A model generated the notes under the pieces. It saw only the letters and a program-made list of their open reading frames with translations, was not told where the DNA came from and ran no database searches. Positions 1 through 64,000 of a stretch of 64,000 nt of DNA are shown in pieces (position 1 is the stretch's first letter; every line of letters starts with the position of its first letter). The stretch comes from Candidatus Methylomirabilota bacterium. GTDB lineage: Bacteria > Methylomirabilota > Methylomirabilia > Methylomirabilales > Methylomirabilaceae. The DNA lies in NCBI GenBank assembly GCA_016207095.1, contig JACQQF010000070.1, forward strand, positions 1 through 64,000. Direction: 5' to 3'. The position numbers and the translations under genes were made by a program.

Positions 1-7
1 GGTAGCG

Positions 8-703
8 ATGCCACAGACGCCGCACATCGAAAAGCACTTCACTGGCAGCGAGATCGTCAGGGATATCGTCATCGGGATGTCGGATGGGTTGACGGTACCC
101 TTTGCGCTTGCGGCGGGGCTTACCGGCGCCGTGGCCTCCACCGGCATCATTGTCACCGCCGGCCTGGCCGAGATCGCGGCCGGTTCCATCGCCATGGGCC
201 TGGGCGGCTACCTCGCGGCCAGAAACGACGCGGAACACTACGCCGCAGAGCGGGCGCGCGAGCAACTGGAAGTGAGTGAGAAACCTGCGCAAGAGACGGT
301 GGAGGTGATGGAGGTGTTTCGTGCCTATGGGTTGACAGACGAGGAAAGCGCGCCGGTCGTTCAGGCGCTATGCAAACGCCCGGAAGCCTGGATCGATTTC
401 ATGATGCGATTTGAGTTGGGCCTCGACAAGCCCGATCCGAAGCGCACCCTCACCAGCGCGCTCACGATCGGCGGCGCCTACGTCGCCGGGGGTTTCATCC
501 CGCTGGGGCCGTATATTGTGCTCTCCGCCACGGAGACCGCGCTGATGTTCTCTGTGGTGGTTACGCTTATCGCGTTGGCTGCTTTCGGCTACCTGAAAGG
601 CCGCTTCACAGGAACGGCGCCTGCACGAGGTGCGCTGCAGACCGTGCTGATCGGCGGCGTCGCCGCGGCCGCGGCCTTCGCTATCGCGAGAGCGATTTCG
701 TAG
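8..703 (+). CDS. VIT1/CCC1-family iron/manganese transporter
   Basis: Predicted inner-membrane protein of 231 aa in the VIT1/CCC1 family, whose members move Fe2+ or Mn2+. The N-terminus reads IVRDIVIGMSDGLTVPFALAAGL, the typical first helix with its conserved D and G-SDG motif. It is followed by TGAVAST and a second helix ending in GLGGYLAARNDAEHY, also a family hallmark. A soluble hydrophilic stretch (about residues 75-140) is probably the metal-binding helical hairpin. Three further hydrophobic helices end the protein. The ATG at base 8 gives the expected N-terminus. The gene stands alone and its upstream region is cut by the window edge. Family assignment is firm; the metal is not determined. 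Confidence 0.85.
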   Translation: MPQTPHIEKHFTGSEIVRDIVIGMSDGLTVPFALAAGLTGAVASTGIIVTAGLAEIAAGSIAMGLGGYLAARNDAEHYAAERAREQLEVSEKPAQETVEVMEVFRAYGLTDEESAPVVQALCKRPEAWIDFMMRFELGLDKPDPKRTLTSALTIGGAYVAGGFIPLGPYIVLSATETALMFSVVVTLIALAAFGYLKGRFTGTAPARGALQTVLIGGVAAAAAFAIARAIS

Positions 704-887
704 GGACGGATGTGCCTCACACCCGTCGGTGAGCCGGAGCTGGAATAGGCTCAGCGCCTTCGATTCAGCCGGGCTCAAGGTCTGCGGAAGGCCCCGGATG
801 TCACAGCGGACGTCGCGGTGCCATGCTGGATGCGCAGCTTCCGCACGGCTGGTCCCGGATTCCGACGGCCCGGCCTGGCGTGTCCCC

Positions 888-1901
888 TCAGTACTCAAAG
901 AGGCATCCTCCCCAGGTGAACCCGCTCCCGAATCCGAGCAGCAAGATCCGGTGCCCTCGGCGGATCTTGCCCGAAGCCATCGCTTCCGACAGAGCGATAG
1001 GGATCGAGGCCGCCGATGTATTGCCGACCCTGCTGATGTTCTTCAGGACCCTTTCCGCAGGCACCCCGAGGGCACGCTCCAGGGCAGTGAGGAGGTGCAG
1101 GTTTGCTTGGTGAGGGACGATCCAATCCACTTGGCCCAGCGTGAGCCCTGCGCGCTCCACGGCCGCGCGGCCGGCTTGGGCCAGCTTGCGACTGGCATGG
1201 AGGATGAGATTCTTGCCCTCCATGACAGGGAAGCAGCGCCCCGATTGGATGTCCTCGGGCGTCAGCCGGTGCGGTGGCAGAGAGGCCCCGGGGGCCTCCA
1301 TCCATAGCTCCCTGGCGAAGCGGCCGTCGGCAAATAGCTCCACCACGAAGGGGCGCTGGCCGCCCTCGGCACGCTGGGAGAGGACCATCGCTCCGGCGCC
1401 GTCGCCGAAGAGCATGCTCACCTCCCGTCCTCGGGCCGAGAGGTCGAGGCCGGTCGAGTGGAGTTCCGACCCGACCAGCAGCACGTGTGCGTACCGCCCG
1501 CTGAGGAGGAAGCCCTGCGCCACGCCGAGGCCGTAGAGGAACCCGCTGCACTGGGCGTGAAGATCGAACGCCGGGATTGGCCGGGTCACCCCCAGTCCCG
1601 CCTGCAACGCTGCGGAGACGCCGGGAAAGAAGTGGTCGGGGCTCAGGGTGGCCACGACAATCATGTCTAGGGTGTCGGGCTCCAGCCCGGCCGAGGCCAG
1701 CGCCTGTCGGCTGGCTTGGAGGGCTAGATGGGCGTTCGTCTGACCCGGGGCGGCGAAGCGGCGTTCGCGGATGCCGCTTTTGTGGAGGATCCAGTCAGCC
1801 GTGGTCCCCAGGAGGGGGGCCAGTTCGTCGTTGGTGACGATGCGTTCTGGCACGTAGTGGCCAACCCCGGAAACCGCCGGGGACCCCGTCGGCATCGTCA
1901 T
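888..1901 (-). CDS. fabH: 3-oxoacyl-ACP synthase III (KASIII/FabH-like)
   Basis: 337-aa thiolase-fold enzyme that condenses an acyl-CoA or acyl-ACP starter with malonyl-ACP. The full Cys-His-Asn set is visible: active-site Cys in HAQCSGFLYGL, His in VPHQANLHLL, and Asn in GNTSAASIPIAL. Its N-terminal domain has the usual GVGHYVPERIVTNDEL opening and WILHKSGIRERR. The start ATG overlaps the stop of the upstream ACP gene by 4 bp (ATGA), so the two are translationally coupled. The dedicated ACP and the divergent HxxxD acyltransferase suggest a specialised acyl-transfer pathway rather than housekeeping FabH. That role is inferred; housekeeping fatty acid initiation remains possible. Confidence 0.88.
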   Translation of the reverse strand: MTMPTGSPAVSGVGHYVPERIVTNDELAPLLGTTADWILHKSGIRERRFAAPGQTNAHLALQASRQALASAGLEPDTLDMIVVATLSPDHFFPGVSAALQAGLGVTRPIPAFDLHAQCSGFLYGLGVAQGFLLSGRYAHVLLVGSELHSTGLDLSARGREVSMLFGDGAGAMVLSQRAEGGQRPFVVELFADGRFARELWMEAPGASLPPHRLTPEDIQSGRCFPVMEGKNLILHASRKLAQAGRAAVERAGLTLGQVDWIVPHQANLHLLTALERALGVPAERVLKNISRVGNTSAASIPIALSEAMASGKIRRGHRILLLGFGSGFTWGGCLFEY

Positions 1902-2176
1902 CCGGTCGGGCGCCGCGAGGGGGTCACGTCCCGCCCCGCCTGCTTGCGCTCGACGAAATCACAGAGGCGGTGAAAGGTCGAGAACACCACTGCATCAATC
2001 TCGTCGTCGGCTACCTGCAGGCCGAACTGGACCTCCAGGAACTCGACCAGGGTGACTAGGCCAAAGGAGTCGAGCACCCCCTGATCCAGGAGGGACAGCT
2101 CCTCGTCGAACGTGGTGATGCTTGGGGTAGCCGAATGTTCGATAAGGTAGCGGCGGATCACTTCGCGTGTGTCCAC
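1898..2176 (-). CDS. Acyl carrier protein
   Basis: Small four-helix acyl carrier protein, 92 aa from a GTG start. The ORF track extends it to 163 aa, but the extra N-terminus is low-complexity and intergenic in character. The GTG at 2176 has a strong Shine-Dalgarno (AGGGGGAA) 5 nt upstream and starts just before the first ACP helix. The phosphopantetheine serine is Ser37 in the motif LDSFGLVTLVEFLE (DSF rather than the common DSL). The protein ends shortly after helix IV. The stop overlaps the KASIII start by 4 bp. Stand-alone ACPs of this kind usually serve a dedicated partner synthase or acyltransferase. Confidence 0.8.
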   Translation of the reverse strand: MDTREVIRRYLIEHSATPSITTFDEELSLLDQGVLDSFGLVTLVEFLEVQFGLQVADDEIDAVVFSTFHRLCDFVERKQAGRDVTPSRRPTG

Positions 2177-2764
2177 GTCTTCCCCCTGCTCTGGGACTAC
2201 TCCGGGGATTCCCCTGCGCTCGGCGCGACCGTCCCGGGCCGTGAAATGATCCGGTGCCATTTCTTGTGGATGATGGTCGATTTGCCGAGGGCGAACGCGC
2301 TCGGTGGCAGCTGCCGCCGAACCGCAGCCTTGACTGCTATGGTGGCCTGCCCGGGCGGGATTATAGCGCAACTGAGGCAGGCCACCCACGGGATTTCCGG
2401 TGCCGGCACTCTATCCATGCATGCTCGGCAGTTTGGATCTGCGGTCCTGTTGCAGAAAGACGAAAATCGTGTTGACATCTTAACGTGTAGGGTCCAGCTT
2501 ATGCGCAAGCACAGTCAGTGTCAATCGAATGCTTCGTAGGAACGGCGCACATGCGAAGTGCAGGCTTCCTTGAGACCAAGTCAGGCGAGTCGCGTCTCTA
2601 CTCTTGATATCCTGGTCCTCATGATTCCCGGAGCGCGGTGCGAATAGTGGTTTTTTGTCAAGGGGCCCATGGCGAGTTCTACAAGAAAGGACGGTCAGTG
2701 GACCGGCCGGCCTGTCCCGCGGCGCATGTCGCGGAGGTCGTGATCAGGTAGCAGGAGCCTGTGC
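2177..2764. other. Divergent intergenic region, 588 bp
   Basis: Non-coding stretch between the minus-strand ACP-KASIII pair and the plus-strand acyltransferase. It must hold divergent promoters. A perfect -35 hexamer TTGACA lies at 2472-2477 on the + strand, but I see no convincing -10 at normal spacing. Open frames here (for example 2135-2539) have no recognisable protein character. No repeat or structured RNA was recognised. Confidence 0.4.
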
Positions 2765-4111
2765 GTGATCGCTGCTCGAACGCCACGATCTTGCAAGCTG
2801 AACCCGTTCCAGCAAGTCATGGCGCTGTGGGAAGAAGTGCGGCCGTACAATTTTGCGCATGTGATCCGCTTGCGCGGACCGGCGAACCCTGTCTTACTTC
2901 ACGAGGCGATTCAGACAGCCTGCCAGGTCGCCGGCGTTGGGAAGCTCGTGCTCGATCGAGAGGGCCGCCGCTATTTCTACGAGCCGGCAGAATCCGTCCA
3001 GCTTTGCGAGATGAAGAGCGAGGACTCAAGCCTCGAACCGTTTTGGAGGACGATCGCCGATGAGATCAACAGGGCTTTTCCTGCAGAGCCGCATCATCCA
3101 GTGCGATGGCTGGTTCGAGATGACCCTAGCAGCGGCTCTCACTACCTTGTCGCGATCTACCGCCACCTTGTCGCTGACTTTGCCTCTAGTTGCCTTCTTT
3201 TTCGGTGCATCCTGAACAGATATTATCGAATGTCGACTGGGGACGAGAAGCCGCTTGTTGTTCACCCCCCGGATTATTCCCGCGTGATGAGGTGCCGCTA
3301 CTGGAGGCGTGACTTCCCCACGACTTTCTTTCAAGCAGTACGGCGTTATCTCCGGTTGCGTCACGTCTACCGTCTCCCCGAGTTGAGAGATGAGGGCGAA
3401 GGGTGGCAGCTTCACGTCCTGGAGGCCCCGCATGGACTCATTCGTCGTCTTCTCGCAGCGTCTATAAGGCGCCGGGTGACTGTAAATGAAGCCTTCCTGG
3501 CGGCACTGTGCGCCGCGCTTGCAGAAATGACTCCTCATCGCCGTCAACACTCGCGTCGACGCGGGCTGGCCTTAGCCCATATGGTGAACGTTCGAGGCGA
3601 GGCGCGTGAGGATCTTTCCAATTGCTTCGGTGTGTACCTAAGGGAGTCGGTCACGATCATCGACGAGCCGGATGCGGAGGATTTCGACGTGCTTCTCGGC
3701 CGGATCGTGGCGGAAGTGCGCCGCGAAAGGGCAGGGAGGCGCTTTGGGGGGCTGGATTGGAACTTCCTTGTTCTCGCGCGACTGAGGAAATGGCATCTGA
3801 TGAAGAATACGGTCGCCTGGTATCAGAAGGTGTACCCACTGGCTGCGGGCCTGAGCAACGTCAGGCTGAGCGCGTCGTGGTTCACGGGCATAAGTGATCG
3901 GATTCTCGATTCCATTTCAATTGTTCCTCCCGGACCGGCCCTGCCATTCGTGTTGTTCCCTACCACGGTTGATGACAAGCTCAACCTGAGTTTCGTCTAT
4001 CGCGAATCCTCTTTCACCCAGTCCGAGGCGCTCAAGCTGATCGAATTCTTCCTGAAGAAGCTCGAACATTTTGCGAGCAGTGGCCGTACGGGCTCCCGCG
4101 GCCTTGCCTGA
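2765..4111 (+). CDS. HxxxD-motif (condensation-domain/PapA-like) acyltransferase
   Basis: 448-aa protein resembling stand-alone condensation-type acyltransferases (NRPS C-domains, PapA, wax-ester synthase/DGAT). The catalytic HxxxD is seen as H134-L-V-A-D138 in YRHLVADFAS; the first His of the classical HHxxxDG is Arg and the final Gly is Phe. The second half carries ALAHMVNVRGE and a GLSNVRLSASWF segment, matching the 'SNV' region of the C-terminal subdomain. The start is GTG with AGGAG 7 nt upstream. It is divergent from the ACP-KASIII pair, which could supply its acyl donor. Substrate unknown. The replaced flanking motif residues make it an atypical member. Confidence 0.7.
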   Translation: MIAARTPRSCKLNPFQQVMALWEEVRPYNFAHVIRLRGPANPVLLHEAIQTACQVAGVGKLVLDREGRRYFYEPAESVQLCEMKSEDSSLEPFWRTIADEINRAFPAEPHHPVRWLVRDDPSSGSHYLVAIYRHLVADFASSCLLFRCILNRYYRMSTGDEKPLVVHPPDYSRVMRCRYWRRDFPTTFFQAVRRYLRLRHVYRLPELRDEGEGWQLHVLEAPHGLIRRLLAASIRRRVTVNEAFLAALCAALAEMTPHRRQHSRRRGLALAHMVNVRGEAREDLSNCFGVYLRESVTIIDEPDAEDFDVLLGRIVAEVRRERAGRRFGGLDWNFLVLARLRKWHLMKNTVAWYQKVYPLAAGLSNVRLSASWFTGISDRILDSISIVPPGPALPFVLFPTTVDDKLNLSFVYRESSFTQSEALKLIEFFLKKLEHFASSGRTGSRGLA

Positions 4112-4157
4112 GTTGCATGCTCCAGTTGACGGCTTCCCTGCGTCTCCGGAAAACCCC

Positions 4158-4186
4158 TTGCCTTTGATGCGCCCGTCTGATATAAG
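4158..4186 (+). promoter_or_regulatory. Sigma-70-type promoter of lptD
   Basis: TTGCCT (-35), 17-bp spacer, TATAAG (-10). Transcription would begin near 4193, only a few bases before the GTG used by the ORF track (4198). This favours the downstream lptD start at 4255. Confidence 0.5.
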
Positions 4187-4254
4187 GCGAGAGCGATGTG
4201 CGTTGCGATGAAGAGTTGGAAGGGGCTCCGACGCCCCTCTCGAGGCTTTCGTTG

Positions 4255-6531
4255 ATGCCACGCCGTCTCTTGGGTCGTCTGCTAATCCTCCTCGCCCTCT
4301 CATTCTTCTATTCCATTCCAGTGGTCTCAGCTCAGGAGACCGGGACCCGCGATCTTCTCAATCAGATCAAGGAGCTCAAATCGATCGTCAGGATCGAGGC
4401 TGATGAGCTGGAACGCCGCGAACGGGACAAGCTCACGATCGCGAGGGGTGATGTCCGCATCCAGATGGAGAACCGTGTCCTGTACGCCGACGAGATCGAG
4501 TTGGACCAGGTTCAGGAGGTGGTTCGGGCCCGGGGGAGGGTCCAACTCATCGAGGGGGCGAAGCGGCTGGATGGTGACCGGTTCGACTATCAGTACCGCG
4601 AGAATACCGGCGTCATGTACCAGGCGCGCGGGACGATCCCCCCTGCCACCGTCTTTCAAGGCGTCGAGATCCATAAGGAGGGGGAGCGGACATATCGCCT
4701 GGTCGACGGACGCTTCACCACCTGCCGCATCTGCCAGCCCGAACCCGGCGGGGTCGATGTAGAGGTCCGGGCCAAAGAGGCGGTCCTCGAGCAGGACGAG
4801 TATTTCGACGCGAGATGGGCGTCGTTCTGGGTCCGCGGCGTCCCGTCACTCGTCAGCCCCTATCTGATCTATCCTATCAGGGAGCGGCGCACCGGCTTCC
4901 TGCTTCCACGGATCGGGTACAGCGATCTGTCGGGCTACACCTACACGCAACCCTTCTTCTGGGCTATCTCGGAATCTCAAGACCTGACACTTAGCGGCGT
5001 CTACCGGACCAAGCGTGGGGTTGAGGGCGAGGCGAACTACCGGTATATCCTCGGGCCGGAGGCGGTGGGATCGATCGATGTCAGGGTGATCCAAGATCTG
5101 AAAAGCACGACGCAGGACAAGATTAAGACGACCGTCACCGCTCGCCACGATCAGCAGTTTAACCCGGAGCTGAGCCTGAAGGCCGACGTCAATTATGTGA
5201 GCGACCGAATCATCCAGCGAGAGTTCGCAGAGACCCCATCCGAGCTGAGGACCGCGAACCTCGCAAGCTCCAGGGTCTTCATGACCCAACTGTGGCAGAA
5301 TTATGGCCTGCAGTTATTAGTCGAGGATACCAAAGCCCTCACGGCAACAAGCGACAGCAGGTTTCGGCGCCTGCCCGAGTTGAGCCTCTCGGCCTTCCCT
5401 CAGCGACTGTTTGGGTCGCCTGTCTTTTTCGAGATGGACGCGTCCGGCACCTATCTTGAGCGGAACGACGTTCCGGATGGTGGCCGGGCCGATCTGTTTC
5501 CGAAACTCTCCGCGCCCTGGCGGCTGTTCCCCTGGATGACCATGACCCCCTCGGTTGGCGTTCGGGAGACCGCCTACACGAAGCGTGGGGATGGGGGGGA
5601 GGGTGGAGTGACGCGTGAGCTGTTTGAGGCTCGCAACTCGCTGGAGGCTCGCTTCTATCGAAGCTTTCAGGTCGGGGGTGAGCGCGTCGATCGGCTCGTT
5701 CATCTCGTGGAGCCGCGCGTGAATTACTGGTATATCAACCCGATCGATCAGCAAGAGCTTCCACAGTTTGATCGTGTCGATTTCATCAGCCCCCAGAATA
5801 GGGTCATGTACTCCCTCACCAACCGTCTCTTGGCCAAGATCAAGGAGACTGACGGTTCCGTCAGGACCCACGAGGTCGCTTCACTCTCGCTGAGCCAGAG
5901 TCTCAACCTGAACCCCCGAGAGCGAACCTTCTCCGACCTGTTTCTGAGCGCGCTGACTCCGGAACGGATCGACCAGGCGGTCCGTGAGGAGTCGGCCCGA
6001 CCCCTGGGGAACGGGTTCTCGTTGGCGCAAGAGCGTCGCCTCTCAAACTTGGTCGCCGCCGTCCGCGCCTCGCCCTTCCGGTACCTGGCCTTCCAAGGGA
6101 TCGCAGCCATCAACACTGAATCAGATCGGGTCGATGGGATCGAGGCCGGAGTCCGGTTCACCTATCCGGAATACGGGTGGGTGGAGATGGCCCACAGCTT
6201 CATCCGTGGTGGGGAGACGGCGGGGCTCCTCGGGCCCTTCCAGGATCGAGAGACCTCTGGGGTGGTGAGCCGGTTCCTCTTCACTCCGATCAAGAACCTC
6301 GCCATCAACTACCTCGGCCGCTATGATTCCCTCAATGATAGAAGCCTGGAGAACAATGTGGTCGTGACCTACGGCACCTGCTGCTGGCTGATGGGAATCC
6401 AGTATGTCAATCGTGAGGTGATCCCGGGGGTCAGAGGATCGGAAGACAGTATCAGCTTCTTCTTCGAACTGCTGACCGGAGGCGCGCCCGCACCTCCGGA
6501 ACGAGGGGCGCGAGAGCTCACGCGGCGCTGA
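4255..6531 (+). CDS. lptD: LPS-assembly protein LptD (OstA)
   Basis: Outer-membrane beta-barrel that, with LptE, inserts lipopolysaccharide into the outer leaflet. From the ATG at 4255 the protein is 758 aa and opens with a signal peptide (MPRRLLGRLLILLALSFFYS, cleavage near VVSAQE). An OstA/LptA-like beta-jellyroll follows (ADELERRERDKLTIARGDV, VLYADEIELDQ), then the long C-terminal barrel domain (SPYLIYPIRERRTGFLLPRIGYS). It ends in a beta-strand-like FFFELLTGG followed by a short tail. The 57-nt ORF-track extension from GTG 4198 lies almost on the predicted transcription start and would precede the signal peptide, so it is rejected. The gene stands alone between two promoters. Confidence 0.9.
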   Translation: MPRRLLGRLLILLALSFFYSIPVVSAQETGTRDLLNQIKELKSIVRIEADELERRERDKLTIARGDVRIQMENRVLYADEIELDQVQEVVRARGRVQLIEGAKRLDGDRFDYQYRENTGVMYQARGTIPPATVFQGVEIHKEGERTYRLVDGRFTTCRICQPEPGGVDVEVRAKEAVLEQDEYFDARWASFWVRGVPSLVSPYLIYPIRERRTGFLLPRIGYSDLSGYTYTQPFFWAISESQDLTLSGVYRTKRGVEGEANYRYILGPEAVGSIDVRVIQDLKSTTQDKIKTTVTARHDQQFNPELSLKADVNYVSDRIIQREFAETPSELRTANLASSRVFMTQLWQNYGLQLLVEDTKALTATSDSRFRRLPELSLSAFPQRLFGSPVFFEMDASGTYLERNDVPDGGRADLFPKLSAPWRLFPWMTMTPSVGVRETAYTKRGDGGEGGVTRELFEARNSLEARFYRSFQVGGERVDRLVHLVEPRVNYWYINPIDQQELPQFDRVDFISPQNRVMYSLTNRLLAKIKETDGSVRTHEVASLSLSQSLNLNPRERTFSDLFLSALTPERIDQAVREESARPLGNGFSLAQERRLSNLVAAVRASPFRYLAFQGIAAINTESDRVDGIEAGVRFTYPEYGWVEMAHSFIRGGETAGLLGPFQDRETSGVVSRFLFTPIKNLAINYLGRYDSLNDRSLENNVVVTYGTCCWLMGIQYVNREVIPGVRGSEDSISFFFELLTGGAPAPPERGARELTRR

Positions 6532-6537
6532 CAGCAG

Positions 6538-6566
6538 TTGACGGGGAGTGGCGGCGCAAGTAGAAT
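6538..6566 (+). promoter_or_regulatory. Sigma-70-type promoter of hemBL
   Basis: TTGACG, 17-bp spacer, TAGAAT: five of six matches in each hexamer at ideal spacing, about 60 bp before hemB. The -35 lies directly after the lptD stop codon. Confidence 0.65.
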
Positions 6567-6625
6567 GAAGATGGTTCGCATCGGAAGGCGGTAGCCGCAC
6601 AACATCGCGCCTTCGGGGAGGAGCC

Positions 6626-7606
6626 ATGTACTACCCGGTGTTTCGCCCAAGGCGCCTGCGCCAAAATGACACCTTTCGCCGGCTGGTTCGAGAGACCCAC
6701 CTCAACATCGACGATCTGATCCAGCCCCTCTTTGTCGTGCACGGACGTGGCGTACGCCAGGAGATCGCTTCCATGCCCGGCTGCTTCCATCTGTCGGTGG
6801 ACGAACTGGCCAAGGAGGCGAAGGAGGTGGCCGCGACGGGCATCCCCGGGATCATCCTGTTTGGCTTGCCGGCCGCCAAGGATGCGGCTGGATCGGAGGC
6901 GTACGCTGAAGACGGGATCATTCAGCAGGCGGTCAGAGCGGTCAAGGATACCGTGTCCGACCTGTTGGTAATGACGGACGTCTGCTTGTGCGAGTACACC
7001 AGTCATGGCCACTGCGGCGTTGTGGAGCGGGGCCAGGTGAAGAACGACCCCACCCTGGAGTTGCTGGCCAAGACGGCGCTGTCACACGCCGAGGCCGGCG
7101 CTGACTTGGTCGCTCCCTCTGACATGATGGACGGGCGGGTGGCGGCCATCCGGGAGGCGCTCGACGAGGAGGGGTTCGTGGAGCTTCCGATCATGGCTTA
7201 TTCGGCCAAGTATGCCAGCGCCTTCTATGGCCCGTTCCGCGAGGCGGCCGAGTCGGCCCCCCAGTTCGGCGATCGTCGCTCGTATCAGATGGACCCGGCC
7301 AACGGCGACGAGGCGCTCCGGGAGGTTGGGCTCGACCTGGAGGAGGGGGCGGACATCGTGATGGTGAAGCCGGCCCTTCCCTACCTGGATATCGTGTGGC
7401 GGGTGAAGCAGGAGTTCGGCGGGCCGGTCGCAGCCTACAACGTCAGCGGGGAATACGCCATGCTGAAGGCTGCCGGGCGGCTCGGCTGGATCGATGAGGA
7501 ACGCGTGCTGATGGAGTCCCTCACGTCCATCAAGCGGGCCGGTGCAGACCTGATCCTGACCTATTCGGCGAAAGAGGCGGCGCGCCTGCTGGAGAACAGA
7601 CCGTGA
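6626..7606 (+). CDS. hemB: Delta-aminolevulinic acid dehydratase (porphobilinogen synthase)
   Basis: Condenses two 5-aminolevulinate molecules to porphobilinogen in tetrapyrrole synthesis (cytosolic). The 326-aa length is normal. The zinc-type cysteine cluster [14 protein letters not shown] is intact, with three Cys, so this is a Zn-dependent form. The Schiff-base lysines are in [14 protein letters not shown] and [11 protein letters not shown] Shine-Dalgarno (GGGAGGAG) precedes the ATG. The stop codon overlaps the hemL start (GTGA), coupling two steps of the same C5 haem pathway. Supply of haem fits the nearby cytochrome c gene. Confidence 0.97.
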
Positions 7607-8895
7607 TCGCTCCTCGCTCGAAAGCCCTGTTCGAGGAGGCCAAGCGGCTGCTGCCCGGAGGCGTCAATAGCCCCGTGCGGGCGTTCCGGGCGGTGGGCGG
7701 GGACCCTCCGGTGATCGAGCGAGCCTCGGGGTGCCGTCTGTTCGATGTCGATGGGAACGCCTTCATCGACTATGTCGGCTCCTGGGGGCCGATGATCGTG
7801 GGCCATGCCCATCCCGCCGTGGTGAAAGCGATCCAGGAGGCGGCCGGGCTGGGGGTGAGCTATGGCGCACCCACCCCCTGGGAGACGGAACTGGCCGGGA
7901 TGGTGGTCGAGGCGATCCCCTCGATCGAGATGGTCCGTTTCGTCAACTCCGGCACCGAGGCGACGATGAGCGCCATTCGGCTGGCCCGGGGCGTCACGGG
8001 GCGCGACCGGATCGTGAAGTTCGAGGGGTGCTACCATGGGCACGCCGACAGCCTGCTGGTCAAGGCCGGCTCCGGCGCCATGACCTTCGGTGTTCCGGAT
8101 AGCCTGGGTGTGCCGGCCGACCTCGCGCGTCAGACGATCTCCCTTCCCTATAACGACAGCGACGCCGTTCGCGCGGCCTTCCAGTCGATCGGAAAGGAGA
8201 TCGCCTGTCTGATCGTGGAGCCGGTGGCGGGCAACATGGGTGTTGTCCCCCCGAAACTTGGTTTCCTGGAGGCGTTGCGAGAGATCACCGCGGCTCATGG
8301 ATCGCTGTTGATCTTTGACGAGGTGATGACCGGGTTCCGCCTTGGCCGGGGCGGGGCCCAAGCCCTGTACCGTATACGGCCGGACCTCACCTGCCTCGGG
8401 AAGATCATCGGCGGGGGCCTGCCGGTGGGGGCCTATGGTGGAGCGCGGTGGATCATGGAGCAGGTGGCGCCTCTTGGAAAGGTCTATCAAGCCGGGACCC
8501 TTTCCGGCAACCCGCTTGCGATGAGGGCGGGGATAGAGACGCTTCGCCTCCTCGAAGACCCCGGACTCTATGAGCGGCTGGAGGCGAGAGGGAAGCAGTT
8601 GGAAGAAGGGCTGCGCGAACTGGCGGCCCAGTCTGGAATCGGGCTGCAGTGCCAGCGGGTCGGTTCGATGTTCACCCCGTTCTTCACGAAGACCGAGGTC
8701 TTCGACTACCGGACCGCTCGCGCTGCCGACACCGATCGATACGCCGGCTTCTTCAGGGCCATGCTCGAGGGCGGCATAAACCTCGCCCCATCCCAGTTCG
8801 AGGCAGGCTTCCTCTCCGATGCCCACACCGCCGCTGACATCGAGACGACCCTCGTCGCGGCGAAGACCGCCTTCGCCGCACTGCGTGGCCGGTAG
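7603..8895 (+). CDS. hemL: Glutamate-1-semialdehyde 2,1-aminomutase
   Basis: PLP enzyme of the C5 pathway that converts glutamate-1-semialdehyde to 5-aminolevulinate, the HemB substrate. 430 aa, full length. It shows the family opening [28 protein letters not shown], the aldehyde/PLP pocket ([17 protein letters not shown]), DEVMTGFR for the PLP pyridine-contacting Asp, and the PLP lysine in [20 protein letters not shown] start inside the hemB stop (4-bp overlap). hemA, hemC and hemD are not in the window. Confidence 0.97.
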
Positions 8896-8995
8896 CGGTT
8901 TCTCCCGTCGAATCCCTCACCCGATGAAGAGACAGCGATGCTCCATGTATGGGGGAAGAGACCAGGCCGCGCCTGGCTAGGGAGGGGATCGGGCG

Positions 8996-9175
8996 ATGGC
9001 TGCTCCGCGCAACCCCAAGTCCGGTAAGCTGGTCATTCCGAGACGGCTGCCGAAGGGCCGGGTCCCCCTCCGGCCCACGAAGGTGGAGACGCCGAAGACG
9101 CGCTATGACCGACGAAAGGGAAAGCACGAGGCCGATCGGGTGGTGCGGGAGGAGGGTGGAACCGAGGGCGAATGA
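8996..9175 (+). CDS. Small basic protein of unknown function (59 aa)
   Basis: Too short for the ORF track in this frame. The ATG at 8996 is preceded by a strong Shine-Dalgarno (AGGGAGGGG) 8 nt upstream. The product is 59 aa, very rich in Lys/Arg/Pro in its first two thirds (KTRYDRRKGKHEA) and acidic at the end (REEGGTEGE), with no membrane segment. It lies between hemL and the cytochrome c gene on the same strand. I do not recognise the family. A small nucleic-acid-binding protein would fit the charge, but that is a guess. Evidence for coding is the RBS, position and non-random composition. Confidence 0.5.
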   Translation: MAAPRNPKSGKLVIPRRLPKGRVPLRPTKVETPKTRYDRRKGKHEADRVVREEGGTEGE

Positions 9176-9283
9176 GATGCCACCAGGCATGGACAGGTGG
9201 CGCATGTCACCGCGGCACCGAGGGAAGACCGATTCGGGCATGGTGGAGCGGACCCTGAACCTACAGATGAAAGGGACTGACCG

Positions 9284-9766
9284 GTGGCCAGCCCATCAGG
9301 ATGTCGGTGGCTCCTGGCGCTGACCGCGGTCCTCGCCGCCGCGTTGGTCGTCGTCCACCTTGTCTTTCTCACTCAACGTGCGGTTCAGTCAGCCCCCGCC
9401 GCTTCCACCCACACAGCCAGCGTCGCTTTTGCGGCAGGCGTGGGAAGCACAGGTCCCCGAACCGGCTCGTCGAACTACCAGTCGCATTGCGCCTCCTGTC
9501 ACGGCACCGGGGGGAAAGGCGACGGGTGGACCGCATGGCTGTATCGCCTCAAGATGCGTGACCTCACCGATGCAGCGTACGTGCAGACCCTCCGCGACAA
9601 CTACATGTTCCAGATCATTAAACACGGCGGGGCCAGCCTCGGGAAACCGGGAATGCCCTCCTGGAGTCAGGAGCTCGATGACCGAGAGATCAGGGACCTG
9701 GTCGTCCACATTCGAAGCCTCGCGCCGCCGCCACAGCAACCGCAAGCCACCGGATCACCGCGCTAG
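9284..9766 (+). CDS. Membrane-anchored monohaem c-type cytochrome
   Basis: 160-aa class I cytochrome c. It has an uncleaved or signal-anchor N-terminal helix (WLLALTAVLAAALVVVHLVFL), a linker rich in Ala/Ser/Thr, then one haem site CASCH (residues 69-73). The distal methionine is probably in KPGMPSW, and a final helix DREIRDLVVHIRSLA closes the fold. Its place in the cell is the periplasmic face of the inner membrane, carrying electrons between respiratory complexes. GTG start. It ends in a TAG stop that is also the left flank of an inverted-repeat element. The partner is unknown. Confidence 0.85.
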   Translation: MASPSGCRWLLALTAVLAAALVVVHLVFLTQRAVQSAPAASTHTASVAFAAGVGSTGPRTGSSNYQSHCASCHGTGGKGDGWTAWLYRLKMRDLTDAAYVQTLRDNYMFQIIKHGGASLGKPGMPSWSQELDDREIRDLVVHIRSLAPPPQQPQATGSPR

Positions 9767-9871
9767 TGCCGTTCCAACTATTTTACGCCAAAATGGTGAG
9801 GTTCGGGAGGGCGGCAATTCTTAGCAGGACACGTATCAGAGATTAGCCACAACAGGTTGGAACGGCACTAG
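9763..9871. repeat. YTAG-flanked inverted-repeat element, copy 1 (MITE-like)
   Basis: About 101 bp bounded by TGCCGTTCCAAC and its inverse GTTGGAACGGCA, flanked on both sides by CTAG. The left CTAG supplies the TAG stop of the cytochrome gene. The right end carries 'TTAGCCACAACAG' before the terminal repeat, shared in form with the other copies. No transposase inside. Confidence 0.8.
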
Positions 9872-9887
9872 ACGCCACGCTTTTCCC

Positions 9888-9917
9888 TTGACAGATTTGA
9901 AGAGCGTATGCTACAAA
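9888..9917 (+). promoter_or_regulatory. Candidate sigma-70 promoter of nuo operon 1
   Basis: A perfect TTGACA is followed after 17-18 bp by CTACAA/TACAAA. It lies just right of the inverted-repeat element and about 190 bp before nuoA. A hairpin with a T-run follows about 65 bp downstream. Confidence 0.45.
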
Positions 9918-9981
9918 TTTCACGAAGTCGATTCGAAAAATGTAAAAGTCGGCTCCCGGAATGAGTCGGCAGATCCACAAC

Positions 9982-10003
9982 ATGCCCTGAACGGGGCATT
10001 TTT
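9982..10003 (+). terminator. Intrinsic-terminator-like hairpin in the nuo1 leader
   Basis: ATGCCC, 6-nt loop, GGGCAT, then a run of five T. It lies between the candidate promoter and nuoA. It would either attenuate nuo1 transcription or end a short (about 80 nt) RNA. The remaining leader up to 10107 shows no gene. Confidence 0.45.
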
Positions 10004-10107
10004 CTTGTCATCGTCAGAATCATTGGCCTCGCTGTTCCCTCCACGAGGCCACGTTTCAACGCACGTCTCGCCCGCGTCGGACCCGTACGACGAATGCAGG
10101 TGGTAGC

Positions 10108-10470
10108 ATGGCGGCAGATTACGCATACGTTGGCGTGTTCTTGATCGTTGGCCTGCTCTTCGTGGTGGTCAATATCGATGTCCTCTCACGCCTGCTTCGC
10201 CCCAGTAATCCCCTGCCGGAGAAGTCGAAAACGTACGAGTGCGGAGAGGACCCGATCGGCATCTCCTGGATCCGCGTTCACATTCGCTACTACCTGTATG
10301 CCCTGGTCTATGTCATCTTCGCCGTGGAGACGATCTATCTGATCCCCTGGGCGGTCGTCTTCCGGGAGCTTGGCCTGTTCGCGTTTGTGGAGATGATGCT
10401 GTTCATCGCCATCCTCTTTGTCGGCTTCGCCTATGCCTGGAAGAAGGGGGCTCTGGAGTGGGTCGCATAA
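10108..10470 (+). CDS. nuoA: NADH-quinone oxidoreductase subunit A (copy 1)
   Basis: 120-aa, three-helix membrane subunit of complex I that borders the quinone channel. It contains the invariant YECGEDPIG motif in the first loop and the [18 protein letters not shown] second helix with the conserved acidic residue. First gene of nuo operon 1. The next gene, nuoC, starts inside its 3' end; nuoB, which normally lies between them, is absent. ATG start preceded by a weak AGGTGGT purine stretch. Confidence 0.93.
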
Positions 10471-10931
10471 CGCCCGACGAGATCATCCAGGCGATCATGT
10501 CGCAATTCGGCGAGGCCGTCAAGGCATCGGAGATCAAGGGTGTCGAGGCCCGGATGGATGTCGATCGGGGAAAAAGCTACGAGATTTTGCTCGCCCTGAA
10601 GGGGATGGGGTTCGATTACCTGAACTGCGTCAGTTCCGTGGACCGGATCGCGAGCGGCGACCTTGAGGCGGTCTATAACCTCTCTTCCCTCAATGAGTCG
10701 GCCAAGGCCATGGTGAGGGTGAGGGTTCCAAGGGAGGACCCTGTCATCCGGAGCGTCGTGCCGATCTGGAGTGCGGCGAATTGGCACGAGCGGGAGGCAT
10801 TTGATCTCATGGGGATCCGTTTCGATGGTCATCCCGACCTGCGTCGGATTCTGACCTCGGAGGATTGGGTCGGGCATCCCTTGCGCAAGGACTACCAGGA
10901 CGAACGATTGGTTCCGTACGAGCCGGCGTAG
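10458..10931 (+). CDS. nuoC: NADH-quinone oxidoreductase subunit C (copy 1)
   Basis: Peripheral-arm subunit of complex I (30-kDa family), 157 aa from GTG 10458 with AAGGGGG upstream. The ORF track begins at 10239, inside nuoA in another frame; that part is a shadow. The family signature [26 protein letters not shown] is followed by [11 protein letters not shown]. It overlaps nuoA by 13 bp and precedes nuoD. NuoC has no cofactor and packs against NuoD. Confidence 0.92.
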
Positions 10932-10977
10932 CGGCCCGGCTCGGCGCATGCCTGACAGCGGGAACAGGAGCAGAGAC

Positions 10978-12105
10978 GTGGAACAGACAGAGATCATCGA
11001 GCCGTTCCAGGAAACGATGGAGGAGATGTACGTGAACATGGGGCCACAGCACCCCAGTACACACGGCGTTCTCCGCCTGATGTTGAAGCTGGACGGCGAG
11101 GTGGTCACAGAGATCACCCCGTACATCGGTTATCTGCACCGCTGTCACGAAAAGATCGGCGAGAACCGGATCTACACCCAGGTCATCCCGTATACCGATC
11201 GACTCGACTATCTCGCGTCGATGTACAACAACTTCGGATACGTCCTGACGGTCGAGCGCCTCATGGGGCTTCAGGTGCCGGAGCGGGCCGAGTACATGCG
11301 GGTGATCCTGGCGGAGATGCAGCGAATCGCCAGCCACCTGATCTGGATGGGTACCTTCGGCTTGGACCTGGGAAACTTCACGATCTTCATGTACTGCTTC
11401 CGCGAGCGGGAGAAGATCCTGGATCTGTTTGAATCGGTCTCCGGGCAGCGGCTGAATTATTCCTTCTACCGGATCGGCGGGATGCCGCTGGACCTTCCGG
11501 ACTCGTTTCTGACCGATTGCAAGGCGTTCCTGGAGTGGTTCAAGCCCCGCCTGCCGGAGTACGACGCGGTGATGACCGACAACATCATCTTCCAGAAACG
11601 GGTCCAGGGGATTGGCAAGCTCGATCAGAAGGCCGCGATCGACTACGCCATCAGTGGGCCGATGCTCCGCGGTTCTGGCATCAAGTGGGATCTCCGCCGA
11701 AACGACCCGTACTCCATCTATGACCGCTTCGAGTTCGAGGTTCCCGTGGGCAGCACCGGGGACGTCTGGGACCGATACATGGTCAGACGCCTGGAGATGG
11801 CGGAGAGCGTGAAGATCGTCGAGCAGGCCCTCCGTGACCTGCCCCCTGGTGAGATCATGGGAAAGGTGCCGAAGAAGTTGAAGCCGCCGGCCGGAGATAT
11901 CTACTCCAGGGTTGAGTCGCCACGGGGCGAGCTTGGTTTCTACGTCGCGTCCGACGGCTCCGAGAAGCCCTATCGGTACAAGGTCCGCTCCCCGGCCTTT
12001 GTCAACCTGAGTGTGCTTCCTGTGATCGGCGCGGGCCACCTCGTCGCCGACATGGTGGCCATCCTGGGGAGCATCGACATCGTGCTGGGCGAGGTGGACC
12101 GGTGA
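10978..12105 (+). CDS. nuoD: NADH-quinone oxidoreductase subunit D (copy 1)
   Basis: 49-kDa subunit of complex I that forms most of the quinone-reduction site. 375 aa from GTG 10978, which has ACAGGAG 7 nt upstream. The in-frame ATG at 10948 (ORF track) has no good ribosome site. The loop [15 protein letters not shown] holds the quinone-contacting His. EIMGKVPKKLKPP and [14 protein letters not shown] close the protein. Its partner NuoB, carrying cluster N2, is not encoded nearby. Only about half of the positions match copy 2, so the two are old paralogues rather than a recent duplication (by eye). Confidence 0.93.
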   Translation: MEQTEIIEPFQETMEEMYVNMGPQHPSTHGVLRLMLKLDGEVVTEITPYIGYLHRCHEKIGENRIYTQVIPYTDRLDYLASMYNNFGYVLTVERLMGLQVPERAEYMRVILAEMQRIASHLIWMGTFGLDLGNFTIFMYCFREREKILDLFESVSGQRLNYSFYRIGGMPLDLPDSFLTDCKAFLEWFKPRLPEYDAVMTDNIIFQKRVQGIGKLDQKAAIDYAISGPMLRGSGIKWDLRRNDPYSIYDRFEFEVPVGSTGDVWDRYMVRRLEMAESVKIVEQALRDLPPGEIMGKVPKKLKPPAGDIYSRVESPRGELGFYVASDGSEKPYRYKVRSPAFVNLSVLPVIGAGHLVADMVAILGSIDIVLGEVDR

Positions 12106-12190
12106 GGTCGCGGCGGGGCTGACCCGCCTGACTCCAGCATGACCCTCCCTTGCCAGATACCCTTATGTCAACCATGAGCGCGAGGCGCTG

Positions 12191-13207
12191 ATGGAAAAAA
12201 CCCTGGAGAGGTTCTACGCCGCCTTCGCGGCGTTGGGAATTCCTTGGATCGTCCCACAGTTGATCCTGATGCTCGTGGTGGCGAGTCTGGTCATCCTGTT
12301 CATCTCTGTCTCCGTCATGTTCATGATCTGGTGGGAGCGCAAGATCAGCGCCCACATCCAGGTTCGATACGGACCGATGCGGGTCGGAGGTTGGCACGGG
12401 TGGGCCCAGAGCCTCGCTGACGGGATCAAGCTCCTCATCAAAGAGGACGTCATCCCCGCCGGGGCCGACAAGCTGGTCTTCGCCCTGGCGCCCATGGTCG
12501 TCTTCGCCGCTGCGCTCGCCGCCTACGTCATCATCCCCTTTGGGCCCAACCTGATCGTCCGTGACCTGAACATCGGCGTCCTCTTCTACATCTCGATCTC
12601 CTCCCTGACCGTCGTGGGGATCATCATGGCCGGCTGGAGCTCCAACAACAAGTATTCGGTCCTGGGGGCGCTGCGCTCGGCGGCTCAGGCCGTCAGCTAC
12701 GAGGTCCCCCTTGTTGTCTCGATCCTTGGCGTGATTATGACGGTAGGCTCCCTGAGCATGATTCAGATCGTCGAGGCGCAGCAACGGATCTGGTTCGTGA
12801 TCCCTCAGTTCGCCGGGTTCCTCATTTACCTCACCGCGGCGCTGGCCGAGTGTAACCGGCTGCCGTTTGACATCCCGGAGGCCGAATCGGAGCTGGTGGC
12901 CGGCTTTCATGTTGAATACAGCGGGATGCGATTCGCCATCTTCTTCCTCGCGGAGTATGCCAACATGTTCACCGTGGCGGCCATCGCCACCACGCTGTTC
13001 CTGGGCGGTTGGCATGGGCCGCTGCTGCCGCCGTGGCTGTGGTTCCTCATCAAGACCTATTTCATCATCTTCGTGATGATGTGGCTCCGCTGGACGCTGG
13101 CCAGGCTGCGGGTCGATCAGCTCATGAACCTGGGGTGGAAGGTCCTGCTGCCCCTGGCCTTTCTGAACATGGGAATCACCGGTGTGGTCCTGGTCCTTCG
13201 CGGGTAG
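12191..13207 (+). CDS. nuoH: NADH-quinone oxidoreductase subunit H (copy 1)
   Basis: Membrane subunit at the junction of the two arms, lining the quinone tunnel. 338 aa, eight or so hydrophobic helices. The WWERKISAHIQVRYGPMRVG loop and the [31 protein letters not shown] loop, with its proton-relay acidic cluster, are intact. The usual '[12 protein letters not shown]' reads GGWHGWAQSLADG, unlike copy 2, so this operon belongs to a divergent complex I branch. nuoI, normally next, is missing. nuoJ follows 18 bp later. Confidence 0.93.
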   Translation: MEKTLERFYAAFAALGIPWIVPQLILMLVVASLVILFISVSVMFMIWWERKISAHIQVRYGPMRVGGWHGWAQSLADGIKLLIKEDVIPAGADKLVFALAPMVVFAAALAAYVIIPFGPNLIVRDLNIGVLFYISISSLTVVGIIMAGWSSNNKYSVLGALRSAAQAVSYEVPLVVSILGVIMTVGSLSMIQIVEAQQRIWFVIPQFAGFLIYLTAALAECNRLPFDIPEAESELVAGFHVEYSGMRFAIFFLAEYANMFTVAAIATTLFLGGWHGPLLPPWLWFLIKTYFIIFVMMWLRWTLARLRVDQLMNLGWKVLLPLAFLNMGITGVVLVLRG

Positions 13208-13225
13208 CGGCAGGGAGCTCGCCAC

Positions 13226-13729
13226 ATGACCGTCATCCAAGTTGTGTTCTTCCTGGTGGCCGCTTTCACCACGGCGGCAGCGTTCTTGGTGGTCCTGGCG
13301 AAGAATATCGTGCACTGCGCCATCGCGCTGGTCTTTACCTTCTTCGGTGTGGCTGCCCTGTACGTCCTCCTCGATGCCGAGTTCCTGGCGGCGGTCCAGG
13401 TGCTCTTGTACGTGGGTGGCATCACCATCCTTCTGCTCTTCGCCATCATGCTGACCAGCAGGATCTCCGCCCGAGGCGTCAGGGTCATGAATGAGCAGGT
13501 GGGGATGAGCGCCGTGGTGGTGTTCGCCATCTTCGCGCTGTTGGCCATTGCCAGCCTGAAGGGGTTCGCCCTTGTCGGTTCACCCCCTCCCGCGTCGTAT
13601 GCCACGGCCTCGCTCGGGCGGCTGTTGCTGACCACATACGTCCTTCCGTTCGAGGCGGTGTCGATCCTGCTCCTGGCAGCGATGGTGGGCGCCATCATCC
13701 TGGCTCGACGTGAGCGGGAAAAGGATTGA
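13226..13729 (+). CDS. nuoJ: NADH-quinone oxidoreductase subunit J (copy 1)
   Basis: 167-aa membrane subunit with five predicted helices. The third helix shows [22 protein letters not shown], the family hallmark that forms the pi-bulge. The C-terminal helix [18 protein letters not shown] is typical. Shine-Dalgarno GGGAG precedes the ATG. Its stop lies 4 bp before the preferred nuoK start. Adjacent to nuoH because nuoI is absent. Confidence 0.92.
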
Positions 13730-13733
13730 GGCG

Positions 13734-14042
13734 ATGGTTCCACTCTCCCACTACCTGATTCTGAGCGCGGTCCTCTTCGCCATAGGGATGTTCGGTGCCC
13801 TGACCCGCCGCAACGCCATCGGGATCCTGATGGCGCTTGAGTTGATGTTCAACGCCGTCAACTTGAACTTCGTGGCATTCTCTCGTTATCTCCCATCCAC
13901 GATGCTTCAGGGGCAGATTTTTGCCATCTTCGTCATTACCATCGCGGCAGCGGAGGCGGCGGTGGGACTGGCGATCGTCCTCGGGCTCTACAGAAACTTC
14001 AAGACGATCAACGTGGACGAAATCAATCTGATGAAATGGTAG
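13734..14042 (+). CDS. nuoK: NADH-quinone oxidoreductase subunit K (copy 1)
   Basis: 102-aa subunit with three helices. The start is placed at ATG 13734, giving the standard [22 protein letters not shown]-terminus. The ORF track runs back to 13710 inside nuoJ. Both proton-channel glutamates are visible ([16 protein letters not shown] and [12 protein letters not shown]). Followed by a 160-bp heptamer-phased repeat array before nuoL. Confidence 0.92.
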
Positions 14043-14049
14043 AAAAACA

Positions 14050-14206
14050 GTGCGGAGTGCGAAGTCCGAGGTCCGAGGTGCGATGAAGACAGTGCGAGGT
14101 GCGAAGTCCGAAGTGCGTAGTGCGATGAAGACTGTGCGAAGTGCGACGTGCGACGTGCGAAGTGGAAAGAAGCGCACCCCGCACCCCGCACCCCACACCC
14201 CGCACC
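14050..14206. repeat. Heptamer-phased inverted array, GTGCGAA family (nuoK1-nuoL1)
   Basis: About 157 bp divides cleanly into 22 consecutive 7-mers. The left arm is mostly GTGCGAA, GTCCGAG and GTGCGAC, with GAAGACA/T interruptions that recur every 42 bp. The right arm is ACCCCGC repeated, roughly the inverse complement. It would fold into a long imperfect hairpin. The short frames in it are not proteins. Confidence 0.85.
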
Positions 14207-14216
14207 GGTCACAACC

Positions 14217-16187
14217 ATGAAACTTGTGCTGCTTGTGCCATTGCTCCCGCTGGTCGGGGTTCTGATCAACGGTCTGTTCGGAGCGAAGATCAGAGGGCGG
14301 GCCCATCTTGTCGCGGTCTCCGCCTCGGGGTTGTCCTGCCTTGTGGCGTTCCTGGTCTTTTTCCAGGCGGCCGGTGGCAGGGTTCTCGATTGGGACCTCT
14401 ACTCCTGGCTGAAGGTTGGCGACTTCCGCGTGCCGGTCGGGATCCTCGTAGACCCGCTCTCGGTGGTCATGATGCTGGTGGTCACATTCGTCGGCTTTCT
14501 CATTCACGTCTATTCGATCGGCTACATGCACGACGACCGCAGCTACGCCCGTTTCTTCACCTACCTCAATCTCTTCATGTTCTCCATGCTGGTGCTGGTG
14601 CTGGCCAATAATTATCTCCTGATGTTTCTCGGGTGGGAGGGGGTCGGGCTCTGTTCCTATCTTCTGATCGGCTTTTGGTATGAGAAAAAGTCCGCCGCCG
14701 ACGCCGGCAAGAAGGCGTTCATCGTCAACCGGATCGGGGATGCTGGGTTCTTGCTCGGGCTCTTCCTCATCTGGAGCGTCTTCGGGTCGCTGAAGTACAG
14801 TGAGGTCTTCAAGGCGGTCGATCCCGCTCTTGGCACGGGGATCTACACCGCTATCACGCTCCTGCTGTTCGTCGGCGCGATGGGAAAATCGGCCCAGCTT
14901 CCGCTCTATGTCTGGCTCCCGGATGCCATGGAAGGGCCTACGCCGGTCTCCGCCCTGATCCATGCTGCCACGATGGTGACGGCGGGCGTCTATATGGTGG
15001 CGCGCTCGAGCCCCCTGTTTGACCTCGCCCCGTTCAGTCTCGAAGTGGTGGCCTGGGTCGGCGCGCTCACCGCCGTCTTCTCCGCCACGATCGCGCTGGT
15101 CCAGAATGACATCAAGCGGGTCGTCGCCTATTCGACCATCTCGCAGCTCGGCTACATGTTTCTGGGCGCGGGTGCCGGCGCCTATGCGTCGGCCATCTTT
15201 CACCTGGGAACCCACGCGTTTTTCAAGGCGCTCCTCTTTCTCGGTGCCGGCTCCGTCATTCATTCGCTGCACGGAGAGCAAGACATCCGGAAGATGGGCG
15301 GGCTGTGGAAGGCGATGCCGATCACTGCCTGGACCTTCCTCCTGGCTTCCCTTGCGAACGCCGGGATCTTTCCCCTTGCCGGCTTCTGGTCGAAGGACGA
15401 GATCCTCTTCAATACCTTTAAGCATGGGATGACGGTCCCCTGGCTTCTGGGTCTCATCGGCGCCTTCCTCACGGCGTTCTATATGTTCCGTCTCTTCTTT
15501 TTGGTGTTCGCCGGTCGGTTCCGAGGCGGTGCCCACGCAGCCCAACACCTGCACGAATCGCCGCCCAACATGGCGTATCCCTTGGTGGTCCTCGCCTTCT
15601 TTTCCGTCACCGTGGGGCTGGTGTTCGGGTTCCCTCCGGACCATGGGATATACCATCGTTTTGTCGCCCCGATGTTCGAAGCCGTTCATGAAGCGGCGGG
15701 AAAGGCGGCGCACGCCTCGCTCTCATCGGAGGTTAGCATGGCCGGGCTCTCCTTGACCATCGCGCTCCTGGGGGTCCTTTTAGCGTATCAGTTTTACATG
15801 AAGAAGCCGGAGCTGCCCGGCCTGCTGGCTAACCGGATGAGGGGCGTCTACGCCCTGTTGCTGAACAAGTACTGGGTGGACGAACTGTATCAGGCGATCT
15901 TCGTCAACTTTGGCAAACGCGTGTGCGCCTTCCTCTGGGGAGTCGATGCCGGAGTTGTTGACGGCGCGGTGAACAGAAGCAGTTGGCTGACGGTGCGTCT
16001 GAGCTTTCTCTCGGCCTGGAACGACCTGAAGATCGTGGATGGGATGGTGAATAGTATCGCCGACCTCATCCAGGGTGGAAGCCTCAACCTCCGTCGGCTC
16101 CAGACGGGCATTGTCCAGAACTACATTTTGGCCATGTCGTTGGGGATCCTCGGCATGCTCGTTCTCTATCTCTTTGTATTCCGCTAG
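14217..16187 (+). CDS. nuoL: NADH-quinone oxidoreductase subunit L (copy 1)
   Basis: Antiporter-like proton-pumping subunit, 656 aa from ATG 14217. The 23 extra residues of the ORF track are translated heptamer repeat and are excluded. It contains MFLGWEGVGLCSYLLIGFWY with the key Glu, KSAQLPLYVWLPDAMEGPTPVSALIHAATMVTAGVYM (channel Lys and His), and the long amphipathic C-terminal helix region ending in a last membrane helix. No Shine-Dalgarno is present because the repeat array abuts the start. Translation may rely on coupling or a leader structure. Confidence 0.93.
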   Translation: MKLVLLVPLLPLVGVLINGLFGAKIRGRAHLVAVSASGLSCLVAFLVFFQAAGGRVLDWDLYSWLKVGDFRVPVGILVDPLSVVMMLVVTFVGFLIHVYSIGYMHDDRSYARFFTYLNLFMFSMLVLVLANNYLLMFLGWEGVGLCSYLLIGFWYEKKSAADAGKKAFIVNRIGDAGFLLGLFLIWSVFGSLKYSEVFKAVDPALGTGIYTAITLLLFVGAMGKSAQLPLYVWLPDAMEGPTPVSALIHAATMVTAGVYMVARSSPLFDLAPFSLEVVAWVGALTAVFSATIALVQNDIKRVVAYSTISQLGYMFLGAGAGAYASAIFHLGTHAFFKALLFLGAGSVIHSLHGEQDIRKMGGLWKAMPITAWTFLLASLANAGIFPLAGFWSKDEILFNTFKHGMTVPWLLGLIGAFLTAFYMFRLFFLVFAGRFRGGAHAAQHLHESPPNMAYPLVVLAFFSVTVGLVFGFPPDHGIYHRFVAPMFEAVHEAAGKAAHASLSSEVSMAGLSLTIALLGVLLAYQFYMKKPELPGLLANRMRGVYALLLNKYWVDELYQAIFVNFGKRVCAFLWGVDAGVVDGAVNRSSWLTVRLSFLSAWNDLKIVDGMVNSIADLIQGGSLNLRRLQTGIVQNYILAMSLGILGMLVLYLFVFR

Positions 16188-16296
16188 CAGGTTCCAAGTG
16201 TCCAGTTCCATGTGCCATGCTCCGGGTTCCGGGTTGAGAGAAAGGCCCAGTAACCTGGAACCTGGAACCTGGAACCTGGAACTCGGAACAGGAGGC
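16188..16296. repeat. Heptamer-phased inverted array, GGTTCCA/ACCTGGA family
   Basis: The left arm has GGTTCCA, AGTTCCA and GGTTCCG units; the right arm has four ACCTGGA units in tandem, then ACTCGGA. The period is 7 bp and the arms are inverse complements. The array ends in AGGAGG, which probably serves as the nuoM ribosome site (12 nt before the ATG). Confidence 0.8.
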
Positions 16297-16307
16297 TTGT
16301 CGTTCCG

Positions 16308-17972
16308 ATGAATGTCCTTCAGTTTCCGATTCTTTCCCTGATCGCGTATCTGCCCCTGCTCGGCGTATTTCTGATCCTGGTGCTTCCCAAGGAGTCGAAG
16401 GGCGGTATCCGCTGGAGCGCCCTGGCCTTCACGCTGGCCAGCTTTGCCGCCTCGCTTTGGCTTCCCGCCCACTTCGACGCCTCGACCCCCGAAATGCAGT
16501 TCGTGGAGGCGTTCTCGTGGATCCCCACGATCGGTGTGACCTATCTCTTTGGCCTTGACGGGATCAGCCTGTGGCTCGTCATGTTGACCACATTCCTGTC
16601 GGTGATCGCAGTCATCTGCTCATGGGAGTCGATCACCATGCGGCTGAAAGAATACTACATCTTTCTCCTGCTCCTGGAGACGGGAATGCTCGGCGTCTTT
16701 TTCTCGCTCGATTTCTTTCTCTTTTATGTCTTTTGGGAAGTGATGCTGGTTCCGATGTACTTCCTGATCGGCGTGTGGGGGAGCGAACGTCGGCTCTACT
16801 CCGCCATCAAGTTCTTCCTTTACACCCTCTTCGGCAGCGTGATCATGCTGCTGGGGATCCTGGCGGTCTACTACTACCATGGCGCCCAGACCGGGGCCTA
16901 CACGTTCGATGTCCTTCGGCTGATGAAGGTCTCGTACCCGTCAACCCCCCTCTTCACACTCCTGGGCGTTCCCTTCTCGTTCCAGGATCTGGTCTGGCTC
17001 TCATTCTTCATGAGCTTCGCCATCAAGGTCCCGATGTTTCCTTTCCACACCTGGCTGCCAGACGCGCATACCGACGCGCCGACGGCGGGCAGCGTGATCC
17101 TGGCGGGTGTCCTCCTGAAGATGGGGACATATGGGTTCATCCGATTCAATCTACCGATGTTCCCTGAGGCCACCAAACACTTCGTTCCAATGATGATGAC
17201 GCTGTCGATCATTGCCATCATCTATGGGGCGATGGTCTGTATGGTCCAGCCCGACATGAAGCGTTTGATCGCCTACAGCTCCGTCAGCCACATGGGCTTC
17301 ATCACGCTGGGCATGTTCGCGCTGAACGCCCAGGGCATCCAGGGAAGCATCATACAGATGGTGAATCACGGCTTGTCCACCGGCGCCCTCTTCCTGATCG
17401 TGGGCCTGATCTACGACCGGCGCCACACGAGACTCATCTCTGAGCTGGGGGGGCTCTCCAAGCAGATGCCGATCTACGCGACACTGTTCGCCATCATCAT
17501 GCTCTCCTCGATGGGGCTTCCCGGACTCAACGGCTTTATCGGCGAGTTCTTGATTCTTGTGGGCGCCTTCAAGGTCAATTATCTCTGGGCCGCCTTTGCG
17601 GTATCCGGGATCATTCTGGGCGCGGCCTATATGCTCTGGTTGTATCAGCGCACCATGTTCGGCGCCCTGGAGAACCCGAAAAACGCCGCCTTGCACGATC
17701 TGGGTCCCAGGGAGATGACCACACTGGTTCCCATTGTCATCATGTGTTTCTGGATCGGCCTCTACCCGTCTCCCTTTCTGAGCCGGATGGAGGCGTCAGT
17801 CAATTTCATCCTGGCGCGGATTCATCAGGGGCAGGCGGCCACAGCTCAACCTCCCCCTTCGGCAAGCTCAGTGCGCAGCCTGAGCCCTGAGCGCAGTCGA
17901 AGGGTCGAAGGTGTTGTGCCGGTCGCTCAGAGACATCCCGTAGCCGCCCTGCCGGGAGAGCCATCTCGATGA
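16308..17972 (+). CDS. nuoM: NADH-quinone oxidoreductase subunit M (copy 1)
   Basis: Second antiporter-like subunit. 554 aa, about 50 longer than copy 2. The core shows FYVFWEVMLVPMYFLIGVWG (channel Glu), FAIKVPMFPFHTWLPDAHTDAPTAGSVILAGVLLKMGTYG, and the DMKRLIAYSSVSHMGF helix. The extra C-terminal tail (about residues 505-554, PPPSASSVRSLSPERSRRVE) is encoded by a palindromic interspersed repeat and is unlikely to be a folded domain. The stop overlaps the nuoN ATG (ATGA). Confidence 0.93.
   Translation: MNVLQFPILSLIAYLPLLGVFLILVLPKESKGGIRWSALAFTLASFAASLWLPAHFDASTPEMQFVEAFSWIPTIGVTYLFGLDGISLWLVMLTTFLSVIAVICSWESITMRLKEYYIFLLLLETGMLGVFFSLDFFLFYVFWEVMLVPMYFLIGVWGSERRLYSAIKFFLYTLFGSVIMLLGILAVYYYHGAQTGAYTFDVLRLMKVSYPSTPLFTLLGVPFSFQDLVWLSFFMSFAIKVPMFPFHTWLPDAHTDAPTAGSVILAGVLLKMGTYGFIRFNLPMFPEATKHFVPMMMTLSIIAIIYGAMVCMVQPDMKRLIAYSSVSHMGFITLGMFALNAQGIQGSIIQMVNHGLSTGALFLIVGLIYDRRHTRLISELGGLSKQMPIYATLFAIIMLSSMGLPGLNGFIGEFLILVGAFKVNYLWAAFAVSGIILGAAYMLWLYQRTMFGALENPKNAALHDLGPREMTTLVPIVIMCFWIGLYPSPFLSRMEASVNFILARIHQGQAATAQPPPSASSVRSLSPERSRRVEGVVPVAQRHPVAALPGEPSR
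17857..17914. repeat. Palindromic interspersed repeat inside the nuoM1 3' end
   Basis: CCTTCGGCAAGCTCAGTGCG, a short spacer, then TGAGCCCTGAGCGCAGTCGAAGG form an imperfect inverted repeat. The core (AAGCTCAG / CTGAGC...TCGAAG) recurs before pilD. It is translated in frame as the NuoM tail. Confidence 0.6.
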
Positions 17973-19420
17973 CTCAGGCATTCAATATGGCCGACCTCTC
18001 TACCGCCTTGCCGGAAGTGGTCCTGAGCCTTGTGGCCATGGTGATCCTCATGCTTGACTTCATCGTGCCAAAAGGGAGACGGGACTGGCTGGGGTACCTG
18101 AGCGTCCTTGGTGTGCTCCTTACCCTCATGGTGCTGTGTCGTCAGTGGGGGGCGACGCAGTCTGCCTTCAGCGGGCAATATCTCATTGATCCATTCGCCC
18201 TATTCTTCAAGATCCTATTTCTCGCCTCGGGCGGTCTTATCATCCTCATGTCGATAGGGTACCTGAGAGGCGAAGGGGCTGACAGCGGGGAGTTCTACGC
18301 GCTGATCCTCTTCGCCACGCTGGGGATGATGCTCATGGCCAGCGCCGTTGACCTGCTGATCCTCTACATCGGCCTGGAGACGATGTCGATCTGCATCTAC
18401 GTTCTGGCGGGGTTCCTAAAGCGAGAGCGGCGGAGCAATGAGGCAGCGTTGAAATACCTGCTCATGGGGGGGTTCTCCTCGGCGATTATCCTATACGGCA
18501 TCGTCATGCTGTACGGCCTCACGGGCGCTACCGGCCTCAAGGAGATTGCCTCCACTCTGACGGCGGATACCCTCTCGAATCCGGCGCTCATCCTGGCCAT
18601 GGTCATGTTGGCGGCAGGTTTCGGCTTCAAGATTGCCGCCGTCCCCTTTCATATGTATATCCCAGATGTGTACGAGGGGGCCCCCACCCCGATCACGGCC
18701 CTCCTTGCGGCCGCCTCCGAGATCGCCGGGCTCGTTATTCTCTTGCGGGTCTTTCTCGTTGCCATCCCGGGGCTCCAGGATCGCTGGGCACTGCTCTTTT
18801 ATGTCCTCTCATTGCTCACGATGACCGTGGGCAACGTCGTCGCGATTGCCCAGAGCAACATCAAGCGGATGCTGGCCTACAGCTCGATTGCGCACATCGG
18901 CTACCTCCTGATCGGAGTCGTGGCAGGACGGGAGTTGGGGATCTCGGCCACGCTGCTGTACACCGTGGTCTACGCCTTGATGACGCTTGGTGCCTTTGCG
19001 ATGGTGATCCTCCTCTGCGTTGGGGAGGTGAAAGGTGAGCGGATCGACGACTTCGCAGGCTTGGCTCAGCGAAGCCCCATGGCGGCCGCAGCCATGTTGA
19101 TCCTCCTCCTTTCTCTCGCTGGAGTCCCGCCGACTGCCGGGTTTGTCGGGAAGTTGTACCTCTTCGGCGCAGCCATCGAGCGTGGCTACATCTTGCTGGC
19201 GCTGATCGCCGTCGTCAATTCAGCCATTTCTCTCTTCTATTACATGAAGGTAGCAGTCGCGATGTACATGCGCGACCTTCCGCCGGCGGGTCTGGCCTTG
19301 AGCCCCTCCCGGCCGCTGCGCGTGGTGCTGTTCGTGACGGTCGTCGGCACCCTCGCGATCGGGATCTACCCCGGTCCGTTCTTGGACCTTGCCAAGTCCT
19401 CGATCGCCGGACTCTGGTAA
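17969..19420 (+). CDS. nuoN: NADH-quinone oxidoreductase subunit N (copy 1)
   Basis: Third antiporter-like subunit, 483 aa with about 14 helices. The conserved blocks LIYIGLETMSICIYVLAGFLKRERRSNEAALKYLLMGGFSSAI and GFGFKIAAVPFHMYIPDVYEGAPTPITALLAAASE carry the channel Glu and Lys. IKRMLAYSSIAHIGYLLIG is also typical. Starts in the stop of nuoM. Last gene of nuo operon 1. A separate promoter for the atp genes follows. Confidence 0.94.
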   Translation: MTQAFNMADLSTALPEVVLSLVAMVILMLDFIVPKGRRDWLGYLSVLGVLLTLMVLCRQWGATQSAFSGQYLIDPFALFFKILFLASGGLIILMSIGYLRGEGADSGEFYALILFATLGMMLMASAVDLLILYIGLETMSICIYVLAGFLKRERRSNEAALKYLLMGGFSSAIILYGIVMLYGLTGATGLKEIASTLTADTLSNPALILAMVMLAAGFGFKIAAVPFHMYIPDVYEGAPTPITALLAAASEIAGLVILLRVFLVAIPGLQDRWALLFYVLSLLTMTVGNVVAIAQSNIKRMLAYSSIAHIGYLLIGVVAGRELGISATLLYTVVYALMTLGAFAMVILLCVGEVKGERIDDFAGLAQRSPMAAAAMLILLLSLAGVPPTAGFVGKLYLFGAAIERGYILLALIAVVNSAISLFYYMKVAVAMYMRDLPPAGLALSPSRPLRVVLFVTVVGTLAIGIYPGPFLDLAKSSIAGLW

Positions 19421-19441
19421 GAACAACGGGTGTGGCAGATC

Positions 19442-19470
19442 TTGACAAGGGCAAGGGGCAGGGCTAGAGT
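19442..19470 (+). promoter_or_regulatory. Sigma-70-type promoter of the atp F0 genes
   Basis: TTGACA, 17-bp spacer, TAGAGT, located 50-75 bp upstream of the small AtpZ/AtpI-like gene and just after nuoN. The perfect -35 and ideal spacing make independent transcription of atpZ-B-E likely. Confidence 0.6.
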
Positions 19471-19517
19471 GGGCGTTGATTCATGGAGCGCGGGAACCTT
19501 GCCGATCGGTCGTGGCG

Positions 19518-19733
19518 ATGAAGGACGATCAGGTTTCGCTGTGGCGTCAACTCGCGGGGTTGAGCTCGCTGGGGATCACCTTCGCCGCTTCGATCGCCAT
19601 TGGGTCGGCGATCGGTATTCTCCTCGATCGATGGCTCCGGACCTCGCCGTGGTTCACCATTCTCTTTTTCTTGTTCGGGGTTGCGGCGGGCTTTGTGACT
19701 CTTCTCAAGGATCTGAAGCGTTGGGGTCGCTGA
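19518..19733 (+). CDS. AtpZ/AtpI-like ATP synthase accessory protein
   Basis: 71-aa protein with two transmembrane helices from ATG 19518 (the ORF track adds 14 unlikely residues). The sequence LAGLSSLGITFAASIAIGSAIGILLDRWLRTSPWFTILFFLFGVAAGF matches the 'F0F1-ATPase subunit/AtpZ' family: a GxxxG first helix, LDRWL loop, then a Gly-rich second helix. Members sit before atpB and help assemble the c-ring or Mg/Ca transport. No clear Shine-Dalgarno. Context strongly supports the assignment. Confidence 0.75.
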   Translation: MKDDQVSLWRQLAGLSSLGITFAASIAIGSAIGILLDRWLRTSPWFTILFFLFGVAAGFVTLLKDLKRWGR

Positions 19734-19781
19734 TTATTCGAGTGTCCTATATGATGTCGGGCACAACGGGCGGGGGAGAGC

Positions 19782-20501
19782 ATGGAGCACCATCCGACCA
19801 TCTTTCAGATTCCTAATTTTCTCGGGGCGATCGGGATTTCTGGGGCTTGGGTGCCGGAGCATGTCACGATGGCCTGGCTTGTCATGGCGATCCTGGTCAG
19901 CCTGTCCTATCTGGCCACAAGAAGGCTCGAGGCGGTTCCGGGACCGATGCAGAATTTCATGGAGGTGGTTGTCGAGGCGTTCGGCAACCTGTTGGAGCAG
20001 ATGATCGGGCCGAAGGGGAAACGGTACCTCCCCCTGATCGGCACCGCAGGCCTCTTCATTCTCGTCGGCAATCTGCTGGGATCGATCCCCGGGCTGAAGC
20101 CGCCGACCGCGAACCTCAACACGACGGCGGCGCTGGCCATCACGGTCTTCCTGTCCTATAACTACTTCGGCATTAGAGAGCACGGGATCATTGCCTACTT
20201 GCGCCATTTCTGCGGACCGATCCTTTGGCTCGCTCCCATCATGTTTCCGATTGAATTTATCGGGCACTTGGCCAGACCGATCTCTCTCTCGATCCGATTG
20301 TTCGGCAATATCTTCGGCGAGGAAAGCGTCATTATCATTCTTCTCTCGCTCATATGGTTGGTGATCCCGTACGGCATCTATCTCGCCATCATGATGCCCC
20401 TCAGCCTTTTTACAAGCGTCGTGCAGACCTTCATCTTCGTGATGCTGTCCATGGTCTATATCGCTGGAGCGGTTCACGTCGAACAGGAGGAGCACCACTA
20501 A
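19782..20501 (+). CDS. atpB: ATP synthase F0 subunit a
   Basis: 239-aa stator subunit providing the ion half-channels. The essential arginine is in RPISLSIRLFGNIFGEE. Earlier blocks GNLLGSIPGLKPPTANLNTTAALAI and the C-terminal FTSVVQTFIFVMLSMVYIAGAVH are typical. Followed 30 bp later by atpE. The b, delta and F1 genes are not in the window. Separation of a and c from the rest of the ATP synthase is known in several phyla, for example Geobacter. Confidence 0.95.
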   Translation: MEHHPTIFQIPNFLGAIGISGAWVPEHVTMAWLVMAILVSLSYLATRRLEAVPGPMQNFMEVVVEAFGNLLEQMIGPKGKRYLPLIGTAGLFILVGNLLGSIPGLKPPTANLNTTAALAITVFLSYNYFGIREHGIIAYLRHFCGPILWLAPIMFPIEFIGHLARPISLSIRLFGNIFGEESVIIILLSLIWLVIPYGIYLAIMMPLSLFTSVVQTFIFVMLSMVYIAGAVHVEQEEHH

Positions 20502-20531
20502 CCCCATTACCTTCTCAAAGGAGTCGCGTCG

Positions 20532-20894
20532 ATGAGTCGCACGCAAGGAGCGCTCGTTCTGCTGTTCATGACTGTTGTGCTTGCCGCTGGAGCCCAGACC
20601 GCCTTTGGCGCTGAGGGTGCCAAGTCCGAGTCCTCGACCTTCTTTGTCGTGTCAGTCCTGACTGGAGGATTTGCCATGGCCATCGCTTCGGCGGCGGCGG
20701 CGATCGGCCAGAGCCGAGCCATCGTGAGCGCGCTGGACGCGATCGGTCGGCAGCCCTCTGCGGCGGGGCGTATCCAGGTGGCCATGATCATCGGCCTGGC
20801 GCTGATCGAATCCCTGGCCATTTATGTGCTGCTGATCGCCCTGATCATCTTCTTTGCGAACCCCTTCATCAAGTACGTGGTCCCCGGCCCATAG
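20532..20894 (+). CDS. atpE: ATP synthase F0 subunit c, with signal-peptide-like extension
   Basis: 120 aa, about 40 longer than a minimal c subunit because of an N-terminal hydrophobic leader ending in AFGAEG, which looks like a cleaved signal peptide. The two-helix hairpin follows, with the RQP loop (AIGRQPSAAG) and the ion-carrying Glu in LALIESLAIYVLL. A glutamine (IGQSRA) lies 13 residues before the loop Arg, and the Glu is followed by Ser. Both features occur in Na+-binding rings, but the next residue is Leu rather than Thr, so the ion is undecided. GGAG Shine-Dalgarno. Confidence 0.93.
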   Translation: MSRTQGALVLLFMTVVLAAGAQTAFGAEGAKSESSTFFVVSVLTGGFAMAIASAAAAIGQSRAIVSALDAIGRQPSAAGRIQVAMIIGLALIESLAIYVLLIALIIFFANPFIKYVVPGP

Positions 20895-20944
20895 ACGACG
20901 TCGGGGCCTCGGCAACGTAGCCGATTGTCCGGGACTATAGAGCC

Positions 20945-21304
20945 GTGCTTCTCTCATACCTGCCGATCCTTATCTTGGTCCTGTTGGCAGCCGGCTTCGC
21001 GTTGGCCACCCTGTTCTTATCGTCGGCGCTGGGGCCCCGGCGGCCTTCCAAGGATAAACTCTCCACGTACGAGTGCGGGATCGATCCGGTGGGCAGTGCC
21101 CGAGAGCGGTTCTCGGTCAAGTTCTACCTGGTCGCGATGTTGTTCATTATCTTCGACATCGAGATCGTGTTCCTCTATCCCTGGGCGGTTATCCTGAATA
21201 GCCTGGGACTCTTCGGATTGGTCGAAATGTTCTTCTTCCTCGGGATCCTCCTGATCGGCCTCCTGTATGTCTGGAAGAAGGGCGGCCTGGAATGGACGAC
21301 CTGA
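20945..21304 (+). CDS. nuoA: NADH-quinone oxidoreductase subunit A (copy 2)
   Basis: 119 aa, three helices, with [14 protein letters not shown] and [17 protein letters not shown], the most canonical form of the family. GTG start without a clear Shine-Dalgarno. It begins 50 bp after atpE, so the second nuo operon may be co-transcribed with the atp genes. nuoC overlaps its end by 13 bp and nuoB is missing, exactly as in copy 1. Confidence 0.94.
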
Positions 21305-21801
21305 AGGAGGCAAACGCGGAGGAGAACCTCACTGTTTGGAAGCTGCGGGAACGGTTTCCAGAAGCGATCCTCTCGACCAAGAGCTTCCGCAACGAGATCA
21401 CCATTGTTGTCAAGCCGTCTGAGATCTCCCGCGTCTGCCGGCATCTGAAAGAGGAGCCTGAGCTCCGATACGACTTCCTCTCGGACCTTACCGCGGTTGA
21501 CCGCCTCCGTGAACATCCCCGCTTTGAAGTGGTTTATCACCTCTATTCGCTCCAGTTTAAGCGGCGGGTCCGCCTGAAGGTTCTGGTCGAAGAGGGCGAA
21601 GCGGTCCCGAGTGTGACGCAGGTCTGGGGAACGGCCGACTGGCATGAGCGAGAGGTCTATGACATGTTCGGTGTGGGGGTTGAAGGGCACCCGGACCTTC
21701 GGAGGATCCTGATGCCGGAGGACTGGGAGGGCCATCCGCTCCGAAAAGACTATCCGGTACAAGCGTCCCCCAAGTGGTGGGAAGAGGGGGGTGAGCGGTG
21801 A
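21292..21801 (+). CDS. nuoC: NADH-quinone oxidoreductase subunit C (copy 2)
   Basis: 169-aa peripheral-arm subunit. Signature [42 protein letters not shown]. The ATG lies within the end of nuoA (GGCCTGGA context), the stop overlaps the nuoD GTG (GTGA). It has about 12 more residues than copy 1, mainly at the N-terminus. Confidence 0.94.
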
Positions 21802-22970
21802 CTGAAGCCCGCACCATGACGATCAACATGGGACCTCAACACCCCAGCACCCACGGCGTGCTTCGATTGGTCCTGGAGCTGGACGGGGAGGTGGTGGTGA
21901 GGTGTACCCCTCACATCGGCTACCTGCACACCGGGATGGAGAAGATCGCTGAGAGCAAGCGGTACCAGCAGGTCATCCCGATCACCGACCGGATGGATTA
22001 CCTGGCCCCCCTCAGCAATAACCTGGCGTATGTGTTGGCCGTAGAGAAGCTGATGGGAATCGAGGTCCCGCCCAGGGCCAAGGTGATCCGCGTGATGATG
22101 ACCGAGTTGACCCGGATCGGGAGCCACCTGGTCTGGTTGGGGACGCATGCCATCGACATCGGAGCGATGAGCGTGTTCCTCTACGCCTTCCGGGAGCGGG
22201 AACAGATCCTGGACATGTACGAGCAGGTGGCAGGGGCCAGGATGATGTCCAGCTACTTCCGCGTGGGGGGGCTGTTTGCCGACCTGCCGGAGCCATTCGA
22301 GGAAACCGTCCGCTCCTTTGTGACCAGCTTTCCAGATCGCCTGGCCGAGTATGAGGACCTCCTCACCGCGAACCCGATCTGGATCCAGCGGACCAAGGGC
22401 GTCGGCGTGATCAAGCCGGAGGACGCCGTGGACCTCGGCATGAGCGGCCCGAACCTCCGCGCCTGCGGGGTCCCATGGGACATCCGAAAGTCCCATCCGT
22501 ACTCGGGCTACGAGCAGTACAGCTTCGAGATCTCGAGAGGGACCCATGGCGACGTGTATGATCGATACCTCTGCCGCGTCTTTGAGATGCGGCAGAGCAT
22601 CGCCATCGTTCGCCAAGCCCTAGAGCGCCTTCCGGATGGGCCGATTGCCGTTGCCGATCCGAAGGTGACTCCGCCGCCCAAGCCGATGGTCAAGAAGAGC
22701 ATGGAGGCCCTGATCCATCATTTCCTGCTCTGGTCCGAAGGATTCCGGACGCCGGTGGGAGAGGTCTATCAGAGCATCGAGTCGCCAAAGGGCGAGTTCG
22801 GTGTATATCTGGTTAGCGATGGCAGCAACATCCCTTACCGTGTTCATTTTCGCGCACCGTCCTTCGTCAACCTCCAGGCCTTGCCAAGGATGGCGGAGGG
22901 GCGGTTGGTGGCCGATGTGGTGGCGATTATCGGGAGCATCGATATTGTCCTGGGCGAGGTGGACCGCTGA
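21798..22970 (+). CDS. nuoD: NADH-quinone oxidoreductase subunit D (copy 2)
   Basis: 390 aa. The N-terminal [23 protein letters not shown], the [13 protein letters not shown] motif (the canonical form, where copy 1 has LHRCHEKIGE) and the final [14 protein letters not shown] are present. It includes an insertion with [22 protein letters not shown], absent from copy 1 but standard in the 49-kDa family. Coupled to nuoC by a 4-bp overlap. Followed by a repeat and nuoE. Confidence 0.94.
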
Positions 22971-22975
22971 AGTAA

Positions 22976-23012
22976 GGAGTGCGGTGTGCGAAGTGCGAGG
23001 TGCGCAGTGAAG
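22976..23012. repeat. Heptamer-phased repeat, GTGCGAA family (nuoD2-nuoE)
   Basis: Five or so degenerate 7-mers (GTGCGGT, GTGCGAA, GTGCGAG, GTGCGCA) directly after nuoD. Only the left arm is obvious. Confidence 0.6.
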
Positions 23013-23032
23013 GTTCAAGGGTGTAACGCGCG

Positions 23033-23491
23033 ATGAAAGAAGAAACTGTCCAGCAGATCCTGTCCCGTTATGCCCATCGCCGGTCTGCGCTTCTTCCGCT
23101 GCTGCACCTCTGTCAGGAGGAGGCGGGGTATGTGACACCGGAGGCGATTGGCCAGTTGGGCGAGCGTCTCGGGCTGTCGCCGACCCAGGTGGCGGAGGTG
23201 GCCACCTTCTACGATATGTTCCGCCTCAAGCCCGGCGGGCGGCGGGAGATCTGGGTATGCCACAACCTCAGTTGCTCCCTGTTGGGCGCTGAGGAGGTGG
23301 TCCGACGTCTTGAGGAGCGGCTCGGGGTGAAAGCGGGAGAGACCACCCCTGACGGGGCGTTTACGCTGAGGCGGTTTGAGTGCCTGGCTGCCTGCGAGAT
23401 TGCGCCGGTCATCCAGGTGGGCCCCGATTATTACGGCCCTGTTCGTCCGGAAGACATCGACGCGCTGTTGGAGCGGTTACGAAATGGATAA
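23033..23491 (+). CDS. nuoE: NADH-quinone oxidoreductase subunit E
   Basis: 24-kDa thioredoxin-fold subunit with a [2Fe-2S] cluster (N1a), part of the NADH-dehydrogenase module. 152 aa. Cluster ligands: CHNLSC (C-x4-C) and, about 40 residues later, ECLAAC (C-x3-C). The N-terminal helical domain contains LLPLLHLCQEEAGYVTPEAI and VAEVATFYDMF. Only operon 2 has this gene, so only this complex is equipped locally for NADH oxidation. Confidence 0.95.
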   Translation: MKEETVQQILSRYAHRRSALLPLLHLCQEEAGYVTPEAIGQLGERLGLSPTQVAEVATFYDMFRLKPGGRREIWVCHNLSCSLLGAEEVVRRLEERLGVKAGETTPDGAFTLRRFECLAACEIAPVIQVGPDYYGPVRPEDIDALLERLRNG

Positions 23492-23492
23492 G

Positions 23493-23560
23493 CTGTCAGC
23501 CATCAGCGGTCAGCGTTCTTGCTGAAGGCTGACGGCTGAACGCTGAATGCTCTTGAGATC
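23493..23560. repeat. Heptamer-phased inverted array, GTCAGCG/CTGAACG family
   Basis: Seven-bp units: left arm GCTGTCA GCCATCA GCGGTCA, right arm GGCTGAC GGCTGAA CGCTGAA. The arms are inverse complements around a GCGTTCTTGC centre, in the nuoE-nuoF gap. Confidence 0.75.
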
Positions 23561-23568
23561 GAGCACAC

Positions 23569-24852
23569 ATGAGCGAGAAGGTTCTCACCAAGCGATTCGA
23601 GATCTCGGGGTATCGCGGGACCATCGAGGAGTACCTGGCCACCGGAGGGTATCAGGCCATACCCAGGGCGCTCAAGGAGTACAGCCCGGAGAGCCTGATC
23701 GATCTGGTGAGACGATCGGGGCTGAGGGGCCGTGGCGGCGCAGGCTTTCCCACCGGGGTCAAGTGGGGCTTCGTCCCAAAGGACCCGACCCTGACCAAGT
23801 ACCTGGTCTGTAATGCCGATGAAAGCGAGCCGGGCACCTTCAAGGATCGGGATCTGATCACGAGGGATCCGCACCAGCTCCTGGAAGGGATCATCCTGGC
23901 CAGTTACGCCATTGGCTGTCGGACGGCGTACATCTACCTCCGGGGAGAGTTCGTCGCGGGCGCGGTCATTATGGAGCAGGCGATCCAGGACGCGGCCGCC
24001 CATGGCTTCTTGGGGAACAATATCCTGGGCAGCGGTTTCAATCTAAAGGTGCACCTGCACCGCGGCGCCGGCGCCTACATCTGCGGAGAGGAGACCGCAC
24101 TGTTGGAGTCGCTGGAGGGAAAACGAGGTCTGCCGCGGCTGAAACCGCCCTTCCCGGCGTCGGCGGGTCTCTACCGCCTGCCCACCGTCGTGAACAATGT
24201 GGAGACGCTTTGTAATCTCCCGCACATCGTACTGAGAGGGGCTGAGTGGTTTTCAAGCATCGGCAGCCCAAAGAGCACAGGAAACAGGATCTTTTCCGTG
24301 AGCGGCCACGTGCGTCGGCCGGGCAACTACGAGCTGCCGATGGATGTGCCAATGAGAGAGTTAATCTTCCAACACGCGGGCGGGATGCGGGGGGATCGTC
24401 GCTTGAAGGCGGTGATCCCTGGAGGTTCGTCGGTACCGGTGCTCACCGAACAGCATCTGGATACCCGCATGGACTTTGAATCCCTGGCCAAGGCCGGCTC
24501 CATGGCCGGGTCAGGTGGCGTCATGGTCATGGATGACTCCACCTGCATGGTGCGGGCCGGAGAGATCGTTGCACGGTTCTATCACCACGAATCGTGCGGG
24601 CAGTGTACCCAGTGCCGCGAGGGGACCGCGTGGCTCCACAAGACGCTCCGGAGGATCGAGGCGGGTCGCGGCCGGAAGGTCGACATGGACTTGCTGATGG
24701 ACATCTGCGACAACATGAAGGGGAAAACCATCTGCCCACTCAGTGACGCAGCCGCCATGCCGATCGAGAGCTATCTGAAGTATTTTGGCGATGAATTCGA
24801 GCAACACATCGTGGAACGCGCCTGCCCGTTCGGATCCGGGGGCGGGTCCTAG
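23569..24852 (+). CDS. nuoF: NADH-quinone oxidoreductase subunit F
   Basis: 51-kDa flavoprotein that oxidises NADH. 427 aa. Glycine-rich NADH/FMN loops: RGRGGAGFPTGVKWGFVP and GAGAYICGEETALLESLEG. SLBB-like region, then the [4Fe-4S] N3 ligands ESCGQCTQCREGT and GKTICPLSDAAAMP. Full length with all ligands. nuoG normally follows but is replaced directly by nuoH 20 bp downstream. Confidence 0.96.
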   Translation: MSEKVLTKRFEISGYRGTIEEYLATGGYQAIPRALKEYSPESLIDLVRRSGLRGRGGAGFPTGVKWGFVPKDPTLTKYLVCNADESEPGTFKDRDLITRDPHQLLEGIILASYAIGCRTAYIYLRGEFVAGAVIMEQAIQDAAAHGFLGNNILGSGFNLKVHLHRGAGAYICGEETALLESLEGKRGLPRLKPPFPASAGLYRLPTVVNNVETLCNLPHIVLRGAEWFSSIGSPKSTGNRIFSVSGHVRRPGNYELPMDVPMRELIFQHAGGMRGDRRLKAVIPGGSSVPVLTEQHLDTRMDFESLAKAGSMAGSGGVMVMDDSTCMVRAGEIVARFYHHESCGQCTQCREGTAWLHKTLRRIEAGRGRKVDMDLLMDICDNMKGKTICPLSDAAAMPIESYLKYFGDEFEQHIVERACPFGSGGGS

Positions 24853-24872
24853 GCGGGCCGTAGGAAATCAGG

Positions 24873-25859
24873 ATGCCAGAACCCGCTTTCTTCGTTGTCA
24901 TGCTGGCGAAGATCGCTGTGGTCTTCGGCCTGATGTTGCTGAGTGTTGCCTACCTGACGTGGTTGGAACGCAAGGTCATCAGCGACTTTCAGGTCCGACT
25001 CGGGCCGATGCGGGTGGGCCCCCACGGCCTCCTCCAGCCGATCGCCGACGGGATCAAGTTGATGTTCAAGGAGGATATTATCCCTGAGGCCGCCGACCGC
25101 GCGATCTATGTCCTGGCCCCTACGCTGGCCCTCATCCCTGCTTTCATCTCCTTCGCCGTGATCCCGTTCGGGGACCGGGTACGTCTCTTCGGCCAGAGCA
25201 TCGACATGGTGATCAGCGACGTCAACGTCGGGCTCTTGTATCTGTTCGGTGTCGCCTCTCTCGGAGTCTATGGGATTGTCTTGGGGGGCTGGGCCTCGAA
25301 CAATAAGTACGCGCTCCTGGGGGGACTGCGGTCGGCGGCCCAGATGATCAGTTATGAGCTGTCGATGGGTCTCTCGGTGGTCGGGGTCCTGATGCTCTCC
25401 GAATCACTGAGTCTGGTGAGAATCGTAGGCGCCCAGTCAAAGGCCTGGTTCATCCTGCTTCAACCGATCGGTTTCTTGATCTTCCTGATCTGCGCGATCG
25501 CCGAGACCAATCGTGCCCCCTTCGATCTCCCGGAAGCCGAGACCGAGCTCGTGGCAGGCTTCCACGTGGAATACAGCTCCATGAAGTTCGCCATGTACTT
25601 CATGGCTGAGTACGCCAATATGATCACCGTTGCCGCCCTGGCGACGACCCTTTTCCTGGGCGGTTGGAGGGGGCCGTTCCTGCCACCGGTCGTCTGGTTT
25701 CTGGCCAAGCTCTACCTGGTTATTTTTCTCTTTATCTGGATCCGGGCTACCCTGCCGCGCTTCAGGTACGACCAGTTGATGCGATTCGGGTGGAAGGTTC
25801 TGCTGCCCCTGGCGCTGGCCAACATCGTGATCACGGCCGCCTTCGTGGCATTGAGGTAG
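24873..25859 (+). CDS. nuoH: NADH-quinone oxidoreductase subunit H (copy 2)
   Basis: 328-aa junction subunit with canonical motifs: [46 protein letters not shown], and the acidic loop [30 protein letters not shown]. Eight helices. Shine-Dalgarno AGGAAATCAGG region. nuoJ begins 2 bp after its stop; nuoI is absent. Confidence 0.95.
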
Positions 25860-25861
25860 GG

Positions 25862-26371
25862 ATGGAGTGGTTGCTCTTCGTTCCGCTGGCCGCGCTGGCG
25901 CTCGGCACCGCTGCGTTTGTCATCCTGCTCCGGAATCCGATTTACTGCGCCCTTGCCCTCGTTGGAACCTTCTTCGCGCTTTCCGGGCTCTATCTCCTCC
26001 TGCAGGCTGAGTTCGTCGCTGTGGTGCAGGTCATCATCTATGCCGGAGCGATCATGGTCCTCTTTCTTTTTGTGATTATGTTGCTGGACGTGGGACACGA
26101 ACCGCCCCCCTGGCTTCGGCGAGATCGGCCCAGATTACTGCTGGGGCTCGGCCTGGTCGCTCTTCTGGTTCTTGAGCTGGCTGTCGCCATCGGGTCCTGG
26201 ATTGCTCCGGGCATCCGGGGACCTTACACATCCGACTATGTCAATGCGGTCGGGAATACCCAGCTCATTGGCCGTCTCCTGTTCACCGAGTTCCTGATCC
26301 CCTTCGAGATCACCTCCATCATCCTCCTCATCGCCATCGTTGGGGCGATGGTATTGGCCAGGAGGCAGTGA
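25862..26371 (+). CDS. nuoJ: NADH-quinone oxidoreductase subunit J (copy 2)
   Basis: 169 aa from ATG 25862. The ORF-track start at 25664 lies inside nuoH in another frame. Five helices, with AVVQVIIYAGAIMVLFLFVIMLL as the hallmark third helix and ITSIILLIAIVGAMVLARRQ at the end. Its RBS overlaps the nuoH stop. The stop is followed immediately by a GTGCGGG repeat. Confidence 0.94.
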   Translation: MEWLLFVPLAALALGTAAFVILLRNPIYCALALVGTFFALSGLYLLLQAEFVAVVQVIIYAGAIMVLFLFVIMLLDVGHEPPPWLRRDRPRLLLGLGLVALLVLELAVAIGSWIAPGIRGPYTSDYVNAVGNTQLIGRLLFTEFLIPFEITSIILLIAIVGAMVLARRQ

Positions 26372-26407
26372 GGTGCGGTGCGGGGTGCGGGGTGCGGGGT
26401 GCGAGGG
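26371..26407. repeat. Heptamer-phased repeat, GTGCGGG family (nuoJ2-nuoK2)
   Basis: GAGGTGCG, then GTGCGGG three times in tandem and GTGCGAG. The 7-bp period ends 4 bp before the nuoK ATG, and its GAGGGG may act as ribosome site. Confidence 0.7.
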
Positions 26408-26410
26408 GCC

Positions 26411-26722
26411 ATGACAGGAACTGTCCCTCTGAGCGCGTACCTGATCCTCAGCGCCGCCCTCTTTGCCATCGGGGTGATCGGGGTCGTGATCAGGCGCAAC
26501 GCTCTCATCATCTTCATGGCGATCGAACTCATGTTGAACGCGGTGAACCTGACCTTCGTTGCATTCTCGAAGTTCCTGGGCTCAATGGATGGCCAGATCA
26601 TCGTGTTTTTCGTCATGGCCGTGGCCGCCGCCGAGGTGGCGCTTGGGCTGGCCATCATCATTGCGCTCTACAGGAACAAAGAGTCGGTGAATGTGGATGA
26701 CATCAATCTCCTTAAAGGATAG
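26411..26722 (+). CDS. nuoK: NADH-quinone oxidoreductase subunit K (copy 2)
   Basis: 103 aa from ATG 26411. The ORF track adds 11 residues translated from the GTGCGGG repeat ([11 protein letters not shown]), which I exclude. Three helices with the two channel glutamates in [20 protein letters not shown] and [18 protein letters not shown]. Ends [11 protein letters not shown], the usual tail. Confidence 0.94.
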
Positions 26723-26725
26723 TCC

Positions 26726-26826
26726 GAGGTCCGTAGGGGCGACCCGCTGGGTCGCCCGTACGAGGTGCGGGGTGCGAAAAACCTCGCACTTCGCACTTCG
26801 CACGTCGCATGTCGCACATCTGGCCC
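26726..26826. repeat. Composite repeat: GTAGGGGCGACCC palindrome within a GTGCGAA heptamer array
   Basis: At 26733-26761 lies a 29-bp near-perfect palindrome (GTAGGGGCGACCCG / GGGTCGCCCGTAC). It is embedded between left-arm heptamers (GTCCGAG, GTGCGGG) and a right arm of tandem CGCACTT, CGCACGT and CGCATGT units. The right arm runs into the start of nuoL. Confidence 0.75.
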
Positions 26827-28731
26827 ATGTTTAACCAGATCTGGCTCATTCCAGTCATCCCGCTTGTGGGGAGCCTCGTCGTCGGCCTGATGGGCCGGTC
26901 GATGCGGAGAGGCTCCGTCGCCCTAATCGCCTGTGGGGCGGCATCGCTGGCGCTGCTGGCCTCCCTGGCTTCTTTCTGGCGCCTCCTGTCGCTGCCGCCG
27001 GACGCCAGGGTCCTTCGTCACTCGCTCGGCTCCTGGATCGCTTCTGGAGAACTCTCGGTTGCCTTTGGGTTCCTGTTTGATCCGCTCTCGGCGACCATGG
27101 CGTTGGTGGTAACGGGCGTCGGTTTGCTGATCCATGTCTATTCGATCGGCTACATGGGCGAGGATCGCGACTACCATCGCTTCTTCTCGCTGCTCAATCT
27201 CTTCCTGGCCGAGATGCTGGTCTTGGTTTTGGCCGATAACTACCTCCTTCTCTTTCTGGGGTGGGAAGGGGTTGGCCTCTGCTCGTACCTCCTGATTGCC
27301 TTCTGGTTCGAGCGACCGGCGGCGGCCTCCGCCGGGACCAAGGCCTTTCTGGTGAACCGGATCGGCGACGCGGCCGTTGTGGTGGCGATGATCTGGATGA
27401 TCCTGTTGTTCGGGACGCTGGACTTCCAGACGATCTTTACGGGAGCGCCGGCAACGCTTTCGCATGGTTCCCTGGCGGCTTCGGTCCTCTCATTGCTTCT
27501 CTTTGCCGGGGCGGTGGGGAAGTCGGCCCAGCTTCCCCTGTACGTGTGGCTGCCAGATGCGATGGAGGGTCCCACGCCGGTCTCGGCGCTCATCCACGCC
27601 GCCACCATGGTGACAGCCGGGGTCTATATGGTCGCCCGCTCCGCCCCCCTGTTCCAACTGGCGCCCGTGAGCCTGGAGATCGTCGCATGGGTCGGCGGCA
27701 TAACCGCCCTCTATGCTGCCAGCATCGCCTTGGTTCAGACCGACATCAAGCGGATCATTGCCTATTCGACCATCTCTCAACTCGGCTATATGTTCTTGGG
27801 TTTGGGAGTCGGCGCGTACGCGGCGGGCATCTTCCATCTCATGACCCATGCCTTCTTCAAGGCGCTTCTCTTCCTGGCCGCCGGGTCGGTGATTCATGCG
27901 TTGGCAGGCGAACAAGACCTCAGAAGAATGGGCGGCTTGCGGCGGTCCCTCAGGGTGACTGCCGGGTGCTTTCTCGTCGGCGCGCTTGCGAACGCAGGGA
28001 TTATCCCGTTCGCCGGCTTCTGGAGCAAGGACGAGATCCTTCTCGCCGCGTATGCTTCGGGCCATCGGCTGCTCTGGATCGTTGGAGCACTGACCGCGGC
28101 GGGTACCGGCTTCTACATGTTCCGCCTTTACTTTCTTGCCTTTGAGGGAGAGTCCAGGCTGACGCCCGAAGCGGCCAGTCACCTGCACGAGTCTCCGTGG
28201 AGCATGCGTTTGCCGCTCGTACTGCTGGCCCTCGGATCGGCGACGGTCGGCTTCTTCGGGATCCCACCGGAGTCCGGGGTGTTTCATCGTTTTCTGGGGC
28301 CGTCCTTCCCGGTCTCGGGGCATCAAGGAGGCTCAGCCCCGTCCCCCTCCGGGATCGGCCTGGCGCTCGCAGCTCTCGTGATGGCGGGGGCGGGGATCCT
28401 CATGGCCTTCCGTTATTATCTTCGGGACCCCAAAGAACCCGAGGCGCTGGCCGAACGGTACCCGACCCTGTACCGAATCCTCGTCCACAAATACTGGGTT
28501 GACGAGCTGTATGACGATCTCGTCGTCCGCCCGACCATGGCTGGTGCCCGCTTCGTCTCCGCGTCGTTCGATGCGGGTCTGGTAGACGGGGCGGTCAACG
28601 GCATCGGTTCCCTCCTGGGCAGCGCCGGTGCCCTTCTGAGGCGGCTTCAGACCGGCCATGTTCCGGCCTATGTCCTGTCGATCCTGGTGGGGGCAGTCGT
28701 GCTTTTGGGGTACCTCGCGTTTCATGGATAG
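26827..28731 (+). CDS. nuoL: NADH-quinone oxidoreductase subunit L (copy 2)
   Basis: 634 aa from ATG 26827 (MFNQIWLIPVIPLVGSLVVG, the normal family opening). The ORF-track ATG at 26809 is part of the heptamer repeat and adds MSHIWP. Neither start has a Shine-Dalgarno. Motifs: LLFLGWEGVGLCSYLLIAFW, KSAQLPLYVWLPDAMEGPTPVSALIHAATMVTAG, and the C-terminal arm helix. Neighbours nuoK and nuoM complete the membrane arm. Confidence 0.93.
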   Translation: MFNQIWLIPVIPLVGSLVVGLMGRSMRRGSVALIACGAASLALLASLASFWRLLSLPPDARVLRHSLGSWIASGELSVAFGFLFDPLSATMALVVTGVGLLIHVYSIGYMGEDRDYHRFFSLLNLFLAEMLVLVLADNYLLLFLGWEGVGLCSYLLIAFWFERPAAASAGTKAFLVNRIGDAAVVVAMIWMILLFGTLDFQTIFTGAPATLSHGSLAASVLSLLLFAGAVGKSAQLPLYVWLPDAMEGPTPVSALIHAATMVTAGVYMVARSAPLFQLAPVSLEIVAWVGGITALYAASIALVQTDIKRIIAYSTISQLGYMFLGLGVGAYAAGIFHLMTHAFFKALLFLAAGSVIHALAGEQDLRRMGGLRRSLRVTAGCFLVGALANAGIIPFAGFWSKDEILLAAYASGHRLLWIVGALTAAGTGFYMFRLYFLAFEGESRLTPEAASHLHESPWSMRLPLVLLALGSATVGFFGIPPESGVFHRFLGPSFPVSGHQGGSAPSPSGIGLALAALVMAGAGILMAFRYYLRDPKEPEALAERYPTLYRILVHKYWVDELYDDLVVRPTMAGARFVSASFDAGLVDGAVNGIGSLLGSAGALLRRLQTGHVPAYVLSILVGAVVLLGYLAFHG

Positions 28732-28746
28732 CATGCTGGATAACAC

Positions 28747-30264
28747 ATGAGCCAGGCGGCCGGGCCGATCCTGTCAACCCTCATCGCGCTTCCCCTACTC
28801 GGGGCCATGCTGCTCGTCCTGGTAGATGGGGCGCGGGAGGGGCTCATCAAGCGGATCGCGCTGGCCGTCTCCTGCCTGGGTTTCCTCCTCTCCCTGATCG
28901 TGTATGGCCGCTTTGACCCCACAGTTGCCGGGATGCAATTTGTAGAGCGTGTCCCTTGGATCAGCTCGATCGGGAGCAGTTATGTCCTCGGGGTAGACGG
29001 GATCAGCCTTCCGCTGCTGCTCCTCACCACGTTCTTATCGCCGGTCGCCATTCTCGCGTCCTTCTCCGGCATCCCGCGCAGGCTGAAGGGGTTCATGATT
29101 TGCATGCTCCTGTTGGAGGGGGGAATGATCGGGGTGTTTCTGGCCCTGGATCTTCTTCTGTTCTACGTGTTCTGGGAGGGGACGTTGATCCCGATGTATT
29201 TTCTGATCGGGATATGGGGCGGCCCTCGGCGTATCTACGCCACCCTGAAGTTCGTGCTATTTACGATGGCCGGGAGCGTCCTGATGTTGCTGGCGATGAT
29301 CGCCCTGGCGGTTCTGCATCGAAGTACCACAGGTCGGCTGAGCTTTGACCTCCTGGAATTGATTGGCGCTGCGATCCCGTTCGGGCTTCAAGTGTGGCTA
29401 TTTGCCGCCTTTGCCCTCGCCTTTGCCATTAAAGTGCCGATGCTCCCGTTTCATACCTGGCTTCCCGACGCCCATGTGGAGGCTCCCACCGCGGGAAGCG
29501 TGCTGTTAGCGGGGGTCCTTCTAAAGATGGGGACCTATGGCTTCCTCCGGTTCGCGCTCCCGCTCTTCCCGGCAGCGGCCGCCGCCTTCTCTCCACTGAT
29601 CTCGGTGCTCGCGGTGATCGGCATCCTGTACGGCGCACTGGTCTCGCTGGCGCAGGACGACCTCAAGCGGCTGGTAGCCTATAGCTCGGTGAGCCACCTG
29701 GGGTTCGTGATGCTGGGGATCTTTGCCATGAATCTGCAGGCGGTGGAGGGCTCGATCCTTCAAATGGTGAATCATGGTCTTTCCACCGGCGCCCTCTTTC
29801 TGTTGGTTGGAATGATCTATGAGCGGCGTCACACCCGAATCATAGGGGAGTTCGGTGGGCTCAGCCGGGTCATGCCCAGGTTTGCTCTCTGTTTCCTGGT
29901 CGTGGCGATGTCCTCTATCGGGCTTCCGGGGCTGAACGGGTTTGTGGGGGAGTTCCTGATCCTGGCGGGCACCTTCCGCGTCCACAGAGGGTTCGCGATC
30001 CTCGCCACCGTCGGGATCGTCTTGGCGGCGGTCTATATGCTGTGGATGTGGCAGCGCGTGATGTGGGGGGAGAGTCGGCGTTCGCAGAATCTCGATCTTC
30101 ACGATCTTCGCCCCCGTGAGATAGCGATGTTGGTTCCGACGATCCTGCTCATTCTCTGGATCGGTCTCTTCCCGAATCACCTCCTCAGAAAGATGGATGC
30201 CTCAGTGACTCATCTCCTTGGCGGAGTGCGAGGTGCGACGTCCGAGGTGCGGGGTGTGAAATAA
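28747..30264 (+). CDS. nuoM: NADH-quinone oxidoreductase subunit M (copy 2)
   Basis: 505 aa. YVFWEGTLIPMYFLIGIWG, FAIKVPMLPFHTWLPDAHVEAPTAGSVLLAGVLLKMGTYG and LKRLVAYSSVSHLGFVMLG are all in place. The last ~15 residues (GGVRGATSEVRGVK) come from a GTGCGAG-type heptamer repeat, so the true protein tail has been replaced or extended. The stop TAA shares one base with the nuoN ATG. Confidence 0.95.
   Translation: MSQAAGPILSTLIALPLLGAMLLVLVDGAREGLIKRIALAVSCLGFLLSLIVYGRFDPTVAGMQFVERVPWISSIGSSYVLGVDGISLPLLLLTTFLSPVAILASFSGIPRRLKGFMICMLLLEGGMIGVFLALDLLLFYVFWEGTLIPMYFLIGIWGGPRRIYATLKFVLFTMAGSVLMLLAMIALAVLHRSTTGRLSFDLLELIGAAIPFGLQVWLFAAFALAFAIKVPMLPFHTWLPDAHVEAPTAGSVLLAGVLLKMGTYGFLRFALPLFPAAAAAFSPLISVLAVIGILYGALVSLAQDDLKRLVAYSSVSHLGFVMLGIFAMNLQAVEGSILQMVNHGLSTGALFLLVGMIYERRHTRIIGEFGGLSRVMPRFALCFLVVAMSSIGLPGLNGFVGEFLILAGTFRVHRGFAILATVGIVLAAVYMLWMWQRVMWGESRRSQNLDLHDLRPREIAMLVPTILLILWIGLFPNHLLRKMDASVTHLLGGVRGATSEVRGVK
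30221..30260. repeat. Heptamer-phased repeat encoding the NuoM2 tail
   Basis: GGAGTGC, GAGGTGC, GACGTCC, GAGGTGC, GGGGTGT: a 7-bp period, GTGCGAG family, translated as the C-terminus of NuoM2. Confidence 0.65.
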
Positions 30265-31718
30265 TGGATCTGGTGCTGCCTCGGATCGACTGGGCTCCCC
30301 TGGCCGCGATGTTGCCGGTTGCCTTCGGCGGCCTGGCGGCATTGGTGGGAGATCTCTTTCTGCCCGCGGGACGAAAGCGATTTATTCCGGCGCTGGGTCT
30401 GGCCTCCTTGGCGCTCTCGATCCTTGTCTCCATCGGGCTATGGGGAACGGTTCGCTTCTCAGTGAACGACGCCGTGGTCCTGGATCGGTTTGCGCTCTTC
30501 TCGTACCTCGTGTTCGCGCTGGTCTCCATCCTGAGTATTCTGCTCTCGATGGACTACCTCGACGCGAGCGCGCCTGACCAGGGTGAGTATTACAGCTTGG
30601 TGCTCTTCTCCACATTGGGGATGATGCTGATGGCCGCGGGTGGCGATCTGATCGTGATCTTCCTGGGGCTGGAAATGCTCTCGTTGGCTCTCTATACGCT
30701 GTGCGGCTTCCGAAAGGCCGAGCTTCGCTCGAACGAGGCGGCCTTGAAATATCTGCTCCTGGGAGCCTTCGCCAGCAGCTTTTTCCTCTATGGGATTGCC
30801 TTGATCTACGGGGCAACCGGCACGACGGTGCTCCGGAGGATCGTGGCGTTCCTGGCCGATGGGAGGCCTCCGAGCACACTACTGCTGGTCGGAACAGGAT
30901 TGCTTCTCGTCGGATTCGGCTTCAAGGTGGCCTCCGTCCCCTTCCACATGTGGACGCCTGACGTCTACGAGGGCGCCCCGACATCGGTGACCGCGTTCAT
31001 GATCGCAGGGACCAAGGCCGCAGCCTTTGCCGCTTTGGTGCGCGTGTTCCTGATGGCATTGCCAACCCTTCAGGTGCAGTGGTCAGCGCCCATCTGGGTT
31101 CTGGCGGTGCTCACGATGACCTTGGGGAATCTGGTCGCACTGGTCCAGAACAACATCAAGCGGATGCTGGCCTACAGCTCGATCGCGCACGCCGGCTATC
31201 TATTGGTCGCCCTCGTCGCCGGGGGGTCGCCCGGCGCCACCAGCATCCTCTTCTATCTCGTCGCCTACGCCTTGATGAACCTCGGGGCCTTTGCGGTGAT
31301 CATCGCGTTGCAGGCGCGTGGCCAGGAGTTGCTCTCAGTGGCCGACTACGCCGGACTTGGGTTCCGGAGGCCGGTCCTCTCCGCCTGCATGGCCCTTTTC
31401 ATGTTCTCGCTGGCCGGGCTTCCCCCCACCGCCGGCTTCATGGGGAAGCTCTTCATCTTCAGTGCCGCCGTCGAGGGGCATTACCACGAGCTGGCGGTGA
31501 TCGGTGTCCTGAACAGCGTGGTCTCGGTCTACTTCTATCTGCGGCCGGTCGTCGTCATGTATATGAACGAGCCTGCGATCGAGCGGCCGCTGGTCCCGTC
31601 GTCGGCCGCAGCGATCTGGGCCGTGGCGTTGTCTGCGCTGGGAACCCTTCAGTTCGGCCTGTTTCCGGGGAGGTTGCTTGATCTCGCCCGCCAGTCGGTT
31701 GCCGCCCTTGGCGGATAG
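30264..31718 (+). CDS. nuoN: NADH-quinone oxidoreductase subunit N (copy 2)
   Basis: 484 aa, about 14 helices. IFLGLEMLSLALYTLCGFRKAELRSNEAALKYLLLGAFASSF, GFGFKVASVPFHMWTPDVYEGAPTSVTAFMIAGTKAA and IKRMLAYSSIAHAGYLLVAL match the family. Overlaps the nuoM stop by 1 bp (TAATG). Last structural gene of nuo operon 2; rex follows after 18 bp, probably in the same transcript. Confidence 0.95.
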   Translation: MDLVLPRIDWAPLAAMLPVAFGGLAALVGDLFLPAGRKRFIPALGLASLALSILVSIGLWGTVRFSVNDAVVLDRFALFSYLVFALVSILSILLSMDYLDASAPDQGEYYSLVLFSTLGMMLMAAGGDLIVIFLGLEMLSLALYTLCGFRKAELRSNEAALKYLLLGAFASSFFLYGIALIYGATGTTVLRRIVAFLADGRPPSTLLLVGTGLLLVGFGFKVASVPFHMWTPDVYEGAPTSVTAFMIAGTKAAAFAALVRVFLMALPTLQVQWSAPIWVLAVLTMTLGNLVALVQNNIKRMLAYSSIAHAGYLLVALVAGGSPGATSILFYLVAYALMNLGAFAVIIALQARGQELLSVADYAGLGFRRPVLSACMALFMFSLAGLPPTAGFMGKLFIFSAAVEGHYHELAVIGVLNSVVSVYFYLRPVVVMYMNEPAIERPLVPSSAAAIWAVALSALGTLQFGLFPGRLLDLARQSVAALGG

Positions 31719-31736
31719 AGGAGGTCTCCAGATCCT

Positions 31737-32387
31737 ATGAAAGCGATCAAGATTCCCGAAAAGACAGTGACCCGCCTTTCAATCTATCTGAGATGCCTGG
31801 AGGAGTTGGAGAACGACGGGGTGGTCAGCATGTCGTCCAAAGAGTTGGCGGAACGGTTCGGCTTGAATTCCGCGCAGGTCCGAAAGGACCTCGCTTACTT
31901 CGGCCAGTTCGGCGTTCGCGGTCTGGGCTACTACATCAGCGCACTCCGGAACAACCTGGAGCGGATTCTTGGCCTCAAGCAAGGCTGGGAGGTGGCGCTG
32001 GTTGGATTGGGAAACCTCGGCTCCGCACTGATCTCCTACAAAGGGTTTCAGGAGAAGGGGTTCACAATCTCCGCTGTGTTCGATCAGGATCCGGCCAAGA
32101 TCGGTCGACAGGTGGAGGGGATTCAGGTGATGGGCACCTCAAGGATCGTTCCGGTCATCCGAAAACGAAAGATCAGAATCGGGATATTGGCCGTTCCTGC
32201 CGCCAGCGCCCAGGCTGTCCTCAGCCTTCTTGTGGAGGCGGGGGTTACCGCGGTCCTGAATTTTGTCCCGGCCCAATTGACGGTCCCTGAGTCGGTCAAG
32301 CTCCAGAACGTCGATTTATCTGTCCTGCTGAAGACCCTGAGCTACCACATCACCCGAACCGGGCGGCCCTCCGCCCGAAAAACCTGA
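31737..32387 (+). CDS. rex: Redox-sensing transcriptional repressor Rex
   Basis: 216-aa NAD(H)-responsive repressor that leaves DNA when NADH rises, typically controlling respiratory genes. The winged-helix domain is at residues 10-75 (TVTRLSIYLRCLEELENDG, SKELAERFGLNSAQVRKDLAYFGQFGVRGLGY). The Rossmann domain has VALVGLGNLGSAL, and the C-terminal swapped helix contains VDLSVLLKTLSYHI. AGGAGG 12 nt upstream. Its position right after two complex I operons suggests control of nuo, which is inferred. I did not identify a clear Rex operator. Confidence 0.94.
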   Translation: MKAIKIPEKTVTRLSIYLRCLEELENDGVVSMSSKELAERFGLNSAQVRKDLAYFGQFGVRGLGYYISALRNNLERILGLKQGWEVALVGLGNLGSALISYKGFQEKGFTISAVFDQDPAKIGRQVEGIQVMGTSRIVPVIRKRKIRIGILAVPAASAQAVLSLLVEAGVTAVLNFVPAQLTVPESVKLQNVDLSVLLKTLSYHITRTGRPSARKT

Positions 32388-32463
32388 CCACCTCTCCCGG
32401 CGTATCAAAGCAGGCGACCCGCTCTTCGGGACGCCGTGTCCCCCGCGCCGCGCCCAAGCTGCC

Positions 32464-32988
32464 TTACTTCTTTTTGAGGAGCGCGTCGATGTTCCGTTTG
32501 AACTCTCCCTCGGTCATCGCCCCCTGATGCTGTCCGAATAGAGTGCCGTCTTTGTTGATCAGGAAGCTGGCCGGGGTCCCCTCCACCTTGTAACGCCTGC
32601 CGATATCCCCGTCTGCGTCCCGGCCCACGCGGTAGGGGATTCCGTACTCTTCAACGAACTTCCGTGCGTCCTGTTCGTTGTCCCATTTCACGTTCACGCC
32701 CAGCATGACCAGCCCCTTGCCCTTGTACTGCTTGTAGAGCTTTGCCAGAACGGGAGCCTCCCGTTGACAGTGGCTTCATTTCGAATGAAAGAAGTTGACC
32801 AGGATCGGTTTCCCGCGGTAGTCCTTGAGTGAGATCGACTTTCCATCCAGGAGCTGCAGCGAGAAGTCCGGCACAGTGGCCGCTTGGGCGGCCCGGAGAG
32901 TCACTGCGCAGAACAGCAGCACGAACAGCCCGGCGATCGCGATCTGTTCCCTCGGGGCCGTCGGTGGTCGTCGTAATGCCTGTTTCAT
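32464..32988 (-). CDS. Periplasmic TlpA/thioredoxin-like protein with in-frame TGA at the active site (candidate selenoprotein, UxxC)
   Basis: The ORF track shows two pieces (32776-33012 and 32464-32706) in the same frame, separated by a single TGA at 32776-32778. Read through, the protein is 174 aa. It has a signal peptide or anchor (IAIAGLFVLLFCAVTLRAAQA), a TlpA/AhpC-TSA start (VPDFSLQLLDGKSISLKDYRGKPILVNFFHSK), then [TGA]-S-H-C-QREAPVLAKLY, and the cis-Pro loop VEGTPASFLINKDG. The TGA falls exactly where the first Cys of the CxxC motif sits (VNFW-xxx-CxxC), giving UxxC, a known selenocysteine form of thioredoxin-like folds. A stem-loop follows at once. The start ATG 32988 has GGAGGA 8 nt upstream. 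A nonsense-mutated pseudogene is the alternative, but no other damage is seen. It follows ubiD on the same strand. Confidence 0.72.
32744..32778 (-). promoter_or_regulatory. Candidate bacterial SECIS element downstream of the TGA
   Basis: Starting at the TGA: lower stem GCCA/TGGC, asymmetric internal loop (CTGTC / C), upper stem AACGGG/CCCGTT, apical loop AGGCT. The loop lies about 16-21 nt after the TGA and contains GG and U, as in the E. coli fdhF element. Position and shape match SelB-binding hairpins. It lies inside the coding sequence. Confidence 0.6.
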
Positions 32989-33037
32989 CTGTTGTTCCTC
33001 CGAAGATATCATGGCTGATCAGGGGGCCAGGTGGGTC

Positions 33038-34483
33038 CTACTCCAGCCCGTACTCTTTCCAGCGGCGAGCAACCAAGGTTATCGTGTCGGTGTCCATGAC
33101 CTGCTCCGCGGGCCACTCCCGCGTGAAGCCTTCTTCCTTCCACTTGCGGGTCCCGTCGATCCCCATCTTTGAGCCATACTTGGGTAGGCGACTCGCGTGG
33201 TCGAGGGTTTCGACCGGGCCCAGGACAAACTCGATATCGCGCTCCGGGTCGATGTGGTTCAGGACCTTCCAGGTGACCTCCGCCAGGTCCCGGACGTTCA
33301 CATCCTTATCCACCACGACGATCACCTTCGAGAACATCGCCTGGCCAAGGCCCCAGATCGCGTGCATGATCTTGCGCGCGTGCCCGGGATACTGTTTGTC
33401 GATGCTCACGATAAAGAGATTGTGGAAGATCCCCTCGAACGGCATGTGGAAATCCACGACCTCGGGCAGTTGCTTCCTCAGGAGGGGGCGAGTCAGCCGT
33501 TCCACAGCGGCGCCCATGTGGCAATCTTCCATGGGCGGGCGGCCGACGATGATCGTCTGATAGATCGGGTCGCGTCGGTGGGTGATGGCGGTCAAGTGAA
33601 AGACGGGATAGTGATCGGGGAGAGAGTAAAAGCCGGTATGGTCGCCGAAGGGCCCCTCCAGGCGCATCTCGTCGGGCTCCACGTACCCTTCAAGGACGAT
33701 CTCGGCGTTGGCCGGGACATCGAGCTCCACCGTCTCGCAAGGCACCAGTTCCACCGGGCGCTTCCGGAGAAACCCGGCGATGAGCATCTCGTCGATCCCC
33801 TCCGGCGCCGGCATGACCGCTGACAGTGTGGTTGCCGGGTCCGGCCCCAGCGCGACGGCGACCTCCGTGCGGCGGCCAAGGCGTTGGTTTTTTCTGTAGT
33901 GTCCGGCTCCGCCGTGATGGATGTGCCAGTGCATCCCGGCAGTGCGCCCGTCAAAGATCTGCATCCGGTAAAAACCGCAGTTTCGCGTGCCGGTCTCAGG
34001 GTCTTTCGTAAAGACCAACGGGAGGGTGATGTACTTTCCCCCGTCGAGGGGCCAACACTTGATCACCGGCAGCAGGTCGAACGACGGATCTTTGGTGATC
34101 ATCACCTCCTTGCAGGGACCATCCTTGACCCGTTTGGGAAGAAACCCGGCGAAGTCCTTGAGCCGTGGAAGCATCCGGAGTTTTTCGAGGAACCCTTCAG
34201 GGGTCTTCATCTCCAGGATGCCGTCCAACTCTCTGGCCAAGTCGTCCAGCGAGGCAAGCTGCAGGGCCATACACATCCGGTCCTCTGTGCCGAAGGCGTT
34301 GATCAGAAGCGGCATCGAGGAACCCTTTACCCGCTCGAAGAGGAGCGCAGGGCCGAAGTGTTTGCTCACCCGATCGGTGATCTCGGCGATTTCGAGAACA
34401 GGATCGACTTCCACCGTGACGCGTTTCAGGGATCCTTGCCTCTCCAGGGCGGCGATGAAGGCCCGAAGGTCTTCGTAGGCCAT
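33038..34483 (-). CDS. ubiD: UbiD-family prenylated-FMN decarboxylase
   Basis: 481 aa, a cytosolic enzyme that decarboxylates an aromatic or alpha,beta-unsaturated acid using prenylated FMN made by UbiX. The family opening MAYEDLRAFIAALERQGSLKRV, the metal/FMN loop NCGFYRMQIFDGRTAGMHWHIHHGGAGHY, and the catalytic E-x-x-R-x-E region in EPDEMRLEGPFGDHTGFYSLPD are intact. Likely role: a step in ubiquinone or futalosine-pathway menaquinone synthesis, which would supply the complex I acceptor. The exact substrate cannot be read from sequence. It lies 49 bp before the TlpA-like gene, probably co-transcribed. Confidence 0.92.
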   Translation of the reverse strand: MAYEDLRAFIAALERQGSLKRVTVEVDPVLEIAEITDRVSKHFGPALLFERVKGSSMPLLINAFGTEDRMCMALQLASLDDLARELDGILEMKTPEGFLEKLRMLPRLKDFAGFLPKRVKDGPCKEVMITKDPSFDLLPVIKCWPLDGGKYITLPLVFTKDPETGTRNCGFYRMQIFDGRTAGMHWHIHHGGAGHYRKNQRLGRRTEVAVALGPDPATTLSAVMPAPEGIDEMLIAGFLRKRPVELVPCETVELDVPANAEIVLEGYVEPDEMRLEGPFGDHTGFYSLPDHYPVFHLTAITHRRDPIYQTIIVGRPPMEDCHMGAAVERLTRPLLRKQLPEVVDFHMPFEGIFHNLFIVSIDKQYPGHARKIMHAIWGLGQAMFSKVIVVVDKDVNVRDLAEVTWKVLNHIDPERDIEFVLGPVETLDHASRLPKYGSKMGIDGTRKWKEEGFTREWPAEQVMDTDTITLVARRWKEYGLE

Positions 34484-34496
34484 AGCGACAATCTCC

Positions 34497-34612
34497 TAGC
34501 CAGCAATCAGCCGTCAGCAATCAGCCGTCAGCGGTCATCAAAGAAACCATCAGCCTTCAGCAACCAACTCTTAGCTGAATGCTGAGCGCTGATGGCTGAC
34601 GGCAGTTCTCTG
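34497..34612. repeat. Heptamer-phased inverted array, CAGCCGT family (upstream of ubiD)
   Basis: Left arm GTCAGCA ATCAGCC GTCAGCG..., right arm TGAATGC TGAGCGC TGATGGC TGACGGC. The period is 7 bp and the arms are inverse complements. It occupies the ubiD 5' flank and recurs in nuoE-nuoF and pilB-pilT. Confidence 0.8.
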
Positions 34613-34704
34613 TCACTATAACGAAGGGGGAAAGGGTCGGCAAGGGAAAACTCGACTCAAATCCTCCCGGTCCGATACCTGGCGCAGTCCCCGGCATATT
34701 GACC

Positions 34705-34734
34705 TTGACCATAGATGACCGGCGCCCCTATACT
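34705..34734 (+). promoter_or_regulatory. Sigma-70-type promoter of glnD
   Basis: TTGACC, 18-bp spacer, TATACT: five of six matches in each hexamer. It lies 160 bp before the glnD ATG, with a heptamer repeat array in the untranslated leader. No gene is seen in the rest of 34484-34896. Confidence 0.6.
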
Positions 34735-34778
34735 GACGTGACTTCGAGTACTTCCGGCCCCTGGGTGCCGGGTTGCAC

Positions 34779-34890
34779 GTTTGGCTTCGCGGTTCCAGGT
34801 TCCATGTTCCGGGTTGCGAGTTCGCCAACGCGTGAAATGTTCTTCAACGTGGAACCCGGAACTTGGAACGTGGAACACTTGTCAACGAGG
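34779..34890. repeat. Heptamer-phased inverted array, GGTTCCA/ACTTGGA family (glnD leader)
   Basis: GGTTCCA GGTTCCA TGTTCCG GGTTGCG on the left and ACGTGGA ACCCGGA ACTTGGA ACGTGGA on the right, phased at 7 bp. Same family as the nuoL1-nuoM1 array. It would form a long hairpin in the glnD leader RNA, just before the start codon. Confidence 0.8.
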
Positions 34891-34896
34891 TAACGA

Positions 34897-37683
34897 ATGG
34901 GCCCCACTCCCCGTCCCTTCATCAAGTTGCTTCGCCAACGCGTCGATGAGCCTCCTCAGGCCGGCGCGGTATCGGCGCCGTTCGAGGAGCAGCGCGGGCT
35001 GATCGGGGCTCTGCAGATTCTGCTGCAGGGCTCCCCACCGGATGAAGGTCTCGTTCCGGCTCTGAAGGGTTTCATCGCCGATGAGCAGCGGAAGATCTTT
35101 GAGATCCATCGGCAGGGTGGGAGCGGCCGGGAGGTGGTAGAGGCCATCACCGACCTTACAGACGCGGTGATCATCTCCCTGTATCGGCTTGCGGATGCGG
35201 CGTGTGATCCGGACCTCAGGCGAACCACCGAAGGGTGCGTGTTGATCGCGCTGGGGGGCTATGGCCGTCGAGAGTTGAACCCGGGTTCCGACGTCGATCT
35301 CATGTTTCTCTATCTCCGCCGCGCCGACGGCTACCTGAATGCCATTTTGCCTCCGGTGCTCAGTACGCTCTGGGATGTCGGCTTCGTCGTTGGACATAGC
35401 TCCCGCTCCATCGAGGACTGCGTCAGAATAGCCGAGTCCGACCCGACATCGCGAACCTCCATGATGGAGGCCCGTTACCTCGCCGGGCAGCAAGAGATCT
35501 ATCAAGCCTTCAGGGACAAGTTGGAGCGGTCAGTCTTCTACAAGCGGGCGAACGGCTTTGTCCAGCGGAAACTTGAAGAATCGCGTGAACGCCACCAGCG
35601 GTTCGGCGCCTCGATCTACGTGCAAGAGCCGAACATCAAGGAGGGTCCGGGTGGCCTCAGGGACCTGCATACCGCCATCTGGATCGCTCGCGTGACCCAG
35701 CGGACCGGCCCTCTGTCCGAACTGGTCCAGCGAGGGCTGCTCAGTCAGGAGGAGTCAGGACGTTGGGAGCTGGCCCTGGATTTTATGCTCCGTTTGCGCA
35801 ATGATCTCCATTACCTGTGTCGCGCCAAGAACGACGTGCTCTCCCTGTCGCTGCAAGAACAGGTGGCAGCCAACCTCGAGTTTTCAGACACCGATGGGTC
35901 CTATGCTGTAGAACAGTTCATGCAACGGTATTATCTTGCCGCGAAAGAGATCTCGCAGTTGTCAGAGCGATTGATCTCGCGCTGCACGCGAGGGAAGTCT
36001 CAGGTGGAGAGGGTGATGAATATACTGAAGGCGCGCGATATCGGCGACGATCTGACGGAGATCGATCGCCAGATCCATGTGTTGCCGAAAAAGCGAGGGT
36101 TGTTTCGGGAGGACCCTGTTCGATTGCTGAAGGTCTTCTGGTATGCACAGCAAATGGGATACCAGCTGAGCGCGGAAGTACAGGATTACATCAGGGCCGA
36201 TCTTCATCTCATTGACGAGGCGGTCAGGCGATCGAGTCGAGCGCTGGGGGTCTTTCTAGCGATTCTTCGAGAGCCGAAGGGGGTCGCTGGGTGGCTTCGC
36301 AGCATGCATGAGCTAGGGGTGCTCAGTGCCTACATCCCGGAGTTCGCCAAGCTGACCTGTCTGGTGCAATTCGACTTCTACCATAAGTACACCGTGGATG
36401 AGCACACCTTCCTCGCCATCGAGAACCTGGAGCACCTGGATGAGATCTCCGGTTTTTACGGCGAGGAGTTCCGCTCGATCGCGGCGGACGCGAAGAAGCT
36501 GGAGATCCTCCGGGTGGGGCTGTTGCTTCATGATATCGGCAAGGGCGAGGGGCGCGGCCACGTCCCAAAGGGGGTCGCCTTAGTCGATGCGATTCAGGCC
36601 AGGATCGGCCTTCCGGAAGCCGACGCCGACGACGTCCGATTCTTGGTGGCACACCACTTGGCCATGTCCCATGTCGCTCAGCGCCTGGACCTGGACGATG
36701 AGGCGATGGTCATCGACTTTGCCAAACAGGTTCAGACACTGGATCGCTTGAAGATGCTGTACCTCCTCACCTACGCTGACATCAAGGCGGTCGGACCGGA
36801 GGTATGGACCGAGTGGAAGGGCACGTTACTGTGGGAGCTCTACGTCAAGACCCATACCATCCTCACGAGAGGGATCCCGGAGGGCGAGGACGATCTCGCT
36901 CGGGCCGAACGAGTCAAGTCCCAGCTCGCGCAGGAGCTGTCGCCGGAGTTCACGGTTGAAACGGTCAAGCGGCATCTCCAGGAAGCGCCCACGCGCTATC
37001 TCCTGACGACGCCGTTGGGCAAGATCGCCTCTCACGTGCGTTTGATACAACGCGTGCAGCAGGGGGAGGAGGCGGCCAGCCAATGGGCGGCGTTCCCGTT
37101 GGCCGGATACTCCGAGTTCACCATCTGTGCCTATGGCCGCCACGGACGGCTTGCCCAGATCGTGGGGACCCTTACCGCCAACGGAATTAACATTCTCAGC
37201 GCCCAACTGTTCACGCTGACGAGCGGCATGGTGATCCGTCACTTCAGGGTGGACAACGGGAAGGGTTCTGCCATCGAGGACCCCAAGCTCTGGGAACGGC
37301 TGGTCGCCGATCTGCGGGATGTTCTGGCGGATCGGGTGAATGCCCGCGAACTGATCAAAAGCCGCAGGAAGGATGTCCTGGCTCGACCGCCACAGAAAGG
37401 CGCGTTGCCCCCGAGCAAGGTGGAGTTCGACAACCTGGTTTCGGAAGCCTACACCGTCCTGGATATCCGGACGCAGGACCGACTGGGGCTTCTGTACCTG
37501 ATCGCCAGCACCCTCTCCGAGCTCAGTGTGGATATTCGCTCCGCAAAGATTACCACCGAGGCCGAGCAGGTCGTTGACGTGTTTTACGTCACAAACAAGG
37601 ACGGGCGCAAGCTCTTGGACGAAGGGCGGAGAGAGCGGATCCGACAGGAACTGGAGCGGGCCCTCTCGGAGGGCTTCAATTAG
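34897..37683 (+). CDS. glnD: Bifunctional [protein-PII] uridylyltransferase/uridylyl-removing enzyme
   Basis: Nitrogen-status sensor that uridylylates PII at low glutamine and removes UMP at high glutamine. 928 aa, normal size. Nucleotidyltransferase motif: IALGGYGRRELNPGSDVDLMFLY (about residue 115). The HD hydrolase site is LLHDIGKGEGRGHVPKG (about 540). There are two C-terminal ACT domains starting near 740 (FTICAYGRHGRLAQIVGTL) and 850 (DIRTQDRLGLLYLIASTL). No clear Shine-Dalgarno is visible next to the ATG. The TAG stop is formed by the left flank of an inverted-repeat element. Confidence 0.95.
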   Translation: MGPTPRPFIKLLRQRVDEPPQAGAVSAPFEEQRGLIGALQILLQGSPPDEGLVPALKGFIADEQRKIFEIHRQGGSGREVVEAITDLTDAVIISLYRLADAACDPDLRRTTEGCVLIALGGYGRRELNPGSDVDLMFLYLRRADGYLNAILPPVLSTLWDVGFVVGHSSRSIEDCVRIAESDPTSRTSMMEARYLAGQQEIYQAFRDKLERSVFYKRANGFVQRKLEESRERHQRFGASIYVQEPNIKEGPGGLRDLHTAIWIARVTQRTGPLSELVQRGLLSQEESGRWELALDFMLRLRNDLHYLCRAKNDVLSLSLQEQVAANLEFSDTDGSYAVEQFMQRYYLAAKEISQLSERLISRCTRGKSQVERVMNILKARDIGDDLTEIDRQIHVLPKKRGLFREDPVRLLKVFWYAQQMGYQLSAEVQDYIRADLHLIDEAVRRSSRALGVFLAILREPKGVAGWLRSMHELGVLSAYIPEFAKLTCLVQFDFYHKYTVDEHTFLAIENLEHLDEISGFYGEEFRSIAADAKKLEILRVGLLLHDIGKGEGRGHVPKGVALVDAIQARIGLPEADADDVRFLVAHHLAMSHVAQRLDLDDEAMVIDFAKQVQTLDRLKMLYLLTYADIKAVGPEVWTEWKGTLLWELYVKTHTILTRGIPEGEDDLARAERVKSQLAQELSPEFTVETVKRHLQEAPTRYLLTTPLGKIASHVRLIQRVQQGEEAASQWAAFPLAGYSEFTICAYGRHGRLAQIVGTLTANGINILSAQLFTLTSGMVIRHFRVDNGKGSAIEDPKLWERLVADLRDVLADRVNARELIKSRRKDVLARPPQKGALPPSKVEFDNLVSEAYTVLDIRTQDRLGLLYLIASTLSELSVDIRSAKITTEAEQVVDVFYVTNKDGRKLLDEGRRERIRQELERALSEGFN

Positions 37684-37787
37684 TGCCGTTCCAACTATTT
37701 ACCGCGAAACAGTGAGGCTTAGCCGAAAGAGATGTATATGTCGGATACCAGTGTGCCGTTAGCCGCAACAAGTTGGAACGGCATTAG
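37680..37787. repeat. YTAG-flanked inverted-repeat element, copy 2
   Basis: Bounded by TGCCGTTCCAAC...GTTGGAACGGCA with TTAG on both sides. The left TTAG gives glnD its stop codon. The right end contains TTAGCCGCAACA as in copies 3 and 5. 108 bp, no ORF of its own. Confidence 0.8.
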
Positions 37788-37851
37788 CGCCGGGCCAGCA
37801 CAGTCAGTTGTTGGAAGCGCGGCGGAGGTCTGATGAGACTGAGGGGCTAGC

Positions 37852-38709
37852 GTGAGGGTCGGTGGCGGGACACGGCTGTTCGTGATCTTCGGCGATCCGG
37901 TTGAGCATAGTCTCTCGCCGGTGATGCAGAACGCCGCACTCCAGGCCGCCGGCATCGACGGCCTCTATGTCCCATGGCGGGTCAGGGCCCCAGGATTGTC
38001 GACCGCCTTGAACTCTCTTCGCTGGATGGAAAACTTCGGCGGGGCGAACGTCACGCTTCCCCACAAGGAACAGGCGGCCTCGTTGGTCGATGAACTCTCG
38101 CCGGAGGCTGCGTCGGTGGGCGCCGTGAATACCATCGTCTCCCGGGACGGGCGTCTTCTCGGAGCCAACACCGACGGGCAGGGGTTCCTTCGGTCGCTTC
38201 AGGAGGAGGGCGATTTCGTGCCGCGGGGGCGCCGGGCTGCGATTCTTGGAGCCGGCGGTGCGGCGCGCGCCGTGGTCTGGAGTCTGGTTGAAGCCGGCAT
38301 CGCGGAGCTCCTTATCCTGAATCGAACGAGCGAACGGGCCGAGTCGCTGGCTGACCTGGTCAGCCGAAGAATGGGGGTGTGGGCGCTCGGACTTGGGTTG
38401 GGCGATCCGCGAACTCCGGGGCAGCTTGCAACGTGTGCGCTTCTGGTCAATGCGACACCCGTCGGACTTCACCCTTCGGATCCCTCTCCGATCGAGCCGG
38501 CGCTCTTAGGGCCGCAGTGTCTGGTGCACGACCTGATCTACCGTCCTCGAGAGACAGCGTTACTCAGGGAGGCAAAGAGGCGAGGGTGTAAAGTCTTGGG
38601 TGGATTGGGAATGCTCCTGTATCAGGGGGCGCTGGCCTTCGAGCTCTGGACGGGGCGAAAGCCTCCGGAGCAGGCCATGAGGACGGCCCTCCTCCAAGCG
38701 CTCGCTTGA
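37852..38709 (+). CDS. aroE: Shikimate dehydrogenase (NADP+)
   Basis: Reduces 3-dehydroshikimate to shikimate in aromatic amino acid synthesis. 285 aa. Substrate motif GDPVEHSLSPVMQNAAL, catalytic Lys in GANVTLPHKE, NTDGQGF for the Asp partner, and the Rossmann loop AAILGAGGAARAVVWSL with NRTSER for NADP selection. GTG start. Normal length and all catalytic residues present. The pilB promoter overlaps its stop codon. Confidence 0.95.
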   Translation: MRVGGGTRLFVIFGDPVEHSLSPVMQNAALQAAGIDGLYVPWRVRAPGLSTALNSLRWMENFGGANVTLPHKEQAASLVDELSPEAASVGAVNTIVSRDGRLLGANTDGQGFLRSLQEEGDFVPRGRRAAILGAGGAARAVVWSLVEAGIAELLILNRTSERAESLADLVSRRMGVWALGLGLGDPRTPGQLATCALLVNATPVGLHPSDPSPIEPALLGPQCLVHDLIYRPRETALLREAKRRGCKVLGGLGMLLYQGALAFELWTGRKPPEQAMRTALLQALA

Positions 38710-38734
38710 CTTTTCCGAGATGGAGATAGATAAT
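38706..38734 (+). promoter_or_regulatory. Sigma-70-type promoter of the pilBTCSR genes
   Basis: TTGACT, 17-bp spacer, GATAAT: five of six matches in each hexamer. The -35 overlaps the aroE stop codon. It stands about 60 bp before the pilB start. Confidence 0.65.
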
Positions 38735-38792
38735 GCTCGGCAGCAAACGACTGACTTACCCAATGTGAGCCAGGAGAAGAGAGGGTACGCGC

Positions 38793-40499
38793 GTGGGATC
38801 CCAGCAACTCGGCCAGATGCTCTTGACGGCCAACCTGATCACCCCCAAGCAATTGGAGCGCGCCCTCGCCCAACAGAAGACCTTAGGGGGGCGGATCGGG
38901 TCGCATCTCGCCAAGCTCGGCTATATCAGTGAGGAGGAGATCTCGTCCTTCCTCAGCCGCCAGTACGGTGTTCCGGCTGCGGACCTTTCGAACATCAAGA
39001 TCGACCCCGCTCTCACCAAGCTTGTTCCCGCTGAACTCGCTGATAAACATTCGCTGATCCCACTGAGCCGAGCCGGGAGCGTCCTCACGGTCGCCATGGC
39101 GAACCCGTCCGATATCTTTGCCATCGATGATGTCAAATTCGTGACGGGTTACAACGTCAAGCCGATGGTTGCCCCGGAGTCCTCGATCCGGAATGCCCTC
39201 AATAAGCACTACGAGACGGCCGGCCGTGCCCGGACCTCGGTCAAAGACGTCCAGCAACAAGAACAGCCGGCGGCTGATAGGGATCAGCTGGAAGTCGGGG
39301 AAGTTAACCTGGCGGAGCTGTATCAAGCCACCGAAGACTCGCCGGTGGTCAAGCTGGTCAATCTCGTTCTGATCGACGCCATCAAGAAGGGCGCCTCAGA
39401 CATCCACCTGGAGCCGTACGAGAAGGGGTTTCGCATCCGCTTTAGGGTTGACGGCGTTCTCTACGAGGCCATGTCGCCGTTGCCATCGCTGCATGCTGCC
39501 GTAAGCTCCCGCGTGAAGATCATGGCGCGGATGGACATCGCCGAGCGGCGCATGCCCCAGGACGGTCGGATCAAGGTCAAGCTGGGGCAGCGGGAGCTCG
39601 ATCTTCGGATCTCCACAGTCCCGACGCTCTTCGGGGAGAAGGTGGTCATGCGGTTGCTGAACCGCTCGAGCCTCGAATTGGACATGGCCAAGCTCGGCTT
39701 CGAGCCGCAGGCCCTCACCACATTCGAGAAGGCGATTCTCGCCCCATATGGGATGATCCTGGTGACCGGCCCGACCGGCAGCGGGAAGACGACCACCCTC
39801 TATTCGGCGCTGACGCGCCTCAACCGCGCCGAGACCAACATCATGACCGCGGAAGATCCGGTCGAGTACAATCTTGCCGGGATCAACCAGGTCCAGGCCA
39901 AACCGGATATCGGTTTGAACTTCCCGGCCCTGCTCAGGTCGTTTCTCCGACAGGATCCTGACATCATCATGGTAGGGGAGATACGTGACTACGATACCGC
40001 CGAGATCGCGATCAAGGCCGCCCTCACCGGTCACCTTGTGCTGAGCACCCTGCATACGAATGACGCCCCGAGCACGGTGAGCCGGCTCATCAGCATGGGT
40101 ATCCCCCCGTATCTGGTCGCTGCTTCTCTCCACCTAGTCCTTGCCCAAAGGCTGGTGCGTCGGGTCTGCGTTGAGTGCCGTCAGGAGGTCACGGTCCCCG
40201 CTGTGGCCTTGCAGGATATCGGGTTCACTGAAGCGGAGGCCAAGGTGCTGATCTGCTATCGCGGCAAGGGGTGCATGGCCTGTAGTGACACCGGCTATCG
40301 AGGCAGGATCGCCCTCTTCGAGGTCATGCTGCTCAACGAGGAGATCCGAGAGGCGATCCTGCGTGGCGCTTCCGCCGTCGAGCTCCGTGAGTTGGGGCAC
40401 AACCATGGGATGATAACCCTGCGGGAGAGCGGATTGCAGAAGATGCGGGACGGCGTCACGACGCTCGACGAGGTCGCGCGGGTCACCAGCCTCTTTTAA
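38793..40499 (+). CDS. pilB: Type IV pilus extension ATPase PilB
   Basis: 568-aa hexameric ATPase that powers pilin polymerisation at the inner membrane. The N-terminal MshEN-type domain covers residues 1-150 (LGQMLLTANLITPKQLERAL), then come Walker A VTGPTGSGKTTTLYSAL (about 325), the Asp box DPVEYNLAGINQVQ, Walker B region PDIIMVGEIRDYDTAEIA and the His box LVLSTLHTNDA. The zinc-binding tetracysteine is CVECRQEV...GCMACSDTGYRGR. GTG start behind a GAGAAGAGAGGG purine run. First gene of a pilB-T-C-S-R cluster. Confidence 0.95.
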   Translation: MGSQQLGQMLLTANLITPKQLERALAQQKTLGGRIGSHLAKLGYISEEEISSFLSRQYGVPAADLSNIKIDPALTKLVPAELADKHSLIPLSRAGSVLTVAMANPSDIFAIDDVKFVTGYNVKPMVAPESSIRNALNKHYETAGRARTSVKDVQQQEQPAADRDQLEVGEVNLAELYQATEDSPVVKLVNLVLIDAIKKGASDIHLEPYEKGFRIRFRVDGVLYEAMSPLPSLHAAVSSRVKIMARMDIAERRMPQDGRIKVKLGQRELDLRISTVPTLFGEKVVMRLLNRSSLELDMAKLGFEPQALTTFEKAILAPYGMILVTGPTGSGKTTTLYSALTRLNRAETNIMTAEDPVEYNLAGINQVQAKPDIGLNFPALLRSFLRQDPDIIMVGEIRDYDTAEIAIKAALTGHLVLSTLHTNDAPSTVSRLISMGIPPYLVAASLHLVLAQRLVRRVCVECRQEVTVPAVALQDIGFTEAEAKVLICYRGKGCMACSDTGYRGRIALFEVMLLNEEIREAILRGASAVELRELGHNHGMITLRESGLQKMRDGVTTLDEVARVTSLF

Positions 40500-40502
40500 T
40501 GA

Positions 40503-40568
40503 CCATCAGCGTTCAGCCATCGGCGGTCAGCAGGCGTGCGGCTGTTAGCTGATTGCTGAGCGCTCACC
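40503..40568. repeat. Heptamer-phased inverted array, GTCAGC family (pilB-pilT)
   Basis: Units such as CATCAGC GTTCAGC CATCGGC GGTCAGC, with an inverse arm GCTGTTAGCTGATTGCTGAGCGC. Same family as the arrays at nuoE-nuoF and upstream of ubiD. Confidence 0.7.
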
Positions 40569-40579
40569 TTGAGGTGCGC

Positions 40580-41656
40580 ATGAATCTGCACGAGATGTTG
40601 AAGGAGATGGTGGACCGGGGCGCTTCCGATCTTCATCTCACCACCGGTGCCCCCCCCACGCTCCGTCTGCACGGCCTGATGTTGCCGCTTGGCGAATCTC
40701 CCCTGACTCAGGCGGAAACCAAAAGCCTGGCCTACAGTGTCCTGACTGATGCCCAGAAGCAGAAATTCGAAGAAGAGAAGGAGCTCGATCTGTCCTTCGG
40801 GATCAAAGGTCTCAGTCGCTTCCGGGCCAATGTCTACGTTCAGCGCGGAGCTGTGGGGATCGCGATCCGAACGATCCCGTACGCCATTCGCACCTTCGAA
40901 GAATTGGGCCTTCCCAAGGGTGTGGCCGATCTCTGCGAGAAGCCAAAAGGCCTGATCCTCGTGACAGGTCCGACCGGGTCAGGGAAATCGACGACACTTG
41001 CCACGATGATCGACAAGATCAACTCCGAGCGACATGAGCACATCGTGACGATCGAAGACCCCATCGAGTTCATGCACTCGAATAAGCAGTGCATTGTCAA
41101 CCAGCGGGAGCTGCACTCCGACACGCGATCGTTCTCGGAGGCGCTCAGGCGCGTCTTGAGACAAGATCCTGACAAGGTCCTCATCGGAGAGATGCGGGAT
41201 CCGGAGACGATTCAGACGGCGCTCACCATCGCCGAGACGGGGCACCTGACGTTTGCGACGCTCCACACCAACTCGTGCGTGGAAAGCATTAACCGCATCA
41301 TCGACGTCTTTTCTCCTCACCAGCAGTCGCAGGTCCGCGCCCAGCTCTCGCTCGTTTTGGAAGGGGTGCTGTGCCAGGCGCTCATCCCCAGAAGCGATGG
41401 CCAGGGGCGTGTGCTGGCCTTGGAAATCATGATCCCGAACCCTGCCATCCGTAATCTGATCCGCGAAGACAAGGTCCACCAGATCTACTCGGCCATGCAA
41501 ACCGGCCAGGAGAAGTTCGGAATGCAGACCATGAACCAGTCGCTCCTCGCTCACCATTTGAGGAGGACCATCACGCTCGAGGAGGCGATTCGAAGGAGCA
41601 CGATGCCGGACGAGCTGATGCAGATGATCCAGCGGGCCCAGAAGACGAGGGTATAG
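40580..41656 (+). CDS. pilT: Type IV pilus twitching/retraction ATPase PilT
   Basis: 358 aa from ATG 40580 (MNLHEMLKEMVDRGASDLHLTTGAPPTLRL, the normal N-terminus). The ORF track begins 9 codons earlier in repeat sequence. Walker A VTGPTGSGKSTTLATMID, Asp box EDPIEFMHSNKQCIVNQRE, Walker B region PDKVLIGEMRDPETIQTAL, His box HLTFATLHTNS and the AIRNLIRE motif of retraction ATPases (NPAIRNLIREDK) are present. Depolymerises pili for twitching. Confidence 0.95.
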   Translation: MNLHEMLKEMVDRGASDLHLTTGAPPTLRLHGLMLPLGESPLTQAETKSLAYSVLTDAQKQKFEEEKELDLSFGIKGLSRFRANVYVQRGAVGIAIRTIPYAIRTFEELGLPKGVADLCEKPKGLILVTGPTGSGKSTTLATMIDKINSERHEHIVTIEDPIEFMHSNKQCIVNQRELHSDTRSFSEALRRVLRQDPDKVLIGEMRDPETIQTALTIAETGHLTFATLHTNSCVESINRIIDVFSPHQQSQVRAQLSLVLEGVLCQALIPRSDGQGRVLALEIMIPNPAIRNLIREDKVHQIYSAMQTGQEKFGMQTMNQSLLAHHLRRTITLEEAIRRSTMPDELMQMIQRAQKTRV

Positions 41657-41750
41657 GTATAAGCTAGAGTGCAAAGGGTATAGGGTAGAGGGTATAGGGT
41701 TAAGTAGAAGAGAGGGCTTCTATACCCTAACCCCTAAACCCTGCCTTAGA
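41657..41750. repeat. Heptamer-phased inverted array, GGGTATA/CCCTAAA family (pilT-pilC)
   Basis: GGGTATA GGGTAGA GGGTATA GGGTTAA on the left; TATACCC TAACCCC TAAACCC on the right, with a short AGTAGAAGAGAGGGC centre. 7-bp phasing and inverse arms, but a sequence unrelated to the other families and more AT-rich. Confidence 0.85.
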
Positions 41751-41758
41751 GGGAAACG

Positions 41759-42970
41759 ATGCCGGTCTTTTCGTATCGGGGGCGAGCGAGGGGCGGCCGG
41801 ATGGTGACCGGACAGATGGAGGCCAGCACTCCACAGGCCTTGGCGGCCCAACTGCGCGAGCAGCGCATCATGGCGACCTCCGTCATGGAGAGGCCCGAGC
41901 CGGTCCGTTTGAAGATTACCGGATTCGGCGGAAAGGTGAAAGATAAGGAGCTGACGGTTTTCACCCGCCAGATTGCCACCATGCTCAACGCCGGGCTTCC
42001 CTTGGTCCAGTCTCTGGAGGTTCTCGCGTCCCAACAGCCGAATAAACAGTTTAAGAAGGTCCTGACCAAGATCAGGGAGGATGTGGAAGGGGGCTCGACC
42101 TTTGCGGCCTCCATCAAGCGACACCCGGCGGTATTCACCTCCCTGTACATGAGCATGGTCGAGGCGGGAGAGGCGGGTGGGTTCCTCGACACCATCTTGA
42201 ACCGCCTGGCGGGGTACATTGAAAAGACCATGGCCCTTCGCCGAAAGGTGAAGGGTGCGCTGATCTATCCGGTGACCATCATTACGGTCGCTGTTGCGAT
42301 CGTGATCTTTCTGTTGATCTTCGTGATCCCGACCTTCAAGACCCTGTTCGAAGGGTTCGGCGTGGCGCTACCACTGCCAACCCGCATCGTCCTCGATCTG
42401 AGTCGCCTGGTCAAAACGCATATCGTGACCGGTCTCGGCGCGTTCGTCGGCACCGTCTTCGGACTTCGGTTTTACTACAGGACTGAGAAGGGGAAGAAGG
42501 TCATCGATTCGCTGCTGCTGCGGTTTCCGATCATCGGGCCACTCATTCGGAAGGTGTCGGTCGCCAAGTTTACGCGCACGTTGGGGACGCTGATCTCAAG
42601 CGGGGTGCCCATACTGGATGGGTTGAATATCACGGCGAAGGTTGCCGGCAATAAGGTTGTGGAAGAGGCGATTCTCAAGACCCGCTCCAGCATTGCCGAA
42701 GGGAAGACGATCGCCGACCCCTTAGGGGCGTCCGGGATCTTTCCCCCCATGGTGGTGCAGATGATCAGCGTCGGAGAACAGACCGGGGCCCTCGATACCA
42801 TGCTGGCGAAGATCGCGGACTTCTACGACGCCGAGGTGGACCAGGCCGTCGCGAACCTGACCACCCTGCTCGAGCCGCTTATGATCGTCTTCCTTGGGGT
42901 GGTGGTCGGCGGCGTTATCATCGCGATGTACCTGCCCATCTTCAAGCTGGTCACGGTGGTGGGTCGCTGA
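41759..42970 (+). CDS. pilC: Type IV pilus inner-membrane platform protein PilC
   Basis: 403-aa GspF-family protein that anchors PilB/PilT. Two repeated T2SF domains: the first FTRQIATMLNAGLPLVQSLEVLASQQ...GEAGGFLDTIL, the second FTRTLGTLISSGVPILDGLNIT...GEQTGALDTML. Three transmembrane segments (IYPVTIITVAVAIVIFLLIFVIP; VTGLGAFVGTVFGL; IVFLGVVVGGVIIAMYLPIF). Shine-Dalgarno GAGGGA before the ATG. Full length. Confidence 0.95.
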   Translation: MPVFSYRGRARGGRMVTGQMEASTPQALAAQLREQRIMATSVMERPEPVRLKITGFGGKVKDKELTVFTRQIATMLNAGLPLVQSLEVLASQQPNKQFKKVLTKIREDVEGGSTFAASIKRHPAVFTSLYMSMVEAGEAGGFLDTILNRLAGYIEKTMALRRKVKGALIYPVTIITVAVAIVIFLLIFVIPTFKTLFEGFGVALPLPTRIVLDLSRLVKTHIVTGLGAFVGTVFGLRFYYRTEKGKKVIDSLLLRFPIIGPLIRKVSVAKFTRTLGTLISSGVPILDGLNITAKVAGNKVVEEAILKTRSSIAEGKTIADPLGASGIFPPMVVQMISVGEQTGALDTMLAKIADFYDAEVDQAVANLTTLLEPLMIVFLGVVVGGVIIAMYLPIFKLVTVVGR

Positions 42971-43003
42971 AGGCCGACCGTGCCGGGCCAATCTTAGGGG
43001 TGA

Positions 43004-44710
43004 ATGGTTGGAGGCACATTAGTGTCGGACGCCGATACCAATCGCCCGATCGAGGATGTGGCGCTGGGTGAACGGATCAAGCGGCTGATCGGCCTCCGCC
43101 TCCTGATCGCCTTCCTCTTTTTAGGCGGGGCGTCTATCCTGGCCAGTCGGGAGAGCCCCCCTTTCGCGCTGACCCCCCTCTTCGTCCTCGTGGCCTGCAC
43201 CTGCCTTTTGAGCATCCTGTATCTTCTCCTTTTGAGAGGTATCCGGCAGATCAGAGCGCTGTGCGGTCTCCAGCTCTGGATCGACTCATTGCTCGTCACC
43301 GCCCTCGTCCACTATACAGGTGGAATCGATAGTCTCTTTGCGTTCGTCTACATCTTCCCCATCCTTGCGGCGGTCATCCTTCTCTCTCGCCGGTCCAGCC
43401 TGCTGTTGGCTGCCGGGAGCAGCATCCTGTACGGAGCGCTGATCAATATCCAGCTGCATGGCCTCATGCAACGGGCGCAGTTTCTCTCGGCGGCAGGCAT
43501 TACGCACGATCCCTGGTACGCGATCTTCCAGACCTTCGTCAACAGCGTCGCGTTTTTTCTTGAGGCAATTTTAGGGAGCAACCTAGCCGAGCGGCTCAAA
43601 GAGGCAGGCCGCGAGTTGGAACAACAGCGCGCCGACCTGCGCAACCTCCGAACGCTGCACCAAGACATCGTGGCGAATATCCCCAGCGGGATCGTGACCC
43701 TGGACCTCAAAGGCCGGATCGTTTCGGTTAACCTGAGCGCGGAGAAGATCATTGGCCTGACGGCCGATGAGATGCGAGACACGAGCTGGCGAGACACCCC
43801 TTTTCGAGAGATCAAGCCGCTCGGAGCGCTTTTCTCCACATCCACGCCTCACTTCAGTGGGCTCTCGCAGGAGTTTCAGATCCGACGCCCAGATGGCCGC
43901 ACCAGCCTGATCGGGATTAATTTCACTCCCTTGAAAACCTCAGATGGCTTGACCTTGGGCCTCGTAGGCATCTTTCAGGACTTGACGGAGCGCAGGCAGA
44001 TCGAGGCCAGGCTTCGTCAAGCCGACCGTCTCGCAGCGGTGGGACAACTGGCGGCAGGGCTGGCCCACGAAGTCCGGAACCCGTTGGCCACGATCAGCGG
44101 AGCGATTCAGCTCGTGAAGGAAGAAGGGGCTGCGCGGCCTCAACTGCTTGACATCGTTCTTCGCGAGACCGATCGTCTGAAACTTGTGACAGGGCGGTTC
44201 CTGGATTTCGCAAGGCCAAGGCAGGCCCCGGAGAAGCAGTGCGATCTTGTTTCGCTCCTCCGAGAGATGGTCTCGCTGCTGGAAAAAAGTTGCGATGGCA
44301 CGAGCACCGTGACCTTTTCATTTCAGTGTGAGGCTGAGCCCATCATGGTTGCGGCCGACCCAGATCAGATGAAGCAAGTCCTCTGGAACCTTGGCCTCAA
44401 CGCGATTCAAGCGATGCCGGGAGGGGGGCGACTCACGTTTGCCATCCGCCGCCGCGTGTCCGACAACGGCGCAGGGTGGGCGGCGGTCGAGTTGACGGAT
44501 ACAGGGCCGGGGATCCCGCCGGGCGAGGTGGATCGCATCTTCGATCCGTTCTATACGACCAAGTCGGGTGGGACAGGTCTTGGCCTCGCCATCGCGCAGA
44601 AGATCATCGACAATCTCGGCGGGAGGATCGAGGTGGTCAGCAGAGAGGGAGACGGGGCGACCTTCACGGTCTACCTCAAACAGGCCCCGGGTGAGGCGCG
44701 TTCAGGCTGA
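43004..44710 (+). CDS. pilS: PilS-like sensor histidine kinase
   Basis: 568 aa. Six N-terminal transmembrane helices (residues 25-200) as in PilS, a coiled linker, a PAS domain (IVANIPSGIVTLDLKGRIVSVN), and a HisKA domain with phospho-His in GLAHEVRNPLATISGAIQLV (about 355). The HATPase domain follows (NLGLNAIQAMPGGG, DTGPGIPPGEVDRIFDPFYTTKSGGTGLGLAI). An alternative start is GTG 43022 with GGAGG 7 nt upstream. It lies directly before the sigma-54 regulator and after pilC, so it probably senses pilin level in the membrane and controls pilA. Confidence 0.88.
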   Translation: MVGGTLVSDADTNRPIEDVALGERIKRLIGLRLLIAFLFLGGASILASRESPPFALTPLFVLVACTCLLSILYLLLLRGIRQIRALCGLQLWIDSLLVTALVHYTGGIDSLFAFVYIFPILAAVILLSRRSSLLLAAGSSILYGALINIQLHGLMQRAQFLSAAGITHDPWYAIFQTFVNSVAFFLEAILGSNLAERLKEAGRELEQQRADLRNLRTLHQDIVANIPSGIVTLDLKGRIVSVNLSAEKIIGLTADEMRDTSWRDTPFREIKPLGALFSTSTPHFSGLSQEFQIRRPDGRTSLIGINFTPLKTSDGLTLGLVGIFQDLTERRQIEARLRQADRLAAVGQLAAGLAHEVRNPLATISGAIQLVKEEGAARPQLLDIVLRETDRLKLVTGRFLDFARPRQAPEKQCDLVSLLREMVSLLEKSCDGTSTVTFSFQCEAEPIMVAADPDQMKQVLWNLGLNAIQAMPGGGRLTFAIRRRVSDNGAGWAAVELTDTGPGIPPGEVDRIFDPFYTTKSGGTGLGLAIAQKIIDNLGGRIEVVSREGDGATFTVYLKQAPGEARSG

Positions 44711-44727
44711 CGCGCACAGAGAGTGTG

Positions 44728-46122
44728 ATGGGCAAGGTACTGGTTGTCGATGACGAGCCGGCGATGCGAGAATTCCTGACCGTGCTCCTGGAGAAACAGG
44801 GACATCGTGTCATCACGGCCGCTGAGGGTGAGCAGGCGCTTCAACTCGTCGCGGAACACACGCCTGATCTCGTGATCTCGGATCTTCGGATGCCGAATGT
44901 GGATGGGATCGGCCTGCTGGCCGGAATCCGTAAACAGCACCCCGAATTGCCTGTGATCCTGGTCACTGCATACGCCTCCTCGGATTCCACCATACAAGCC
45001 ATGCGATTGGGCGCCGACGACTACATCACGAAGCCGTTCCGGATCGAGGAGATCCGGTTGGTGGTGGAAAAGGCCTTGGCGAGGCGCAAGAGGCGACATC
45101 AGGATCAGACCAGCCAGCCAGCGGTCCAGGAGGCGCCGCAGCTCGAGGGGATGATCGGGCGAAGCCCGAAGATGATCGAGCTGTATAAGCTGATCAGCAA
45201 GATCGCCGGGCTGGACAGTACCGTCCTGATCACCGGGGAGAGTGGGACAGGGAAGGAGCTGGTAGCGAGAACCATCCATTGCGCAAGTCCCAGGGCCGAT
45301 CGCCCGTTTCTCGCCATCAATTGCGGAGGCATTCCGGAAGGGCTGTTGGAAAGCGAGTTGTTCGGGCACGTCAAAGGGGCGTTCACGGGGGCCGTGTCAC
45401 ACAAGGTGGGGCTTTTCGAGGTCGCCCATGGCGGGACGGTCCTTTTGGACGAGATCGCAGAGATGAGTCCGGGCCTCCAGGTGAAGCTGCTTCGATTCCT
45501 CCAGTGGCGAAGCCTCAGGCGGGTAGGGGGCACAGAGGACCTGGAGGTGGACGTCCGGCTCATCGCGGCCACGAACAAGGATCTCGCCAAGGTGATCGCC
45601 GACGGGGGCTTTCGTGAGGATCTTTATTATCGGTTGAACGTCATCCCCATCCATGTCCCGCCCCTGCGCGAGCGAAAGGAAGACATCCCCTTGCTGGCAC
45701 ATAGCCTCTTAACCCAGTTCTCCCTTCGGCAACAGAGAGGGCCCGCGTCGATCTCTCAAGAGGTCATGGAGGCCCTGATCGGGTATGCCTGGCCAGGCAA
45801 TGTCAGGGAGCTGGAGAATGCGATAGAACGGGCCGTGGCCCTCGAAACGACCGACCAGTTGACGTCGGCAATCCTTCCATTACAGATCAGGAAAGGAGAC
45901 GATGGGGGTGGGCAGCCAGGGCGGGTGACCGTCGCCCTTCCGCCGGAAGGGATCGAGTTGGAAGCGACCGTCTCCAACGTCGAAAAGGATTTGATGTTTC
46001 AAGCGCTGGAGCGTTCGGGATGGGTTCAAAAACGCGCTGCCGAACTGCTCCAGATCAGCCTTCGCTCCTTCCGCCACAAGGCGAAAAAGTACGGGATCAA
46101 AAAGGCCGGGCGTGGCGTCTAA
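44728..46122 (+). CDS. pilR: PilR-like sigma-54-dependent response regulator
   Basis: 464 aa. Receiver domain (VLVVDDEPAMREFL; phospho-Asp in LVISDLRMPNVDG; Lys in DYITKPFR), AAA+ domain with Walker A GESGTGKELVARTIH, the sigma-54-contacting loop GAFTGA (HVKGAFTGAVS) and Walker B GTVLLDEIAEM, and a C-terminal Fis-type helix-turn-helix (KRAAELLQISLRSFRHKAKKY). The ATG at 44728 is chosen over the GTG one codon earlier. The pilA promoter 2.5 kb downstream has a -24/-12 element and TGTCA boxes, its likely target. Confidence 0.92.
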   Translation: MGKVLVVDDEPAMREFLTVLLEKQGHRVITAAEGEQALQLVAEHTPDLVISDLRMPNVDGIGLLAGIRKQHPELPVILVTAYASSDSTIQAMRLGADDYITKPFRIEEIRLVVEKALARRKRRHQDQTSQPAVQEAPQLEGMIGRSPKMIELYKLISKIAGLDSTVLITGESGTGKELVARTIHCASPRADRPFLAINCGGIPEGLLESELFGHVKGAFTGAVSHKVGLFEVAHGGTVLLDEIAEMSPGLQVKLLRFLQWRSLRRVGGTEDLEVDVRLIAATNKDLAKVIADGGFREDLYYRLNVIPIHVPPLRERKEDIPLLAHSLLTQFSLRQQRGPASISQEVMEALIGYAWPGNVRELENAIERAVALETTDQLTSAILPLQIRKGDDGGGQPGRVTVALPPEGIELEATVSNVEKDLMFQALERSGWVQKRAAELLQISLRSFRHKAKKYGIKKAGRGV

Positions 46123-46141
46123 GACCTCCTCCTGAACCGCG

Positions 46142-48406
46142 GTGGATTCGGCAGTCCGTAGTAGACCCTCTCCACTTCACTGGATCATTTCCTGGGGTCT
46201 TCTCTGCCTTCTGATGACCCTGCCGTTATCGGATGGCGGCAGAACCTCATTTGCCAGGGCGATGCTGACAGCCGGTGTTTTCTCCCTCCTCGCCCTGCAA
46301 CTCATCAGCGACGAGGGTCACGTATCGATAAAGAGGCTTCCCCTTCGGTGGCTAGCTCTCGCCGGGCTCCTCACGGTGTCCTCGTGCCTCGTGTCGATCT
46401 TCAAGGATCTCAGTGTGAAGGAAGCCCTGACACTGTGGAGCATCATTGCCGGGTCCATCCTGGCCGGTCATGTCGCCGTGCAGGGCCATCGTCGGGCGCT
46501 CATTGTCACAATCCTGGCGAGCGGGGTTCTCGTCACCCTCCTCGCGGTCCCATCCTATCTGGCCGCTCCCGCGGACTCGACGGCGGCGGTGGCCCTCTCA
46601 GGCTCGTTCCATTACCCCAATGGCCTCGGGAGCTTTCTCCTGCTGATCGTTTTCCTGCCTTGCGCATTTCTCTTCCACGGGGGAACGCGGTTGGCGTCAG
46701 TCGCCTCGGCCTGTGCGCTCGGGGTTCTTGGCGCCGCCTTGATCCTCACACATTCTCGAGGGGTGTGGGCGTCCGGGCTGATTGCCCTGATCTGTTGGAC
46801 GGTGGTTGAACGGAAACTTATCTGGGCTCACCGCCGAAGAATAGCCCTGGCGGCATTCCTGATCACCAGCCTCGTCGTTATGGCGTCCCGCCGGCCTGCG
46901 GATATCGCGCCTCGTTTGGCTTCTCTGACCGCGGCAACATCCAAGAAGACCGAAGACCCATCCTTTCAGTGGCGGCGGGATATCTATGGCTGGACCCTCG
47001 ACATCATTAAGGATCACCCCTTGATGGGTACGGGGATCGGCACATTTTCGATCGCCATCAAGCTGTATCAGCGCGCTCCCTACATCACGAGTCTGTATGC
47101 TCACAGCCACTACCTCCAGACCGCAGCAGAGATGGGGCTCCCGGCCCTTTTTGGACTCCTGCTGTTCCTTGGCTTCCTTGTCAGACAAGGGTGGAAGATT
47201 CTCGCGGCACTGGAACCGAAAAGCCGCGAAAGGAGCCTGGCCGCCGGCCTCGCCGCAGGACTCTTGGGTTCTTCGCTGCATGCTGCCATAGACCTCGGCT
47301 GGAGCTATCCCGCGGTCGCCCTGGTATTTGGCGTGGAAGCAACCATGCTATTCAGTCTGACCCCGCAATCCTTCATGCCTAGAGACCGCGGCGTTCAGGC
47401 CGCAGCAAGGCCTTCAGCGATGCGGTCCATCCTGCTCTCATTCTGTCTCGTGATGGCGGTCCTCGCGGGCTCACGCTACTATGCTGAGGTGTTCCGGAAT
47501 GAAGGCAACCTGGCGCTTGATAGTGGAGAGTATGATCGCGCCGTCCGGGCTTTTCGCTGGTCCTCTCGTTTGAATCCGCTCTTTTACTCGCCGCGCCAGC
47601 GGATGGCTTTGGCGTACGCTGCCCAGGGTGATCGACGGAACAGCCAGCGAGAGGCAGAGGCTGCCTTCCGCCTTAACTCGTTCGATGGGGACTCGTTCCA
47701 TGCCTTGGCCCGAATCCATCGGCAGGCAGGCCAAGATGGAAAGGCAGAATCGGAATTTCTTTCCGCCGTTACACTTCAGCCCTATACCCGCCCGATTTTC
47801 TATTATGACCTCGCCGAATTGTCTCTGGCGCTGGGAAAGATGGCCGAGGCCCAAGCTTGGTTAAAGAGAGGGACCGAGATTTTTAGACCGGAAATCGTGA
47901 CACGACCCCTCAATCGGTGTCTCGCGCCAGGAGACCGTTACATTTTAGCCGGGATGTATCGCCGGATGGCGGAGATATGGCGCAGCGAGTGGGGGATCTC
48001 GGAGGGGAAACGAGCCGAGGAGGTTGCCGTGAGGCTCGCCAGGCCAGCGACGGAGGAGATATGCTTTCGTGGGATGAAGGGGCCGTTTCTTGCGCCGGAA
48101 TCGACCATTGTGGCCTATTGGGAGTCGAGGAGTAAGAGAGATTGGCCACGCGTCATTGCCACCTTCGCCCGGGAGGCGGATGAACGGTTCAAGAGCGAGT
48201 CCCTGACGAGCTTGCCTTCTGATGTTGTGACTGTCGAGGTAGATTGGATCGTCCGTTTGGACGGAAATGAAAATGCGGCGAAGGTGGGCTACGAGGTCAA
48301 GCTCTTGACGGACGGCGCTCAAGTAAGAAGGGTGGCGTTCACGGATAGCCTGGTGGTGGAACGTGCCGGCTGGCGTCTCATCCAGAGGGAGATCGGTTTG
48401 AACTGA
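46142..48406 (+). CDS. O-antigen ligase/Wzy-like membrane protein with TPR domain
   Basis: 754 aa. About twelve hydrophobic segments fill residues 10-430. The Wzy_C/ligase periplasmic loop includes LTHSRGVWASGLIAL and later DHPLMGTGIGTFSIAIK with HSHYLQTAAEMG, the typical H and G-rich motifs. The C-terminal 300 residues hold TPR-like helices (YDRAVRAFRWSSRLNPLFYSPRQRMALAYAAQGDRRN). GTG start, weak ribosome site. The place between pilR and pilA suggests a pilin-glycan ligase (PglL/TfpW role). A lipopolysaccharide or exopolysaccharide polymerase is the alternative. Confidence 0.75.
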   Translation: MDSAVRSRPSPLHWIISWGLLCLLMTLPLSDGGRTSFARAMLTAGVFSLLALQLISDEGHVSIKRLPLRWLALAGLLTVSSCLVSIFKDLSVKEALTLWSIIAGSILAGHVAVQGHRRALIVTILASGVLVTLLAVPSYLAAPADSTAAVALSGSFHYPNGLGSFLLLIVFLPCAFLFHGGTRLASVASACALGVLGAALILTHSRGVWASGLIALICWTVVERKLIWAHRRRIALAAFLITSLVVMASRRPADIAPRLASLTAATSKKTEDPSFQWRRDIYGWTLDIIKDHPLMGTGIGTFSIAIKLYQRAPYITSLYAHSHYLQTAAEMGLPALFGLLLFLGFLVRQGWKILAALEPKSRERSLAAGLAAGLLGSSLHAAIDLGWSYPAVALVFGVEATMLFSLTPQSFMPRDRGVQAAARPSAMRSILLSFCLVMAVLAGSRYYAEVFRNEGNLALDSGEYDRAVRAFRWSSRLNPLFYSPRQRMALAYAAQGDRRNSQREAEAAFRLNSFDGDSFHALARIHRQAGQDGKAESEFLSAVTLQPYTRPIFYYDLAELSLALGKMAEAQAWLKRGTEIFRPEIVTRPLNRCLAPGDRYILAGMYRRMAEIWRSEWGISEGKRAEEVAVRLARPATEEICFRGMKGPFLAPESTIVAYWESRSKRDWPRVIATFAREADERFKSESLTSLPSDVVTVEVDWIVRLDGNENAAKVGYEVKLLTDGAQVRRVAFTDSLVVERAGWRLIQREIGLN

Positions 48407-48441
48407 CAGAATTTGTCACATAGGCTTCAAAAATCTGTCAC
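48404..48441 (+). promoter_or_regulatory. TGTCA boxes upstream of pilA (candidate PilR sites)
   Basis: Three boxes: TGACA (48404-48408, inverted), TGTCAC (48414-48419) and TGTCAC (48436-48441). The direct pair is 22 bp apart, two helical turns. They lie about 155-190 bp upstream of the sigma-54 promoter, a normal enhancer distance. PilR of Pseudomonas binds TGTC-containing sites. Confidence 0.5.
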
Positions 48442-48595
48442 TGGTTGGGAGTACATTGTGGGAAATCTCTGAATTAAACAAGGCCTATTCCACCGATCTC
48501 GAGATGACGATGATGGCTGTAACTACCGGACAAAAAAGAGAAATACTAGATTCTCTCGCGGAGGGACCGGGTCATCTTCTCCGGTGCAAATATAT

Positions 48596-48610
48596 TGGCA
48601 TTGATCTTGC
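48596..48610 (+). promoter_or_regulatory. Sigma-54 promoter of pilA
   Basis: TGGCAT, N5, TTGC matches the -24/-12 consensus TGGCAY-N5-TTGC exactly. It lies 76 bp upstream of the pilA ATG. The surrounding 48407-48685 region is non-coding; the ORF at 48456-48728 running through it is not credible. Confidence 0.8.
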
Positions 48611-48685
48611 CCATTACGTGTGCTGGGATTGCTCAAAGAAGGCGCTTTCTGCAGCCTTCGATACTGGTAAAAGGAGGAGCCAACA

Positions 48686-49135
48686 ATGTTGCACCGGTTG
48701 CGAAGAAAGGCAAAGGGGTTCACATTGATCGAACTCCTGATCGTTGTGGCGATTATCGGCGTCCTGGCGGCGATCGCCATCCCGAACCTGCTCACGGCCC
48801 AGAAGAGGGCCAAAACATCCCGGGCTCTGGCTGACACTAAGCAGATTGTTTCCCAGACGATGCTGTACGCCAACGACAGCAACATATATCCGACAGATTT
48901 GGCGACCCTGCAGACTACGGGCTACATCAGCGCGACCTCCGACCCCTTCGCGGCCGCCGGTACGGCCTATTGTATTAGCTTTCCGACCACTGTGCCTGCG
49001 TTAGCCGACCATATTTGGGCGCAAAGCGTGGGCCCGGCGGTAGCAGCCTGCACGGCCATACCCGCTGCTAGTGTGAGTACAGGACCGATCGGCTATTCAA
49101 ATAAGTGGGGGGCAATCGAGTGTCCCTCCTGCTAG
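48686..49135 (+). CDS. pilA: Major type IV pilin PilA
   Basis: 149-aa type IVa prepilin. The short positive leader MLHRLRRKAKG is cleaved before FTLIELLIVVAIIGVLAAIAIPNL, with Glu5 present. The globular head is about 100 aa and ends with a Cys pair arrangement (CISF..., AACTAI, IECPSC). It has a strong Shine-Dalgarno AGGAGG. The stop TAG comes from the left flank of an inverted-repeat element, and the terminator sits beyond that element. Strong promoter, strong RBS and terminator indicate high expression. Confidence 0.93.
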   Translation: MLHRLRRKAKGFTLIELLIVVAIIGVLAAIAIPNLLTAQKRAKTSRALADTKQIVSQTMLYANDSNIYPTDLATLQTTGYISATSDPFAAAGTAYCISFPTTVPALADHIWAQSVGPAVAACTAIPAASVSTGPIGYSNKWGAIECPSC

Positions 49136-49268
49136 TGCCGTTCCAACTATTTACGCCTAAATGGTAAGGCCAGTGCCGTTCCAACCGTTTGGGCAAGAGA
49201 ATATTTGTTGGCGATCAGGCAAGAAGAGTTGGAACGGCATTAGCCGCAACAGGTTGGAACGGCACTAG
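49132..49268. repeat. YTAG-flanked inverted-repeat element, copy 3 (composite/nested)
   Basis: 137 bp with CTAG at both ends. Inside is a second full set of termini (AGTGCCGTTCCAACC ... AGTTGGAACGGCATTAG), so one element has landed in, or recombined with, another. The left CTAG creates the pilA stop. It lies between pilA and its terminator. Confidence 0.75.
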
Positions 49269-49305
49269 CAGCAGGTCTCAGACGATCTACAGCAGAGACA
49301 GAACC

Positions 49306-49340
49306 AACTGGGTGGGCTCCTGACAAGCCCACCCAGTTTT
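49306..49340 (+). terminator. Rho-independent terminator of pilA
   Basis: Perfect 13-bp stem (AACTGGGTGGGCT / AGCCCACCCAGTT) with a 7-nt loop and a T run. The inverted-repeat element lies between the pilA stop and this terminator. Confidence 0.9.
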
Positions 49341-49922
49341 ATCCCTCTTCGTCTGTTTTCCCCTCCCGCCTGTCCCTCTGCAACGAATGAGGTCCTATTC
49401 GCTCCTGTCCCCGCCTCCAGGTACAGGCGGGGGCGCCGGGAGCGATCCGCGAGACTGAGGTGGTCCCACTGACCGGCGGCATAGCGGGTGCGCCACCAGT
49501 AGCGGCGGTAGGGCCGGTTTCGCAATAGGGGAGCGGGCTCAACTGCACTTCAGCCGCGAGGCTCTGCGGGACGCGGGACGCGTGCTTAGCGTGCCGATTC
49601 GAACCTGGCAAGAGGTGATCCACGATTGATTTGATCCTGCCTCCTCCTCTATCACACTGGTTTCAAGTTGTCATCCTTGGACCACCCATTTTCGTGACCC
49701 CTTTTCTCTCGCGTTTTCGCCGCAAGCAGCGCGGCATGAGCCACTGGACCCTTTTGTTTCCCCATTCTCCCCTATTGGCACTTATATTATGTATGCGCGA
49801 AATTGTTTTGTTACTTAATTTCTCGTTTTGAAGCACAATAAGTAATAGAATTAACATAAAGGTATTACGCTGCCCATTGCTCTGTTCGCCCGTCAATATC
49901 TACACTTATCACCAGAGAGCAG
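49341..49922. other. Gene-free region with an AT-rich half
   Basis: 582 bp without a credible gene. The first half is GC-rich and its short frames on both strands resemble nothing I recognise. The second half (about 49740-49900) is strikingly AT-rich for this genome. It contains TTGGCAC-N5-TTAT at 49775-49790, which resembles a sigma-54 promoter with a poor -12, and TTGAAG/TAACAT at normal spacing. One of these probably drives the minor pilin operon. Confidence 0.4.
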
Positions 49923-50462
49923 ATGCGTCGACTACGAGGCTTTTCACTCGCGGAGGTATTGGTATCCCTGGGGATTCTCGCGACCCTGGGCATCATCGCC
50001 ATGCCGTGGTTCTCAGGATTGATGCAAAGCTATCGCCTCAATGCCGCCACCCTGCAAGTGGCCGGCGATCTGCGGTACGCGCAGTCGTTGGCCGTCTCCA
50101 ACGGAGGATACTACCGGTTTCATTGGGGCAACGACGCTCTCGTCAACCAATCAAATAGCTACCGGATCGAAAAGAGCACAAATGGGACCTCTTGGCCGGT
50201 TGCGAGCGCGACGATGGCCTCTGATCCGAATGTGATCAGCAGTTGGATGAACATTGGCACAAGCTATCCTGGGATGACTCTCACCGCTCTCAATGACGCC
50301 AACAACGCCACCCTCACTGGGGTCGTCTTTAATTCTCGGGGTAGCTCGTCCGACCCGAGCAACGCGGCCCTCACCAACCCGATCACGTTCACCGTCAGCT
50401 CCACAGCCGGAACTTCGAACACGATTCAGGTTCGCCGAACAGGGAGCGTGAGGATTCTATGA
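49923..50462 (+). CDS. Type II secretion/type IV pilus minor pseudopilin, GspH/FimT type
   Basis: 179-aa prepilin. Leader MRRLRG, then FSLAEVLVSLGILATLGIIAMPWF with Glu5. The GspH/FimT head starts with LNAATLQVAGDLRYAQSLAVSNGGYYRF and ends in a beta-rich segment IQVRRTGSVRIL. It opens a minor-pilin operon. The next gene starts in its stop codon (ATGA). FimT primes pilus assembly in related systems. ATG preceded by a GAGAGCAG site. Confidence 0.85.
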   Translation: MRRLRGFSLAEVLVSLGILATLGIIAMPWFSGLMQSYRLNAATLQVAGDLRYAQSLAVSNGGYYRFHWGNDALVNQSNSYRIEKSTNGTSWPVASATMASDPNVISSWMNIGTSYPGMTLTALNDANNATLTGVVFNSRGSSSDPSNAALTNPITFTVSSTAGTSNTIQVRRTGSVRIL

Positions 50463-50860
50463 TTCCGAAACGGAGGTCCGGAAAGCTCACGTTTAGACAC
50501 TGGCAAGGATTCACGGTGATGGAAGTCCTCATTGCGGGCACCATCGTCGTGGTTGGCTTTCTGGCCTTGGCCACGATGTTCCCTACCGGCTATGCGACCG
50601 TGACCAAGAGCGGCATCCAAAGCATAGGCCTCGCGCTCGCCCAGCAGCGGATCGAATTTCTCAGGAACGCGGCCTACGACAATATCACCGCCACGACAGA
50701 ATCCTCCATCCCGGGGTATTCGGGATACACGCGCACGACAGCCTTTTTACTCTTCAATCCGGACATCGGAGCCAAAATTGTCACCGTGACGGTGACCTTG
50801 CCCAGCGCCGGCACCCCTACTAGCCAACCCATCCAACTCACCACGATCATCGCGAAGTAA
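50459..50860 (+). CDS. pilV: PilV-type minor pilin
   Basis: 133-aa prepilin with a leader of about 17 residues (MIPKRRSGKLTFRHWQG) cut before FTVMEVLIAGTIVVVGFLALATMF. The remainder LAQQRIEFLRNAAYDNI matches the PilV/GspI pattern. Short head domain ending VTVTLPSAGTPTSQPIQLTTIIAK. 4-bp overlap with the preceding gene. The next gene is separated by a strong AAGGGGAG ribosome site. Confidence 0.82.
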   Translation: MIPKRRSGKLTFRHWQGFTVMEVLIAGTIVVVGFLALATMFPTGYATVTKSGIQSIGLALAQQRIEFLRNAAYDNITATTESSIPGYSGYTRTTAFLLFNPDIGAKIVTVTVTLPSAGTPTSQPIQLTTIIAK

Positions 50861-50871
50861 GGGGAGAAGTG

Positions 50872-51714
50872 ATGCCGAAAAGGCGGGCCGACCCAAAAGT
50901 AGCGATAGAAAGTTGTCATTGCGAACATAGTGAAGCAATCTCGCATTGTTGCACTGAGATTGCCACGCACCCTGCGGGTGCTCGCAATGACGACGGAAAT
51001 CAAGTGATTGCGAAGTCTAGCGCTGTTCTTGCGGCCGGCTGCAGAGACGAGGTCTCAAATGGCAAGGCGGGGTTTTCCCTTGTTGAGCTCCTGATCACCG
51101 CGCTGATTTTTACCGTCGTCCTGTTCGCCATCTATCTCGTGTACGAAACCAACATGACAACAGCCACCTGGGGGAACAAGAAGACCGAACTCCAGCAGAA
51201 CGCCCGGGTCGCGTTGGACATGATGGAACGGGAGATTCGAATGGCCGGGTATAATCCCGATCCTTCACTTATGGGGGCAAACGCCAACGCCATTCAAGAC
51301 ATCTCGCTCAGTCCCACAACCCTCACCTTTATCACCGACGTTGACGGGGCAGCGGATAACAAAACGGAGAAGGTACAGTATACTTACAATGCAACGCCTC
51401 AGACCATTACCCGGTCTGTCTGGCAATGGAATGGTACCGGCTGGGACTCGCTCACCGCGACCCCCGAGGTGGTAGCCGACGGGGTCTCGTCTCTCTGCCT
51501 TACTTACTCGGATAACACTCAGCCTACCAATAATTCTTATAGGCCTAGCTCTATTAATTGCTCCCTTATCGGCTCAACTATGAGCCCAGCATCCGTTAGA
51601 AGGATTACAATCGCCATCACCGCCAGCGGCAAGGCGGGCCGCAAGACCGAGACGTTCACCTTCGCCTCAGACGCGCGGTTGAGAAACTGCATTAACCCTC
51701 CCACCTGCAACTGA
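50872..51714 (+). CDS. pilW: PilW-type minor pilin with repeat-extended leader
   Basis: 280 aa from ATG 50872, which has a strong Shine-Dalgarno (AAGGGGAGAAG). The prepilin motif NGKAG-FSLVELLITALIFTVVLFAIYLVY lies unusually far in, near residue 66, because about 27 codons (VAIESCHCEHSEAISHCCTE...) are a palindromic interspersed repeat inserted in frame. The start MPKRR mirrors pilV (MIPKRR), supporting the upstream start. A GTG at 51004 would give a more normal 22-residue leader. The PilW region QNARVALDMMEREIRMAGYNP follows. Part of the minor-pilin operon. Confidence 0.8.
   Translation: MPKRRADPKVAIESCHCEHSEAISHCCTEIATHPAGARNDDGNQVIAKSSAVLAAGCRDEVSNGKAGFSLVELLITALIFTVVLFAIYLVYETNMTTATWGNKKTELQQNARVALDMMEREIRMAGYNPDPSLMGANANAIQDISLSPTTLTFITDVDGAADNKTEKVQYTYNATPQTITRSVWQWNGTGWDSLTATPEVVADGVSSLCLTYSDNTQPTNNSYRPSSINCSLIGSTMSPASVRRITIAITASGKAGRKTETFTFASDARLRNCINPPTCN
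50914..50992. repeat. RPE/REP-like palindrome 'TGTCATTGCGA' inserted in pilW
   Basis: TGTCATTGCGA at the left and TCGCAATGACGA at the right, with inner GAAGCAATCTC / GAGATTGCCAC inverted arms. This is a widespread interspersed palindrome type, here translated inside the prepilin leader. Confidence 0.8.
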
Positions 51715-51726
51715 GGGAGAGAGCCG

Positions 51727-52944
51727 ATGGACGGAAGAAGAGGTCGGAAGGGGTTCATCGCCGTCATTGCCCTGCTCATCATGGCGATCCTCTTAATGTT
51801 CGGGGTCACCTTCCTGACCATGGCCACAACGGAAAACACGATGGTCACCAATGGAATCAACGGCCAGATCGCGTTCAATATAGCAGAGGCGGGGATCGAC
51901 CATGCCAAACGGGTTTTGCTGGATCCCATTAATAACAATCTTAACAGTATCCTGGCGGCCGGGCCGAACCAGGGGATTTTAAGCTTTGGTGCCAGCGTCA
52001 ACTTCGCCGGCGGCACCTACGAGGTGAGGGTGACCAATAATACGATGGCCATCGGGAGCATCCCGGCTGATCCTAGTGGGTCGGCTACTATCGATAACGA
52101 CAAGCGGGTCGTGGTCGAATCCACGGGGAAGTATCGAACCGCCACCAAAGTCATCCGGGCGCTGGTGGAGATCCCCGCCATCCTGGATCCCCCATCATCC
52201 ATCTACACCTTGAACGGCCCCGATGGAGGGGAGCCTACCGAGTTCACGTTTAACGGCAACTCCTTCCTCGTCGATGGGCGAGACCACAACGCCGGTGACA
52301 CCAACCCGATTTCCGGCGATCCGCAAAAGCCTCCCGTTCCTGGCGAGGGCGTCATGGCCTGCTCAACCTGCAACCCCGGTGACACGCCCCTTCAGGAGGC
52401 CAACGGTGCGGTGGGGCAAAACCAGACGAATAACATCACAGGCGCAGGGACGAACCCCAGCATCCAGGTGGTCACCTCCTCGATCACGGCCAGTTACCTC
52501 ACGACCCTCAAAAGCTACCTGATCGCTCACGCCGACGTGACCTATAGTGGTACCACCACGATAGACGGTGGTTCGGCGATTGGCACCCAAACCAATCCGC
52601 AGATCACCGTTGTCAACGGGGATCTCCAGTTCAAAGGTTCCGCGAGCGGGTTTGGGATCCTCCTCGTAACCGGTCACTTCGAGATGGCGGGAAACGCCAC
52701 TTTTCAGGGGATCATCCTCGTGGACGGGGACGATGGCATGGTGGAAATGAAGGGGACCGCTCAGGATGGCGGGAAGGTCTGGGGTTCCATCATTCACATC
52801 AACCGGTCGTCGTCGAGCAACTCAGGTGAGACCCGTTTAAGGATCGAGGGGAATAGCCAGGTCTACTACAGCCGCCAGGCGATAGAAGACTACGGAGGGG
52901 GCTCCCTGAGCTCCACTACCCTCGCGTGGTCGGAGCGCACCTAG
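51727..52944 (+). CDS. PilX-type minor pilin/pilus assembly protein with large C-terminal domain
   Basis: 405 aa. The N-terminus (RKGFIAVIALLIMAILLMFGVTFLTMATTENTMVTN) fits the PilX N-terminal family, which has no Glu5 but a comparable helix. AFNIAEAGIDHAKR is characteristic. From residue 150 a large Gly/Asn/Thr-rich region appears beta-rich (NGDLQFKGSASGFGILLVTGHFEMAGNATFQGIILVDG), much longer than ordinary PilX. GAGAGAG site before ATG. Its TAG stop is formed by inverted-repeat copy 4. Possibly an adhesive tip component; that role is inferred. Confidence 0.75.
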   Translation: MDGRRGRKGFIAVIALLIMAILLMFGVTFLTMATTENTMVTNGINGQIAFNIAEAGIDHAKRVLLDPINNNLNSILAAGPNQGILSFGASVNFAGGTYEVRVTNNTMAIGSIPADPSGSATIDNDKRVVVESTGKYRTATKVIRALVEIPAILDPPSSIYTLNGPDGGEPTEFTFNGNSFLVDGRDHNAGDTNPISGDPQKPPVPGEGVMACSTCNPGDTPLQEANGAVGQNQTNNITGAGTNPSIQVVTSSITASYLTTLKSYLIAHADVTYSGTTTIDGGSAIGTQTNPQITVVNGDLQFKGSASGFGILLVTGHFEMAGNATFQGIILVDGDDGMVEMKGTAQDGGKVWGSIIHINRSSSSNSGETRLRIEGNSQVYYSRQAIEDYGGGSLSSTTLAWSERT

Positions 52945-53049
52945 CGCCGTTCCAACTATTTGTGGCGACTGTGTTCGTTCCGTGCGGTCGGGACCATTGC
53001 TATAAGGCACGTGGATCAAATTCGGGGCATAGAGTTGGAACGGCGTTAG
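52941..53049. repeat. YTAG-flanked inverted-repeat element, copy 4
   Basis: CGCCGTTCCAACTATTT at the left and AGTTGGAACGGCG at the right; flanks CTAG and TTAG. The compensating G/C change in both termini keeps them complementary. The interior differs from the other copies. It supplies the stop codon of the PilX-type gene. Confidence 0.75.
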
Positions 53050-53138
53050 AATTCCTGCAGCGTGCCAGGCGCACATTCGAAATTGCCCAGTGATATTTTG
53101 CAGGCGTTGAGATTTATTTGAACGAAGCCGGAAACCCC

Positions 53139-53166
53139 TTGACTTTTCACATTCAATTTGTAATGT
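53139..53166 (+). promoter_or_regulatory. Candidate promoter of the ABC-TPR-pilD genes
   Basis: TTGACT, 16-bp spacer, TAATGT in a locally AT-rich stretch about 50 bp before the ABC ATPase start. The -35 is good and the -10 weak. Confidence 0.4.
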
Positions 53167-53216
53167 AACCCACGAGAACGCAGTCGCCTGGCCTGTGTGG
53201 CGTGGGGGTGGTGTTC

Positions 53217-54149
53217 ATGAACGCCATCGAGACCGAAAAGCTGGGAAAGGAGCACCGGACCGGCTTCTGGCGGAAGAGGGTCTGTGCATTATCCCAGTTG
53301 GACTTGACCGTGGCCGAGGGAGAGGTCTTTGGCTACCTCGGGCCGAACGGCGCCGGCAAGACCACGACGCTCAAGCTCCTCATGGGGCTGCTCCGTCCGA
53401 CGTCAGGCGATGCCAGGCTACTCGGCCGGCCGTTGGGCGATGTGCGCGCCAAGCAGCAGATCGGGTTCTTACCCGAGCAGCCGAGCTTTTACGACTACCT
53501 GACCGGTAGGGAGCTCCTCGATTTCTTCGGACAGCTTGTCGGGCTAGACCGATCGCTCCGGCGCGAGCGGGTTGAACGTCTTGCCCGTCAACTCCGGATC
53601 GAATCGGCGCTGGAGCTTCAGATCAGGAAGTACTCGAAGGGGATGCTCCAGCGGCTCGGCCTTGCGCAAGCCCTGCTCAACGATCCGAGGTTGGTGCTGC
53701 TTGATGAGCCGATGTCGGGCCTCGATCCGCTCGGTCGTCGGGAGGTTCGGGATCTGCTCCTCAGGCTCAAGTCGGAAGGCCGGACGGTCTTCTTCAGCTC
53801 CCACATTATCCCCGATGTCGAGGTGGTGTGTGACCGGGTAGGGATCCTGGTCGGTGGTCGCTTGGTGGCTCAGGGGCCTCTCGATGAGATCCTCCTGGCT
53901 CGGATCGCGTCGATCGAGGTCACCGCCTCTCAGGTCCCACCGGAAATAATGGGAGAACTTGATCATCTTCTCGTCACGCGACCCGTCTCGAGGGGTGAGC
54001 AGCTCCTCCTGACGGTCAGGGATGAGGGGGCGCTTGCCGAACTCGTCGCTCGCCTCGTCGAGGCCAAGGCGGCCATCCATGCGATCCTTCCCCATCGGGA
54101 AAGCCTTGAGGAATATTTCCTTCGGCATGTGGAGCCGCGAGAGGTGTGA
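53217..54149 (+). CDS. ABC transporter ATP-binding protein
   Basis: 310 aa from ATG 53217 (the ORF track starts 5 codons earlier at a GTG). Walker A YLGPNGAGKTTTLKLLMG, Q-loop FLPEQPSFYDYLTG, signature YSKGMLQRLGLAQAL (KGM variant), Walker B LVLLDEPMSGLDPLG, and H-loop FFSSHIIPDVE. The C-terminal extension after residue 215 is as in ABC-2 drug or polymer exporters. Coupled to the permease by a stop/start overlap. The substrate is unknown; the neighbourhood (TPR protein, PilD) hints at a cell-surface role. Confidence 0.88.
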   Translation: MNAIETEKLGKEHRTGFWRKRVCALSQLDLTVAEGEVFGYLGPNGAGKTTTLKLLMGLLRPTSGDARLLGRPLGDVRAKQQIGFLPEQPSFYDYLTGRELLDFFGQLVGLDRSLRRERVERLARQLRIESALELQIRKYSKGMLQRLGLAQALLNDPRLVLLDEPMSGLDPLGRREVRDLLLRLKSEGRTVFFSSHIIPDVEVVCDRVGILVGGRLVAQGPLDEILLARIASIEVTASQVPPEIMGELDHLLVTRPVSRGEQLLLTVRDEGALAELVARLVEAKAAIHAILPHRESLEEYFLRHVEPREV

Positions 54150-54913
54150 TGACGGTCGCCGCAATCGCTCTGAATACATTCAGGGAGGCTGTCCGCGACA
54201 GGATCCTCTACGCCATCTTGATCTTCGCCCTGGTGATGCTGGCCGGCTCCACGATTCTGGTCACGATCAGCGTGGGCGGAGAGGTGAAGATCATCAAGGA
54301 TCTCGGCCTCGCGTGCATCTCGATCTTCGGCACCCTGATCGCCATCTTCCTCGGGATCGGACTTGTCTCCAAGGAGATCGAGAGGCGAACCCTCTACACG
54401 ATCATCACAAAACCGATCCACCGCTATCAGTTCATTCTCGGAAAGTATCTCGGGTTGGTCCTGACCCTCCTGGTCAATGTCGCCGTCATGGCCCTCGGCC
54501 TCCTGGGATTGGCCTATCTCTGGGAGGGGGTCTCGAGCGTACGACTTTTTCTCGCCGTGCTCTTCATTTTCCTTGAGCTGATGTTGGTCACCGCCCTTGC
54601 GCTGTTGTTTTCAGCCTTCTCTTCACCGACGCTCAGCGCGATTTTCACCCTCAGCCTCTTCGTCGCTGGACATCTGAGCGGTGACCTGCGGCTCTTTGCG
54701 GCTCGGTTCGGGGGTGCCGTGACTAAGCTTTCTGCCGAGACGCTGTACTTTCTCCTGCCGAACCTCTCGCGCCTGAATTTCAAAGACCAGGCGGTCCACG
54801 GCTTTGGGGTTGACGGAGGGAGCATGGGACTGTCGTTCTTGTACGCGATTTTCCACATCGCAGCACTGGTCCTGGCGGCCATGGCGATTTTCGAGCGGCG
54901 TGACTTTAAATGA
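54149..54913 (+). CDS. ABC-2 type transporter permease
   Basis: 254 aa from ATG 54149. The typical opening MTVAAIALNTFREAVRDRILYAILIFALVMLAG is followed by six helices. A cytoplasmic loop contains GIGLVSKEIERRTLYTIITKPIHRYQFILGKYLGL, the hallmark of ABC-2 permeases of the NosY/CcmB-like type. It ends in ALVLAAMAIFERRDFK. Overlaps the TPR gene by 4 bp (ATGA). Confidence 0.85.
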   Translation: MTVAAIALNTFREAVRDRILYAILIFALVMLAGSTILVTISVGGEVKIIKDLGLACISIFGTLIAIFLGIGLVSKEIERRTLYTIITKPIHRYQFILGKYLGLVLTLLVNVAVMALGLLGLAYLWEGVSSVRLFLAVLFIFLELMLVTALALLFSAFSSPTLSAIFTLSLFVAGHLSGDLRLFAARFGGAVTKLSAETLYFLLPNLSRLNFKDQAVHGFGVDGGSMGLSFLYAIFHIAALVLAAMAIFERRDFK

Positions 54914-55590
54914 AGCAGGACGGTCTTACGATCCCTGGTCTTCTCGTTGCCTCGCTCGTCGGATTGATCCTGGTGGCGGCATTGCTTGATGGCCGGGGAG
55001 CGCACGCTACGCCGGGGGAGGAGCGGCTATTCCTCCCGGATGCCAAGTACCTCAAACCGATGCTGATCGGGTTTCATGGGGTTGCGGCCGACCTGCTCTG
55101 GATTCGGACCGTTCAGTATGTGGGGACCCACGTGGAGACCGACAGGAAGTTTCCACAGCTCGCGAAGGCTCTCAACCTGGCCACCTCGTTGGATCCCCAC
55201 TTTCTTGAGCCATACCGCTTTGGGGGGCTCTACCTTCTCTATCTTGCCCGGCAGCCTCAGGCTGCCGTCTCGCTCCTCGAAAAAGGGGCCGCCGCCAATC
55301 CTGGCCGTTGGGAACTTCCCCATGATCTCGGACGCTACTATTACCTGGAGGCTCACGACTATGCTAGGTCGCGTGAATGGTGGGAGCGTGCTGCGACGCT
55401 GCCCGGTCGGCCCGACTACCTCCCCCGGTTCGTCGCCCGGCTGTACGCCGAGACAGACCATAGGGAAACGGCGCTGGAATTGTGGTCGGAGATCTACCGG
55501 ACAGCGCAGAATGACTCCGTGAGATCGCTTGCGCTTCAAGAGATCGAACGGCTCAAGGCGGGCTCATCAGAGGGCCCGTTGGGCCTGTGA
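54910..55590 (+). CDS. Membrane-anchored TPR protein of unknown function
   Basis: 226 aa. An N-terminal helix (IPGLLVASLVGLILVAALLDG) anchors it, with the rest outside or in the periplasm. GFHGVAADLLWIRTVQYVGTHVETDRKFPQLAKALNLATSLDPHFLEPYRFGGLYLL and following repeats look like TPR helices. It is translationally coupled to the ABC permease, so it probably serves that exporter as an assembly or substrate-recognition partner. I cannot name a specific family. Ends in repeat-rich sequence before pilD. Confidence 0.7.
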   Translation: MKQDGLTIPGLLVASLVGLILVAALLDGRGAHATPGEERLFLPDAKYLKPMLIGFHGVAADLLWIRTVQYVGTHVETDRKFPQLAKALNLATSLDPHFLEPYRFGGLYLLYLARQPQAAVSLLEKGAAANPGRWELPHDLGRYYYLEAHDYARSREWWERAATLPGRPDYLPRFVARLYAETDHRETALELWSEIYRTAQNDSVRSLALQEIERLKAGSSEGPLGL

Positions 55591-55657
55591 TGAGCCTGTA
55601 GTGAGCCCTGTCGAACTACCTGTGCTGAGCTTGTCGAAGCACCCCGTCGAATGAGTC
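55565..55657. repeat. TGAGC...TTGTCGAAG palindromic repeat before pilD
   Basis: Several imperfect copies of TGAGCCTGT, GAGCCCTGTCGAA and TGAGCTTGTCGAAG in both orientations. The core matches the palindrome in the nuoM1 3' end. It starts in the last codons of the TPR gene. Confidence 0.55.
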
Positions 55658-56428
55658 ATGCACACTGAAGAAGCGATCTTCAGCGTTCTTGTCGGCCTGG
55701 TCGTTGGCAGCTTCCTGAACGTCTGTATCCATCGCCTCCCCAAGGGTGAAAGTCTCGTCCGGCCCGCTTCCCGTTGCCCGGTCTGCAGCGTCCCGATTCG
55801 GTGGTACGACAATATCCCGGTGCTCAGCTTTCTGCTGCTCGGAGGCCGATGCCGGGGATGCGGAGGCCGCATCTCCTGGCTGTACCCCGCCGTCGAGGCA
55901 TTGACCGGCATGCTCTTCCTCCTGACCATGTTGCGCTTCGGGCTCGGCGTCCGGACCATCTTTCTGCTGGCCTTCCTGTGTGGTTTAGTCGTCGTCACAT
56001 TTATCGATCTCGATCACGAAATCATTCCGCATGCCGTCACCTTGCCGGGTATTCCTCTCGGTCTGATCGCGAGCCTCATCACGCGCGACCCTTCGCCCCG
56101 CGATGCGGCAGCGGGGGCGTTGGTTGGCGCCGGGCTCGTGTATCTCGTGGCCGTCTATGCCGAAGTGGCGTTCCAAAGGGAAAGCATGGGCGGCGGCGAC
56201 ATCAATCTGCTGGCGATGATCGGGGCGTTCCTCGGTTGGAGGCAGGTGTTCCTCTCCTTTTTCCTAGCGGTCGGCGCCGGTGCCTGTCTTTCACTGCTGC
56301 TCATTGCAACCGGCGTGCTGTCGCGGAAGGATCGGATCCCTTTCGGCCCCTTTCTGGCGCTTGGCGCGGTCGTGGCCCTGTTCGGCGGGGATGGCCTGAT
56401 TGACTGGTATTGGCGGCTGCTGCGATGA
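55658..56428 (+). CDS. pilD: Prepilin leader peptidase/N-methyltransferase PilD
   Basis: 256-aa polytopic aspartic protease that cuts and N-methylates the prepilins encoded upstream. The zinc tetracysteine region is intact (CPVC...CRGCGG), as are both catalytic Asp (FIDLDHEIIPHAV and GGGDINLLAMIG). About eight helices. N-terminal VVGSFLNVCIHRLPKGESLVRPASRCP is typical. Belongs to the pil region but is separated from pilBTC by 13 kb. Downstream lies a two-component system. Confidence 0.95.
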   Translation: MHTEEAIFSVLVGLVVGSFLNVCIHRLPKGESLVRPASRCPVCSVPIRWYDNIPVLSFLLLGGRCRGCGGRISWLYPAVEALTGMLFLLTMLRFGLGVRTIFLLAFLCGLVVVTFIDLDHEIIPHAVTLPGIPLGLIASLITRDPSPRDAAAGALVGAGLVYLVAVYAEVAFQRESMGGGDINLLAMIGAFLGWRQVFLSFFLAVGAGACLSLLLIATGVLSRKDRIPFGPFLALGAVVALFGGDGLIDWYWRLLR

Positions 56429-56467
56429 CGACAGTGCACCTGGCTCAGTCCGACCACCCCGGATAGT

Positions 56468-58324
56468 ATGTCCAGACTTCGCCTCTTCCAGGATTACCCC
56501 TCTCAGGTGAGGATCTTTGCCCTCCTCCTGATCCTGTGTCTGGTCATTCAGCTCACGGGCGCCACCTACCTCTATGGCAGGGCGAAGGAACATCTCACGC
56601 GGGAGTTAGAGGACCGGCTTCAGCGGGCCGCCGGTATCGCGATAAAGCGTGTGGACCTCGACCCGCACGCTCCGGCCCTCCAGAGCCTCCGGGGTGTCGT
56701 CGAAGACACCGGGGTCTCCCGTGTCTTTCTCTGGGGGCCGGCCGGACGTGAGACGATCGTAGGGCTCGGGCCGCCGGAACACCCCCCGATATCAGCCGTC
56801 GAAGAAGCAAGGGCTGGAACAGCGTTCCTCACCGACTTCTACGGGGATCGACGCCAGGGGTACTACCGCGCCCTGCTCGTGCCCCTGCCACCGGATTCAT
56901 CGGGGAAGCGACGGGTCCTTGGGATCGAGGCCAGGACTGACCTGCTCGGGTTCCTGCACCGAATCAGGTGGGTGATCATCGGCGGCTACACCGGCGGGCT
57001 CCTCCTCGCCCTCGTCCTGTGCGCCCTCTTTGTGCGATCGATCCTGCGTCCATATGCCAGGCTTACCTCCGTCGCCAGGGATTTGCGACGGGCCGAGGGG
57101 GTCGTCCCTCAAGAGGGGAGCGTGGACATCGACTTCGTTGTGTCAACCGTCCAACAGGCGACCGAGGCGCTCCGTGAAAAAGAGGGAGAACTGAGCCGTC
57201 TCCATGCTGCGGAGCGGAACAGGGCCGAAACGCTCGACCGCTATCAACAGACGATCCTGGGGAGCATCTCCAGTGGCGTCATCGGTTTCAAGCCGGATCT
57301 CACGATCGTGGTCTTCAATAAGACGGCGCGCCAGATCTTCGGCATCGGCGAGGAAGAGGCTGTCGGGCGGTCCTGCCGCGAGGTCTTCGGAGAAGACGCG
57401 GAGATTACGGCGGTGGCCGGTGAGGCTGTGCGCCAGCAGCGGATCTTTTCTCGCCTGGAGCTGTCGGTCCGGCGCAGGGATGGCGCCCTCCGTCGAGTCG
57501 GGCTGAGCTCTTCATTGCTGAGGGATGGGGAAGGGAACCTCGTCGGCCTTGCGCTCTTGCTGACCGATCTCACCGAGATCCTCCAGTTCCGCGAGCAAGC
57601 GGTGATGCGAGATAGCCTCGCCGCCCTCGGCCAGATGTCCGCAGGGATTGCCCACGAGTTCAGAAACTCTCTTGGGGTGATTATGGGGTACGCCAAGCTG
57701 CTCCAGCGCAACCTCCCATCTGAAGATACCAGCCATGCCTATCTCCAGGAGATCGTATCGGAGATCGACCTTCTGGAGGCGACCGTCAGAGATTTTCTGG
57801 CGTTTGCAAAGCCGATGCAACTCTCTCGGGTCGCCGTTGCTGTCAACGCCCTGACGAACGAGACCCTGGATGGATTTCGGCAGGCCATGGAGGACGGCAA
57901 GATCAAGCTAGTGACCGACCTTCCGCAAGAGGAGGTGACAGTGCAGGCCGACCCCTACGCGCTGCGACAAGCGCTCGGCAATCTGATCCGCAATGGGCTG
58001 GAGGCGATGCCAAACGGCGGGGAGCTTGCCGTGAAGGTTCGCTCCGATGGTGCCGAGTCCGGCGGCGTCTTTGGAGGACGGGCAGGGATGGTAGAGATCA
58101 TCGTTCAAGACACCGGACCGGGGGTCCCGCACGAGGATATCGATCGGATCTTCACCCCATTCTTTTCGCGGAAAGAGGGTGGAACCGGCCTAGGGTTGGC
58201 CTTGGTCCAGAAGACGGTTCTTGCCCTCGGCGGCCGGGTCGGCGTCGAGAATCGTGAGGGAGGAGGGGCCTGTTTCTCGATCCGGCTGCCCTCCCACGAG
58301 CGCCGCCGTGTCGCAAGAGGATAA
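56468..58324 (+). CDS. Sensor histidine kinase (NtrB/ZraS-like)
   Basis: 618 aa. Two transmembrane helices (IFALLLILCLVIQLTGATYL near residue 25; WVIIGGYTGGLLLALVLCALFV near 180) enclose a periplasmic sensor of about 130 residues. A HAMP-like linker, a PAS domain (ISSGVIGFKPDLTIVVFNKTARQIFG), HisKA with GIAHEFRNSLGVIMGYAKLL (about 395), and HATPase motifs (NLIRNGLEAMPNGG; DTGPGVPHEDIDRIFTPFFSRKEGGTGLGL) follow. Paired with the sigma-54 regulator 12 bp downstream. Signal unknown. Confidence 0.88.
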   Translation: MSRLRLFQDYPSQVRIFALLLILCLVIQLTGATYLYGRAKEHLTRELEDRLQRAAGIAIKRVDLDPHAPALQSLRGVVEDTGVSRVFLWGPAGRETIVGLGPPEHPPISAVEEARAGTAFLTDFYGDRRQGYYRALLVPLPPDSSGKRRVLGIEARTDLLGFLHRIRWVIIGGYTGGLLLALVLCALFVRSILRPYARLTSVARDLRRAEGVVPQEGSVDIDFVVSTVQQATEALREKEGELSRLHAAERNRAETLDRYQQTILGSISSGVIGFKPDLTIVVFNKTARQIFGIGEEEAVGRSCREVFGEDAEITAVAGEAVRQQRIFSRLELSVRRRDGALRRVGLSSSLLRDGEGNLVGLALLLTDLTEILQFREQAVMRDSLAALGQMSAGIAHEFRNSLGVIMGYAKLLQRNLPSEDTSHAYLQEIVSEIDLLEATVRDFLAFAKPMQLSRVAVAVNALTNETLDGFRQAMEDGKIKLVTDLPQEEVTVQADPYALRQALGNLIRNGLEAMPNGGELAVKVRSDGAESGGVFGGRAGMVEIIVQDTGPGVPHEDIDRIFTPFFSRKEGGTGLGLALVQKTVLALGGRVGVENREGGGACFSIRLPSHERRRVARG

Positions 58325-58336
58325 GGTGTCCGCGAC

Positions 58337-59746
58337 ATGAGTCGAATCCTGCTGGTCGAAGATAAGGACAGCATGCGCCGGATGATCCGGCGGACCCTCG
58401 AGACGGCGAAGTACCACGTGGACGAGGCCGCCGACGGAGACGAGGGGGTGCGGAAGCTGGGTCTCACTCGTTACGATCTGGTGCTGACCGATCTGAAGCT
58501 TCCCAAACACGATGGCCTTGCCGTGCTGAAAGCCGCGAAGGAAGCCTCTCCGCAGATGCCGGTCATCATCATGACCGCATTCGGCACGATCGATCTGGCC
58601 GTGCGAGCGATGAAAGAGGGGGCCTACCACTTCATTACCAAACCGTTCGATAGCGATCACCTCCTCCTTGAAGTCGAGCGAGCGATGTCCCAATTCCGGC
58701 TTGTCACGGAAAACCTCATCCTGAAGGAGCGATTGGCCGAGAAACTGGGAGCCCCGACGATCATTGGCAAGAGCAAGAAGATCCTGGAGGTCTCAGCCCT
58801 CATTCAGAAGGTGGCCGCGAGCAATGCCACCGTGCTGATTCTGGGGGAGAGCGGGACCGGGAAGGAGCTATTCGCCCGTGCCCTCCATTACCAGAGTCCT
58901 CGACGGGCATATCCCCTCGTCGCGATGAACTGCGCCGCCATCCCCGACACCTTGATCGAGAGCGAACTGTTCGGGTACGAACGAGGCGCCTTTACTGGCG
59001 CAGTCGGATCCAAGCCAGGCAGGTTCGAGCTGGCAAACGGCGGGACGCTCTTCCTGGATGAGGTCAGCGAACTCTCACCAGCCGTCCAGGCCAAGCTCCT
59101 CCGGGTGCTCGAGCAGCAGACCTTCGAACGAGTGGGCGGAACCCGCACCATCGAGGTCGATGTCCGAATCGTGGCCGCTTCCAATGCCGACCTCGCGAAG
59201 GCGGTCCGGGAGCGCCAGTTTCGAGAGGACCTCTTTTTTCGCCTCAATGTGTTCCCGGTCCCCATTCCTCCCCTGCGTGAGCGACCGGACGACATCCCGG
59301 CCTTGGTTGAGCATTTCATTGAGAAGTTCGCAGTGGGGCTTCGACGGCACGTACGGGAGATCAGCAAAGGCGCCCTACAATTGTTGATGCACTACCGTTG
59401 GCCGGGGAATGTCCGTGAGCTGGAGAACTTTGTGGAGCGGGCTGTCATCCTGACAACCGGCGAAGTGCTCCAGCCGGCCGATTTTTCCTTGGGCCTCGGG
59501 ACGACGGCGATGACGGACGAGGGTGGCGCGGGCGAAAGCCTCCAGGAGATCGGCGCCGAGGCCGGCCGGCTGGCTGAGATCGAGGGGATTCGCCGAGCGT
59601 TGGCGGCTGCAGGAGGCAACCGCGAGAAGGCCGCCGACCAACTCAAGGTAAGCGGCAAAACCCTGCAGGCGAAGATCGAGGAGTACGGAATCGAGATCCC
59701 ATCTCAGGAGGGCGCCGTCGATCGTCGCAATCGTCGAACCCGTTAA
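58337..59746 (+). CDS. Sigma-54-dependent response regulator (NtrC family)
   Basis: 469 aa. Receiver with phospho-Asp in LVLTDLKLPKHDG and Lys in HFITKPFD. AAA+ domain with GESGTGKELFARALH, GAFTGA (YERGAFTGAVG), and LFLDEVSEL. Fis-type C-terminus (NREKAADQLKVSGKTLQAKIEEYGIE). A second NtrC-type regulator in this region, distinct from PilR. Its targets cannot be read here. The AT-rich minor-pilin upstream region has a weak -24/-12 element that could be one. Confidence 0.9.
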   Translation: MSRILLVEDKDSMRRMIRRTLETAKYHVDEAADGDEGVRKLGLTRYDLVLTDLKLPKHDGLAVLKAAKEASPQMPVIIMTAFGTIDLAVRAMKEGAYHFITKPFDSDHLLLEVERAMSQFRLVTENLILKERLAEKLGAPTIIGKSKKILEVSALIQKVAASNATVLILGESGTGKELFARALHYQSPRRAYPLVAMNCAAIPDTLIESELFGYERGAFTGAVGSKPGRFELANGGTLFLDEVSELSPAVQAKLLRVLEQQTFERVGGTRTIEVDVRIVAASNADLAKAVRERQFREDLFFRLNVFPVPIPPLRERPDDIPALVEHFIEKFAVGLRRHVREISKGALQLLMHYRWPGNVRELENFVERAVILTTGEVLQPADFSLGLGTTAMTDEGGAGESLQEIGAEAGRLAEIEGIRRALAAAGGNREKAADQLKVSGKTLQAKIEEYGIEIPSQEGAVDRRNRRTR

Positions 59747-59758
59747 CCCAGAAAGGTA

Positions 59759-59794
59759 TTGACACACTGCGGCATCTCGGTGGTAGAATATAAT
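59759..59794 (+). promoter_or_regulatory. Candidate sigma-70 promoter upstream of the GT2 gene
   Basis: TTGACA followed by TAGAAT after 19 bp and an overlapping perfect TATAAT after 24 bp. The spacing is long for both. It precedes a 14-codon frame (ATGCTGATC...CTAG) and the large repeat element, then the glycosyltransferase. Confidence 0.4.
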
Positions 59795-59859
59795 GCAGTG
59801 TCTTTCAAGCCAACCAAGCGATGCTGATCGAGACGCGATCGGCGGGTGCCAGTGATCAC

Positions 59860-60102
59860 CTAGTGCCGTTCCAACTATTTACGCCTAAATGGTAAGGCCG
59901 GGGAAAGCGATAGTTCTTAGCACGACCCCTGTCGTCGGTTAGTGCCGTTCCAACTTTTTGGGCAAAAGGACATCTCTTGGCGATTAGTGCCGTTCCAACT
60001 TTTTGGGCAAAAGGACATCTCTTGGCGATTAGTGCGGTTCCAACTATTTGGGTAACAGAACATCTCTTGGCGATTAGCCGCAACAAGTTGGAACGGCACT
60101 AG
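59860..60102. repeat. YTAG-flanked inverted-repeat element, copy 5, with internal 45-bp tandem repeats
   Basis: 243 bp, CTAG at both ends. It contains a normal left part, then three tandem 45-bp units (59939-59983, 59984-60028, 60029-60073), each beginning TTAGTGCSGTTCCAAC and ending CATCTCTTGGCGA, then the standard right end. As 45 is a multiple of three, the reverse strand shows a 15-residue repeat peptide; I do not consider it a gene. Confidence 0.85.
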
Positions 60103-60143
60103 AGGGCCCGGCGCTGAATTCTCTCCAAGGAGTCCAATACGAC

Positions 60144-61712
60144 GTGCGAGCCGGGTCCTCTGTCTCTTCAGGGGTAGTCCAACGGATTCTGGATATCCTC
60201 CCTATACTCACCACCCTCCTGCTTCTCTCGATTTACCCGACCCTCCGGTATCTTCCCGGCGATCCGTTCTGGGCTGAGGTCTTTCGCTTTCTCGTCATCA
60301 GCATCTGGATCGGCTATCTGATCCTGAATCAGGTCAGGGCTCATAAAACCCGACAAGAGCTGCTGAACAACATGGAGATCGATTGGCGGGGCAGGCTTGA
60401 GGCCTCGGACCACCGGTTCGATCACTACGCTATCTTCATGCCCCTGAAGCGTGAGAATAACCGGCACGTTCTTTTTCAGACACTGCTCTCGGTCCAGCGG
60501 CAGGACTACCCGCCAGAAAAGATCATCTTGATTCCAATCGTGGAGGCCGAGGACTCCGAGACGCGCCAGAAGCTTGATGAGATCCTCCCGGCTTTCGAGA
60601 AGAGCCTGAGGATCGAGCCGTTCGTCTATCGCACCGACGGGATCGTCAACAAGTGTAAGGCGACGTCGATCAGCACGGCCGGTCGATGGCTGGCTGGCCG
60701 CATCGATGAGCGCGCCATCGGCGATGATGACCTGAAGATTCTCGTCATCGATGCCGACACGATTCTGCACCCACAGGATCTCGCCTTCCGAGAATACTCC
60801 CATCGGCAGGAGGCGGAGCGTGCGGTCAGCAGGGGTGATCGCGGCATTGTCTTACAATCACTCACCACGTACACCTCGAACTACTGGAAGGTGCCGATGC
60901 TGCCCCGTCTCCATAATTCCGGCTTCGTCCTCTACCAGATGGGAAAGATGCAGACCTCGGGCGATTACCTCGTGCTGGGGCCCGGGACCAGCCTTCCGTT
61001 CCGGGATTTTCGCGCGGTGGACTACTTTGAGCCCAACCGTCACAACGAGGACATGCAGTTCCGGTACAAGGTTGTCATGGAAGGCTTTCGCGTCGCCCCC
61101 CTCAAGATGCCCACCTGGGGACAAGCGCCCCTGACCAGTAAGGACTCGTGGGCTCAGATCGCCCGTTGGGCACGAGGCGCGGTGGACGTCAAATTCGTCG
61201 TCAACTATGTTCGTAAGTTTGCCTATTCTCGGATGCCCCTGGTGAAGCGAAAGTCGTTCCTGGCGGTTCGGGCGCTGTTTGCCAACGCGATGCCACCACT
61301 CATGGTGTTTCTGCCGGCGCAACTGATTCTGATCTCCTGGATCAGTCCCTGTGTCCGCGAGCTCTGGCCCTTCCAGGTCTTCCTCTCGCCAGATGTCCTT
61401 GCCCTTCGGATCGGGACCAAGAGTCTGTGCGTCAGTCCTCTGGCCGCCTTCAATCTTCGGTTTCAGACCATCGTCCTGACCTCCTCGATGCTCTTGGGCA
61501 TGGTGCTGGTACCGCACACACTGAAGCCGATCATCTACCAGCGACCGCCCCGTCGGTGGCGGCGGGCCCGAAATGCCTTCGAGTGGTTTCGCCTCACCTT
61601 CACCCCTGTGAATCTGCACAACTATTTTCTCATGGCCACGGCCCAGCTCTACACGCAGGCCCGGCTGGCACTGGGCATCTCAATCACCCACACCGAGATC
61701 ACCCGCAAATGA
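60144..61712 (+). CDS. Family 2 membrane glycosyltransferase
   Basis: 522 aa. Two N-terminal helices (LPILTTLLLLSIYPTLRYL; FLVISIWIGYLIL), a GT-A catalytic domain with the DxD-type motif LVIDADTILHP, the acceptor-site HNEDMQF and the processive-type QIARWARGAVD (Q-x-x-RW). Several C-terminal helices follow. It resembles cellulose-synthase-like GT2 enzymes that build surface polysaccharide at the inner membrane. GTG start. Product unknown. Next to a GT4 enzyme, so a glycan pathway is likely. Confidence 0.8.
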   Translation: MRAGSSVSSGVVQRILDILPILTTLLLLSIYPTLRYLPGDPFWAEVFRFLVISIWIGYLILNQVRAHKTRQELLNNMEIDWRGRLEASDHRFDHYAIFMPLKRENNRHVLFQTLLSVQRQDYPPEKIILIPIVEAEDSETRQKLDEILPAFEKSLRIEPFVYRTDGIVNKCKATSISTAGRWLAGRIDERAIGDDDLKILVIDADTILHPQDLAFREYSHRQEAERAVSRGDRGIVLQSLTTYTSNYWKVPMLPRLHNSGFVLYQMGKMQTSGDYLVLGPGTSLPFRDFRAVDYFEPNRHNEDMQFRYKVVMEGFRVAPLKMPTWGQAPLTSKDSWAQIARWARGAVDVKFVVNYVRKFAYSRMPLVKRKSFLAVRALFANAMPPLMVFLPAQLILISWISPCVRELWPFQVFLSPDVLALRIGTKSLCVSPLAAFNLRFQTIVLTSSMLLGMVLVPHTLKPIIYQRPPRRWRRARNAFEWFRLTFTPVNLHNYFLMATAQLYTQARLALGISITHTEITRK

Positions 61713-61716
61713 TTCG

Positions 61717-61797
61717 TCAGAGGTGCGAAGTGCGAAGTGCGAAGTGCGTACCCCGCACATCGCACCCCGCACCCCGCACATCGCGTTTCGCACGCCC
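61717..61797. repeat. Heptamer-phased inverted array, GTGCGAA family (GT2-GT4)
   Basis: GTGCGAA three times and GTGCGTA on the left; CCGCACA TCGCACC CCGCACC CCGCACA TCGCGTT on the right. A 7-bp period. It abuts the start of the GT4 gene and is read by the ORF track as its N-terminus. Confidence 0.85.
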
Positions 61798-62979
61798 TTG
61801 ACGATCGGCTTTTTCACCTGCAACGCCTTCCCACTGCTCAATGGCCTCGCGGTCTCCCTGCAACAATTCACCCATCACCTGCGCCGCCTCGGGCACCGGG
61901 TCCTCATCTTCGCGCCGCGTTATCCCGGACACAGGTCCATAGGACTCCGGACTCCTTCGGAGGAGCCTGAGGTCGATGTGTATCGGTTTCCTTCGCTACG
62001 CGTTCCCACGCACCACCGGTATGCTCTGCCGTTGCCGGCAGCAGCCGTTGCGCTTCGTCGTGCGATTCCCCGGCTTGGCCTTCAGATCATTCATGCGCAC
62101 CACCCCTTTCTGGTCGGGCCGTACTGCCGCCGCCTTGCCAGGCAACTTCGGGTCCCCTTGGTGTTTACCTACCATACGCTCTACGAGCAGTACGCGCATT
62201 ATCTGCCGTTCATCTCGCCGTTGGCGGCAAAGATCGTGGAGACCAGGAGCTATGCCTTCGCCAACCAGGCCGACCTTGTCATCGCCCCCACCTCCGGGGT
62301 GCGGGCGCGACTGCTGGCCAACGGGGTCACCGCGCCGGTGGAGGTGATTCCGACGGGGGTCGAGCCGCCCGACACCCCTGAGGAACCGAGGCCGATCGTC
62401 CGCCGGCGCCTCGGTCTGCCGGAGAAGTCGCCGATCCTGCTCTATGTGGGGAGGCTGGCGAGGGAAAAGAATATCGGGGTGCTTCTGCGGGCACTACACG
62501 CGGCGGCCAACGTGGCTCCGGAGGTCGTCTTGCTGCTCGTCGGCGAGGGGGACGAGGAGCGGTCGTTACGGGGGCTGGCCGACCGCCTGAACCTCGCCGG
62601 GCGCGTCCGCTTTGTCGGCCCCGTGCCGCACCAGGCTGTGGGCCGCTGGTATAGGGCTGCGGACCTCTTCGTGTTCCCCTCTGTCTCCGAAACCCAGGGT
62701 CTGGTTGTGCTAGAGGCGATGGCGCATGGGCTTCCCGTCCTGGCCGTCCGATCGATCGGCACATCGGACTTCATCGACGATGGCGTGACTGGGGCGCTGG
62801 CTGAGAACCCTCACGACGATTTCATCCGGCGCTTGCTGGAGCTCCTTCGGGATGGGGCCAGTCGGTCTCGCTACGCCGAGCAGGGCAAGGCCAGGGCGAT
62901 GCAGATCACTTCGGAGGTCTCGACGATGCGACTGATGCGAGCGTACGAGCGACTGGCAGCCCAGAACGCATCCATGTAG
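61798..62979 (+). CDS. Family 4 glycosyltransferase
   Basis: 393 aa from TTG 61798 (LTIGFFTCNAFPLLNGLAVSLQQF, the normal GT-B opening). The 25 residues upstream in the ORF track (MRSAKCEVRTPHIAPRTPH...) are translated heptamer repeat. Donor domain: VLYVGRLAREKNIGVLL, FVGPVPHQAVGRWYRAADLFVFPSVSETQGLVVLEAMAHGLPVLA with the E-x7-E motif. No Shine-Dalgarno is visible, and the start could lie inside the repeat. Cytosolic; probably mannosyl- or glucosyl-transfer to a lipid or glycan. The TAG stop lies in a palindrome. Confidence 0.85.
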   Translation: MTIGFFTCNAFPLLNGLAVSLQQFTHHLRRLGHRVLIFAPRYPGHRSIGLRTPSEEPEVDVYRFPSLRVPTHHRYALPLPAAAVALRRAIPRLGLQIIHAHHPFLVGPYCRRLARQLRVPLVFTYHTLYEQYAHYLPFISPLAAKIVETRSYAFANQADLVIAPTSGVRARLLANGVTAPVEVIPTGVEPPDTPEEPRPIVRRRLGLPEKSPILLYVGRLAREKNIGVLLRALHAAANVAPEVVLLLVGEGDEERSLRGLADRLNLAGRVRFVGPVPHQAVGRWYRAADLFVFPSVSETQGLVVLEAMAHGLPVLAVRSIGTSDFIDDGVTGALAENPHDDFIRRLLELLRDGASRSRYAEQGKARAMQITSEVSTMRLMRAYERLAAQNASM

Positions 62980-63004
62980 GGGCGACCCGGCGGGTCGCCC
63001 CTAC
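62976..63004. repeat. 29-bp perfect palindrome GTAGGGGCGACCCG at the GT4 stop
   Basis: Fourteen-base arms (GTAGGGGCGACCCG) around a single G, perfectly inverse. It contains the GT4 stop codon and is followed by ATTTTT, so it could end transcription. A close relative lies at 26733-26761. Confidence 0.8.
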
Positions 63005-63024
63005 AAGACCATTTTTCACACTGA

Positions 63025-63921
63025 ATGGCCTCGATGCAGCGGTTGGTCGATGAATACCTGGAATATCTGACGGTCGAGCGTGGACTGGCCGAGAACAGTG
63101 TCGCCGCGTACGCCAGAGACCTCCGTCGGACGGTAGGCTACCTCACACACGCGGGGGCAACCGCCTTCCCGGAGGTGAGTCGCGGGCTGGTGGCACGTCT
63201 GCTCTTCTGGCTGCGAGCGGAGGGGCTGGCCCCCCGGACTGTCGCGCGGCATGTCGCGTCGTTGCGTGGTCTGTTTCGATATCTGCTGACCCAGGGCTAT
63301 GTGAAGGACGACCCCACCGCCCACCTCGAATCACCGAGCCCATGGACGCGCTTGCCGGGGGCGCTGAGCGAGGAGGAGGTGGAACGGCTGCTCGGGGCTC
63401 CACTGACAAGCGATCATGCGGGTATCCGGGACAAGGCGATGCTGGAGTTGCTGTATGCCGCCGGCCTTCGAGTGTCGGAGTTGGTGAGCCTCCGCCTGTC
63501 CGATGTTGACCTTGAGGTGGGCTATGTCCGGTGCCATGGCAAAGGCTCCAAGGAGCGCGTCGTTCCCCTCGGTGCCAAGGCCCAGTCGTGGGTCCGCAGG
63601 TACCTTGCCTCGGCGAGGCCGCGTCTGTCCAAGGGCAGGATGAGCCCCGCGCTCTTCTTGAATCGCCTTGGTCGGGCCTTGACGCGACAGGGACTGTGGA
63701 AGATTTTCCGGTCCTATGCGAGGGCGGCAGGGATCGACCGTCCTGTAAGCCCTCACACGCTCCGCCACTCATTTGCCACCCACCTCCTCGAGCGCGGCGC
63801 CGATCTACGAGCCGTCCAGATGATGCTGGGGCACGCCGATATCTCGACGACTCAGATCTACACCCATGTCTCCCGGGCACACCTGAAAGCTGTCTACGAT
63901 CGATATCATCCGCGGGCATAG
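63025..63921 (+). CDS. xerD: Tyrosine recombinase XerC/XerD
   Basis: 298 aa. N-terminal SAM-like core-binding domain (LVDEYLEYLTVERGLAENSVAAYARDLRR). The catalytic domain has all active-site residues: Arg in AAGLRVSELVSL, Lys in CHGKGSKERVVPLG, His-x-x-Arg in PHTLRHSFATHLLERGADLRAVQMMLGHADI and Tyr in STTQIYTHVS. Length and motifs match the housekeeping XerC/D pair that resolves chromosome dimers. XerC versus XerD cannot be settled here. ATG start 20 bp after the palindrome; the window ends soon after. I see no gene in 63922-64000. Confidence 0.92.
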   Translation: MASMQRLVDEYLEYLTVERGLAENSVAAYARDLRRTVGYLTHAGATAFPEVSRGLVARLLFWLRAEGLAPRTVARHVASLRGLFRYLLTQGYVKDDPTAHLESPSPWTRLPGALSEEEVERLLGAPLTSDHAGIRDKAMLELLYAAGLRVSELVSLRLSDVDLEVGYVRCHGKGSKERVVPLGAKAQSWVRRYLASARPRLSKGRMSPALFLNRLGRALTRQGLWKIFRSYARAAGIDRPVSPHTLRHSFATHLLERGADLRAVQMMLGHADISTTQIYTHVSRAHLKAVYDRYHPRA

Positions 63922-64000
63922 TGATAAGACGTGCGAGGGGTACATGGAGCTCCCGCGATTCCTGGGTTGACCCGGGCAGCCCCAGAGCAAAGCGGGATTG

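Follow-up and report, generated by a model that had tools for sequence, protein, structure and literature searches.

The 64-kb window, by which we mean the whole stretch of Methylomirabilota DNA that was analysed, carries two operons for complex I (nuo) in tandem at 10108-31718, and the nuoK|nuoL border of each bears a heptamer array. In the first operon the array (14050-14206) lies in the gap between the nuoK stop codon upstream (14040-14042) and the nuoL start downstream, near 14217-14220. Its 157 bp can be read directly as 22 successive heptamers plus three bases, in a single phase that holds from the opening GTGCG through the short centre to the final CGCACC. Tandem Repeats Finder reports periods of 7 (16.6 copies) and 42 (2.8 copies, 84% matches), in agreement with the 22 heptamers and the 42-bp pattern described in the initial annotation of this DNA. 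The features of the window are collected in Table 1.

Table 1. Heptamer arrays of the window and one adjoining element (z, folding z-score; G-numbers, related genomes).
Feature	Position	Strand	Setting and remarks
Main array, 5' arm	14050..14161	+	GTGCG-NN / GTCCG-NN units plus two GAAGACA/GAAGACT-type units (last base A or T), one 7-bp phase, 42-bp higher-order pattern
Main array, centre between arms, GTGGAAAGAAG	14162..14172	+	
Main array, 3' arm	14173..14206	+	CGCAC-CC units
Convergent GTTCC ... GGAAC array	16190..16290	+	nuoL|nuoM gap; z = -4.5; same word in G004, G009, G011
Single-arm GTGCG array	22976..23011	+	nuoD2|nuoE2 gap; no hairpin; GTTTC array at same border in G002
Convergent TCAGC ... 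GCTGA array	23493..23553	+	nuoE2|nuoF2 gap; z = -4.1; same word in G002 and G004
Single-arm GTGCG array	26371..26409	+	spans nuoJ2 stop / nuoK2 start region; G002 likewise GTGCG
REP-like palindrome	26731-26763		directly before GTGCG array 26764..26818
Convergent GTGCG ... CGCAC array	26764..26818	+	nuoK2|nuoL2; gap z = -5.3; GTTCC arrays here in G011, G002
Single-arm GTGCG array	30221..30260	+	within 3' end of nuoM2 reading frame
Convergent TCAGC ... GCTGA array	34497..34606	+	divergent gap, ubiD-type gene (minus) / glnD-type gene (plus); z = -3.9
Convergent GTTCC ... GGAAC array	34779..34880	+	same ubiD-type/glnD-type divergent gap; z = -5.3
Short convergent TCAGC ... GCTGA array	40500..40562	+	between two T2SSE-type ATPase genes; z = -2.3
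Convergent AGGGT ... ACCCT array	41648..41745	+	between T2SSE-type and T2SSF-type genes; z = -2.8
Convergent GTGCG ... CGCAC array	61717..61793	+	3' of glycosyltransferase-type gene; z = -5.3

Eleven further arrays with the same phase and inverted arms had been proposed along with the main one. All twelve are present; nine possess both arms, but those at 22976, 26371 and 30221 lack the second. The accompanying claim that the arrays sit at gene borders is supported. Seven of the twelve lie at gene borders or gene ends of the two nuo operons, which were recognised by Pfam; the array at 30221 lies inside the 3' end of the nuoM2 reading frame, and those at 34497 and 34779 share one divergent gap. 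Neither Rfam families nor tRNAs were found in the 64-kb window, and the arrays are therefore not housed in a tRNA-Leu group I intron. The window also contains a 45-bp tandem repeat at 59939-60077 (3.1 copies, 94% matches, unit TTAGTGCCGTTCCAACTTTTTGGGCAAAAGGACATCTCTTGGCGA), whose motif TAGTGCCGTTCCAACTT also flanks a heptamer array at L151:11780; the repeat therefore probably belongs to an element dispersed in the genus. Near the window end, a tyrosine recombinase gene (Phage_integrase) occupies 63025-63921.

Arrays were counted in 35-bp windows showing at least 24 of 35 matches at a given lag. Thirteen stretches of the 64 kb passed at lag 7, five at lag 14 and one at lag 6, whereas the other lags between 3 and 15 gave none; in five simulated third-order Markov sequences no stretch passed at lag 7. 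In 463 kb of this genome (G000) we counted 49 arrays at lag 7, 27 at lag 14, 12 at lag 21, five at lag 12 and two at lag 6; the remaining lags from 2 to 20 were empty, i.e., no array fell outside the multiples of 6 or 7, and a fifth-order Markov control again returned none at lag 7. The census covers stretches of genome, and the density in G000 is an upper estimate, since some of the 463 kb was picked on contigs already known to bear matches; nine lag-7 arrays were found in 400 kb of the congener G006, picked blind. Used as a BLAST query, the main array has 51 matches in its own genome. The two checks that the initial annotation had called for, periodicity against randomised sequence and arrays elsewhere in the genome, both came out in its favour. 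Beyond the genus, 1.27 Mb of sequence around nuoL from many phyla contained 44 arrays at lag 7 versus nine at lag 8 and none or one at lags 10, 11 and 13, with lags 6, 9 and 12 also raised (15-20 each). At the same loci (two Methylomirabilota records left out) inverted arms occur with other words, which indicates that the geometry is not peculiar to the genus, and adjacent segment pairs match at six or more of seven positions in 14 of 47 cases, against 1.3% of pairs taken across different loci.

The unit of these arrays consists of a 5-base core followed by two looser bases. The left arms are built on the cores GTGCG, GTTCC, GTTTC, GTTCA, AGGGT, TCAGC and GTGTT, the right arms on their reverse complements, and the centres between arms are unlike from locus to locus. 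When two runs of one word lying less than 100 bp apart in opposite directions were scored as an arm pair, 67 pairs were convergent (core first, then complement) and none divergent, namely 35:0 in G000, 8:0 in G006 and 24:0 at the nuo loci of relatives; whole-genome listings of G009 and G011, inspected by eye, show the same polarity. Lag counts and arm pairs together bear out the view, already taken in the initial annotation, of one geometry spelled in several words, with inverted arms and a near-exclusive 7-bp period. Gene positions were taken from our own simple gene finder, which called 474 genes and 87% coding sequence in the G000 sample. The arrays are mainly non-coding (36% of array bases are coding), 30 of the 33 intergenic ones stand between co-directional genes, and many begin no more than ~25 bp after the stop codon of the gene upstream.

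The predicted RNA folds of the arrays are ladders of 5-bp helices. The z-scores, each based on few shuffles, are -2.2 or lower for nine of the ten gaps in the window, the exception being the gap of the single-arm array at 22976, and the co-directional gaps of G000 have a median z of -3.0 with an array versus -0.04 without one (p = 1.7e-4). Hairpin strength is not special to arrays at nuo borders, and we rejected this idea: array-free borders there fold equally well through other hairpin elements, which in relatives comprise REP-like GTAGGGGC..GCCCCTAC palindromes, AATCCCCCC..GGGGGG and GTCATTCCCGCGAAAGCGGGAATCC; the contrast across the genome stands. If the arrays have a function, then, the hairpin itself probably provides it, whatever the element. 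A transcription-oriented asymmetry of the spacer bases in GTGCG elements was likewise dropped: it looked strong when units were counted but did not reach significance when each element counted once (11 of 17 one way, sign-flip p = 0.07). The arrays might also share the ability to form G-quadruplexes, as considered for the GGGAATC repeats of Xanthomonas. Four G-runs can occur in AGGGT arms and in arms whose spacers are GG, and the motif occurs in the arrays at 14050, 26371 and 41657; it is present, however, in just eight of 46 G000 arrays, and the words GTGCGAA, GTTCAAC and TCAGC cannot form a quadruplex. We consequently reject the quadruplex as a shared principle, an idea with hardly any probability left, and it may hold for a subset.

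NuoL relatives place this genome of a methane-oxidising bacterium in Methylomirabilota (NC10), probably in Ca. Methylomirabilis; apart from congeners they include several named records with 59-64% identity in the best segment, two of which are NC10/Methylomirabilota. Word usage was compared with 14 congeners (G001-G014) gathered through their NuoL proteins, most of them draft assemblies, with G006 as a closed genome of 2,752,854 bp. Each genome holds several words, in proportions that amount to dialects. Triples of GTGCGNN occur 177 times in G000, against 20 in G011, which is its nearest relative, 10 in G002 and 0-6 in the other 12 congeners, and none were found outside the genus; GTTCC triples number 79 in G011, 23 in G000, 19 in G002 and 0-3 elsewhere, and AGGGT triples are present in all congeners, a reversed control pattern giving no match. 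The initial annotation had called these sequences unrelated, which does not hold: GTGCG, GTTCC, GTTTC, GTTCA and AGGGT have a common polarity and are joined within single arms by mosaics that differ by one base and keep the phase, and four of the words swap at orthologous borders. Arms combining two words in phase include GTTCC+GTTTC (18), GTATA+GTTTA (13), GTGCC+GTTCC (9), GTTCA+GTTCC (6), GTTCA+GTTTA (6) and GTGCC+GTGCG (4). In the outgroups G015 and G026, nearly all AGGGT matches read AGGGTTC or AGGGTTG and contain GTTCAGG in another register; these heptamers thus link the GTTCA class with the AGGGT class. With less certainty, TCAGC may join the chain via GTTCAGC, seen in one mixed array (L168:11212). 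One-base steps of this kind do not by themselves prove descent, for which the switches at orthologous borders are the stronger evidence. Runs of AGGGTTT occur in G009 (C22:301416-301462); this is also the heptamer of Arabidopsis-type telomeres, and the match is probably coincidence.

At the nuoK|nuoL border the word differs between genomes: GTGCG in G000, GTTCC/GTTTC in G002, GTTCA in G009, G011 and G013 (with a centre recognisably common to G009 and G011), ACACTCA in G006, AACCCCC in G008, GTCCA in G015 and G026, GTTCA(CA) in G016 and CATCAGC in G019; G004 and G005 have no array there. The comparison of G000 with G011 covered 15 borders, the L164 region, with few matches in G011 and G002, lying outside it. 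The word is the same at nine borders and different at six, in every case with GTGCG in G000 against GTTCC, GTTCA or GTTTC in G011; G002, with data for four of the six, has GTTCC or GTTTC there as well. The switch hits both arms wherever two arms exist, and at L152:3904 the limits of the array coincide, with GTGCG in G000 and GTTCC/GAAAC in G002. GTGCG, GTTCC, GTTTC and GTTCA thus replace one another at orthologous borders; AGGGT (two sites) and TCAGC (nuoE2|nuoF2) are mostly fixed at the sites compared, and GTTCA is also unchanged at two sites. When consensus heptamers are compared pairwise, 33% of pairs from the same border in different species agree at 6-7 of 7 positions, 31% of pairs from different borders of the same species and 15% of other pairs, and none of 2000 permutations reached either excess, which together point to inheritance in place and to sharing of words across the genome. 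The initial annotation had proposed a mechanism that reads the period and not the sequence; the period is indeed constant, but words are shared across the genome above chance, which implies that sequence information moves between places. Two further observations come from the L152 region. The GTGCG array at L152:7719-7817 is ~97% identical between G000 and G002 in flanks of just 73-81%, a sign either of strong constraint or of recent transfer of the array alone, and dispersed elements of ~140-180 bp (L152:2741-2879, 4428-4605, 13404-13556) have tens of copies in G011 and G002.

We favour, with a probability of roughly 0.55, the reading that these arrays are degenerate heptamer hairpins spread over the whole genome, which grow by 7-bp slippage, are homogenised between loci and are kept self-complementary. 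With a core in the 5' arm and its reverse complement in the 3' arm, transcripts that run over operon borders would fold into 5-bp helices with interruptions of 1-2 nt. Slippage or unequal recombination would lengthen and shorten the arms by 7 bp at a time, as the strict phase, the 42-bp blocks and the unequal arms suggest. Point mutation would create unit variants that take over arms; the in-phase mosaics display such variants side by side, and the order of events is our reconstruction. A variant that has become common would then displace others at many loci, in keeping with the dialects and switches, most simply by recombination between arrays, and the joint switching of arms would preserve complementarity through selection on the hairpin or correction between arms. 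The function would most likely be weak and generic, that of an inter-cistron mRNA hairpin affecting stability, processing or relative expression.

A purely mutational origin would dispense with function and exchange altogether: slippage would favour 7-nt steps, perhaps set by the footprint of the polymerase, arrays would accumulate in any intergenic DNA that tolerates them, and each locus would drift alone. The over-representation of heptamers and the polymerase-footprint idea go back to Mrazek et al. 2007, as described in a passage of PMC4679880; the heptamer excess with other words in other phyla follows this published general trend (PMC4679880), and the words GTTTC, GTTTT and GTGTT at the nuoD|nuoH border look like small-step drift at one place. 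Independent drift, however, predicts neither word sharing within a genome nor joint switching of arms, nor the absolute convergent polarity, nor the genus-wide AGGGT and TCAGC cores, and we hold this account to be improbable, while leaving it some weight.

Several facts weigh against the favoured hairpin reading. Spread by recombination between loci has left no direct trace, the centres being unlike at each locus and no shared flanks having been seen, and GTGCG and GTTCC arrays have little sequence in common on which ordinary homologous recombination could act. At the nuo borders, species without arrays fold equally well by means of other hairpin elements. Selection on hairpins alone leaves the absolute polarity unexplained, a divergent pair being just as able to fold, and the near-identity of the L152:7719 array in G000 and G002 fits poorly with fast turnover everywhere. 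A trans-acting machinery for writing words, neither RAYT nor RVT_1, might renew or convert convergent arrays in place throughout the genome, so that many hairpins of one lineage come to be spelled in a single new word, in both arms, while period, polarity and borders are kept; we consider it rather unlikely. Another agent would be a REP/RAYT-type transposase or a telomerase-like reverse transcriptase that carries a heptamer template and adds words at both ends of a break, the arrays being non-autonomous mobile elements. The copies are dispersed with fixed polarity, and adding one word at each of the two 3' ends of a break would yield exactly the convergent order. Yet RAYT (Y1_Tnp, PF01797) has no match in G000 (95% complete), G011 or G002, and the RVT_1 model (PF00078), used alone for reverse transcriptases, likewise has none in these three, though G000 is the richest in GTGCG arrays, and each locus has its own centre. 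RAYT transposase or RVT_1 reverse transcriptase is unlikely as the agent, and mobile elements of this kind are a very improbable source of the arrays. Binding sites of a sequence-specific DNA- or RNA-binding protein whose specificity shifts between species would account for the dialects and for a core better conserved than the two spacer bases. Dozens of sites would nevertheless have to change in parallel by selection, every genome holds several words, and no candidate protein was identified, so that we give this explanation little credence.

The persistence of inverted arrays might be linked to SbcD, a part of a nuclease that cuts DNA hairpins. In 11 of 12 genomes, the closed G006 included, canonical SbcD is either missing or scores below the cut-off: none above the family cut-off was found in G000, G002, G005, G006, G008, G011, G015, G022 and G026, with 13 of 14 control genomes matching, and the weak matches in G000 and G009 resemble other Mre11-type metallophosphoesterases. 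Loss of SbcCD might let inverted arrays persist, which we offer as a lead only, since G013 has a match above the cut-off and bears arrays nonetheless.

That bacterial tandem repeats favour a seven-base period has been on record since 2007, with no cause yet put to the test. In this genus the same borders bear one geometry spelled in different words, and the switches can be located between sister species; the spread of words, the matching of arms and selection on hairpins thereby become separable by genome comparison. Should loci truly share their words, this would represent a little-studied concerted evolution of very short dispersed bacterial repeats. There is also a practical warning: in environmental genomes such arrays shape a large part of the short gaps between genes, and they extend or create reading frames.

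To our knowledge, obligatory convergent arms have not been described for the Cyanobacterial STRR, which the initial annotation had named as nearest analogue; the analogy is a fair one. Like the STRR of Calothrix and Anabaena, as far as they are treated in PMC4692102, the present arrays are short tandem heptamers of several word classes dispersed in one genome; they differ in belonging to Methylomirabilota and in using words (GTGCG, GTTCC, AGGGT, TCAGC) other than the STRR consensus. Marine Beggiatoaceae possess many intergenic TAACTGA arrays per genome, at gene starts, but in one fixed word and as direct repeats, with a single inverted case and no pairing (PMC4679880). In open-licence literature, our search found no genome-wide interchange of words, dialects or two-arm switches at orthologous borders. 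The GGGAATC system of Xanthomonas comes close: its intergenic heptamer arrays number in the hundreds and seldom lie between divergent genes, each genome has about 70 convergent pairs, and length and sequence vary at the same genes among close relatives (PMC4692102). It shares with ours the convergence of paired arrays (here 67:0) and turnover at the same genes, and differs in having one G-rich word, discussed as a quadruplex, for which word switching is not described (PMC4692102). In the P6b stem of the Nostoc trnL (tRNA-Leu UAA) intron, the heptamers of Class I (TDNGATT) and Class II (NNTGAGT) are two words for the same hairpin, one of which has repeatedly displaced the other in place, with length varying by whole repeats (PMC4476775, PMC3488679). 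Degenerate heptamer arms that pair (in predicted folds here) and replacement in place are common to both systems, and the two marks of heptanucleotide long simple sequence repeats (LSSR), a 7-nt tandem unit above chance and a mainly non-coding position, are found in our arrays; Nostoc, however, has one intron locus and two words, whereas here many borders per genome, at least six words and species dialects are involved, and no intron. Accordingly, heptamer repeats, convergent pairs (in Xanthomonas) and the switching of motifs at a single intron of Nostoc were already known, and the arrays of this genus are a genome-wide variant of them.
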